From: Pseudomonadota bacterium
GTDB lineage: Bacteria; Pseudomonadota; Gammaproteobacteria; GCA-001735895
NCBI GenBank assembly: GCA_022566015.1
Contig: JADFJT010000013.1
Location: 1-39,908, forward strand
Length of the DNA: 39,908 bases
Direction: 5' to 3'
This document shows positions 1 to 39,908 of the stretch, in pieces. The position numbers and the translations under genes were made by a program. The stretch's first letter is position 1. The number at the start of each line of letters is the position of its first letter. The notes below the pieces were generated by a model. That model worked only from the letters and a program-made list of their open reading frames with translations, made no database searches and was not told the DNA's origin.

Positions 1-960
1 AGCCACGTATGGTTTTAAATCACCGTCGGCAATCTTTTGATTCAAATAAGTATAACGATCCCGAAAACCGATACCGAGTAACGGGTGATCACGCCCCGCC
101 ATCAGGGCACCACGCCAAAGTTCAAGCCGTAAACTGATCGATGTCACAGTATCGGCACTTTCTAAGTAGTCGGTAGTTTGCTTTGCGGCTAGACCTATTC
201 GATCTAAAATCGGTCCATTGCTGATGAGCAAACCAATCAGAATTAGCAATATAGCTGGTTTCCAAAGTTCTCGACGACTGGATAACACTTGAGTCAACGC
301 ACCACGTCGCCATCTCCACCAAATTAGATAGAACGCCATTGGCACGATTGCGATAAACGTACCCCGCGAACCTGAAATATTGACACAGTATAACGCTGCT
401 AGCAGGCCCACTACGTATAGTGGCGCTAATCTGTCCCGGTAGACCAGGCTAGCCACCAGTAACACGGCAAAAGATGACATTGCTATTTCACTAAAAAGCA
501 ACGGGTTATAGTGAATCCCCGGGCGACCTTCTCGCAGATAATAATATTGCCAGGTAACTACCAGTGCCGCCGCCAGCATACCGACAGCCAGTCCGACACT
601 AATAAATCGTATGCGTAACCCTGAGTACATTACCGCCAATATCAGAGGTAGCATCATTAACATTCTTAGCGGATTTTCCAGGGAAATTAATCCATCTCGC
701 CCCAGAAAAATGTTGGGTAGCGCTAGCAACAAATTGGCTACCAGCACCCAGGCAAGGACTCGCAGTTCCTTGTCCAGTTGAAGACGACAGGCATATGAGA
801 TGACAATTGCAATAACCACGAGGAACAGAGCCAGTAGAGCGTATACAGCCCGATTCAACACCAAAAAGGTGGTGAAAAATAAGAATGACAGCCAGCCGAA
901 ATATGGCCACAGACGTTCAGCTAAAGAGTCTTTCAAAAAAGTAGAATTCGATTTATTCAT
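1..960 (-). CDS. O-antigen ligase/polymerase family protein, 3' truncated
   Basis: The frame opens at an ATG at 960 and stays open for 320 codons to the left window edge, so the C-terminus is missing. The product is a polytopic inner-membrane protein with about nine to ten hydrophobic segments. After them come the GSRGTF loop (about residues 197-202) and the stretch RLELWRGALMAGRDHPLLG followed by IGF (about residues 279-300). That combination is typical of the Wzy_C/WaaL superfamily, which polymerises or ligates O-antigen, or glycosylates proteins, on the periplasmic side. The substrate cannot be told from sequence, and no other polysaccharide gene is visible in the window. Family assignment is firm; the choice between ligase and polymerase is open. 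Confidence 0.85.
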   Translation of the reverse strand, partial: MNKSNSTFLKDSLAERLWPYFGWLSFLFFTTFLVLNRAVYALLALFLVVIAIVISYACRLQLDKELRVLAWVLVANLLLALPNIFLGRDGLISLENPLRMLMMLPLILAVMYSGLRIRFISVGLAVGMLAAALVVTWQYYYLREGRPGIHYNPLLFSEIAMSSFAVLLVASLVYRDRLAPLYVVGLLAALYCVNISGSRGTFIAIVPMAFYLIWWRWRRGALTQVLSSRRELWKPAILLILIGLLISNGPILDRIGLAAKQTTDYLESADTVTSISLRLELWRGALMAGRDHPLLGIGFRDRYTYLNQKIADGDLKPYVA

Positions 961-1070
961 TGGTAATCTATAATCGGCTTTATATAATCTGCCGCATCAC
1001 GTTATACCTGAAAGAAATTCAGCTGAACAGGGATGTAAAGAAATTCGATGTATGATGCACATCGATAGGT

Positions 1071-2366
1071 TCAAAAACAGGTATACAGTTCACATTGCCT
1101 GCTATGGTTAACCAGCTTCAACCCATCTTCCGATACCTGATCGACGGTGGCATCGCTTATTTCCGCTGCGCGGATGCCTGCATCGTCGGAGACCATCTTA
1201 TGATATTGCGGGGTATAGCCGGTCCATAAGCCTGCGTCCCGATTAGGCCGCTGTTCCCACAGCACCGGATATGTCTTTCCCAAATGTTTAATTAGTTCCT
1301 TTGCTTTTAATTGCGCGGCCAATTGATGCATCTGTCGGCTACGATTCTTTTTAATCGATTTGTCGATTTGTCCGGGTAACCCTGCCGCCTTGGTGCCTTC
1401 GCGTGGCGAATAGGTAAATATATGCATATGGCCAAAGCCGGTACGTTCGACATAGTCCAGCGTCTGTTGCCATTCCTGCTCGGTTTCTCCTGGAAAGCCG
1501 ACAATAATATCGGTTGTTATATTAAACAGGGGTATCTCACTACGCGCTTTTTCGACGACCCGGGAAAATTCTGCAGTCTTGCATCGCCTCGCCATTCGTC
1601 TTAATACACTGTCGCATCCACTTTGAATCGGCAAATGTATATGTGGCATCAGGCGCGCGTCGTGAAACAGGCGAAAGAAATTATCGGGTAAATCCCAGGG
1701 TTCTACCGAGGCTAAGCGAATCCTGGGCATTTCAGTGCGCGCTAGAATTTCGCTTAACAACACATAAAGACTGGAACCCGTATCGCTGCCATATCCACCA
1801 ACATGGACGCCGGTAATCACTACTTCCTGTATGCCCTGTCGATGCAACTCCTTAATTTCTATTATTATTTCATCGATGCTACGGCTACGCTCAGCACCTC
1901 GGGCTATGGTCACAATGCAATAAGTACAACGATATCGACAGCCATCCTGTACCTTGATAAACGCACGATGCCTGCCGCGTAAAAATAACGCACCTTCGAC
2001 ATCCAGCGCACTGGCTGGGGCAGACAGGTCGAAATAATCTACTGTTTTCTCGACCAGATCGTCCTTATCCTGATTACTGACTACCATGTCGACCCCGAGG
2101 TAATTTTTTACCCGGTCCTGGTTTAAACTGGCATGACACCCAGTAACTACCATTTTGGCCTGTGGATTACTCCGATGCAGTCGACCAATTTGTTGCCTCG
2201 ATTTTCGATCAGCTTCGGCAGTCACCGCACACGAATTGAATACGATGATGTCCGCTTCTGTACTATCCGTCGTTACCTGATGCCCCAGTTTCAAAAACTG
2301 ATTCACCCATGTTTCTAACTCGGCTTCGTTCAGTCGACAGCCAAGCGCCTGAAAATTAATATTCAA
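1071..2366 (-). CDS. mtaB: tRNA t6A37 methylthiotransferase MtaB
   Basis: Radical-SAM methylthiotransferase, 431 aa, which adds a methylthio group to t6A37 of ANN-decoding tRNAs. The N-terminal MTTase domain has its three cluster cysteines at C10 (LGCRLN), C46 (NSC) and C77 (TGC). The radical-SAM CxxxCxxC motif is at C143, C147 and C150. A TRAM-like C-terminus follows. The short LGCRLN start fits MtaB better than MiaB or RimO. The start is a TTG at 2366 with no ATG nearby in frame, so the exact N-terminus is slightly uncertain. It stands alone: 111 nt separate it from the next gene downstream, and 122 nt from the protease gene upstream on the same strand. Confidence 0.92.
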   Translation of the reverse strand: MNINFQALGCRLNEAELETWVNQFLKLGHQVTTDSTEADIIVFNSCAVTAEADRKSRQQIGRLHRSNPQAKMVVTGCHASLNQDRVKNYLGVDMVVSNQDKDDLVEKTVDYFDLSAPASALDVEGALFLRGRHRAFIKVQDGCRYRCTYCIVTIARGAERSRSIDEIIIEIKELHRQGIQEVVITGVHVGGYGSDTGSSLYVLLSEILARTEMPRIRLASVEPWDLPDNFFRLFHDARLMPHIHLPIQSGCDSVLRRMARRCKTAEFSRVVEKARSEIPLFNITTDIIVGFPGETEQEWQQTLDYVERTGFGHMHIFTYSPREGTKAAGLPGQIDKSIKKNRSRQMHQLAAQLKAKELIKHLGKTYPVLWEQRPNRDAGLWTGYTPQYHKMVSDDAGIRAAEISDATVDQVSEDGLKLVNHSRQCELYTCF

Positions 2367-2488
2367 TCTAGTTTCTGCGATAAAAAGTCAGCGGATGATA
2401 GCAACATCGAGGAATTCGGTATATGCCGAAGATGCAGGTTGGAAGTGAACGCCCAGGCAATAATCAGATGGAAGCTCCTGCCCACCTA

Positions 2489-3877
2489 CTACTCGATCTG
2501 TTTACGCTTTTCCCGAGCTCTGGATTCGGTGGTTAAGTCGGTATCGGTAGAACTTAAAATCTGGTCATACAACTGTACTGCCCGCTCCCGATTACCCTTC
2601 AGTTGATGATACTCTGCTTCCGACATCATGCTTAAAATTGCCTGCCCGAGTCGCCTGTAAATCTCTGTTAACTCGTAAAATACTGCCTGTTCCTGCGGAT
2701 AATTTATTTCGAGGGAACGTGCAATTTTCAATGCGTCGGCGTACCGCCCACTGGTTCTCAATAATCGAACCAGGCGCAGTGACAATACATAATCGCCTGG
2801 ATATATGTCCAGCATTTGGCGGACTATTTTTTCTGCGTCCCTAGGTAGATTCATAGCTTCCAGATTTTCGGCGAGGGTGTAGCCATACCAGATATTGCCG
2901 CCATCCCGCTGGTGTAATTTAACTAGCATTTGATTTGCCCGGTCATGCTGACCCAGCTTAATTAAAGCAAGGGCCTTGCGAAACTGACTTCCACTCACCT
3001 CGATGTGATCCGAACTAATATACTCCAGATAATCCCTAAACATCGGGTAGTAAATATCGCCCTGTAGCGGTTGTGTTCCCTGTCTTATCCTGGCCACTGC
3101 TTCAGAGATTCGATTGACGTGAACGGGGTGAGTTCGCAAATACTCGATACTCTGAAATTCAGAATTCCCGGCCAACTTATCCATAATTTTAAAAAACTCA
3201 ACCATGCCGTTGGCATCAAAACCGGCATCCTGTAGTAATTCGATTCCGAGCCGATCCGCTTCATACTCATTTTCGCGCGTGAAATTAATCACCGACTGCT
3301 GACTCCCCGCTACACCGCCGTATACCAGCGCAGAACCCATGTCAGAATTAGCTCCGGCAATTAAAATACCCGCCAACAATGACAATAATGCTGTGCTACT
3401 GAGATTGCTCGCCTTCTCCATAAGCCTCACGCTGTGCATTAACCGTACGTGTGCGATTTCATGCGCCAGCACAGACGCCAGTTGATGCCGATTATTTGCC
3501 TGATTTATTAAGCCTATATTGACACCGATATAGCCCCCAGGGACAGCAAATGCGTTAATCCCCAGATTTTTCACAATAAAAAAACGGTAATCCCTGACCC
3601 GACGATCCATACCGGATAATAATATCGAACCTAATTCATTAATATACTGATCCAGCAACAGGTCAGTTTCCACAACACCTTGCGCGAGCAACTGTCGATA
3701 AAATTCTTCCCCCAGTTTTCTTTCCCATTCGATATTGATTACTGCATTTTCGCCCAGTTGCGGGAGTTCCTGGCCGACGGATACCGACGGTAGATAAGCC
3801 AACGATAAAATTAACCAAAATAATACGATGCCAGCTACAGTATCGCGTGGCTTTTTTAGCACGGCCCTACACCTCAT
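2489..3877 (-). CDS. Periplasmic M48 metalloprotease with TPR domain, BepA-like
   Basis: Zinc protease of 462 aa, related to BepA (YfgC), which helps assemble or degrades outer-membrane proteins such as LptD. I start it at the ATG at 3877 because AAGG lies 8 nt upstream and the N-terminus then reads as a signal peptide (hydrophobic residues 14-35, cleavage near VSVGQ). The longer frame to 3964 would bury that signal. The zinc motif HEIAH is at residues 139-143 and the third ligand E204 is in NEYEAD. H249 in THPVH matches the regulatory histidine switch known in BepA. The C-terminal third, from about residue 300, reads as TPR helices. Divergent from the rhodanese gene across an AT-rich 105-nt gap. 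Confidence 0.88.
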   Translation of the reverse strand: MRCRAVLKKPRDTVAGIVLFWLILSLAYLPSVSVGQELPQLGENAVINIEWERKLGEEFYRQLLAQGVVETDLLLDQYINELGSILLSGMDRRVRDYRFFIVKNLGINAFAVPGGYIGVNIGLINQANNRHQLASVLAHEIAHVRLMHSVRLMEKASNLSSTALLSLLAGILIAGANSDMGSALVYGGVAGSQQSVINFTRENEYEADRLGIELLQDAGFDANGMVEFFKIMDKLAGNSEFQSIEYLRTHPVHVNRISEAVARIRQGTQPLQGDIYYPMFRDYLEYISSDHIEVSGSQFRKALALIKLGQHDRANQMLVKLHQRDGGNIWYGYTLAENLEAMNLPRDAEKIVRQMLDIYPGDYVLSLRLVRLLRTSGRYADALKIARSLEINYPQEQAVFYELTEIYRRLGQAILSMMSEAEYHQLKGNRERAVQLYDQILSSTDTDLTTESRAREKRKQIE

Positions 3878-3982
3878 GTAATTAACCTTTTTGATTGAAA
3901 ATAATATAATATTAGACCATACTAATATTTGAAATATCTGGGAGATCCAGGATTTATTAATCACGACCTGTATATTTTGTAG

Positions 3983-4327
3983 ATGTCCCGAATAAAAGAA
4001 ATCAATGCTGCAGACCTCGATCGATTAATTCAAACTAACGACCATTTTGAATTAGTGGATATTCGCACCCCTGCAGAAATATCACGCGGTGTAATCCCTA
4101 ATTCTAAAACCCTGCCGATGCACCTAATTCCGCTGAATTTGAATTACTTTTCTATATCGAGCAAACAAATTGTACTTTATTGTCGTACAGGTAGCCGCTC
4201 GGCTCAAGCTTGCCGATTTCTCAACCAACAGGGGATCCACAATGTGATCAGCCTGCGCGGTGGAATGATCAAATGGACGAATGGGGGTTTACCGATAGAT
4301 CCAGAACCAGTGGGTGCTATCGAATAA
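3983..4327 (+). CDS. Single-domain rhodanese (sulfurtransferase)
   Basis: Cytoplasmic rhodanese-homology protein of 114 aa that carries persulfide sulfur. The expected elements are visible: LVDIRTPAE near residues 24-32, then the active loop CRTGSR with catalytic C67. No signal peptide is seen. This is the GlpE/PspE size class. It lies 132 nt upstream of tusA on the same strand. TusA is a sulfur carrier commonly fed by rhodaneses, so the pair probably forms a sulfur relay, for tRNA thiolation, molybdenum-cofactor work or oxidation of reduced sulfur. Which of these applies cannot be decided here. Confidence 0.9.
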   Translation: MSRIKEINAADLDRLIQTNDHFELVDIRTPAEISRGVIPNSKTLPMHLIPLNLNYFSISSKQIVLYCRTGSRSAQACRFLNQQGIHNVISLRGGMIKWTNGGLPIDPEPVGAIE

Positions 4328-4459
4328 TTGTAAAAACAGTATATAAATGGGTAATTTGAATTATAATACTACTCGCTTGCCTTTTAAAAATGAGTGGCAT
4401 ACAGAATTAGACCATTCTCCCTGTGGCTTCCAATCGGAGCCAAATACTTAGAGGATTTA

Positions 4460-4693
4460 ATGATGGCAGAATATGATTGTGAACTGGACGCCTCCGGGCT
4501 CAACTGCCCTCTGCCAATTCTTCGCGCCAAGAAGATACTAAGCGACATGCAGCCAGGCCAGACCCTTCGAATCATTGCCACCGACCCCGGGTCAGTTAAG
4601 GACTTCGAAGCATTCTCGAAGCAGACCGGCAACCAGTTATTATCTTCGGGTGAAGACGGCGGCAGATTTAGTTTTGTGATGAAAAAATCCTGA
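4460..4693 (+). CDS. tusA: TusA-family sulfur carrier protein
   Basis: Small sulfur-carrier protein of 77 aa with the family signature CPLPILRAK; the persulfide-carrying cysteine is C16. The start is taken as the ATGATG pair at 4460/4463, because GAGG at 4451-4454 gives correct spacing and the upstream extension adds unrelated residues. TusA-like proteins relay sulfur from IscS or a rhodanese to TusBCD for mnm5s2U34 synthesis, and in sulfur oxidisers to the sHdr or Dsr systems. No dsrE or tusBCD is present in this window. The neighbouring rhodanese is the natural partner. Family certain; exact pathway inferred only. Confidence 0.88.
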   Translation: MMAEYDCELDASGLNCPLPILRAKKILSDMQPGQTLRIIATDPGSVKDFEAFSKQTGNQLLSSGEDGGRFSFVMKKS

Positions 4694-4858
4694 TTGTAGG
4701 AATTTTGCGCAGCGGCTAAATCACCACGAGATAAAACTGCCCCGTATCGATACTGCGATCGGGCGCCCCCATTTATTTTATTTAGTGCAATTTATCACCA
4801 ACCATAATAAAATTTCTGCCTCTGCAGTTGTTTAGCGGCATTATTAAGCCAATTTATT

Positions 4859-4862
4859 GAGG
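4859..4862 (+). promoter_or_regulatory. Ribosome-binding site deciding the ilvI start
   Basis: GAGG lies 6 nt before the GTG at 4869. The longer frame would start at the TTG at 4857 and would place this Shine-Dalgarno inside the coding region. The GTG start also gives the N-terminus MELSGSE, which aligns with the usual acetolactate synthase start (MEMLSG in E. coli IlvI). Confidence 0.75.
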
Positions 4863-4868
4863 TTAGTT

Positions 4869-6620
4869 GTGGAATTATCAGGTTCTGAAATCATCATTCA
4901 ATTTTTAAAGGACGAAGGTGTCAAGTACTTATTCGGATATCCAGGTGGTGCGGTGTTGCATATTTACGATGCATTGCAGAACCAGGATGACGTGATACAT
5001 ATATTGGTACGCCACGAACAAGGTGCCACGCATGCAGCCGATGGCTATGCCCGTGCAACTGGCAAACCAGGCGTTTGTCTGGTTACCTCCGGCCCGGGCG
5101 CGACCAATGCGGTGACCGGCATTGCAACCGCTTACATGGATTCGATACCACTGATTGTTATCACCGGGCAAGTTCCCAGTCATGCTATCGGGAGCGACGC
5201 ATTTCAGGAAGTCGATGCAGTCGGCATCACGCGTCCCTGCGTCAAGCATAATTTTCTGGTAAAAGATATCAACAAGCTTGCAGAGACTATGAAAAAGGCT
5301 TTTTATGTTGCTACCACTGGCCGTCCTGGTCCGGTTGTAATCGATATACCCAAGGATATCACTGCACCACACATCAAAATTCCATACGTTTACCCAAAAC
5401 AGATCAGTATGCGGTCATATAACCCGAATCTGAAAGGCCACCCTAAGCAAATTAAGCGCGCTGTCGAATTACTGTTAAGCGCCAAGCGTCCAATTATTTA
5501 CAGCGGTGGCGGTGTCATTATTGATGAGGCTTCGGACCAACTGCGTCAATTTGTACGTAAACTCGGTTACCCGATCACGCAAACCCTGATGGGGCTCGGT
5601 GCATTTCCGGGCACCGACCCACAGTTTATCGGCATGCTCGGTATGCATGGAACCTACGAATCCAATATGGCAATGCACGAATGCGATGTATTAATCGCAA
5701 TTGGCGCCAGATTCGATGATCGTATTACCGGGGTTACAAGCAAGTTTTGTCCTCATGCACAAGTCATTCATATCGATATTGACCCGGCTTCTATTTCGAA
5801 AACGATTAAGGCCGATATCCCGATAGTCGGCGGCGTAAAACAGGTATTAACGGAAATGATTAAAATCCTGGGCAATGCTCGCCAGTCACCTGACAAGGCG
5901 GCTCTCGATATCTGGTGGAAAAAAATAAAGTCCTGGCAGGACCAGAAAAGCTATGCGTATGAGCAGACAGATGGCGTGATTCAACCACAGGCCGTGATCG
6001 AGGAATTATACAAGGTAACCAAAGGTAACGCTTATATTACCTCTGACGTTGGACAGCACCAGATGTATGCTGCGCAGTTTTATCATTTCGACAAACCAAG
6101 GCGCTGGATCAATTCGGGCGGGCTCGGCACCATGGGCTTTGGTTTGCCCGCAGCGATGGGTGTTAAACTGGCATTCCCAAAAAAGGACGTGGCCTGCGTT
6201 ACCGGCGAAGGTAGTATCCAGATGTGTATTCAGGAGCTATCCACCTGCCTGCAATACAACTTACCCATTAAGATTATCAATTTAAATAATCGCTACCTCG
6301 GTATGGTTCGACAGTGGCAGGAATTCTTTTACGAAAAACGCTATTCGCACGTCTACATGGATTCTCTGCCCGATTTTGTTAAATTAGCCGAAGCCTATGG
6401 CCATGTTGGCATCAAGGTCGAAGATCCGAAAGATTTGCATGACGCGATGAAAGAAGCCTTCGCGCTGAAAGATAGAACCGTTTTCCTCGACATCATCACC
6501 GACCAGGAAGCAAACGTATACCCAATGATATCGGCTGGTAAGGCGCACAATGAAATGGAGTTGTCTCCATTACAACAAGAAATTCAGGCATCGCTCAGGG
6601 CAAAAGGGGAAACGGTATAA
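4869..6620 (+). CDS. ilvI: Acetolactate synthase, large catalytic subunit
   Basis: Thiamine-diphosphate enzyme of 583 aa that condenses pyruvate with pyruvate or 2-oxobutyrate, the first shared step of valine, leucine and isoleucine synthesis. Visible features: FGYPGGAVLHIYDAL near the N-terminus, the catalytic glutamate in RHEQGATHAADGYAR, the central FAD region, and the C-terminal ThDP motif around GEGSIQMCIQEL and LNNRYLGMVRQWQ. It has a GTG start (see the RBS at 4859). Its stop overlaps the ilvH start as TAATG, so the two subunits are translationally coupled. The gap back to tusA contains no leader ORF rich in Ile, Val or Leu codons. Confidence 0.97.
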   Translation: MELSGSEIIIQFLKDEGVKYLFGYPGGAVLHIYDALQNQDDVIHILVRHEQGATHAADGYARATGKPGVCLVTSGPGATNAVTGIATAYMDSIPLIVITGQVPSHAIGSDAFQEVDAVGITRPCVKHNFLVKDINKLAETMKKAFYVATTGRPGPVVIDIPKDITAPHIKIPYVYPKQISMRSYNPNLKGHPKQIKRAVELLLSAKRPIIYSGGGVIIDEASDQLRQFVRKLGYPITQTLMGLGAFPGTDPQFIGMLGMHGTYESNMAMHECDVLIAIGARFDDRITGVTSKFCPHAQVIHIDIDPASISKTIKADIPIVGGVKQVLTEMIKILGNARQSPDKAALDIWWKKIKSWQDQKSYAYEQTDGVIQPQAVIEELYKVTKGNAYITSDVGQHQMYAAQFYHFDKPRRWINSGGLGTMGFGLPAAMGVKLAFPKKDVACVTGEGSIQMCIQELSTCLQYNLPIKIINLNNRYLGMVRQWQEFFYEKRYSHVYMDSLPDFVKLAEAYGHVGIKVEDPKDLHDAMKEAFALKDRTVFLDIITDQEANVYPMISAGKAHNEMELSPLQQEIQASLRAKGETV

Positions 6621-7114
6621 TGAGACACATCGTATCGTTGCTGGTCGAAAATGAGGCTGGCGCACTCTCTCGCATAGCCGGTTTATTTTCCGCACGCGGA
6701 TATAATATCGAGTCTCTGACGGTTGCCACCACCGAAGATCGGACCCTCTCTCGGATGACCATCATTACTAATGGCTCTGAGCGGATCATCGAACAAATTA
6801 CCAAGCAATTGAATAAACTGGTCGATGTCGTCAAGTTACAGGATTTCACCGAAGGCAACTTTATCGAGCGCGAGATGATGTTCGTCAAGGTGAAAGCTCA
6901 GGGCGATGGCCCGCGCGCAGAAGTAAAACGCCTGTCGGATATATTTCGCGCTCGTATCATCGACGTCACCGATACCACATTTTGTATCGAGCTCACTGGA
7001 TCCGGCGAAAAACTGGATGCCTACATCAAAGCGATGCATGAAAATAATGTCATCGAAGTGGTACGCTCCGGCTCGATGGGCATATTAAGGGGTGAAAAGT
7101 CCCTAACGATATAA
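6620..7114 (+). CDS. ilvH: Acetolactate synthase, small regulatory subunit
   Basis: Regulatory subunit of 164 aa that activates IlvI and confers feedback inhibition by valine. The N-terminal ACT domain is clear: HIVSLLVENEAGALSRIAGL followed by FSARGYNIESLTV. The C-terminal ALS_ss_C region ends with GSMGILRGEKSLTI. Length is normal for the family. It overlaps ilvI by one base. After its stop, 204 nt containing a diverged intergenic repeat separate it from ilvC. Confidence 0.97.
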   Translation: MRHIVSLLVENEAGALSRIAGLFSARGYNIESLTVATTEDRTLSRMTIITNGSERIIEQITKQLNKLVDVVKLQDFTEGNFIEREMMFVKVKAQGDGPRAEVKRLSDIFRARIIDVTDTTFCIELTGSGEKLDAYIKAMHENNVIEVVRSGSMGILRGEKSLTI

Positions 7115-7130
7115 GAGCAGCTCTAAAAAT

Positions 7131-7254
7131 GCACTTTTCCCGCGATAGCTGCGTCAATCCCGCGCTGGTACACCGGCCCGGTCGATCCTCATATATTGAT
7201 GGTATTCGCCGGATCTGCGCCTGGTATTTCCTTGCTCTCGCGAAAAAATCACTG
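7131..7254 (+). repeat. Diverged intergenic repeat, copy B (ilvH-ilvC gap)
   Basis: Non-coding stretch sharing colinear blocks with the element at 26323-26437 (read on the other strand). A 26-nt head begins GCACTT and contains ATAGC-GCGT, about 20 of 26 positions identical. Then come CGCTGGT, TTTCCTTGC and an A-tract. It sits between two genes of one pathway. It has no ORF and no terminal inverted repeat that I can define. Confidence 0.5.
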
Positions 7255-7297
7255 TTTTTCGAACTTCTCCTGGTCTGAAAGCAAACTAATTATTTAA

Positions 7298-8335
<1,038 letters not shown>

Positions 8336-8421
8336 TCAGACTACCCGGATTTCACCCGAATTCCGGGCCATTACTGATACTTTTAACTTGATGCTGAATA
8401 GTTACGAATTAGTTACCTCTG

Positions 8422-8460
8422 ATCGCAAGGCCAGGTTGACCAGACCTTGCGATTATTTTT
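8422..8460 (+). terminator. Intrinsic terminator after ilvC
   Basis: Perfect 9-bp stem ATCGCAAGG (8422-8430) with CCTTGCGAT (8445-8453), a 14-nt loop that can form a small inner stem, and then TATTTTT. It ends the ilvIHC unit and makes pssA at 8498 a separate transcript. It also argues against the in-frame TTG at 8447 as the pssA start. Confidence 0.75.
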
Positions 8461-8497
8461 ATCAATTCACAATGCAACAACCCTCATAATAAACCCT

Positions 8498-9295
8498 ATG
8501 GACGATAGCAACCCGAAACCCAGCCGAAAAACCCTGAGAAGGGGTATTTTTCTGTTGCCCAATTTGTTTACCACGGGTGCGCTTTTCGCCGGGTTTTATG
8601 CCATCATCGCCTCCATGAATGGCCGCTATGAAACCGCGGCTATGGCTATATTTCTCGCTATGCTGTTAGACGGTCTCGATGGTCGAGTAGCACGATTGAC
8701 CAATACCCAGTCTGCATTTGGCGCGGAATTTGACAGCCTGTCAGACATGGTTTCATTTGGTGTTGCACCAGCTTTGATCGTATATCAATGGTCTCTGGTC
8801 AATCTGGCAGAAATATCCACACTTTGGGGCAAACTAGGTTGGCTGGCCGCGTTTATCTATTCCACTTCAACCGCATTACGTCTGGCTCGTTTCAATACCC
8901 AGATCGGGGTCGCCGATAAACGCTACTTCCAGGGCCTCGCCTGCCCTGCCGCCGCCGCTGTAGTTATGGGCGCTATCTGGGTCTGCGAAATCTATGGAAT
9001 CACCGGCAGGCAAGTTGTTTATCCATCCCTGGTGCTCACCTTGATCGCGGGAGGGTTGATGGTTTCCAGATTTTCCTACTACAGCTTCAAAGATATCGAC
9101 ATGCGTAAGAAAGTTCCATTCTTTGCGGTGTTGATAGTAATGCTGGTATTTGTATTTTTATCCATCGAACCATCGATAATACTTTTCTCATCCGCTGTAC
9201 TGTACATGCTTTCGGGTCCCGTGATCTCCCTGTTTCGCTGGAACCGAAAGCGACAACGGCAGTCGGTATCTGTCGATCGAAACGAATCCGAATAA
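8498..9295 (+). CDS. pssA: CDP-diacylglycerol--serine O-phosphatidyltransferase
   Basis: Integral membrane enzyme of 265 aa making phosphatidylserine, the precursor of phosphatidylethanolamine. The CDP-alcohol phosphotransferase signature is complete: D58, D61, G62, A65, R66, G75, D79 and D83, in DGLDGRVAR followed by GAEFDSLSD. Several hydrophobic helices follow. This is the membrane-embedded type, not the peripheral E. coli PssA. I start at the ATG at 8498; the longer frame begins inside the ilvC terminator. No strong Shine-Dalgarno is seen. Its place between ilvC and leuA is common in non-enteric proteobacteria. Confidence 0.93.
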   Translation: MDDSNPKPSRKTLRRGIFLLPNLFTTGALFAGFYAIIASMNGRYETAAMAIFLAMLLDGLDGRVARLTNTQSAFGAEFDSLSDMVSFGVAPALIVYQWSLVNLAEISTLWGKLGWLAAFIYSTSTALRLARFNTQIGVADKRYFQGLACPAAAAVVMGAIWVCEIYGITGRQVVYPSLVLTLIAGGLMVSRFSYYSFKDIDMRKKVPFFAVLIVMLVFVFLSIEPSIILFSSAVLYMLSGPVISLFRWNRKRQRQSVSVDRNESE

Positions 9296-9386
9296 ATTCA
9301 GCCTTACAGGTATCATCTGCCTAATCATATCGGGGGGTCGGGCTTCAATTTATTAGCCATTTTTTATCGAAGCTAAAATTTTTTAC

Positions 9387-9415
9387 TTGGCAATCTCCCC
9401 ATAGTTGGCTATATT
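9387..9415 (+). promoter_or_regulatory. Sigma70-type promoter of the leuA leader
   Basis: TTGGCA (9387-9392), a 17-nt spacer, then TATATT (9410-9415). An A/T-rich stretch precedes the -35. The expected transcription start, six to eight bases after the -10, falls at about 9421-9423, on or next to the leader ATG at 9422. Predicted from sequence only. Confidence 0.5.
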
Positions 9416-9421
9416 CTAGTC

Positions 9422-9526
9422 ATGCAAGACACCTGCGCACCATTCATACCCCCTGTCCTGGCCGACCGCCGGGCGCTCCTGCCTGCGTATGCATTGCTAT
9501 CTCTGCTGCTCACTCTGCTGCCGTAA
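9422..9526 (+). CDS. Putative leucine leader peptide of leuA (34 aa)
   Basis: ORF ATG 9422 to TAA 9524-9526, too short for ordinary gene finders. Ten of 34 residues are leucine, and the last ten residues read LLSLLLTLLP. It lies directly upstream of the gene for the first committed enzyme of leucine synthesis, as expected for a ribosome-stalling leader. No Shine-Dalgarno is visible and the predicted transcript may begin at the ATG itself. Codons 26-28 include CTATCTCT, complementary to the leuA ribosome-binding site (see findings). The TAA sits in the loop of a CTGCC/GGCAG hairpin. Alternative reading: a tiny membrane peptide. Position and codon bias make a regulatory leader more likely. Confidence 0.6.
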   Translation: MQDTCAPFIPPVLADRRALLPAYALLSLLLTLLP

Positions 9527-9598
9527 GGCAGATGAGAACTCCTGACGAGGGCAAACGTAAGTAACAAATCCATTTTTAAGCTAATTCAAAAGAGATAG
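9497..9598 (+). promoter_or_regulatory. Proposed anti-RBS pairing controlling leuA translation
   Basis: CTATCTCT (9497-9504, inside the leader's Leu codons) pairs perfectly over 8 bp with AGAGATAG (9591-9598), which holds the leuA Shine-Dalgarno. One G-U pair (9496/9599) extends it. Enclosed is the hairpin 9518-9531 with outer pairs 9509-9512/9533-9536. No T-run preceded by a GC-rich stem lies between the leader and leuA, so control of translation is more likely than control of termination. Structure inferred, not folded by program. Confidence 0.45.
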
Positions 9599-9600
9599 TC

Positions 9601-11148
9601 ATGAGTAAAGATAAATTGATCATATTCGACACCACCCTGCGCGATGGTGAACAAAGTCCAGGTGCGTCGATGACAAAGGACGAGAAAGTACGAATCGCCA
9701 GGGCACTGGAAATAATGAAGGTCGATATTATCGAGGCCGGGTTTCCAATCGCCAGCAACGGTGATTTCGAAGCAGTAAAAGCCATCGCTGAAATAATCAA
9801 AGACAGTACTATATGCGGGCTCGCACGCGCCAAGAGGGGTGATATCGAACGCGTCGGGGAAGCGATCAAACCGGCTAACTCGGGCCGAATCCATACTTTT
9901 TTGGCGACATCCCCGATCCATATGGAGCGAAAATTGCGTATGTCTCCCGACGAAGTCGTCGATGCTGCCGTAAAAGCTGTTCGCCTGGCGCGTAAGTACA
10001 CCGATAATGTCGAATTTTCACCCGAAGATGCCGGTCGTTCAGAACCTGACTTCCTGTGTCGCATAATCGAAGCGGTGATCAAGGAGGGAGCCACAACGAT
10101 CAATATTCCGGATACCGTTGGATACAATATCCCCCACCAGTTCGGCGCTTTGATCAAGGAATTAATGGAGCGTATTCCCAATTCGGACAAGGCCGTTTTT
10201 TCAGTCCACTGTCACAACGACCTTGGCCTCGCAGTCGCCAATTCACTTTCTGCAGTATTGCAGGGCGCACGCCAGGTCGAATGTACTATCAATGGCCTGG
10301 GCGAACGCGCAGGCAACGCGTCGCTGGAGGAAGTCGTGATGGCGGTGCGTACTCGTCAGGATGTGTTTTCCTGCGAAACCCATATCGATACTACACAAAT
10401 AATGATCTGCTCCAAATTAGTCGCTGGCATCACCGGGTTTAATGTGCAACCAAACAAGGCTATCGTCGGTGCGAACGCTTTTGCACACGAAGCCGGAATC
10501 CATCAGGATGGCGTACTCAAATCACGCGAGACTTACGAAATCATGCGTGCGCAGGACGTCGGATGGTCTTCCAACAAGCTGGTACTCGGTAAGCATTCCG
10601 GCCGCAACGCGTTCAGGGTTCGTATGGCAGAATTAAATATTGAATTTTCATCAGAAGAGGAACTCAACGAAGTATTCGCGCGCTTTAAAACCCTGGCCGA
10701 TAAGAAGCACGACATCTTTGACGAGGACTTGCAGGCGTTGGTGACCGAAACTGCACTTGAAACTGAAAACGAAACGATTAAGCTGGTGAGCCTGCACGTT
10801 TGCTGTGAAACCGGCGAAACGCCGAACGCGACCATGGTATTGAATATTAATGGTGAAGAGAAAAAAGCACAGTCTTCGGGTGATGGCCCCGTCGACGCCT
10901 GTTTCAAGGCGATCGAGATGCTCACCAAAACCGGCGTCAATTTGCAGTTGTATTCGGTCAATGCAATCACCACTGGCACCGATTCGCTGGGCGAAGTGAC
11001 GGTACGGGTTGAAAAAGACGGTCGGGTGATCAATGGTCAGGGTGCCGATACTGACATAGTAATCGCCTCGGCAAAATCTTACATCAATGCACTCAATAAG
11101 GTCATGAGCAATTCGGGCAAAACGCACCCGCAGCTGGGCGATGTCTAA
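9601..11148 (+). CDS. leuA: 2-isopropylmalate synthase
   Basis: Condenses acetyl-CoA with 2-oxoisovalerate, the first committed step of leucine synthesis and the target of leucine feedback. The protein has 515 aa, the full-length form. The TIM-barrel catalytic domain begins with [12 protein letters not shown] (residues 10-21) and carries the metal-binding HCHNDLG motif in the strand near residue 204. The C-terminal LeuA dimer/allosteric domain (about 390-505) contains [15 protein letters not shown] and [18 protein letters not shown]. The ATG at 9601 is preceded by AGAG at 6-nt spacing. leuB, leuC and leuD are not adjacent. Confidence 0.97.
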
Positions 11149-11166
11149 TATAAGAGTGTCCTACAG

Positions 11167-11922
11167 GTGTTAACTGCCAGACAACAGCACTGTTTAAATG
11201 GCATCGGAATTCGTCGATGGGTAGTACGAGCCTCTGCTCCGACTGGAGCAGAGGATATTCCTGTTCCGGTAATACAGGATTCACCATCACCGGTTGTAAG
11301 CCCAACAACAACACCAAAGGAAGCATCGATTTCGACGGCGTCGGTGGTAACCCGCGCTGAAATATGCCTCGACAGCTGGGAAGATATCACACGCTCGATC
11401 CATCAATGTGAATCATGCGCTCTAGCCAAAAATTGCACCCAAAAGGTTCCCGGTGTCGGCAATCAGCAAGCGGATTTAATGATAATTGGTGAAGGGCCAG
11501 GCCATGATGAAGATATTAAAGGTGAGCCATTTGTCGGACGCTCAGGGCAACTGCTCGATAAGATGCTACAGGCTATTGGCATCTCACGATCGCAGGTTTT
11601 TATCACCAACATAGTCAAATGCAGACCACCCAATAATCGCGATCCCCATCGAGACGAAGTGCAGGCTTGCAGCACTTTCCTGCGCGCCCAAATTAAACAG
11701 ATTGACCCTAAGGTCATTTTATCGGTGGGGAGAATATCCGCTCACAGTCTGCTGCAATCGACCAGTCCAGTGGGAAAGTTAATCCAGGACATCCACCAGC
11801 TACCCGAGTCGGATATCCCGATAAAAGTCACTTACCACCCGGCCTACCTGCTGCGTAATCCATCCGCCAAATCGATAACCTGGCAAGACATGAAAACATT
11901 GCACAGGATACTGGGCAAATGA
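11167..11922 (+). CDS. Uracil-DNA glycosylase, family 4 (4Fe-4S)
   Basis: Base-excision repair enzyme of 251 aa. The iron-sulfur cysteines are C81 and C84 (CESC), C152 (KCRPP) and C168. The active-site motif GEGPGHDED lies at 108-116, with FVGRSGQLLD after it, and HPAYLLR near the C-terminus. An N-terminal extension of about 70 residues, rich in Pro, Ser and Thr, precedes the catalytic domain, starting with a short helix (LNGIGIRRW) seen in gammaproteobacterial members. It has a GTG start. Its TGA overlaps rimI's ATG by 4 nt, a common pairing. Confidence 0.92.
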   Translation: MLTARQQHCLNGIGIRRWVVRASAPTGAEDIPVPVIQDSPSPVVSPTTTPKEASISTASVVTRAEICLDSWEDITRSIHQCESCALAKNCTQKVPGVGNQQADLMIIGEGPGHDEDIKGEPFVGRSGQLLDKMLQAIGISRSQVFITNIVKCRPPNNRDPHRDEVQACSTFLRAQIKQIDPKVILSVGRISAHSLLQSTSPVGKLIQDIHQLPESDIPIKVTYHPAYLLRNPSAKSITWQDMKTLHRILGK

Positions 11923-12374
11923 GTGAATCCGGGCTTTACTTCAGGCCAATGTATATCGGCGATGTGCCCAGGGTAATCAGTCTGGAAAATGAAGTTTACG
12001 AGTTTCCCTGGTCAGAGCGGATTTTTCGGGACTGTATTCGGGTTGGCTACGATTGCTGGCTTGTGCTAGAGCTTAATAAAATAGTGGGGCACGCGGTCCT
12101 TAGTGTGGCCGCAGGCGAATGCCATATGCTTAATCTGTCGATAGCAAAACAACATCAGGGCAAGGGTTGGGGCAAAATATTTATCGAATTCTTACTCGAA
12201 ATAGCTCGAAAAAAACATGCCGATGTGATGATGCTTGAAGTGAGACCCAGCAATACGCTCGCAATTAATTGCTATAATTCGTCCGGATTTAATGAAATCG
12301 GCTGTCGAAAAGATTATTATCCTGCGCCGGGTGGGAAGGAAGATGCTTTACTCTTTGCCCGGCAAATTTCCTGA
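11919..12374 (+). CDS. rimI: Ribosomal protein S18 N-alpha-acetyltransferase RimI
   Basis: GNAT-fold acetyltransferase of 151 aa that acetylates the N-terminal alanine of S18 and possibly other proteins. The acetyl-CoA pyrophosphate loop is QHQGKGWG. The later core EVRPSNTLAINCYNSSGF, then DYYPAPGGKEDALLF, is strongly RimI-like. It overlaps ung4 by ATGA, so it is translationally coupled. A long stem-loop directly follows its stop. Confidence 0.92.
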   Translation: MSESGLYFRPMYIGDVPRVISLENEVYEFPWSERIFRDCIRVGYDCWLVLELNKIVGHAVLSVAAGECHMLNLSIAKQHQGKGWGKIFIEFLLEIARKKHADVMMLEVRPSNTLAINCYNSSGFNEIGCRKDYYPAPGGKEDALLFARQIS

Positions 12375-12418
12375 GGGTGCCGCTATTAATTGTCTTTTTC
12401 CACGATAGCGGCACCCTT
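12374..12418 (+). terminator. Long stem-loop between rimI and prfC
   Basis: GGGTGCCGCTAT (12375-12386) pairs perfectly with ATAGCGGCACCC (12405-12416), 12 bp, extended by A-T and G-U at the base. The 18-nt loop contains TTTTT. It starts at the last base of the rimI stop. Only TTAATT follows, so termination may be partial; it could also protect the 3' end. The arm CCACGATAGCGGC resembles the head of the intergenic repeat seen elsewhere. Confidence 0.5.
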
Positions 12419-12462
12419 AATTCGATATTCCAGTAGTAACAGCTTCAATTGAGTAAATATTA

Positions 12463-14052
12463 ATGTCTGACATCGATGAAATGCGTCGTCGCCGTACCTT
12501 CGCGATCATTTCGCATCCTGACGCGGGTAAAACCACGGTGACCGAAAAGTTGCTGCTTTTCGGCAAGGCTATCCAGATGGCGGGGACGGTTAAAAGTCGC
12601 AAGGCCGCTCGGCACGCCACTTCAGACTGGATGGAAATCGAAAAACAGCGCGGTATCTCTGTCACTTCTTCGGTCATGCAATTTCCCTACCGGGACTGCA
12701 TCATTAATTTACTCGACACGCCCGGACACGAGGATTTTTCCGAAGATACTTATCGCACATTGACCGCGGTTGATTCGGCGCTAATGGTGATCGACTGCGC
12801 CAAGGGAGTCGAGGAACGCACTATCAAATTGATGGATGTATGTCGACTGCGTGATACACCTATCATCACATTTATTAATAAACTCGACCGCGAAGGCCGC
12901 GACCCCATCGATTTGATGGATGAGGTAGAAGAAGTATTGAAAATTCGTTGCGCGCCTGTGACCTGGCCCATAGGCATGGGTAAACGATTGAAAGGCGTAT
13001 TTCATTTACAAAACGACTCTGTACACCTGTTTTCCGCCAGCAATTCAGACCGGATTTCGTCTGGAGAAATTATTAAAGGTCTCGATAATCCGCGACTGGA
13101 CGAGGTGCTCGGTGACATGGCCGCTGAATTTCGTGAGGAAATTGAACTGGTTCGGGGAGCTTCGAACGAATTTGACGCCGACAGTTATCTGGCTGGTAAA
13201 TTGACTCCGGTATTTTTTGGTTCTGCGATCAATAATTTTGGCATGGCCGAATTGCTCGATGCCATTAACCACTTCGCCCCGCCGCCGAGGGCACGCCCGA
13301 CCCAAACCCGCGAAGTGCAACCAGACGAGGAGCAACTTACCGGATTCGTGTTCAAGATTCAGGCGAATATGGATAAGCAACACCGCGATCGAATTGCCTT
13401 TATGCGCATCTGTTCGGGGAAATACACCCGTGGAATGAAGTTGAGGCATGTGCGCATTAATAAGGACGTGAAAATACCCGATGCCTTAACATTTCTGGCG
13501 GCCGATCGAGGGCACATCGAGGAAGCCTATAGCGGCGATATTATCGGTATTCACAACCACGGGACTATTCGTATCGGAGATACCTTTACCCAGGGCGAAA
13601 GCCTGGCATTTATCGGGATTCCAAATTTTGCCCCCGAATTATTCCGACGTGCGCAATTGAAAGATCCCCTCAAGATGAAGGCTTTGATGAAGGGGTTAAC
13701 GCAGTTATGCGAAGAAGGTGCTACCCAGTTATTTAAACCCATCGCCAATAACGACCTGATTCTGGGCGCAGTCGGGATACTGCAATTCGACGTGGTCGCG
13801 CACCGACTCAAGAACGAGTACGGCGTCGATTGCCAGTTCGAAGCGGTGAATGTACATACTGCGCGCTGGGTAAGCTGTAACGACGAGAAAAAATTAGAAG
13901 AATTCAAAAACAAACTACGCGCTAATCTGGCGTTCGACCATGCGGGTGATCTCGCTTACATCGCACCTTCGCGAGTCAACCTCACTATGACGCAGGAACG
14001 CTGGCCCGAAATAGAATTCCTCGCCACACGAGAACATGGCATTTACGATTAA
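12463..14052 (+). CDS. prfC: Peptide chain release factor 3
   Basis: Translational GTPase RF3, 529 aa, which recycles RF1/RF2 from the ribosome after peptide release. G1 is HPDAGKTT (residues 18-25), G3 is DTPGHEDFS and G4 is [10 protein letters not shown]. The switch region has SVTSSVMQF, and the C-terminal domain ends with [14 protein letters not shown], all diagnostic of RF3 rather than EF-G. Length is normal. The next gene begins inside its last 17 nt. Confidence 0.97.
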
Positions 14053-15013
14053 TCCCGGAGTTTTGGCTATCGCCGGAGTTCTGATACTGCCGACCATTAC
14101 CACCTCCATCGGTGCGGTAGGCCTGAGCACGAGGGATCAAAACCCGATGTTTCAGGCTTACTATTTACCGACCAACACCCCACAGACACATGCTGGCTGG
14201 AATGTTTCACATTCGGTATTCGTCACCAATACATTTCAATCGCAGAGTAACGCAAACGAGACTCTGATCATCGATGCTGAAAACTATCGTTACGATTTTT
14301 CGATTGCTTACCAGCGTAATAACTGGCGAATTGGCGCTTCGATTCCATATTATTCCACTCAACGGGGATCGCTCGATAGTGCGATCGAAGATTGGCACGA
14401 TTTTTTTGGTTTACCGCAAAATGGTCGTAAACTTAACCCCGACGATCAACTCAATATCAATTACACCCGAAACGGCAAAGTCGTTTATCTACAAACACAA
14501 AGCGCTGGCGGCCTCGGTGACATTGCACTTTCTTTGAGCTATTTGCTGGCAAGTGATGATAAAGGGGCAACTGAAATTTCATTTGCAATAGACTTACCCA
14601 CTGGCTCTAGTGCTGACAATACGGGCAACGATAAGGTCGACCTCGCAATTTGGTTAAGAAAGACAAGCGCCGTCACTACGCAATCGAGTCTGTTTGGTCT
14701 GGTAGGCGTAAGCCGGCTCGGTAGAGGAGGTCAGTTGGAAGATCACCTGGAAAGGCAGGTATGGACAGCCCAATTCGGTTTCGATTACGCATTTAAATCT
14801 TCTATCAGTGGAGTACTGCAACTAGATATGCATTCTAGCCTGATTAAAAACAGTGCTCTGGCAGCGCTCGGGAATTCGGCACAAATTCAGATCGGTCTGA
14901 AATTCACGAAATTGATCGACAATCACGATCTCAGCCTGTTTATCTCCGAAGACATCCTGGTAGGATCTGCACCCGATATTAGCTTCGGACTTCAACTAAA
15001 CAGAAGTTACTAG
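14036..15013 (+). CDS. DUF3187 family outer-membrane-like protein
   Basis: Protein of 325 aa with an N-terminal signal sequence (hydrophobic residues 9-27) followed by alternating beta-strand-like segments. The opening [14 protein letters not shown] and the mid-region [13 protein letters not shown] are what I recognise as DUF3187; members look like small outer-membrane beta-barrels of unknown role. The C-terminus ends in aromatic Tyr, consistent with a barrel. Its ATG overlaps prfC by 17 nt in another frame, so expression may be coupled to RF3 translation. Function unknown. Confidence 0.75.
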
Positions 15014-15028
15014 GCGTATAGCCTTCAG

Positions 15029-15060
15029 AGGGACAAAGTCTGCTATCCCTGCTATTTTTT
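15029..15060 (+). terminator. Weak terminator candidate after the DUF3187 gene
   Basis: AGGGA (15029-15033) with TCCCT (15046-15050), then GCTA and six T. The stem is only 5 bp, so this is tentative. The rest of the gap to 15292 shows nothing I recognise; plus-strand ORFs there overlap the minus-strand GGCT-like gene and look like shadows. Confidence 0.3.
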
Positions 15061-15292
15061 CGGGGAAAAGAGCCCTGGTACGACAGGATCGATCTGTTTC
15101 AAAATTTTCTTCGATGCCCTATATTTCTATGGGTTAAGATTGAGGTATTTCCGCGTGAAAATCCGCCCCATGAGTTGGATGCGAGCAAACCAACGCTCTA
15201 CGTCCTCGCTGATCGCGGTCTCAGTGACCTGCTGGTAGTTCCCCAGTTGACCGGCCAAATGCATTTACAGAATCCTCGCCAGCCTGTTCTGA

Positions 15293-15628
15293 TCATGGCC
15301 AATCGCCGTGTAACCTGGTTTTCTCGATACACAGATTTGATTGCACAACGTACATCCAGGCATCGCCGTAAACAGTGGAAATCGTAACGCGCTGATATAA
15401 ATCCGGATACCATTCGAGACGATCAATGACCGCCAGGATATCAGGATTAATCCCATATACCTCGCCAGCGATGGGGCTGTCACCCTCCAGGCTGACCGCC
15501 GGGTAGCCACCAAAATCGTACATGGAATAATCGGAACAGGTGGTAAATTCACCGAGATAATCGGCCCCATTTAAATAAAAAGCATTGCGAAAACCACGTT
15601 TCAAAGTGCCATATACAAAAAGTCGCAT
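15293..15628 (-). CDS. Gamma-glutamylcyclotransferase-like protein
   Basis: Protein of 111 aa of the GGCT/AIG2/YtfP fold. The signature YGTLKRG is at residues 6-12. The fold's acidic catalytic residue is probably E72 in DRLEWYP. These proteins release 5-oxoproline from gamma-glutamyl amines or dipeptides; the true substrate is unknown. The start ATG overlaps the hslR stop as TGATG, so it is translationally coupled and is the last gene of the htpG-side minus-strand cluster. Confidence 0.82.
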   Translation of the reverse strand: MRLFVYGTLKRGFRNAFYLNGADYLGEFTTCSDYSMYDFGGYPAVSLEGDSPIAGEVYGINPDILAVIDRLEWYPDLYQRVTISTVYGDAWMYVVQSNLCIEKTRLHGDWP

Positions 15629-16014
15629 CAGCCTGTAAATTGCCTTATTTTTCGTCGCTCCCGCTTGTTCGGGCGACGATTCCTTTCCGGATATTGCAGC
15701 GCTGCCAATTTACGTTGTTCAGCCTCGTACTGGCGCCTTTCCCTGCTCGCTTCTGTTTCCTGGTACAGAGTTTGTGCGACCTGTGCTGATCCGCGTCGAT
15801 CGCTAAGATTCTTAACGATTATTTCCAGCCGGTCACAGCCTCGAAGTATTTCATATCGATCCTCGATTCGTACCATTTGTGCTGGCTTGATTCTCGATCC
15901 ATTCCGATGCACTTTACCGCCATTCACCGCTTCGCTAGCAAGTGCTCGGGTTTTGAAAAATCGGGCTGCCCAAAGCCACTTGTCTATCCTGATTCTACTT
16001 TTTACCTCTCCCAT
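15628..16014 (-). CDS. hslR: S4-domain RNA-binding heat-shock protein Hsp15
   Basis: Protein of 128 aa carrying an S4 RNA-binding domain (RIDKWLWAARFFKTRALASE then GGKVHRNGSRIKP). It ends in a basic tail with NRRPNKRERRKIRQF, as in E. coli HslR. Hsp15 binds the 50S subunit with a stalled nascent chain and frees the tRNA for recycling. I start at the ATG at 16014, 13 nt after the upstream stop; a longer frame to 16095 would overlap the upstream gene by 68 nt and has no support. Its presence downstream of htpG suits a heat-shock cluster. Confidence 0.9.
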   Translation of the reverse strand: MGEVKSRIRIDKWLWAARFFKTRALASEAVNGGKVHRNGSRIKPAQMVRIEDRYEILRGCDRLEIIVKNLSDRRGSAQVAQTLYQETEASRERRQYEAEQRKLAALQYPERNRRPNKRERRKIRQFTG

Positions 16015-16027
16015 GTCCGTCGAAATC

Positions 16028-16945
16028 TCAGGCTCGTAACAATCTTTGCGTGTCTTCAATTTCCTGTTGCGCCTGTTCGAAAAAAAACAGGCCACTATCG
16101 TCTATATTGAGTAAATCAAGTTTTTTGATCACTGGTAACAGATCGAGCACCAGGTTTTCGTCTAGCCGCCCCGTACGGTGTAGGTATAAAAGTCGTGCAG
16201 CGATAACGATATCGACATAGTCGGCCAGTTCGCCGGTATCCCGAGTCCAGTTTTCCGCCTGCTCAACAACCTGTAAGAAATCGCTATCAAATTCCCACTG
16301 CTTAAATAACAACCTGCTAATCGGCAGACGCAAATTCGACATGCTTTTTTCCAACGCTTCCGGCTTTTTTATCAATCCCGGATGCTCGTCGATAAAATGC
16401 AAAACCGGGGCGGTCTGCACAATCTGGATAATCTCCTTAGTGCCTATGTCAGAGGAATTGATTACCTGGCGAATCTTTAATGCAGCTTCTGGCAGCGCTG
16501 GCAACTGAAGTCGATTTTGTTGAAATGCCTTCAGCAGATGCTCAAATAAGGTGCTCTCTTCCTCTTCGAGAGTCATCTCGCTGGTTTCTATAGAAGCAGC
16601 CTGCTGTTGAGAATACAGCCCATCGAATAGCTCTCTATCAATATCTAGCACTGCGCCGTGACTGGTAGTCAACGCCGAATCTTCGTCCAAGGCCCAATTA
16701 AACAGGGGTGAAAGTGCGCGCTCATCGTTATGGGTGAATTTTTCAACTTCGAATCCACACGAATACAGCGAAACCTCACCTTCCAGAAGATAGGTTAAGG
16801 TGTTGTTTTGTGCGTTGGCCAGGGTATTCGGGTCGAGCTGTCTGACCGAAGCATGATCAAACAAATGATCCCGGTCATTGCTATTAATATCGCAAATAGG
16901 CTTAAGGCGATCCCGTCGAATATATTTTTTTAAGGAATCATCCAT
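16028..16945 (-). CDS. Degenerate cyclic-nucleotide-binding plus HDOD-like protein
   Basis: Protein of 305 aa, not matched to a named family with certainty. Residues about 51-62 (TYLLEGEVSLYS) look like a cyclic-nucleotide-binding (cNMP) fold. Residues 148-180, starting LPALPEAALKIRQVI, match the opening helices of an HDOD domain. The HDOD core seems shortened and I see no HD metal pair, so it is probably a non-catalytic signalling adaptor. An acidic linker (MTLEEEEST) joins the parts. It is cotranscribed with the FAD oxidoreductase (37-nt gap) and hslR (13-nt gap). Function unknown. Confidence 0.6.
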   Translation of the reverse strand: MDDSLKKYIRRDRLKPICDINSNDRDHLFDHASVRQLDPNTLANAQNNTLTYLLEGEVSLYSCGFEVEKFTHNDERALSPLFNWALDEDSALTTSHGAVLDIDRELFDGLYSQQQAASIETSEMTLEEEESTLFEHLLKAFQQNRLQLPALPEAALKIRQVINSSDIGTKEIIQIVQTAPVLHFIDEHPGLIKKPEALEKSMSNLRLPISRLLFKQWEFDSDFLQVVEQAENWTRDTGELADYVDIVIAARLLYLHRTGRLDENLVLDLLPVIKKLDLLNIDDSGLFFFEQAQQEIEDTQRLLRA

Positions 16946-16982
16946 CGTTCACAGTTTCAATTTATTGGCGGGATTGAATTTA

Positions 16983-17987
16983 TCACGCGTCTAGCTTATG
17001 TATATATTTCATCACCCTGTCGGCCATAGAAAACCCGCTGAGTACGGCCCCCTCTATTCTAGGCGCGGTACACCAGTCGCCACAAGCACCAATTGCTTCA
17101 GTTTCGTCAAATAAAGAATCTTCATTTATCGGATTTATCGGTACCGCATGTTTCCAGCAATGAACCGACGACGAAACAGCCTTCATTTCGGGCAGGTCAA
17201 CCGCTTCCCAAAAAGACTGTAGCAGTGCATGCATCACCCTTCCTCTATAACTGGCCGCATATAGTTGCGACCATTCCGGCGATGCGTGTAGAACCCAACA
17301 ATCAAATTTATCCTGCTGCCCGGCTAGTTGATAGCGTGAAATCCATGACAAAGGCGAATTCAGCACATGGGCGGCGTCAAAAGGCAGATCTAACCTGGGC
17401 TCGAACGCGAACATGCCACTCCAGCACACAGTCATGTCAACCCGGTCTGCCAAAACGCTGATGCTTGGAACTCCGCGGCACAAGTTCGAGACCTCGTTAG
17501 CAGTAGTGGAAATAATGACAATATCGAAGGCGCCGAGGTAATCACCACGTTCGTTAAATATTCGCCAGCCACCATCGCTTTGTTTTTCCAACTCGGAAAT
17601 ATTGCACGAAACGGTTAATTCACAGTTTTGTGCTAGATTTTCAACCACTATCTGCATTCGCGGGTATCCCACAAACGCCTGTGTAGCCATATCACTATTG
17701 CTCACCTGGCCTTTCTCTAGCTCGACAATCCAGCCATCCCACGGCCGCACGATGCCTTCGCTCTGCCAGGCAGAAACAATATTCCAGAATAACGGATTGT
17801 TTACAGTAAAGTATTGTGCACCATGATTGAATTCGTATTCCCCGGCCCTAAATCGGGAAATTCGACCCCCCGGGAAAATACTTTTTTCGAAAACCTTGAC
17901 GCTGGGTATCAGTCCCTTTAGTGCGGTCGCACAGGTTAAACCGGCGAGACCAGCTCCAATAACCGCAACCGAAGACACTTTCGACAA
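16983..17987 (-). CDS. NAD(P)/FAD-dependent oxidoreductase (renalase/amine-oxidase-like)
   Basis: FAD-binding protein of 334 aa. The dinucleotide motif is GAGLAG (residues 11-16), followed by EKSIFPGGRISRFR, the usual second contact region, and NHGAQYFTV, typical of bacterial renalase-like proteins. The C-terminus has the FAD-proximal ACGDWCTAPRIEGAVLSG motif. Substrate unknown. The start is a TTG at 17987 or a GTG at 17978; both leave the Rossmann strand intact. It lies in a minus-strand series after the PilZ gene with a 31-nt gap. Confidence 0.85.
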   Translation of the reverse strand: MSKVSSVAVIGAGLAGLTCATALKGLIPSVKVFEKSIFPGGRISRFRAGEYEFNHGAQYFTVNNPLFWNIVSAWQSEGIVRPWDGWIVELEKGQVSNSDMATQAFVGYPRMQIVVENLAQNCELTVSCNISELEKQSDGGWRIFNERGDYLGAFDIVIISTTANEVSNLCRGVPSISVLADRVDMTVCWSGMFAFEPRLDLPFDAAHVLNSPLSWISRYQLAGQQDKFDCWVLHASPEWSQLYAASYRGRVMHALLQSFWEAVDLPEMKAVSSSVHCWKHAVPINPINEDSLFDETEAIGACGDWCTAPRIEGAVLSGFSMADRVMKYIHKLDA

Positions 17988-18018
17988 GTTGCTAGTGGCC
18001 TACCAAGCAAAATTTATA

Positions 18019-18459
18019 TTATAAAGCCGGAAAATCACCGGCATAACGTGAAATCCACTCGCGGGCCGCTTCCTGGGTGGTCAGCTCACGTCCTTCGACA
18101 CGTTCGACCTCCTTTCGATAATGTTCAATATGGCATATTTGCTCGATCATACGCAGACGAAAGGCTTCCTTTTTCCCTTCGAATTCAAGCCCAATTTCAT
18201 AACCATTTTTGGTTTTATCGCACCAAACCACGGTCCCTGTCAGGTAATTATCACTTTCAAGAATGGGAATACAGACTTTAACTTTTTGCAGTAGCTCCAG
18301 AGCATGACTGGAAATGAAAGCGAGACCGCCAAGACTGACATTGGTCAGTGTCTCATCTTCCCCTTCATCGCTATCATCCCCTACCCACTCCAGTTCTACC
18401 GTAATCGGTACGTCGGATGGGTGGCGAATGTATTTTCGAATCGTCGCGCTATTTTGCAA
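18019..18459 (-). CDS. PilZ-domain protein
   Basis: Protein of 146 aa with a PilZ domain, which binds cyclic di-GMP. The RxxxR motif is R8-R12 (RKYIR) and the NxSxxG motif is N40-S42-G45 (NVSLGG). An acidic insert ([10 protein letters not shown]) sits between them. A C-terminal helical region (about 100-146) follows. The only plausible start is a TTG at 18459, inside the last codons of htpG (11-nt overlap), so its translation probably depends on HtpG translation. Partner and output unknown. Confidence 0.85.
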
Positions 18460-20344
18460 TGGACACCAGCATTTTATTCAGTTTAGCGACAAAACTGGCT
18501 GGGTCTTCTAATTGCCCCCCTTCGGCCAATACTGCCTGATCGAATAATATATCAGACCAGTCGGCAAACTTCTTCTTAGATTTTTCGATATCGAGTTTCT
18601 TAACAATTGGATGATCAGGATTAATCTCCAATATCGGCTTCGAACCCGGCATCGCATGCCCTGCTTCCTTGAGGATTCGCTGCATGTGCATCGCCATATC
18701 GTGCTCGTTAAGAACGATGCAAGCTGGCGAATCAGTCAGGCGGTTAGTCACACGTACGTCTTCGACCCTATCTTCGAGTGCTGTCTTAAGTCGTTTGATC
18801 AGTTTCTCTGAAGCCCTGGCCTTTTTCTCCAACTTCTTTTCGGCGGATTCATCGTCCAGGTCTAGCTCACCTTTAGCTATCGACTGGATCTTCTTGCCTT
18901 CAAATTCCATCAGGTGCGAGGTGAGCCATTCGTCTACTCGATCGGATAACAATAGCACCTCGATACCCTTCTTCCTGAATATCTCCAGGTGTGGACTGTT
19001 TTTTGCTGCGGAATGCGAATCGGCAGCGACATAATAAATTTTGTCCTGACCTTCCTGCATTCGGCCAATGTAATCATCTAACGAGCTAGTTTGCGCTTCT
19101 TCATCGGTATGGGTCGTAGCAAAACGTAGCAACTTGGCTATTCTATCGCGATTCGCAACGTCTTCAGCTGGACCTTCCTTCAGCACTCTGCCAAATTCAG
19201 TCCAGAATTTTTGGTATTTTTCAGGATCTTTTTTGGCAATTTTTTCCAGCATGCTTAGAACTTTTTTCACCGAACCGCTACGGATATTATCGACTAATTT
19301 ATTACCCTGTAGAATTTCGCGCGAAATATTCAAAGGCAAATCATTGGAGTCGATCAGGCCGCGTACAAAACGCAGGTATTTCGGCATCAATTGTTCCGCG
19401 TCTTCCATGATAAAAACGCGCTGCACATAAAGCTTGATACCGTGACGTGATTCGCGGTCGTACAGATCGAAGGGTGCTCGCGCAGGGATGTACAACAGGG
19501 AGATATATTCGGTAGTGCCTTCGACACGATTATGACTCCATTCGATCGGATCTTCATAATCATGGGCCACGTGCTTGTAAAATTCTTTATATTCTTTCTT
19601 CTTAATATCTGACTTGGCACGCGTCCACAGGGCCGATGCCTGGTTCACGGTCTCTTCCTCAATCACTGTTTCGCCGTCTTCTTCCTGTGGCGCGACGGTT
19701 TTATTCATCACCACCGGAAAATCGATGTGATCGGAATACGAAGTGATGATCGAGCGCAATTTCCAGTCGTTCAGAAATTCATCTTCGCCTTCGCGTAGGT
19801 GCAGGATAACTTCGGTACCGCGACTGGCTTTTTCGATCGACTTGATTTCATAATCGCCTTTGCCTTTCGATATCCACTCGACCCCATTATCCGCCGATTC
19901 ACCTGCCTTCCGGGATCTCAGAATGACTTCATCGGCTACAATAAACGACGAATAAAACCCAACCCCGAACTGACCGATCAAATTAGCATCACTTTTCTGA
20001 TCTCCAGTAATCGAGGCGAGAAATGATTGGGTCCCTGATTTGGCTATGGTGCCAATATTATCGATAACTTCGTCCCGGTTCATGCCGATGCCATTGTCAC
20101 TAACCGTTAAAGTACGATTTTCCTTGTCGTAACTTACTTTGATCTTTAACTCGATATCTTTTTCGTAAAGGCTGGCGTCCGAGACTGCGGTGAAGCGCAA
20201 TCTATCGCAGGCATCCGAACCATTGGAAATCAATTCACGTAAAAAAATATCCTTATTGGAATACAGCGAGTGAATCATTAAATCCAGTAGCTGGGTTACT
20301 TCGGTTTCGAAGCCACGAGTCTCTGCATTAGCACTAACAGTCAT
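18449..20344 (-). CDS. htpG: Molecular chaperone HtpG (bacterial Hsp90)
   Basis: Hsp90-family chaperone of 631 aa. The GHKL ATPase signatures are present: [17 protein letters not shown] near the N-terminus, [11 protein letters not shown] and [15 protein letters not shown]. The middle domain has [20 protein letters not shown] and the [14 protein letters not shown] segment. Length is normal. The Shine-Dalgarno AGGAGA precedes the ATG at 20344, and an excellent heat-shock promoter match lies upstream. It is the first gene of a run leading through PilZ to hslR. Confidence 0.97.
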
Positions 20345-20387
20345 TTCTAAGTTTCTCCTGGGATGATGGCTGGTTTTATCTGGCTTT

Positions 20388-20415
20388 ATATGAGGATAGG
20401 AAGGTCGGATTCAAG
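20388..20415 (-). promoter_or_regulatory. Sigma32 heat-shock promoter of htpG
   Basis: Read on the minus strand: CTTGAA (20415-20410), a 14-nt spacer, then CCTCATAT (20395-20388). The sigma32 consensus is CTTGAAA, 13-15 nt, CCCCATNT; only one base of the -10 differs. The predicted start is about 36 nt upstream of the htpG ATG. Confidence 0.75.
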
Positions 20416-20527
20416 TTATTAGCGATCTATTTTATCCCTAATTTAAACCACAATTCCCTGAGAAAAATCTTCAATCCCTTCTAAACTCATTCATTACTTA
20501 GTCAACTGATTTCAGGAATGTTAATCA

Positions 20528-21007
20528 ATGATCTCAAAAATGACACTTTTCAGCCTGCTAACTTTGTATTGTGGAATTTTAGCCGGTTCCATGCCAGCAA
20601 GTCTTGTTGAAGCCAATGAACAGGTTTTCACCGTAGGCTTATCGGTATGGACCGGTTACCCGAGCAATGTTAGGGGATTCAAGCAGGCCATGACCAAAGG
20701 CGGTTTCATCGAGGGGAGAAATATTAAATACCTGTATGGTAAAAACGACATCTATGAATTTTCGGTATCCGATGACGGCGCCGGCATAGAACCCGAGTTT
20801 CACGAACGCGTATTCACCCTGTTCCAGACGCTCAAGCCACGTGATGAAGTAGAGGGTAGCGGTATGGGGTTGGCACTGGTCAAGAAGGAAGTCGAGCTCC
20901 ACGGTGGCACGGTGCAAATCCGTAGCGAAGCCGGTACACGTGGTACTACCTTTCACTTTACCTGGAAAGGGAATTCCGCTTTACTGGCTACAGGAGCTGA
21001 AACTTAG
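20528..21007 (+). pseudogene. Chimeric remnant: substrate-binding N-terminus fused to histidine-kinase ATPase tail
   Basis: Open frame of 159 aa made of two unrelated halves. Residues 1-29 are a signal peptide. Residues 33-71 (VFTVGLSVWTGYPSNVRGF and on to YLYG) look like the start of an ABC_sub_bind-type periplasmic sensor domain. From about residue 76 the sequence is the end of a histidine kinase: G1 box DDGAG (82-86), F box, and G2 box GSGMGLAL (110-117). The transmembrane segment, H box and N box are missing. This fits an in-frame internal deletion of a longer sensor kinase. As it stands it would export an incomplete ATPase domain, so it is probably non-functional. Confidence 0.7.
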
Positions 21008-21066
21008 AACCGATACTGGTGAGTCAGCCGCACTGAAGTTCAATATAAATAATATAGGAGAATAAA

Positions 21067-22107
21067 GTGAACATACACGAAAACATACTAGGCACCATTG
21101 GCAACACTCCTGTCGTAAAAATTAACAAACTGGCACCTGCGGGAATTAACCTGTACGTAAAAATTGAAGCCTTTAACCCGATGGGTTCGGTCAAGGATCG
21201 CCTTGCACTGGGGATTATAGAAGACGCTGAAAAAAGTGGTGAACTGAAACCCGGGCAAACGGTAATAGAAGCGACCAGTGGCAATACGGGCATCGGCCTG
21301 GCCATGGTATGTGCGCAGAAAGGCTATCCGCTAGTAGTGACCATGGCTGAAAGTTTTAGTGTTGAACGGCGCAAATTAATGCGTTTCATGGGTGTCAAAG
21401 TGGTATTAACACCTGCGCCTTTAAAAGGCAGCGGCATGGTACAAAAAGCAAAAGAACTGGCTGATAAAAATGGCTGGTTTTTAACTCGTCAATTTGAAAA
21501 TGAATCGAATGCGAATATTCACTCCAAGACCACCGCTCCCGAGATACTAGCCGCCTTTGAAGGGATGAAACTGGATTACTGGGTCACCGGTTATGGCACA
21601 GGCGGCACCTTAAAGGGTGTTGCGCGAGTACTGAAAGAATCCAGCCCTGACACCAAAGTAATCTTATGCGAACCCGAAGTGGCAAGCCTACTGGGTAGCG
21701 GCGTCGAGCAAAAACGAAACGAAGATGGTTCACCTGCCGAGAGCCACCCTAGCTTCAGCCCCCATCCGATGCAGGGCTGGACTCCAGATTTTATCCCCAA
21801 GTTAACCGATGATGCGATGGCTTCCGATGGCGATATAAAGCTGGTTACTGTGGCTGCTCCACGAGCGCTCGAATGCGCTCGAAACCTGGCTCTAAAAGAA
21901 GGGATATTTGTGGGTATTAGTGCTGGTGGCACCTTAGCCGCGGCATTGGAAGTTGCTGAATCTGCAGAGCAAGGTACCAATATACTGGCGATGCTGCCCG
22001 ATACGGCTGAGCGTTATCTGAGTACCCCGCTTTTCGAACATATCGGAGCCGAAATGACCGAAGAGGAACAGGAACTGTCAGCATCGACACCAGCCTGCCA
22101 GTTCTAA
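21067..22107 (+). CDS. cysK: Cysteine synthase (O-acetylserine sulfhydrylase)
   Basis: PLP enzyme of 346 aa making cysteine from O-acetylserine and sulfide. The Schiff-base lysine is K43 in NPMGSVKDR. The substrate loop TSGNTG is at 70-75, and the phosphate-binding GTGGTLKG loop follows GY. The segment WTPDFIPKL is CysK-like. It is about 30 residues longer than E. coli CysK, with an insert (EQKRNEDGSPAESHPSF) before that segment. It has a GTG start with AGGAG at good spacing. CysK and CysM cannot be separated with full confidence. Confidence 0.9.
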   Translation: MNIHENILGTIGNTPVVKINKLAPAGINLYVKIEAFNPMGSVKDRLALGIIEDAEKSGELKPGQTVIEATSGNTGIGLAMVCAQKGYPLVVTMAESFSVERRKLMRFMGVKVVLTPAPLKGSGMVQKAKELADKNGWFLTRQFENESNANIHSKTTAPEILAAFEGMKLDYWVTGYGTGGTLKGVARVLKESSPDTKVILCEPEVASLLGSGVEQKRNEDGSPAESHPSFSPHPMQGWTPDFIPKLTDDAMASDGDIKLVTVAAPRALECARNLALKEGIFVGISAGGTLAAALEVAESAEQGTNILAMLPDTAERYLSTPLFEHIGAEMTEEEQELSASTPACQF

Positions 22108-22144
22108 AAAATTCTTGTGGTAAAACCGAGTAGTAAGACTGAAA

Positions 22145-22265
22145 GTCACTACTCAGATTGCCCCTGAAATGCGTCAGATCAAGGCAAAAAATGTGAATCG
22201 GCACGTGCCAATGACCATTTTTGAACGTAGAGCTGGTGGATTTCGGGGGTGAGTTGAGTAGTGAC
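22145..22265. repeat. 121-bp imperfect palindrome in the cysK-TPR convergent gap
   Basis: Outer arms GTCACTACTCA (22145-22155) and TGAGTAGTGAC (22255-22265) are perfect over 11 bp. Inside, CCCC-GAAAT pairs with ATTTC-GGGG, CAAAAAATG with CATTTTTG, and the centre is the palindrome GGCACGTGCC (22200-22209). The two arms are roughly 70% complementary overall. A separate hairpin GAGTAGT/ACTACTC (22128-22154) overlaps its left end. It fills the gap between convergent genes and ends 3 nt before the TPR stop. It may be a two-way terminator or a small palindromic repeat element. Confidence 0.6.
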
Positions 22266-22267
22266 GA

Positions 22268-24025
22268 CTATCGGATATTCTGGTTTAACCATAGCTGCTG
22301 AATATTGTGCTTCAGCATCGCACGTCTGGCCGGCTCTTTTGTGACCCTGAGCAGTTCGGAGTAGACTCTTCTTGCATCATCGACGAGCCCGGATTTTAAC
22401 AGGTTTTCCGCAGCGTTATACCTCGCTGTTTGACCCCAGGGATCCATCGACAAAGGACCAGGTAGCAATGCCGACTGTAAGTATAGCAGAGCCGCCTGGT
22501 CATATTTTTGCAACGCCTTATAAGAATCAGCGATCCAGAACAGGATTTCCCGATGCTGTTTAGCTTCGATAGGTATCCGTAATAACTGGTTGAAATGCCG
22601 TATTGCCTGTTGGTGCAAATTGACGGTCTGCATGTCAAACAGTACCTGTAGTATGCGATCGGTATCTTCAGCATTGGGTTGCTGGTACTCCGTTACCAGG
22701 GTTTGCAAAATCTGGTTACCCTCTTCGTAACGGCCACCCAGGATCAATACCCGGGCCTGGCGTAATTGCCAGTTAAATCGGTTGGTACCTTCAGGGTAGG
22801 TATGCATGCCCGACATCAGGCGGGTAGCTTCGTCTATATCGGCTCTTACCAACGCCAGATCGACCAGTTGGTATCTAATAACTGCGGGTATGCGATCGGC
22901 TTTAGCATAGACTTTGCTGTGACTGAATAGCTGGCCAAGTAAATTGCGCTCTGCCGCGTCGATTTCGCCAAATGTCATCAGATAAGTCTCGGCGGCCTTA
23001 TCGACTATTACCGAATCAGCACTTTTTACCATGATTAACGCGAGTAGTGACCTGGCTTTAATCGGCGTGACTGCACTTGTTTTTTGAGCGAGATCGAGCC
23101 ACTTCGCATCGTTGCCTACCAGCAACTCGGCCCGATTCCCCACCAGTTCGGCATATTCGATATAGGCACGCCATAATTGATCTGGGTTTAACTGAAACTG
23201 TTCAAGGGGCGATATTGAGCCCACCTTGAATAATTGTTCAAGCGCTACCACACGATCGACCGCAGACAAATGCTGTGTTGCGTAATGACCCAGTGCCCAG
23301 AGCGTGGCTAACTCGGGACCTTCCAGCTCACTCTCGCTGGCTTTATTCCTGACCAGGGACCACAATTCCCTGGCGGTAATTTGCTGAGCCCAAAATTTTG
23401 CATATAACCGAATTGACAATGCTTGCCAGTTATCGTGACCCTCCAATATCTGTATTGCCTCTTCAAATCGGCCAACCTGGATCAAAACGCTGGCACGCAA
23501 CAGCAGCCAGGCTTGATCTTCGATATCGAAATCCTGATCGAAGCGCACCATCGCTATACGCGCATCGTCTATTCGATCATCTTTAAGGTAACTGATAATA
23601 ATTTGGCGACGCCAGGCCTGGTATTCGGCAACCTCCTCCACACCTGATTGCCATAACTGTTCGCGCAAAATAGTTCGCGCAGTGTCAATTTGGCCGATTT
23701 CCAGGTATGCACTAATCTTATAGGTTGTAGCCTGATTGCGGAACTGCTCGGGCAAATCGGCTGGCAAACTCTCTATGCGCACCAGTAATTCGTTCCATTG
23801 TTGCCATTTAGATAATATCGAATACCTTTCCTGCTCCCACAGAATCCATTCGTATAAATCAAGATCGATCTTGGGCTGCGCCTGATCAAGCATCTTTAGA
23901 GTCAACACGGGCGCACCGGCTGCTGAAATATTTTTTAATATTTCCAGTCGTTCATTTGCCGTGGTGGAGGTTATAGCACCGAGTAATAACGGAAATAATA
24001 AATAAAGGGATTTTCGAATAAACAT
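22268..24025 (-). CDS. Secreted TPR-repeat protein, function unknown
   Basis: Protein of 585 aa that I cannot name. The ATG at 24025 gives a clear signal peptide (MFIRKSLYLLFPLLLGAIT, then a cleavage near TTANE); the longer frame begins with a TTG and would hide it. The rest is almost wholly alpha-helical, with repeated AxxxL/YxxGxxxxA patterns such as YEEGNQILQTLV, YDQAALLYLQSAL and DDARRVYSELLRV. These mark TPR or related solenoid repeats, strongest in the last 150 residues. It is probably a periplasmic or lipoprotein-associated scaffold. Convergent with cysK; 254 nt separate its start from rplS upstream. Confidence 0.7.
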   Translation of the reverse strand: MFIRKSLYLLFPLLLGAITSTTANERLEILKNISAAGAPVLTLKMLDQAQPKIDLDLYEWILWEQERYSILSKWQQWNELLVRIESLPADLPEQFRNQATTYKISAYLEIGQIDTARTILREQLWQSGVEEVAEYQAWRRQIIISYLKDDRIDDARIAMVRFDQDFDIEDQAWLLLRASVLIQVGRFEEAIQILEGHDNWQALSIRLYAKFWAQQITARELWSLVRNKASESELEGPELATLWALGHYATQHLSAVDRVVALEQLFKVGSISPLEQFQLNPDQLWRAYIEYAELVGNRAELLVGNDAKWLDLAQKTSAVTPIKARSLLALIMVKSADSVIVDKAAETYLMTFGEIDAAERNLLGQLFSHSKVYAKADRIPAVIRYQLVDLALVRADIDEATRLMSGMHTYPEGTNRFNWQLRQARVLILGGRYEEGNQILQTLVTEYQQPNAEDTDRILQVLFDMQTVNLHQQAIRHFNQLLRIPIEAKQHREILFWIADSYKALQKYDQAALLYLQSALLPGPLSMDPWGQTARYNAAENLLKSGLVDDARRVYSELLRVTKEPARRAMLKHNIQQLWLNQNIR

Positions 24026-24132
24026 GTCTAGTCCAAAATGGAGCTTCAAATAGCCTATAAACCTAATATCTATCGTTCGGCCCCGGTGATATTCGTCTTT
24101 GCGGGCCTCCGAGCCGAAATCTTTATAACCTC

Positions 24133-24184
24133 ACTCCCCGGTATGGTTCCCGCTTGCGCGAAAATAACGTAGCCTGGAAATGCC
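24133..24184 (+). repeat. Diverged intergenic repeat, partial copy C
   Basis: CGGTAT, TTCC, CTTGCGCGAAAA and TAGCCTGGAAATGC occur in the same order as in the tail of copy A (26323-26437, minus strand: GCGGTG, TTTCCTTGCGC, A-tract, CAGCCCTGGAAGCAC). The head of the element is not recognisable here. Similarity was judged by eye. Confidence 0.35.
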
Positions 24185-24213
24185 AGACCTGGGGGAGCTT
24201 CTATTTAACCCAT

Positions 24214-24242
24214 AAAAAAAGCGTGTTGCAATTGCACCACGC
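24214..24242 (-). terminator. Intrinsic terminator after rplS
   Basis: Minus strand: GCGTG-G-TGC, loop AATT, GCA-A-CACGC (24242-24221) followed by seven T (24220-24214). One mismatch in the stem. It ends the rpsP-rimM-trmD-rplS operon. Confidence 0.85.
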
Positions 24243-24279
24243 CTTTATATTTCCCGTTCGATCTAGCAGAACCTGGATA

Positions 24280-24624
24280 TTATAGCTTTTCCTTGATTCT
24301 GGCCGCTTTTCCAGTCAGGCCACGCAGGTAATACAGCTTCGCGCGACGTACCTTACCCCGGCGTTTTACCTTGATTTCAGCCACTATTGGACTATGCGTC
24401 TGGAAAACGCGCTCGACACCTTCACCGTGAGAAATTTTGCGTACGGTAAATGCGGAGTTAATACCACGGTTACGTTTTGCGATTACGACTCCCTCATAGG
24501 CCTGTAAACGCTCACGCGTACCTTCTTTAACCCGCACCTGAACCACGACGGTATCACCGGGTGAAAAATCTGGAATATCGGTCTTAAGTTGCTCTGCTTC
24601 TAATTGTGCAATTATATTGCTCAT
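24280..24624 (-). CDS. rplS: 50S ribosomal protein L19
   Basis: Large-subunit protein of 114 aa at the 30S-50S interface. The family core is clear: [20 protein letters not shown], then [19 protein letters not shown], with the C-terminal [20 protein letters not shown]. It is preceded by GAGGAAG. Last gene of the conserved rpsP-rimM-trmD-rplS operon, with its own terminator downstream. Confidence 0.98.
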
Positions 24625-24675
24625 GTTACTTCCTCTAAATATTCTTGCCTGTCATTCGACAGCCATTTAATCCTG

Positions 24676-25422
24676 CTAACCAGTTCGATTGAACTCGTCT
24701 ATATATTCGTTCAGCAAAAACTGCTGCCGCTCATCCAGATCGATTTGGTCCATTAGATCCGGACGCCGTTTCCATGTCCTACCTAATGACTGTTGATCAC
24801 GCCAGTCCTGAATCTCCTGGTGATTTCCATTCATCAATACTTCGGGCACTTTCATACCCTGATATTCTTCCGGTCGCGTATAGTGTGGGCAATCCAGTAA
24901 TCCTGCACTAAACGAGTCCTGTTGTGCCGATTGTTCGTGCCCCAGAGCACCGGGTATCAACCTCGCCATTGCGTCGATACAGACCATCGCCGCGAGTTCT
25001 CCACCGCTAATGACATAGTCACCGATCGACCATTCCTGATCCACTTTTTGCTGGATCAAACGCTGGTCAATCCCTTCGTAGCGGCCGCATAGTAATATCA
25101 CGGACCCCTGGTCAAGCTGCTGAGCCAACATAGCCTGTTTTAGCGGTATCCCTTGTGGGCTAAGATATATCAACCGACCTATCTTATTTTGCTGACGAAC
25201 CGCCTGAATTGCATCTTGCAACGGTTGAACCTTCATCAGCATTCCGGGGCCACCACCGTAGGGCCGAGCATCGACTGTGCGATGGCGGTCCAGGGTATAA
25301 TCCCGTGGATTCCAGCAATTGAGCTGGAGTAATTCCTGTTTAGCGGCCCTGCCTACTACCCCGCAGCTTATCACCTGTTCAACCAGTTCAGGAAACAGCG
25401 TAATGACGTCGATACGTAGCAT
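24676..25422 (-). CDS. trmD: tRNA (guanine-N1-)-methyltransferase TrmD
   Basis: SPOUT-class methyltransferase of 248 aa forming m1G37 in tRNAs for Leu, Pro and Arg, which prevents +1 frameshifts. Family hallmarks: MLRIDVITLFPE start, RPYGGGPGMLMKVQPL, the knot LCGRYEGIDQR and SIGDYVISGGELAAM. I start at the ATG at 25422, 1 nt after the rimM stop, because other TrmD proteins begin at this point; the longer frame begins with a TTG inside rimM. Confidence 0.97.
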   Translation of the reverse strand: MLRIDVITLFPELVEQVISCGVVGRAAKQELLQLNCWNPRDYTLDRHRTVDARPYGGGPGMLMKVQPLQDAIQAVRQQNKIGRLIYLSPQGIPLKQAMLAQQLDQGSVILLCGRYEGIDQRLIQQKVDQEWSIGDYVISGGELAAMVCIDAMARLIPGALGHEQSAQQDSFSAGLLDCPHYTRPEEYQGMKVPEVLMNGNHQEIQDWRDQQSLGRTWKRRPDLMDQIDLDERQQFLLNEYIDEFNRTG

Positions 25423-25423
25423 T

Positions 25424-25933
25424 TTAGTAATCAGGCTTCCAGTCAACGACCACTCGATTATTCGCCAGATCGACTTTTCTGACTACATCATCCATCACAA
25501 ACGGTATTAGCCTTTCCCTGTCGCCTTTCAATACCATGACGTCGTTAGCACCGGTCTCCATCATGGTTTCGATAGACCCCAGTGGCTCGGCCTCCAGTGA
25601 TTCGACTTCCAGCCCAATCAGCTCTGACCAGTAATACTCGCCATCATCCAGTTTTGGTAACTGTTTAGCCAATATGTAAATTTTACTTCCGACCATTTCG
25701 ATGGCCTGCTCTCGATCTTCGACCCCAGCTAACTTCACCACGACATTCTTCCCCTGAAGTCGGCCGCTAACCTCGACGGTCTCGATCTGATCACCCGTTT
25801 GTATCTTCCACGGGCTGTAATTCAATATGTTTTCGCGCGGGCTAGTGTCGGAAAAAACCTTGACCCAACCCTTTACTCCATGAGCACCGATTATGTACCC
25901 AACACAAATAGTTTCCTCCCCGTGCTTACGCAT
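25424..25933 (-). CDS. rimM: 16S rRNA maturation factor RimM
   Basis: Protein of 169 aa that binds S19 and helps the 30S head mature. The N-terminal RimM barrel opens with ICVGYIIGAHGVKGWVKVFS. The C-terminal PRC-barrel is marked by EYYWSELIGLEVES and IPFVMDDVVRKVDL. Length is normal. It sits 17 nt after rpsP and directly abuts trmD, the standard order. Confidence 0.97.
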   Translation of the reverse strand: MRKHGEETICVGYIIGAHGVKGWVKVFSDTSPRENILNYSPWKIQTGDQIETVEVSGRLQGKNVVVKLAGVEDREQAIEMVGSKIYILAKQLPKLDDGEYYWSELIGLEVESLEAEPLGSIETMMETGANDVMVLKGDRERLIPFVMDDVVRKVDLANNRVVVDWKPDY

Positions 25934-25950
25934 AAGGAAATACGACGACT

Positions 25951-26199
25951 TTAAGCCGCTTTACGCGCACCCTTGATCAAGCTGGATACACGTTCACTAG
26001 GCTGAGCCCCTTTTGAAATCCAGTAATCGATGCGTTCGTTATCGAGCCGAAGTCGTTCTTCCTGCCCACGGGCCTGAGGATTGAAGAACCCAAGGCGCTC
26101 GATATAGCGACCGTCCCTGGGACTGCGACTGTCGCTCACGACCACGTGATAGAAGGGACGCTTCTTGGAACCGCCGCGAGCCAACCGAATTGAAACCAT
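25951..26199 (-). CDS. rpsP: 30S ribosomal protein S16
   Basis: Small-subunit protein of 82 aa. It begins [20 protein letters not shown] and continues with [16 protein letters not shown], both diagnostic. GAGG lies 7 nt before the ATG at 26199. First gene of the operon; a promoter candidate lies at 26262-26289. Confidence 0.98.
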
Positions 26200-26261
26200 A
26201 AATAACCTCTATATGCCTTTAGGCAACAGTATGCCACTGACCGGAAGCCAGAAGACCGCGT

Positions 26262-26289
26262 ATTGTACCTAAAAATACCGCCCTGTGAA
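26262..26289 (-). promoter_or_regulatory. Promoter candidate of the rpsP operon
   Basis: Minus strand: TTCACA (26289-26284), 16-nt spacer, TACAAT (26267-26262). Each hexamer is one base from consensus. About 60 nt upstream of rpsP. Predicted only. Confidence 0.45.
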
Positions 26290-26300
26290 GTCCAAAGAGA

Positions 26301-26437
26301 CTCTTATTACGCCAATAAGTGCTTCCAGGGCTGTAATTTTTTTTAGCGCAAGGAAACACCGCACCGAGAATGTGAGTGTATAGATAATACACCAGCGTTC
26401 GAGTACGGAGCTAACGCCGCTATTACGGAATAAGTGC
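26301..26437 (-). repeat. Intergenic repeat copy A with partial tandem second unit
   Basis: Minus-strand reading from 26437: head GCACTTATTCCGTAATAGC, then CGCTGGT, a hairpin GTGTAT/ATACAC (26392-26376), GCGGTG, TTTCCTTGCGC, an A-tract and CAGCCCTGGAA. At 26322 the head starts again (GCACTTATTGGCGTAATAAG), giving a period of 115 bp. It lies between ffh and rpsP and its second unit runs into the rpsP promoter region. Related to copies at 7131 and 24133. Confidence 0.5.
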
Positions 26438-26454
26438 GGCTTTAGGAGGGCTTA

Positions 26455-27819
26455 TTAGAAGGGCATTCCAGGGGGCATCCTCCCTTTTAACCCCCTCATC
26501 ATATTGGCCATGCCGCCTTTACTGCGCATTTTTTTCATCATTTTCTGCATTTGTTTGTGCTGTTTAAGCAGGCGATTGACGTCCTGAATTTGGGTGCCCG
26601 AACCACCGGCCACGCGTCTTTTTCGGGAACCGTTAATCAATTCGGGTTTGCGCCGCTCCTGCGGTGTCATGGAATTGATGATCGCTACCATACGTTGCAT
26701 TTGTCGGGTTTGCGCTGGGCCCTGCATCGCCTGCGATACACCACCACCCATGCCGGGCAGCTTATCCATCATACTACTTAGCCCGCCCATTTTTTCCATT
26801 TGCTGGAATTGATCGCGCATGTCTTCAAGGTCGAATCCCTTTCCTTTCCTGACTTTTTTTGCCAGTTTTTCGGCTTTTTCGTGATCTAGTTTCTCATGCG
26901 CCTGTTCGACCAGCGACATGATGTCGCCCATACCGAGTATACGCGATGCCATGCGATCGGGATGAAAAGCCTCAAGGGCATCAGTCTTCTCGCCCGTGCC
27001 GATATACTTGATCGGCTTGCCAGTAATCTGGCGCACTGACAACGCCGCACCCCCTCGCGCATCGCCGTCGGTTTTGGTCAATATTACTCCGCTAAGCGGC
27101 AATACTTCGCCAAAGGCTTTCGCCGTAACTGCCGCATCCTGGCCGGTCATGCTATCGACCACGAACAGGGTTTCTGCTGGCATTACCGCATCATGAATCG
27201 CCTTGATTTCGTCCATCATCTGCCGGTCGATATGCAAGCGGCCCGCGGTGTCAAGGATCAATACATCTGCATTATTTCTACGCGCAGCCTGTAGCGCTGC
27301 CCGGGCGATTTCGACTGGTTTCTGGGTGTTGCTACTGGGGTGGAAGCTAGCGTTCACTTCTTTTGCCAGAGTCTGTAACTGCTCTATCGCAGCGGGCCGA
27401 TAGACATCGGTACTGGCGACCATAACGATTTTCTTCTCTACCTCGATCAGGCGACGGGCGAGCTTGGCTACGGTGGTGGTTTTACCTGCACCCTGCAATC
27501 CGGCCATTAAAATAGTCACCGGTGGCTTAACATTTAAATCAATACCATCGTGCGCATCACCCATTACCGCGACAAGTTCGTCATTTACTACCTTAATTAA
27601 GGCCTGCCCCGGCGAAAGGCTCCCGATGACATTCTCACCCAATGCTTTGTTCCGCACAGACTCGATAAAATCTCGCACCACCGGCATCGCAACGTCAGCT
27701 TCTAGCAATGCCATACGTACTTCGCGCAAACTATCACCGATATTATCTTCACTCAAACGCCCCTGCCCGCGCAGGTTTTTCAGAGTCCGGGAAAGACGAT
27801 CAGTTAGATTTTCAAACAT
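26455..27819 (-). CDS. ffh: Signal recognition particle protein Ffh
   Basis: SRP GTPase of 454 aa that binds signal sequences of inner-membrane proteins on the ribosome and docks with FtsY. The NG domain has GLQGAGKTT (107-115), DTAGRLHID and TKTDGDARGG. The M domain is methionine-rich (HKQMQKMMKKMRSKGGMANM) for signal-peptide and 4.5S RNA binding. No Shine-Dalgarno is visible; an extended -10 (TGCTATACT) lies just upstream. The 4.5S RNA gene is not in the window. Confidence 0.97.
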   Translation of the reverse strand: MFENLTDRLSRTLKNLRGQGRLSEDNIGDSLREVRMALLEADVAMPVVRDFIESVRNKALGENVIGSLSPGQALIKVVNDELVAVMGDAHDGIDLNVKPPVTILMAGLQGAGKTTTVAKLARRLIEVEKKIVMVASTDVYRPAAIEQLQTLAKEVNASFHPSSNTQKPVEIARAALQAARRNNADVLILDTAGRLHIDRQMMDEIKAIHDAVMPAETLFVVDSMTGQDAAVTAKAFGEVLPLSGVILTKTDGDARGGAALSVRQITGKPIKYIGTGEKTDALEAFHPDRMASRILGMGDIMSLVEQAHEKLDHEKAEKLAKKVRKGKGFDLEDMRDQFQQMEKMGGLSSMMDKLPGMGGGVSQAMQGPAQTRQMQRMVAIINSMTPQERRKPELINGSRKRRVAGGSGTQIQDVNRLLKQHKQMQKMMKKMRSKGGMANMMRGLKGRMPPGMPF

Positions 27820-27916
27820 GGTAAATACAAAGAGGAGATTAAGGGTATCGCAAGTATAGCAATCAGGGGGTCTGAACCGTTAGGATAAAGCAGGATTCCG
27901 AGGCAAGATTCTCAAC

Positions 27917-28681
27917 TTATAATTTAAATATTTCTCCGCCATTTAGGCGCTTCACATTGAAATCAGGCATGGCTTCGACACATTCTCGGTAAATCAGGTC
28001 TTCCTCGCCGGGTTTAAAATGAGTGAGCCAGATATCCGGGCGGTGTCTCAGCTTTTTAATGTCTTCGCCGAGTAGCGATGGACAGTAATGTTTTGCTATT
28101 TTACTAATTTCCATCTCGCTATTAGAAAAAGCGGATTCGACGAACATCATGTCGATGTGATGATAACCATTCAACACATCCCACAAATTGTCGTTGGTTG
28201 TGGTATCGCCACTAAATACGACTGTGCGATTACGCGTGGAGACACAGTACCCGACTCCCGGAACCGTATGATTGACCGATACCATTTCAAATTCACGCGA
28301 ACGGATGGTAATTTTATCGCCCGGTTTCATCGCTTTAAAATGGATTGACGGATTATCCCGGGTGGGGAGCTCGGAGAAATCGGGCCATATTATCCAGTTA
28401 AAAATATGCGTCTTGATTGCGTCGATTGTTTCTTGCAGAGCATGCACGATAATGGGTTCGTCGTGGACGCCATACATGCTATCTGCAAGCAGTGGTATAC
28501 CTACGACGTGATCCATGTGGGAATGGGTAAGGAATATATGACGTATTCCCGTCATACTATTTAACGGCAGATCACCCAGACCAGTACCAGCATCGATCAG
28601 CACATCATCGTCGATTAAAAAACAAGTTGTTCTTAGATTAGCCCCTATACCACCGGCCCACCCGAGTATTTTTATTTGCAT
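27917..28681 (-). CDS. MBL-fold hydrolase, cyclic-nucleotide phosphodiesterase-like
   Basis: Metallo-beta-lactamase-fold protein of 254 aa. Zinc ligands: H53, H55, D57 and H58 in THSHMDH, a later histidine in NHTVPGVGY, the bridging aspartate in FSGDTT, and a C-terminal histidine in WLTHFKPGE. The opening IKILGWAGGIGANLRTT resembles class-II cAMP phosphodiesterases more than RNase Z or glyoxalase II, so cAMP hydrolysis is a reasonable guess. No transmembrane or signal segment. It lies between ffh and ypjD, which are neighbours in E. coli. An extended -10 TGCTATAAA lies at 28744-28752 on the minus strand. Confidence 0.78.
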   Translation of the reverse strand: MQIKILGWAGGIGANLRTTCFLIDDDVLIDAGTGLGDLPLNSMTGIRHIFLTHSHMDHVVGIPLLADSMYGVHDEPIIVHALQETIDAIKTHIFNWIIWPDFSELPTRDNPSIHFKAMKPGDKITIRSREFEMVSVNHTVPGVGYCVSTRNRTVVFSGDTTTNDNLWDVLNGYHHIDMMFVESAFSNSEMEISKIAKHYCPSLLGEDIKKLRHRPDIWLTHFKPGEEDLIYRECVEAMPDFNVKRLNGGEIFKL

Positions 28682-28987
28682 TAATCTTTTTCTGGTCGTT
28701 TTCGTTAAATGTGACGATATTGGCCTGCACCTGTTACTGCTAGTTTATAGCAAAATCTAAAAACATTTTCGACGCAATTCGCGCAATCTTGTGGAAATAA
28801 GCGCGGAATAATTCACATTTTTTGGATCCGCCTGAATTTAATATGCGACTGATCACAAAATTACATGCACCCCGGGTGGCTCAGCCTATCTCTCGCGCAA
28901 TAAAATTCGATATCTGAGTCGGGCAGGCTAGTGCGATAGCATAAATTTTCAGTTACACTTAAAGACATCAGCCATGAATATAAAGCG
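28682..28987. other. Divergent intergenic region between the MBL gene and ypjD
   Basis: A 306-nt stretch with no ORF I can support. It must hold divergent promoters. On the minus strand TGCTATAAA at 28752-28744 is a plausible extended -10 with TCGAAA near -35. On the plus strand only weak matches precede ypjD. A CTCTCGCGCAATAAAA patch near 28890 vaguely recalls the intergenic repeat, but too weakly to call. Confidence 0.4.
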
Positions 28988-29776
28988 ATGTTCCTGACCA
29001 TAGCAAGCGTTCTCGCCACAGTTTTATACTGCCTGTCCGCATTTCTGATTTTCAGGCAATTTGGCGATCAATCTCAAAAACGGTGGAAACCTTTAGCGCC
29101 GGTATTGCTGGCAATATTGGTACATGCCGTGGTGCTAAATCAGACAATTTATGGTCCCGCAGGATTGAACCTGGGCTTTTTTGTCGCCTTCTCGTTGATC
29201 TGCTGGCTCATTTCGATCCAAATTTTACTCAGCAGTATATTCTACCGGGTCGAAAGCCTTGGAATAGCGGTTTTTCCTGTCAGCGGTCTGGCCAGTCTGA
29301 TTTCGAGTATGGGCTATTCCGAACATTTGATTACTACCGGAAATGCATCCATACAGGGGCATATCATGGTGTCCGTGATCGCCTACAGCCTGATTATGCT
29401 AAGTGCCTGCCATGCCACTCTGCTGGCTTATCAGGATCATTTGATTCGCTCGCATCATCCAGGCGGTTTTATTCGATTTTTACCGCCGCTGCACGAAATG
29501 GAGATACTGCTATTTCAGCTTCTTAGTTTCGGCTTTATCGCGCTAAGCGCTTCCCTGATTACTGGTTTTGTCTTTCTTGAGGACATTTTTGCGCAGCACC
29601 TGGTTCATAAGACCGTGCTGTCAATCGTAGGCTGGTTTATTCTCGGTACCCTGCTATTCGGTCGGTTTAAGTTTGGCTGGCGTGGCAAAACTGCGATTCG
29701 TTGGACCCTGTCTTCATTCGGCTTTTTAATGGTGGCTTTTTTTGGTAGTAAACTAGTACTCGAGTTCATCCTCTAA
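28988..29776 (+). CDS. ypjD: CcsA/CytC-assembly family membrane protein YpjD
   Basis: Inner-membrane protein of 262 aa with about eight hydrophobic helices. Order and length match E. coli YpjD, which lies divergently next to ffh and before corB, as here (with one MBL gene inserted). It belongs to the cytochrome-c assembly (CcsA-like) family, but I do not see the WGxxWxWD heme-handling motif of true CcsA/CcmC, so a role in heme delivery is doubtful. Conserved histidines remain in HEMEILLFQL and QHLVHK. Function unknown. It is followed after 15 nt by corB. Confidence 0.8.
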   Translation: MFLTIASVLATVLYCLSAFLIFRQFGDQSQKRWKPLAPVLLAILVHAVVLNQTIYGPAGLNLGFFVAFSLICWLISIQILLSSIFYRVESLGIAVFPVSGLASLISSMGYSEHLITTGNASIQGHIMVSVIAYSLIMLSACHATLLAYQDHLIRSHHPGGFIRFLPPLHEMEILLFQLLSFGFIALSASLITGFVFLEDIFAQHLVHKTVLSIVGWFILGTLLFGRFKFGWRGKTAIRWTLSSFGFLMVAFFGSKLVLEFIL

Positions 29777-29791
29777 CCCTGAAAACGCGCC

Positions 29792-31093
29792 TTGAACGAT
29801 ATACCGATTTATCTGCTACTGACTATACTTTTTGGCTTAATTCTAATGTCGGCTTTCTTTTCCGGCTCTGAAACAGGCCTGATGCGACTTAATCGGTATC
29901 GCCTCAAACACCTGGCCGAGAAGAATCACGGTGGTGCGAAGCGCGCACTCGAATTGCTCAGTCAACCCGATAAACTGATCAGCCTGATCCTGTTGGGCAA
30001 TAATTTTATCAATATTCTTATCATCCAGCTTGCCTCTTATATCGGTCTTAGATTATATGGCGATGTCGGATTAGCCATCGCTACTGGCATTTTAACGCTG
30101 GTACTTCTGATATTTGCCGAAGTAACACCCAAAACTCTGGCGGCAAGCAGACCCGAAAGCATCGCCTTCCCGGCTGCTTATGTTTACAAGCCCCTGCTAC
30201 GACTACTATCTCCATTGGTCACAGTAATCGACTGGCTTTCAAAAATGGTCCTAATGCTGTTACAGGTGTCAGAAAAACCCCATGAAAACGATGGACTCAC
30301 CTCCGAGGAACTGCGGGTCGCTGTGAACGAAACCAGCGGGCTGATACCCGATTCGCATCGGGAAATGCTGCTCGGCATTCTAGATCTGGAAAAGGTCAGC
30401 GTCGACGATATTATGGTGCCGCGTAGCGAAATTATCGGTATAGATCTGGAACAAAACTGGAACGATATTCTCAAACAAATTACTAAACTGCCCTACACCA
30501 GAATTCCTATATTTTCAGGTAATATCGACAATATTCTCGGCATCGCACAACTGCGTAAAATATTACCTTTAATGATGGCCGACGAATTTGACCAGGAAAG
30601 TCTGAAAAAAATAATGCGCAAGAGCTATTTCATCCCGGAAGGAACGCCATTGACTACACAATTGCTCAATTTTCGCAAAAATAAACGTCGCATGGGATTT
30701 GTTGTCGATGAATATGGTGACATTCAGGGACTGGTCACGATCGAGGATATCCTGGAAGAAATTGTCGGCGAATTCACCACCGATCCTACCGCCTGGCACC
30801 AGCCTTTCGTTCAGGATGAAGACGGTAGTTTCCTGGTCGATGGCTCTACTCATATCCGTGAAATCAATCGAAGTTTGAATCTGGATTTGCCTAGCGAAGG
30901 AGCCCGGACCTTGAATGGCCTGATCCTGGAACATATGGAGTTCATTCCCGAAGCGGGCACCAGCCTGAAGATTAATCATTACCCTATCGAAATTATGCAG
31001 GTGAAGAACAACATGGTAAAGACAGTACGACTGTTCACTCAGAAAATCCTGCCCCGACAAACCCCGAAATCCGAATCGACCACCGATGGCTAG
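29792..31093 (+). CDS. corB: CNNM/CorC-family transporter CorB
   Basis: Membrane protein of 433 aa, related to CorB/YfjD and the CNNM family, linked to magnesium and cobalt efflux. The N-terminal DUF21 domain has FFSGSETGLMRLNRYRLKHL and LISLILLGNNFINI. The paired CBS domains include VDDIMVPRSEIIGID and VDEYGDIQGLVTIEDILEEI. The C-terminal CorC/HlyC domain includes FLVDGSTHIREINR. It has a TTG start at 29792 with a poor Shine-Dalgarno, probably coupled to ypjD. It overlaps radA by 8 nt. Confidence 0.92.
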   Translation: MNDIPIYLLLTILFGLILMSAFFSGSETGLMRLNRYRLKHLAEKNHGGAKRALELLSQPDKLISLILLGNNFINILIIQLASYIGLRLYGDVGLAIATGILTLVLLIFAEVTPKTLAASRPESIAFPAAYVYKPLLRLLSPLVTVIDWLSKMVLMLLQVSEKPHENDGLTSEELRVAVNETSGLIPDSHREMLLGILDLEKVSVDDIMVPRSEIIGIDLEQNWNDILKQITKLPYTRIPIFSGNIDNILGIAQLRKILPLMMADEFDQESLKKIMRKSYFIPEGTPLTTQLLNFRKNKRRMGFVVDEYGDIQGLVTIEDILEEIVGEFTTDPTAWHQPFVQDEDGSFLVDGSTHIREINRSLNLDLPSEGARTLNGLILEHMEFIPEAGTSLKINHYPIEIMQVKNNMVKTVRLFTQKILPRQTPKSESTTDG

Positions 31094-32447
31094 AGCGCAG
31101 TCGGAATTTCGATGCTGCGAATGCGCCAGTAATTTGCCCAAGTGGTCGGGGCAATGTCCAGAATGTAAGAGCTGGAACTCAATTGAAGAAATACCAGTAA
31201 TTTCTCCAGCCAGCAATCGCTACAGCGTCTGGCCCGGAACCAAAGCTAGCGCCGAAGTCATGCTACTCAACCAGATTCCTGCACTGGATAAGCCTCGATT
31301 TAGCTGCGAAATACCCGAGTTAGACCTCGTATTAGGTGGCGGTCTGGTACCAGGGTCGGTGATATTACTGGGCGGGGATCCGGGCATAGGTAAATCAACT
31401 ATTTTGTTGCAGTGCCTGGCAAAAATCAGTAAGCAAAAACAGGCACTGTACGTGACCGGCGAGGAATCGCTGCAACAGGTGAATCTGCGCGCGCAGCGTC
31501 TGAAGCTACCAAACGGACACCTGAAGTTACTGAGTTCAACCTGTGTAGAAGAAATTATCGCGCAGGCTATCAGCTGCAAACCCGAAGTGATGGTCGTCGA
31601 TTCGATTCAAACTATTTTCACCAATAGCCTTCAATCCGCGCCAGGCTCGGTCAGCCAGATTCGGGAAGGCGCCGCATTGCTGGTCAGGCTAGCCAAGCAA
31701 AGTAATATCACGATATTTCTGATTGGGCATGTGACCAAGGAGGGGCAATTGGCGGGACCCAGGGTACTCGAGCACATGGTAGATACAGTCCTCTACTTCG
31801 AGGGCGACAGTTCGACCCGCTACCGGGTGATTCGCGCAGTAAAAAACAGATTCGGAGCGATCAACGAACTCGGAATATTTGCCATGAGCGACGAAGGTTT
31901 GAAGCAGGTGAGCAACCCATCGGCGATATTTCTTTCGCAGCATGATCAACCGGTTTCGGGGAGCGTTATCATGGTTTCACGCGAAGGAACCCGACCATTT
32001 CTGGTCGAAATTCAGGCTTTGGTTACCGAAAGTCACGCCGGACATCCTCGCCGTATCAGCATAGGGCTAGAGTCGAATCGGCTGGCCATGCTGTTGGCAA
32101 TATTGCAACGTCACGGCGGCATTTCGCTTTCCGATCAGGATGTATTCGTGAATGCCGTCGGCGGTGTACGCATTTCAGAAACCGGTTCTGATCTGGCTGT
32201 AATACTGGCGATAGTGTCGAGCTTTCGCGACAGGCCGGTCAGCAATCATTTGCTGGTATTTGGTGAAGTCGGTTTATCTGGCGAAATCAGGCCAGTGCCG
32301 AATGGCGAGGACCGGCTACGCGAGGCGAGCAAGCATGGTTTCGAGACTGCGATCATACCGAAGGCTAATATGCCGCGGAAAACCCAGATTAAGAATTTGA
32401 AATTGATACCCGTTAATCATTTGGCTGACACTCTGGATGCATTATAA
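31086..32447 (+). CDS. radA: DNA repair protein RadA (Sms)
   Basis: RecA-related ATPase of 453 aa that drives branch migration in recombination repair. The N-terminal zinc finger has C10, C13, C24 and C27. Walker A GDPGIGKST is at 97-105. The RadA-specific KNRFG motif is in VKNRFGAINELGIF. The C-terminal Lon-protease-like domain includes VNAVGGVRISETGSDLA and FGEVGLSGEIRPV. Length is normal. Its start lies within the end of corB. Confidence 0.97.
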   Translation: MARAQSEFRCCECASNLPKWSGQCPECKSWNSIEEIPVISPASNRYSVWPGTKASAEVMLLNQIPALDKPRFSCEIPELDLVLGGGLVPGSVILLGGDPGIGKSTILLQCLAKISKQKQALYVTGEESLQQVNLRAQRLKLPNGHLKLLSSTCVEEIIAQAISCKPEVMVVDSIQTIFTNSLQSAPGSVSQIREGAALLVRLAKQSNITIFLIGHVTKEGQLAGPRVLEHMVDTVLYFEGDSSTRYRVIRAVKNRFGAINELGIFAMSDEGLKQVSNPSAIFLSQHDQPVSGSVIMVSREGTRPFLVEIQALVTESHAGHPRRISIGLESNRLAMLLAILQRHGGISLSDQDVFVNAVGGVRISETGSDLAVILAIVSSFRDRPVSNHLLVFGEVGLSGEIRPVPNGEDRLREASKHGFETAIIPKANMPRKTQIKNLKLIPVNHLADTLDAL

Positions 32448-32610
32448 TTTTATCTATCGATGCATTTGGGAATTGAAGCATTTTCGCCTGTTCGAAACTA
32501 GAAAAGAGTAGTATCGCACCTGCTTTAATATTCTAATCCTTATTATCGTCATTCCCACTTTCGCAGGAAGGTCGGGCTAATCTAAGTATCATTAAAATAC
32601 GAGTACCAAT

Positions 32611-32856
32611 ATGCCTAAATCTGACGACAAGTTAAAAGATTTCGAAAAATCATTGAACCAGTTGGAAAAGATCGTATCGCAGATGGAAAGCGGCGAGCTC
32701 GGGCTCGAAGAATCGCTCGCTCAGTTTGAAAAGGGAATCACCCTAGCCCGATCCTGCCAGGATACTCTCGCCAAAGCCGAATTACGTGTCGAACAGTTGA
32801 TAGAGAAAAACGGGCTACCGCAGGCCATTCCATTCGAAGGTACAGATGAAGATTGA
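32611..32856 (+). CDS. xseB: Exodeoxyribonuclease VII small subunit
   Basis: Small subunit of 81 aa of exonuclease VII. It is entirely helical, with the family pattern [20 protein letters not shown], then [20 protein letters not shown]. It overlaps ispA by 11 nt, the standard xseB-ispA-dxs order. The 163-nt gap from radA shows no strong promoter or terminator. Confidence 0.95.
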
Positions 32857-33751
32857 TTCAAAAAAATTCGAATCTCTCCTCAAGGAATATCAACTCAGGG
32901 TAGAACAAACCCTGGATCGGTGGCTGCCGGATGCCCAGGTCAATCCGATCGAATTACACCAGGCCATGCGATACTCGGTTATGGCGCCTGGCAAGCGCGT
33001 ACGACCAATATTAGTTTACGCCACTGCTTCGGCACTGGGTCTGGATCTTAAGCTGGTCGACGGCGCCGCTGCTGCGGTCGAAATTATCCACGCCTACTCG
33101 CTAATTCACGATGATCTGCCAGCTATGGATGACGATGATTTACGCCGGGGTCGCCCCACCTGCCACCGAAAATTTAATGAGGCGACTGCGATACTGGCCG
33201 GGGATGCGTTGCAGGCGTTGGCATTTTACATATTGAGTCACGACGCCGATATGACCAGCAATAGCGATTCCCGGTTGCAAATGATTGAAAAACTTTCCCT
33301 GTTTTCCGGGTCTCGTGGTATGGCAGGTGGTCAGGCGATCGATCTGGCGTCAGTCGGCAAAACGCTCAATATCGCCGAGCTGGAAACCATGCACATCCAT
33401 AAAACTGGCGCGCTGATTAGAACCTCTATTCGGCTCTCAGCATTGAGTTCGCAACAACTTGATGCCGACCAGTTTAAGGCCCTCGATAGCTACGCTAAAT
33501 ATGTCGGTCTTTCGTTCCAGGTACAGGATGACATACTCGACGTGATTGGCGATACCAATACTCTGGGCAAGCCTCAGGGTTCCGATATCGAGCGCAATAA
33601 ACCGACCTATCCATCGGTAATCGGACTGAATGCTTCACGCGAGATAGCCCTCGAGCTACACCATAATGCGCTGGAAGCATTGTCGATATTTGGTGAGGAA
33701 GCGGAAATTTTAAGGTATATTTCAACCTGGTTCGTGGAGCGCACTCACTAA
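32846..33751 (+). CDS. ispA: Farnesyl diphosphate synthase (geranyltranstransferase)
   Basis: Prenyltransferase of 301 aa making farnesyl diphosphate from IPP and DMAPP/GPP. The first aspartate-rich motif is DDLPAMD (D89, D90, D95) within [18 protein letters not shown]. The second is QVQDDILDV near residue 230. The GKRVRP motif is at 49-54. It feeds quinone, undecaprenyl and other isoprenoid synthesis. Its stop overlaps the dxs start as TAATG. Confidence 0.96.
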
Positions 33752-35625
33752 TGACATCCGAGAAATTTTCGTTACTGGAAAGTATCCAGTTCCCCGCGGA
33801 TTTACGTGCGCTCGAGCAACGCCAATTACCCCAGCTGGCGGATGAATTACGTGAATTTATCATACAAAGCGTATCCAAAACCGGGGGCCATCTAGGCTCA
33901 GGACTCGGTGCGGTCGAAATTACCATCGCGCTACATTATCTATTCGATACACCGCATGATCGCCTGATCTGGGATGTTGGTCATCAGTGTTATCCGCATA
34001 AAATACTCACCGGTCGGCGCGAACAAATGTCCGGACTTCGACAACTGGGGGGGTTGTCCGGGTTTCCTAAAATAAGTGAGTCCGAATACGATCATTTTGG
34101 AGCCGGGCATTCTAGCACCTCGATCAGCGCCGCTTTGGGTATGGCAATCGCTGCCAACGCTCAAGGCATAGATCGGAAAACAGTAGCCATCATTGGTGAC
34201 GGCGGTATGACAGCTGGATTGGCTTACGAAGCACTGAATCACGCTGGTAGCATCGAAACCGATTTGCTGGTGATATTAAACGATAACGAAATGTCGATAT
34301 CACCCAATGTCGGCGCTATGTCGAAATATCTGGCCCGTATCTGGTCCGGCAAGATTTACACCAGTATGCGTGCCGGTAGCAAGAAACTGCTGAAAAAGAT
34401 ACCCTCGGCCTGGGAACTCGCGCGCCGCACAGAAGAACATCTGAAAGGTATGATGGTTCCGGGCACTTTGTTTGAAGAACTCGGCTTTTCGTATTACGGC
34501 CCAATTGACGGCCACAATTTGAATGATCTTATCGGCCTGATCAAAAACCTTCAGAAAATCCCTGGCCCCCGAATCCTTCATATCGTGACACAAAAAGGCA
34601 AAGGATATGCACCAGCTGAAGCGGATATCTGCAAGTTTCACGGCGTCGGACCATTCGATCCAGAAACCGGCCAGTCGCCCTCATCAGCTAAATCCGGCGT
34701 GCAATCTTATACCCAAATATTTTCCGACTGGCTGGTGAAAAAAGGCCATGAGGATCCACTCTTACAGGCGATCACACCGGCGATGCGAGAAGGTTCGGGG
34801 CTAGTTGAGTTTTCCCAACAGATGCCCGAACGATACCACGACGTAGGAATAGCAGAGCAGCACTGTGTTACCCTCGCCGCGGGAATGGCGCGTGACGGGT
34901 TAAAGCCCGTGGTGGCGATTTATTCGACTTTTCTACAGCGCGCATACGACCAGTTTATACACGATGTAGCAGTGCAAAATCTGGACTTGATGTTTGCAGT
35001 CGATCGAGCCGGTATCGTAGGCGCCGACGGTGCGACGCATACCGGTAGTTTCGACGTTAGTTTTGCACGCTGCATACCCAATGCTATTTTGCTTGCACCA
35101 GCAAACGGCGAGGATATGTTTGAATTACTCAATGCTGCCTATCACTACCCTGGACCTGCGCTGATTCGCTATCCGCGCGACAGCACGGTTAAGCCTGCCA
35201 CTATTAATACCAGCGTGGCTGCTGAAATTGGCAAGGGCAATCTGGTTCGAGAAGGTTCTGATACCGCGCTACTGGTATTCGGTACTCTACTCAATATAGC
35301 ACTCGAAGTAGCCGAAGAACTCGATTTAAGTGTCGCCAATATGCGCTTTATCAAACCATTGGATCAGGATTTAATTGCGCAACTGGCCTCTACCCATAAA
35401 AACCTGGTGGTCATTGAAGACAGTTCCATTTCGGGTGGGGCTGGCAGCGCAGTACTCGAATTTCTCAACGATCGGCAAATTACTATCCGCTGCCTGCGTC
35501 TTGGCCTGTCCGACATCTTTCCCTCGCACGGCACCAGGGAACAGGTATTGCAGGAATTTGGACTCGACAAATCAGGCATCAGAGAATCAATAATCGATTT
35601 TATGCGTGACCGAGAATCAGGCTAA
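33751..35625 (+). CDS. dxs: 1-deoxy-D-xylulose-5-phosphate synthase
   Basis: First enzyme of the MEP isoprenoid pathway, 624 aa, joining pyruvate and glyceraldehyde 3-phosphate with thiamine diphosphate. Features: SKTGGHLGSGLGAVE, WDVGHQCYPHKILTGR, the ThDP motif GDGGMTAGLAYEALNHAG with LLVILNDNEMSIS, and the transketolase Pyr domain with DVGIAEQHCVTLAAGMA and DRAGIVGADGATHTG. Length is normal. It is coupled to ispA and ends 146 nt before cspA. Confidence 0.97.
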   Translation: MTSEKFSLLESIQFPADLRALEQRQLPQLADELREFIIQSVSKTGGHLGSGLGAVEITIALHYLFDTPHDRLIWDVGHQCYPHKILTGRREQMSGLRQLGGLSGFPKISESEYDHFGAGHSSTSISAALGMAIAANAQGIDRKTVAIIGDGGMTAGLAYEALNHAGSIETDLLVILNDNEMSISPNVGAMSKYLARIWSGKIYTSMRAGSKKLLKKIPSAWELARRTEEHLKGMMVPGTLFEELGFSYYGPIDGHNLNDLIGLIKNLQKIPGPRILHIVTQKGKGYAPAEADICKFHGVGPFDPETGQSPSSAKSGVQSYTQIFSDWLVKKGHEDPLLQAITPAMREGSGLVEFSQQMPERYHDVGIAEQHCVTLAAGMARDGLKPVVAIYSTFLQRAYDQFIHDVAVQNLDLMFAVDRAGIVGADGATHTGSFDVSFARCIPNAILLAPANGEDMFELLNAAYHYPGPALIRYPRDSTVKPATINTSVAAEIGKGNLVREGSDTALLVFGTLLNIALEVAEELDLSVANMRFIKPLDQDLIAQLASTHKNLVVIEDSSISGGAGSAVLEFLNDRQITIRCLRLGLSDIFPSHGTREQVLQEFGLDKSGIRESIIDFMRDRESG

Positions 35626-35771
35626 AATGGCCTTCATTCCCAAAAATACCTGAATTCCCTGAAATAGCCTTAGCTATGGCGTCTTTTATAATATTCACAT
35701 ACAATAATAGCTGGTCTGGTTGCATGGTTTTTATCAACATTAGATCAACCTTTATTTAATAGAGAGTAGTT

Positions 35772-35981
35772 ATGTCTGACTTTGTGACTGGCACTGTTAA
35801 ATGGTTTAACGATGCCAAGGGTTACGGATTTATTTCACAGGAAGGTGGAAAAGACGTGTTTGTTCATTTTAGTGCTATTCAGGGTGATGGCCATAAAACG
35901 CTTCAGCAAGGACAAACCGTTACGATGAAAGTTGCCGATGGTGCGAAAGGCCCCCAGGCCGAAGAAGTATCACCTGCTTAA
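35772..35981 (+). CDS. Cold-shock-domain protein
   Basis: Single cold-shock domain, 69 aa, binding single-stranded RNA and DNA. RNP1 is KGYGFI and RNP2 is DVFVHFSAI, within the typical [15 protein letters not shown] start. The Shine-Dalgarno is GAGAG. The 146-nt upstream region contains a TATAAT at 35687-35692 and could give a fairly long 5' leader, as cold-shock genes often have. Which csp paralogue it is cannot be decided. Confidence 0.95.
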
Positions 35982-36340
35982 CCCAATTAGATAAGAATAC
36001 CTGACGCAGGCGCAGATCCAAATAATATGGGGGGGGGAGCGCTCTATAACGAGTGATAGCACTCTGCTATCACCGAGTAGGCCCGTTTTGGCATTAATTG
36101 GGATGAATTGCTGTATTACCCATACCATCTTAACTTTAAACTGACCAGATAGTCTGTCGATTTATCAGCCCGTAAATGCGAAAATAGGTCGATGAGTGTT
36201 TACCTAAAAACGCAGCGGAAGTATAATAACCAACTAAATTACTTGGGTATTAATATGCTAGTTTTCTCGTTTTGGTATACATTACAGACCATGATAAAGG
36301 AGGTTTATCTAAATTCACTGCCTTTGAGTGAGGCGCCTCG
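35982..36340 (+). other. cspA-folE2 intergenic region
   Basis: A 359-nt stretch without a conventional gene. It holds a nine-G run (36029-36037), a strong hairpin (36053-36073), about 200 nt of A/T-rich DNA in which I see no clear regulator site, and then a 17-codon upstream ORF with an out-of-place Shine-Dalgarno just before folE2. See separate entries. Confidence 0.6.
36053..36073 (+). terminator. Hairpin downstream of the cold-shock gene
   Basis: GTGATAGCA, loop CTC, TGCTATCAC: a perfect 9-bp stem. The sequence after it (CGAGTAGGCCCGTTTTGG) has only a four-T run, 12 nt away, so termination is uncertain; it may protect the 3' end instead. Confidence 0.35.
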
Positions 36341-36344
36341 ATGA
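36291..36344 (+). CDS. Possible 17-codon upstream ORF of folE2
   Basis: ATG 36291 to TGA 36342-36344, encoding [17 protein letters not shown]. Its TGA overlaps the folE2 ATG as ATGA, which would allow coupling. It has no Shine-Dalgarno of its own; instead the perfect AAAGGAGG (36296-36303) lies inside it. It could be chance. Confidence 0.25.
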
Positions 36345-37147
36345 GCCAAAATGCCCCCACTGTGTCGACAATCCCTGACGTTCAGGGTCGTGCAGATACA
36401 CGTCAATTAGCGATAAACAAAGTTGGTATTAAAGATATTCGCCACCCTATTATCGTTAAAGATCGATCAGATGGAGTACAGCATACCATTGCTCAATTCG
36501 ATATGTATGTGTTCTTACCCCATCAGTTTAAGGGGACTCACATGTCCCGTTTTGTACAAATCCTCAACGACCACGAAAAAGAAATAACGGTCAATTCTTT
36601 TAAAGAAATGCTCAAACAAATGGTGGAAATGCTGGAAGCAGATTCTGGAAATATCGAAATGCGCTTCCCTTATTTCGTAAATAAAAAAGCACCAATTTCC
36701 GGTGTTGAATCATTGCTCGACTATGATGTCACGCTGATAGGTGAAATAAACAAGGGTGTTACCAGTACTCGCATCAAAATTCTTGTCCCGGTGACGAGTT
36801 TATGCCCCTGTTCGAAATCCATCTCCGACTACGGTGCTCACAATCAACGCTCACATGTGACGATAAACGTCAAAACGGAGGGGTTTATCTGGATAGAGGA
36901 AATTATCGACATCGTCGAGAAACAGGCCTCATGCCAACTTTATGGTTTGTTAAAACGACCCGACGAAAAATATGTCACTGAACAAGCTTATGATAATCCT
37001 AAATTTGTCGAGGATATGGTGCGCGATATCGCCGGAGAACTCAACAAGGACGAACGTATCCGCCAATACATACTGGAATCAGAAAATTTTGAATCGATTC
37101 ATAACCACTCCGCTTACGCGATGATCGAATACGACAAAGACGCGTGA
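36341..37147 (+). CDS. folE2: GTP cyclohydrolase IB (FolE2)
   Basis: Makes 7,8-dihydroneopterin triphosphate from GTP for folate and queuosine synthesis; 268 aa. FolE2 replaces FolE1 under zinc shortage because it works with other metals. The conserved block [18 protein letters not shown] carries the catalytic/metal residues C155 and H167 (12 apart, as in studied FolE2 proteins). The ending [14 protein letters not shown] is also typical. I start at the ATG at 36341 with GAGG at 36330-36333; the frame is closed upstream at 36329. No convincing Zur box was seen. Confidence 0.95.
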
Positions 37148-37157
37148 GATACCCTGA

Positions 37158-37826
37158 TTACCAGTCTTCCAGGGCCTGATTCGCTGATTCGTTGGCTGGC
37201 CTTACCACGATTCCAGATTGCGATATCGAAAGCCGATACCTCGCACCATGTTTCATTGGAACAAATACACTTTGCCCAAAGTAAGCGTCCAGAAAGGGTA
37301 GTTTAGATTTCATCAGCTGCTTCAATTTCCAAATATTGATTCCTTTTTGCTGTCCCGACAACTGGTAGGCGCTCGGTGCCAGTGAATTAGCCTGTTCTAT
37401 GTTGGAGTAACGCCCACTTAGGCGTTCGAGTTGATAGTAGCTGTCCAGGCCAATGATGTTGGCCCATCCTTTCCATTTAAGAATTCGCACATCAAGGCGC
37501 CACTCGTCACCTGACAACTGAAAATCATCCTGCCCATTCACTATCACAGACTGGTCCGTATTAATGAATTCGAGTAGAAATTTTTGCTCCGCAACCTGTT
37601 TGATTGATATCTCGGCAATATCCTTTTCAAAGACTAGTCGGTTATAGGTATTTAAATTGGAGAAAGCCAGCAGCGATACAACAAGAATAAGTAACACAAT
37701 CATAGTCAGCATACCGTGCAGACTACCAGTGATAATTTTTCGGTCCTTTATCCTGCTTAAAGTCAGCGAAATTAGAATCACAACCAGAATACCGAGAGCA
37801 ATAACTAGATACCCGAATGGATTCAT
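37158..37826 (-). CDS. Conserved hypothetical membrane-anchored protein
   Basis: Protein of 222 aa that I cannot name with a function. Two transmembrane helices (about residues 5-23 and 37-56) form an N-terminal hairpin, followed by a soluble domain of about 160 residues with mixed beta and helix, probably periplasmic. I recall similar gammaproteobacterial proteins annotated loosely as multidrug or cation transporters, but nothing here supports transport. It converges with folE2 (10-nt gap). The 227 nt between its start and the MBL gene upstream show nothing I recognise. Confidence 0.75.
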   Translation of the reverse strand: MNPFGYLVIALGILVVILISLTLSRIKDRKIITGSLHGMLTMIVLLILVVSLLAFSNLNTYNRLVFEKDIAEISIKQVAEQKFLLEFINTDQSVIVNGQDDFQLSGDEWRLDVRILKWKGWANIIGLDSYYQLERLSGRYSNIEQANSLAPSAYQLSGQQKGINIWKLKQLMKSKLPFLDAYFGQSVFVPMKHGARYRLSISQSGIVVRPANESANQALEDW

Positions 37827-38053
37827 AGCCCAACGATCAAAAACTTGCTCTGGCCAGAAGTACTAATCCTGGATAACTCAGCTGGGTGTGAAAAAGACGG
37901 GTAATGTCCTGGCGTTCGTAGTGAAATTAAGATATTCGTAACCATCTTATTGGTGATGAAGAGGTTTTCAAGTTTGCTGGGCACGTCAATAGTTCGCCTG
38001 AAAGTGCCTACATTTGGTAAGAAGTCTTTCGTAATCCAACTGCATTTTCCAGC

Positions 38054-38809
38054 TTAGACCGTGATCCACCCAAACCCAGATTCCTGGTCGGCCAATACTG
38101 GGCTCGGAATGTCGTCGAGCTGACTCAACTGTTGTGAAACAATAGTCGGGCAATTATTTTTTGCTGATATGTGCCCGGCTATCAAACATTTCAGACTCGA
38201 GGTATCTATCTGGCGCAACAGCTTGAGTGACTGATCGTTCGATAAATGGCCGAGGTCGCCTGATACTCGTTGCTTGACTGGAAAGGGATAGGGCCCAGTA
38301 TCGAGCATCGTCTGGTCGTAATTAAATTCTAGCAGCAATCCGTCCAGATGATCATAAGCCTGAATAATATGGGCGGTAATATGCCCCGTATCGGTCAAAA
38401 TTCCCAACCGTTTCCCACTGGCAACGTGGTGAAACACATACTGAACCGGTTCGCCTGCATCGTGCGGAACGGTGACGGGCAAAATGTCGAAACAGCCAAT
38501 TTTAATCGAATGACCTCCGCTAACTACCCGATAAGTAAAGCTACTGTCGAAAACAGCGCGAGCGGTGCCGGTAGTCGACCAGACTGAAATATCGTATCGA
38601 GTGGCAAGCCGTTCCACACCAGCGCCGTGATCTGAATGTTCGTGCGTGAGTAAAATTGCATCGATATTTTCTGGAGCAAGATCAAGTTTTGACAAACGGC
38701 GCTCAAACTGCCGCAGTGAAAAACCACAGTCTATCAAAATAGTCGTCCCTTCGTGACTTACCAGAGTTGCATTGCCCTTGCTGCCACTACCTAAAGACGC
38801 TATTCGCAT
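38054..38809 (-). CDS. MBL-fold metal-dependent hydrolase (YycJ/PhnP-like)
   Basis: Metallo-beta-lactamase-fold protein of 251 aa. It opens MRIASLGSGSKGNATLV, the characteristic YycJ/WalJ-like start. Zinc ligands H56, H58, D60 and H61 are in THEHSDHGAG, later ones in TVPHDAGEP, LTDTGH and the C-terminal GHIS. Homologues include exonuclease-like and cyclic-phosphodiesterase enzymes; the substrate is not known. I start at the ATG at 38809 with GGAG upstream; the longer frame begins with a TTG. It lies downstream of bamC on the same strand with a 226-nt gap. Confidence 0.88.
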   Translation of the reverse strand: MRIASLGSGSKGNATLVSHEGTTILIDCGFSLRQFERRLSKLDLAPENIDAILLTHEHSDHGAGVERLATRYDISVWSTTGTARAVFDSSFTYRVVSGGHSIKIGCFDILPVTVPHDAGEPVQYVFHHVASGKRLGILTDTGHITAHIIQAYDHLDGLLLEFNYDQTMLDTGPYPFPVKQRVSGDLGHLSNDQSLKLLRQIDTSSLKCLIAGHISAKNNCPTIVSQQLSQLDDIPSPVLADQESGFGWITV

Positions 38810-38828
38810 TACTGGCCACTCCAAAATA

Positions 38829-38906
38829 ATTGCTTATTCTGCAATAACCCGGACTTCGGGACATAGCGTCGCCTGTCAATATGGCGATGGATTGCATGTA
38901 TGCAAT
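38829..38906. repeat. Paired ATTGC-N6/7-GCAAT inverted repeats
   Basis: Two inverted repeats with identical arms: ATTGCTTATTCTGCAAT (38829-38845) and ATTGCATGTATGCAAT (38891-38906, a 7-bp arm with 2-nt centre). Centres are about 62 bp apart. They lie just upstream of the MBL gene, the nearer one about 20 nt before its ATG. They look like operator half-sites for a dimeric regulator. No known regulator's site is recognised. Confidence 0.4.
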
Positions 38907-39035
38907 TTTTATGCATCAATGCGAGAATGTAACTCAATAGAACATCTATATAGTCGGCTTAGCCGATGCATGAGCATTTGCCGAGGAACACAAATCTGCC
39001 AAATAAAATTCACTATTAATTTAGCCGCTTATATA

Positions 39036-39908
39036 TTATTTTAGATGTTCGTAAAGCAGGCTCAAAAATTCGATACCTTCGGGTGAGGTTTCAACCTCGC
39101 CGTCGATGTTTTCGATGCTTATCCGAGTTGATTTGTGGCTTTCTTCCGACAATACCAGAACAATCTGCTTTTTTACCGTTTTGGTCTTCGTGGAAAATAG
39201 CGAAAAGAAACCCGTATCTTTCACTTCTATATCCACATTGGTATTAACCCGGATCATGCCATCGTTGCTGAATCCACTTTTAAAGCTAGCCCTAACAACT
39301 TCAAATTTCATGCGTTCCAGCTGATGCAAGGTACGATACCAGGTACGCGAATACTCTTCCCGAACTAGCAAATAAGATTCGTTCTCTCCATAGTCGGTGT
39401 GGAATGAAGCTCTTGGAGCAAAGAGTTTAACGTTTTCCAACTGTTGCTCAACCTGGGCACGCTGCAGACCCAGGTAAATCATCAGGCGCGAAAGCATCTC
39501 TACTTCAAGTTCGGTATCTGACTGGCTAATAATCCATTTGGGACTGCTATATTCCCCAATCTGTTGCGTAGTGAGTTTATATATAAACTCAGTACTCCGG
39601 TGAGTAATATAAATTCGAACGCCTTGTTCGGGGCCATCTCTCGAAATTCGTGTCCTGAATTGATCCTGACTGGTGGACAATTCTTTAGAAGAAAATAATG
39701 AAGCAAAAAACCCCTGTCCGCCTTCTTGCCTGCCCTCTTTACTGAATACCCATTCAGTCTCCATGATGCCAATCACCGGCTCGTCGAGTGCTAATGTAAA
39801 TCCCTCTGATGCCCAGAATTCCCGGATCGACTGGTATAACTCATCGACCGGTGCGTCCAGGCTAAGCCAGTAAAAGTCTGCAAAGCCTTCAATTTTTAAT
39901 GATTCTAC
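39036..39908 (-). CDS. bamC: Outer-membrane assembly lipoprotein BamC, 5' truncated
   Basis: The frame is open to the right window edge, so the signal peptide and lipobox are missing; 290 residues are seen. The visible part contains the two helix-grip domains of BamC: WLSLDAPVDELYQSIREFW then ETEWVF for the first, and a second ending EGIEFLSLLYEHL. The span RDGPEQGVRIYITHRSTEF is also BamC-like. BamC is an accessory subunit of the BAM complex that inserts beta-barrel proteins. The GTG at 39776 is internal, not the start: 44 further in-frame codons precede it. Confidence 0.85.
   Translation of the reverse strand, partial: VESLKIEGFADFYWLSLDAPVDELYQSIREFWASEGFTLALDEPVIGIMETEWVFSKEGRQEGGQGFFASLFSSKELSTSQDQFRTRISRDGPEQGVRIYITHRSTEFIYKLTTQQIGEYSSPKWIISQSDTELEVEMLSRLMIYLGLQRAQVEQQLENVKLFAPRASFHTDYGENESYLLVREEYSRTWYRTLHQLERMKFEVVRASFKSGFSNDGMIRVNTNVDIEVKDTGFFSLFSTKTKTVKKQIVLVLSEESHKSTRISIENIDGEVETSPEGIEFLSLLYEHLK

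Follow-up and report, generated by a model that had tools for sequence, protein, structure and literature searches.

A leucine-rich leader peptide upstream of leuA in a gammaproteobacterium and its candidate role in translational attenuation

What could a short leucine-rich open reading frame (ORF) do immediately upstream of leuA if no transcription terminator follows it? This question is raised by a locus with the gene order ilvB, ilvN, ilvC, pssA, leuA in the window, the whole 39,908-nucleotide stretch of DNA that was analysed. An earlier note, made from the letters of the window, proposed that the leucine codons of this ORF hide the leuA ribosome-binding site (RBS) and that the gene is controlled by translational rather than transcriptional attenuation. 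Here we examine that reading by comparison with related genomes and by RNA folding. The features on which the argument depends are as follows.

9387..9415, forward strand: promoter TTGGCA-17-TATATT, the better of the two promoter-like sites detected here, on consensus evidence
9422..9526, forward strand: leader peptide ORF of 34 codons, 10 of them Leu, with the end LLSLLLTLLP before the stop
9496..9504, forward strand: anti-RBS segment GCTATCTCT, within Leu/Ser codons, pairing with 9591-9599
9518..9531, forward strand: stop-codon hairpin CTGCC-GTAA-GGCAG with the TAA in the loop (hairpin H1 in model R1); in 94 distinct rows, 91.3% of cells are paired
9540..9551, forward strand: hairpin H2, T-CCT-GACG-AGG-G; 3 of its 4 pairs show changes on both sides, and 95.6% of cells are paired
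9545..9558, forward strand: H-type pseudoknot, loop ACG (9545-9547) with CGT (9556-9558); RCG/CGY covariation
9591..9599, forward strand: ribosome-binding region of leuA, AGAGATAGT, with complementarity to the Leu codons
9601..11148, forward strand: leuA, 2-isopropylmalate synthase (TIGR00973, NF002087, bacterial type), the proposed regulated gene

The leader and its pairing with the leuA start

Translation of 9422-9526 yields the 34-residue peptide MQDTCAPFIPPVLADRRALLPAYALLSLLLTLLP, with Leu at seven of the final ten codons, which bears out the claim of a 34-codon, ten-Leu ORF directly before leuA. The claimed 8-nt complementarity between codons 26-28 and the leuA Shine-Dalgarno is also present: CTATCTCT at 9497-9504 is the exact complement of AGAGATAG at 9591-9598, and inclusion of a G·U pair extends the helix to 9 bp (9496-9504 with 9591-9599) in the centroid fold. 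Dinucleotide shuffling of the RBS yields an exact 8-nt complement of this kind, joining the ORF to the 25 nt upstream of leuA, in 2.5% of cases, and shuffling of both ORF and RBS yields one in 0.9%. The octamer match is unusual for a single sequence; however, since pyrimidines abound in Leu codons and purines in RBSs, it is not decisive alone, and the weight of the case is on conservation in relatives. The stability of the leader as a whole is ordinary (z = +0.5). No terminator-like site was detected in 9100-9800, in agreement with the note's statement that no intrinsic terminator lies between leader and leuA.

The sole good promoter near the leader (9387-9415) predicts a transcript start at or adjacent to the first nucleotide of the leader ATG, its -10 box lying 6 nt upstream of this codon. 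The spacing from -10 box to ATG is 6 to 8 nt in 27 of 28 leader-bearing members of the family, the exception being L006, which points to a leader mRNA that is probably leaderless. A leuA transcript start downstream of 9504, which the note had named as evidence against its reading, is at odds with these data: the only promoter found places the start at the leader ATG, and this promoter is conserved.

To model the passage of a ribosome, the full leader was folded either free or with a ribosome-sized mask at the stop codon or at chosen leader codons. In the free leader the 8-bp helix has a probability of 0.88 and the RBS octamer is only 0.04 unpaired, and a mask at the stop codon leaves the helix at 0.87. 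Masking codons 26 or 29 abolishes it (0.00) and masking codon 33 reduces it to 0.13, with the RBS about 0.32 unpaired for a mask at any of these three codons, whereas a mask at codon 20, on the first Leu pair (codons 19-20), leaves it at 0.94 with the RBS still hidden. A completed leader is therefore modelled as OFF, a stall on the main Leu cluster as ON, and a stall on the first Leu pair as OFF. The fold with masked Leu codons, suggested in the note, thus frees the RBS as it predicted; in computation, the default fold sequesters the RBS and a ribosome stalled on the leader releases it, as in a translational attenuator. The OFF state on a stall at the first Leu pair is possibly super-attenuation, or else a weakness of the model. 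These codons (CTC CTG, 9476-9481), at which a modelled stall leaves the RBS hidden, are mostly kept across the genus.

Conservation of the pairing in relatives

Among the loci fetched, the leader ORF is kept at 19 loci of the genus and nine of sister genera in the same family. The leuA start site of the genus is GAGATAGCC-ATG, almost unchanged, and the exact GAGATAGC is kept in 17 of the 19 leader-bearing genes. Positions -9 to -2 of leuA are 95% to 100% conserved in these 19 members and conservation drops to 53% just upstream. The conserved block spans the spacer between Shine-Dalgarno and ATG, a stretch that is normally free to vary. It is the exact complement of GCTATCTC in the leader, where the facing Ser codon is TCT in 18 of 19 members and the facing Leu codon is CTA (14) or CTG (4), again in 18 of 19; CTG still pairs, as G·U. 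In the window variant, AGAGATAGT, one G-C pair is traded for G·U and one U-A pair is gained, while L006 is altered on both sides and could still form a bulged helix. The predicted RBS pairing is mainly with the Leu region in all 19 genus members, and across the family a leader pairs better with its own RBS than with exchanged partners (permutation p = 0.0006).

Both the ORF and the pairing, whose absence from relatives the note would have counted against itself, are thus conserved across the genus. The covariation that it proposed to look for is sparse in its classical, compensatory form (one rewired case, L006, and A-U/G·U exchanges) because the genus shows almost no variation in the pairing. 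The support here is that the facing codons are frozen at synonymous positions, that the 8-nt block is conserved as a whole, and that it disappears together with the leader. The leader is absent from L004, L005, L007, L019, and L024 and degenerate in L021 and L023, and in all seven of these sampled genomes the start site is no longer GAGATAGC. The losses occupy about four places on the leuA nucleotide tree, support values not considered. The region is still recognisable in L021 and L023, with the start sites GAGACAA and GAGACAG, respectively. The other five genomes are weaker evidence of joint loss because the intergenic stretch itself has been replaced altogether; with the whole stretch often gone, the change of RBS on leader loss may be a by-product. 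These five have lost the promoter along with the leader and use a different start site for leuA, with a stronger Shine-Dalgarno (AAGGAG, GAGG) in several cases. A competing hairpin, AAACGT/ACGTTT, noticed on visual inspection of some genus members, is not kept in the window or in L003 and was discarded.

Beyond the genus, the note's pairing claim loses its fixed register and becomes statistically weak. The helix of the sister genus g3 lies at a different register and is weak in several members. For 73 non-redundant members of the class outside the family, pairing of the Leu region with the member's own leuA start, expressed as z against shuffles, averages -0.62 (s.e.m. 0.14) at -20 to 0 and -0.67 at 0 to +20, compared with -0.31 to +0.33 in windows clear of the leuA start region. 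This class-wide signal is modest and has no fixed register, and could stem partly from shared sequence at the leuA start; RBS pairing outside the genus is weakly supported by these comparisons.

A stop-codon hairpin and a pseudoknot

The note had recognised the pairing of the RBS with the Leu codons, and had overlooked the probable leaderless start, a hairpin at the stop codon, and a conserved pseudoknot. These form an element in which the stop-codon hairpin at the leader end is followed by CCTGRCGAGG (hairpin H2) and then by ACGYA. Covariation is seen in both hairpins. In the pseudoknot, the loop RCG faces the downstream CGY with 66 G-C, 21 A-U, 9 G·U, and 0 A-C combinations in 96 sequences; CG is required on either side by the search pattern, which leaves the R/Y covariation as the informative part, and of 109 sequences 13 fall outside this pattern. 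The A-U pair is present in the genus; L168 and L172 have it separately. The pseudoknot may serve to keep the two strands of the pairing in place, or it may bind something.

A covariance model of the two hairpins has matches in 107 of 369 genomes of the class, and leuA lies beside the element in 67 of 70 loci examined. Leu codons adjoin it in nearly every member. Of the other three loci, two were rejected: L200 (G224:C1:1477454-1477526) is a CRISPR array whose repeat GTTTACTGCCGCACAGGCAGCTTAGAAA mimics the stop-codon hairpin, and L202 lies inside a coding region and not beside leuA. The third, L186 (G125:C96:4386-4452), is a second, orphan copy in one genome and is not followed by leuA. Even sampling of the phylum gave matches to the model in only 4 of 398 genomes at E ≤ 0.001, two of them outside the class. 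One of these two, L213, has no leuA nearby. The second, L214 (G410:C1:3679608-3679665), belongs to another class of the phylum and has the leader end LLLP and a stop-codon hairpin upstream of a gene for a distant LeuA relative, just 29% identical to LeuA.

No such family is present in Rfam, where searches gave no match at the gathering threshold and nothing relevant at a permissive E ≤ 10, and no description of the element was found in the open literature, most subscription papers lying outside the reach of that search. We tentatively suggest, with slightly more doubt than conviction, that the element is a widespread, unlisted leuA leader RNA of Gammaproteobacteria, comprising a leaderless Leu peptide, a stop-codon hairpin, and a compact pseudoknot, that controls leuA translation and is related by shared ancestry or convergence to the actinobacterial LEU element discussed below.

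Proposed mechanism, known systems, and alternatives

We favour, as a fairly probable reading, a leucine-sensing translational attenuator in which the sensing codons pair directly with the leuA RBS. Sequence comparison establishes the leader, the promoter spacing, the hairpins, the pseudoknot and, within the genus, the coupling of anti-RBS and RBS; leaderless initiation, ribosome stalling, and the effect on leuA are the steps that we infer. With a transcript that probably begins at the leader ATG, ribosomes would load directly onto the leader ORF. With sufficient Leu-tRNA, a ribosome would reach the stop codon and depart, upon which the Leu/Ser codons GCUAUCUCU would pair with the leuA ribosome-binding region AGAGAUAGU; this helix would enclose the stop-codon hairpin and the pseudoknot, and leuA initiation would be low. 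With Leu-tRNA scarce, a stall on codons 26-33 would cover the anti-RBS, preventing the helix and allowing leuA to be translated. The retention of both pairing halves in relatives suggests that leuA is probably switched on when the cell is short of leucine. Comparison and folds thus fit the translational attenuation that the note envisaged, with regulation by leucine itself staying a prediction. If the reading is correct, many gammaproteobacteria would read amino-acid starvation by ribosomes on a leaderless mini-gene, the signal would go to translation instead of transcription termination, and the sensor codons would themselves be the lock.

The principle has a published precedent, which the note did not name. 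In the LEU element of Actinobacteria (Seliverstov et al. 2005, PMC1262725), the stem formed by the Leu codon run and the leuA Shine-Dalgarno encloses a pseudoknot, and the Streptomyces lividans leuA leader is leaderless and without a typical terminator (PMC8079986). The ORF with a Leu codon run upstream of leuA is shared, as is a pseudoknot between the base-stem strands (here H2, RCG/CGY, with 0 mispairs in 96); the base stem between Leu run and leuA Shine-Dalgarno is present in the window and the genus, and weak or shifted elsewhere. This likeness is one of published architecture, and because the architecture matches, the principle is not new. The present element differs in occurring in another phylum and with another LeuA subfamily, in a leader of about 30 to 40 codons rather than the 15 to 16 of two published peptides, and in having the stop codon within a hairpin upstream of the pseudoknot. 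The published leader peptides LLLLSCRGEG and LLLLRRGGSQ (PMC8079986, PMC5784534) would allow for a GGCGAGG or GGCGGG motif, a lead only. One match on a Streptomyces plasmid was set aside, showing no sign of being the chromosomal leuA. What seems to be new is the element in Gammaproteobacteria, its combination of stop-codon hairpin and pseudoknot, and the evidence from the genus that RBS and codons are retained jointly. If the reading holds, the odd actinobacterial design is also present in another phylum, and the role of the pseudoknot becomes testable with a wide comparative set.

The leuL systems of E. coli, Salmonella, and Shewanella (the Rfam Leu leader) likewise place a Leu-rich leader peptide before leuA and use ribosome stalling as the sensor. 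However, they have an intrinsic terminator, which was found in none of the 28 family leaders and in 10 of 109 leaders overall, and the Rfam Leu_leader model gave no gathering match here and nothing relevant at E ≤ 10. In ermC-type antibiotic-inducible translational attenuators, a drug-stalled nascent peptide in the leader frees a sequestered RBS. A stalled leader ribosome would free the RBS here as well, the signal presumably being uncharged tRNA-Leu.

Four other explanations bear on the same observations. Rho-dependent transcription attenuation, in which translation of the Leu leader decides Rho loading on a C-over-G linker before leuA, would suit a leader peptide without an intrinsic terminator and the A-rich, G-poor linkers of the family (C 0.23, G 0.07). 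We consider it unlikely; the linker is balanced outside the family (C 0.26, G 0.24), and Rho leaves the frozen 8-nt RBS block and its complement unexplained. Classical attenuation with a cryptic terminator in the manner of E. coli leuL is very improbable. The arrangement of a Leu-rich leader before leuA is the classical one, as in Shewanella (PMC2659441), but the window has no terminator-like site, none occurs in the 28 family leaders, and the Rfam Leu leader finds no match.

The hairpin and pseudoknot could instead be a binding site for a protein or small ligand, the leader peptide merely tuning the response. The pseudoknot is indeed conserved more widely than the RBS pairing, and Streptomyces mutants quoted in PMC1262725 departed from simple attenuation, for which a binding protein was proposed at the actinobacterial LEU element. 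However, nearly every member keeps the Leu codons, a feature superfluous to a pure binding site, and no candidate ligand or protein was found here, leaving this explanation quite unlikely in our judgement. We give similarly little credence to the view that the 8-nt complementarity has no function and follows simply from Leu codons being rich in pyrimidines and the opposing RBS in purines, an account in line with the chance level of 1% to 2.5% for a single sequence and the weak pairing in the sister genus, but not with the conserved block, the frozen codons, and the joint loss.

A further arrangement was seen upstream of betaproteobacterial leuA genes (L040, L042, L045, L048, L062, L080, L101, L105, and L106), which have a Leu leader of a different kind. 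It is apparently leaderless, lacks the pseudoknot motif, and typically has the ending LLRxAR before the stop, within a GC-rich terminal hairpin.
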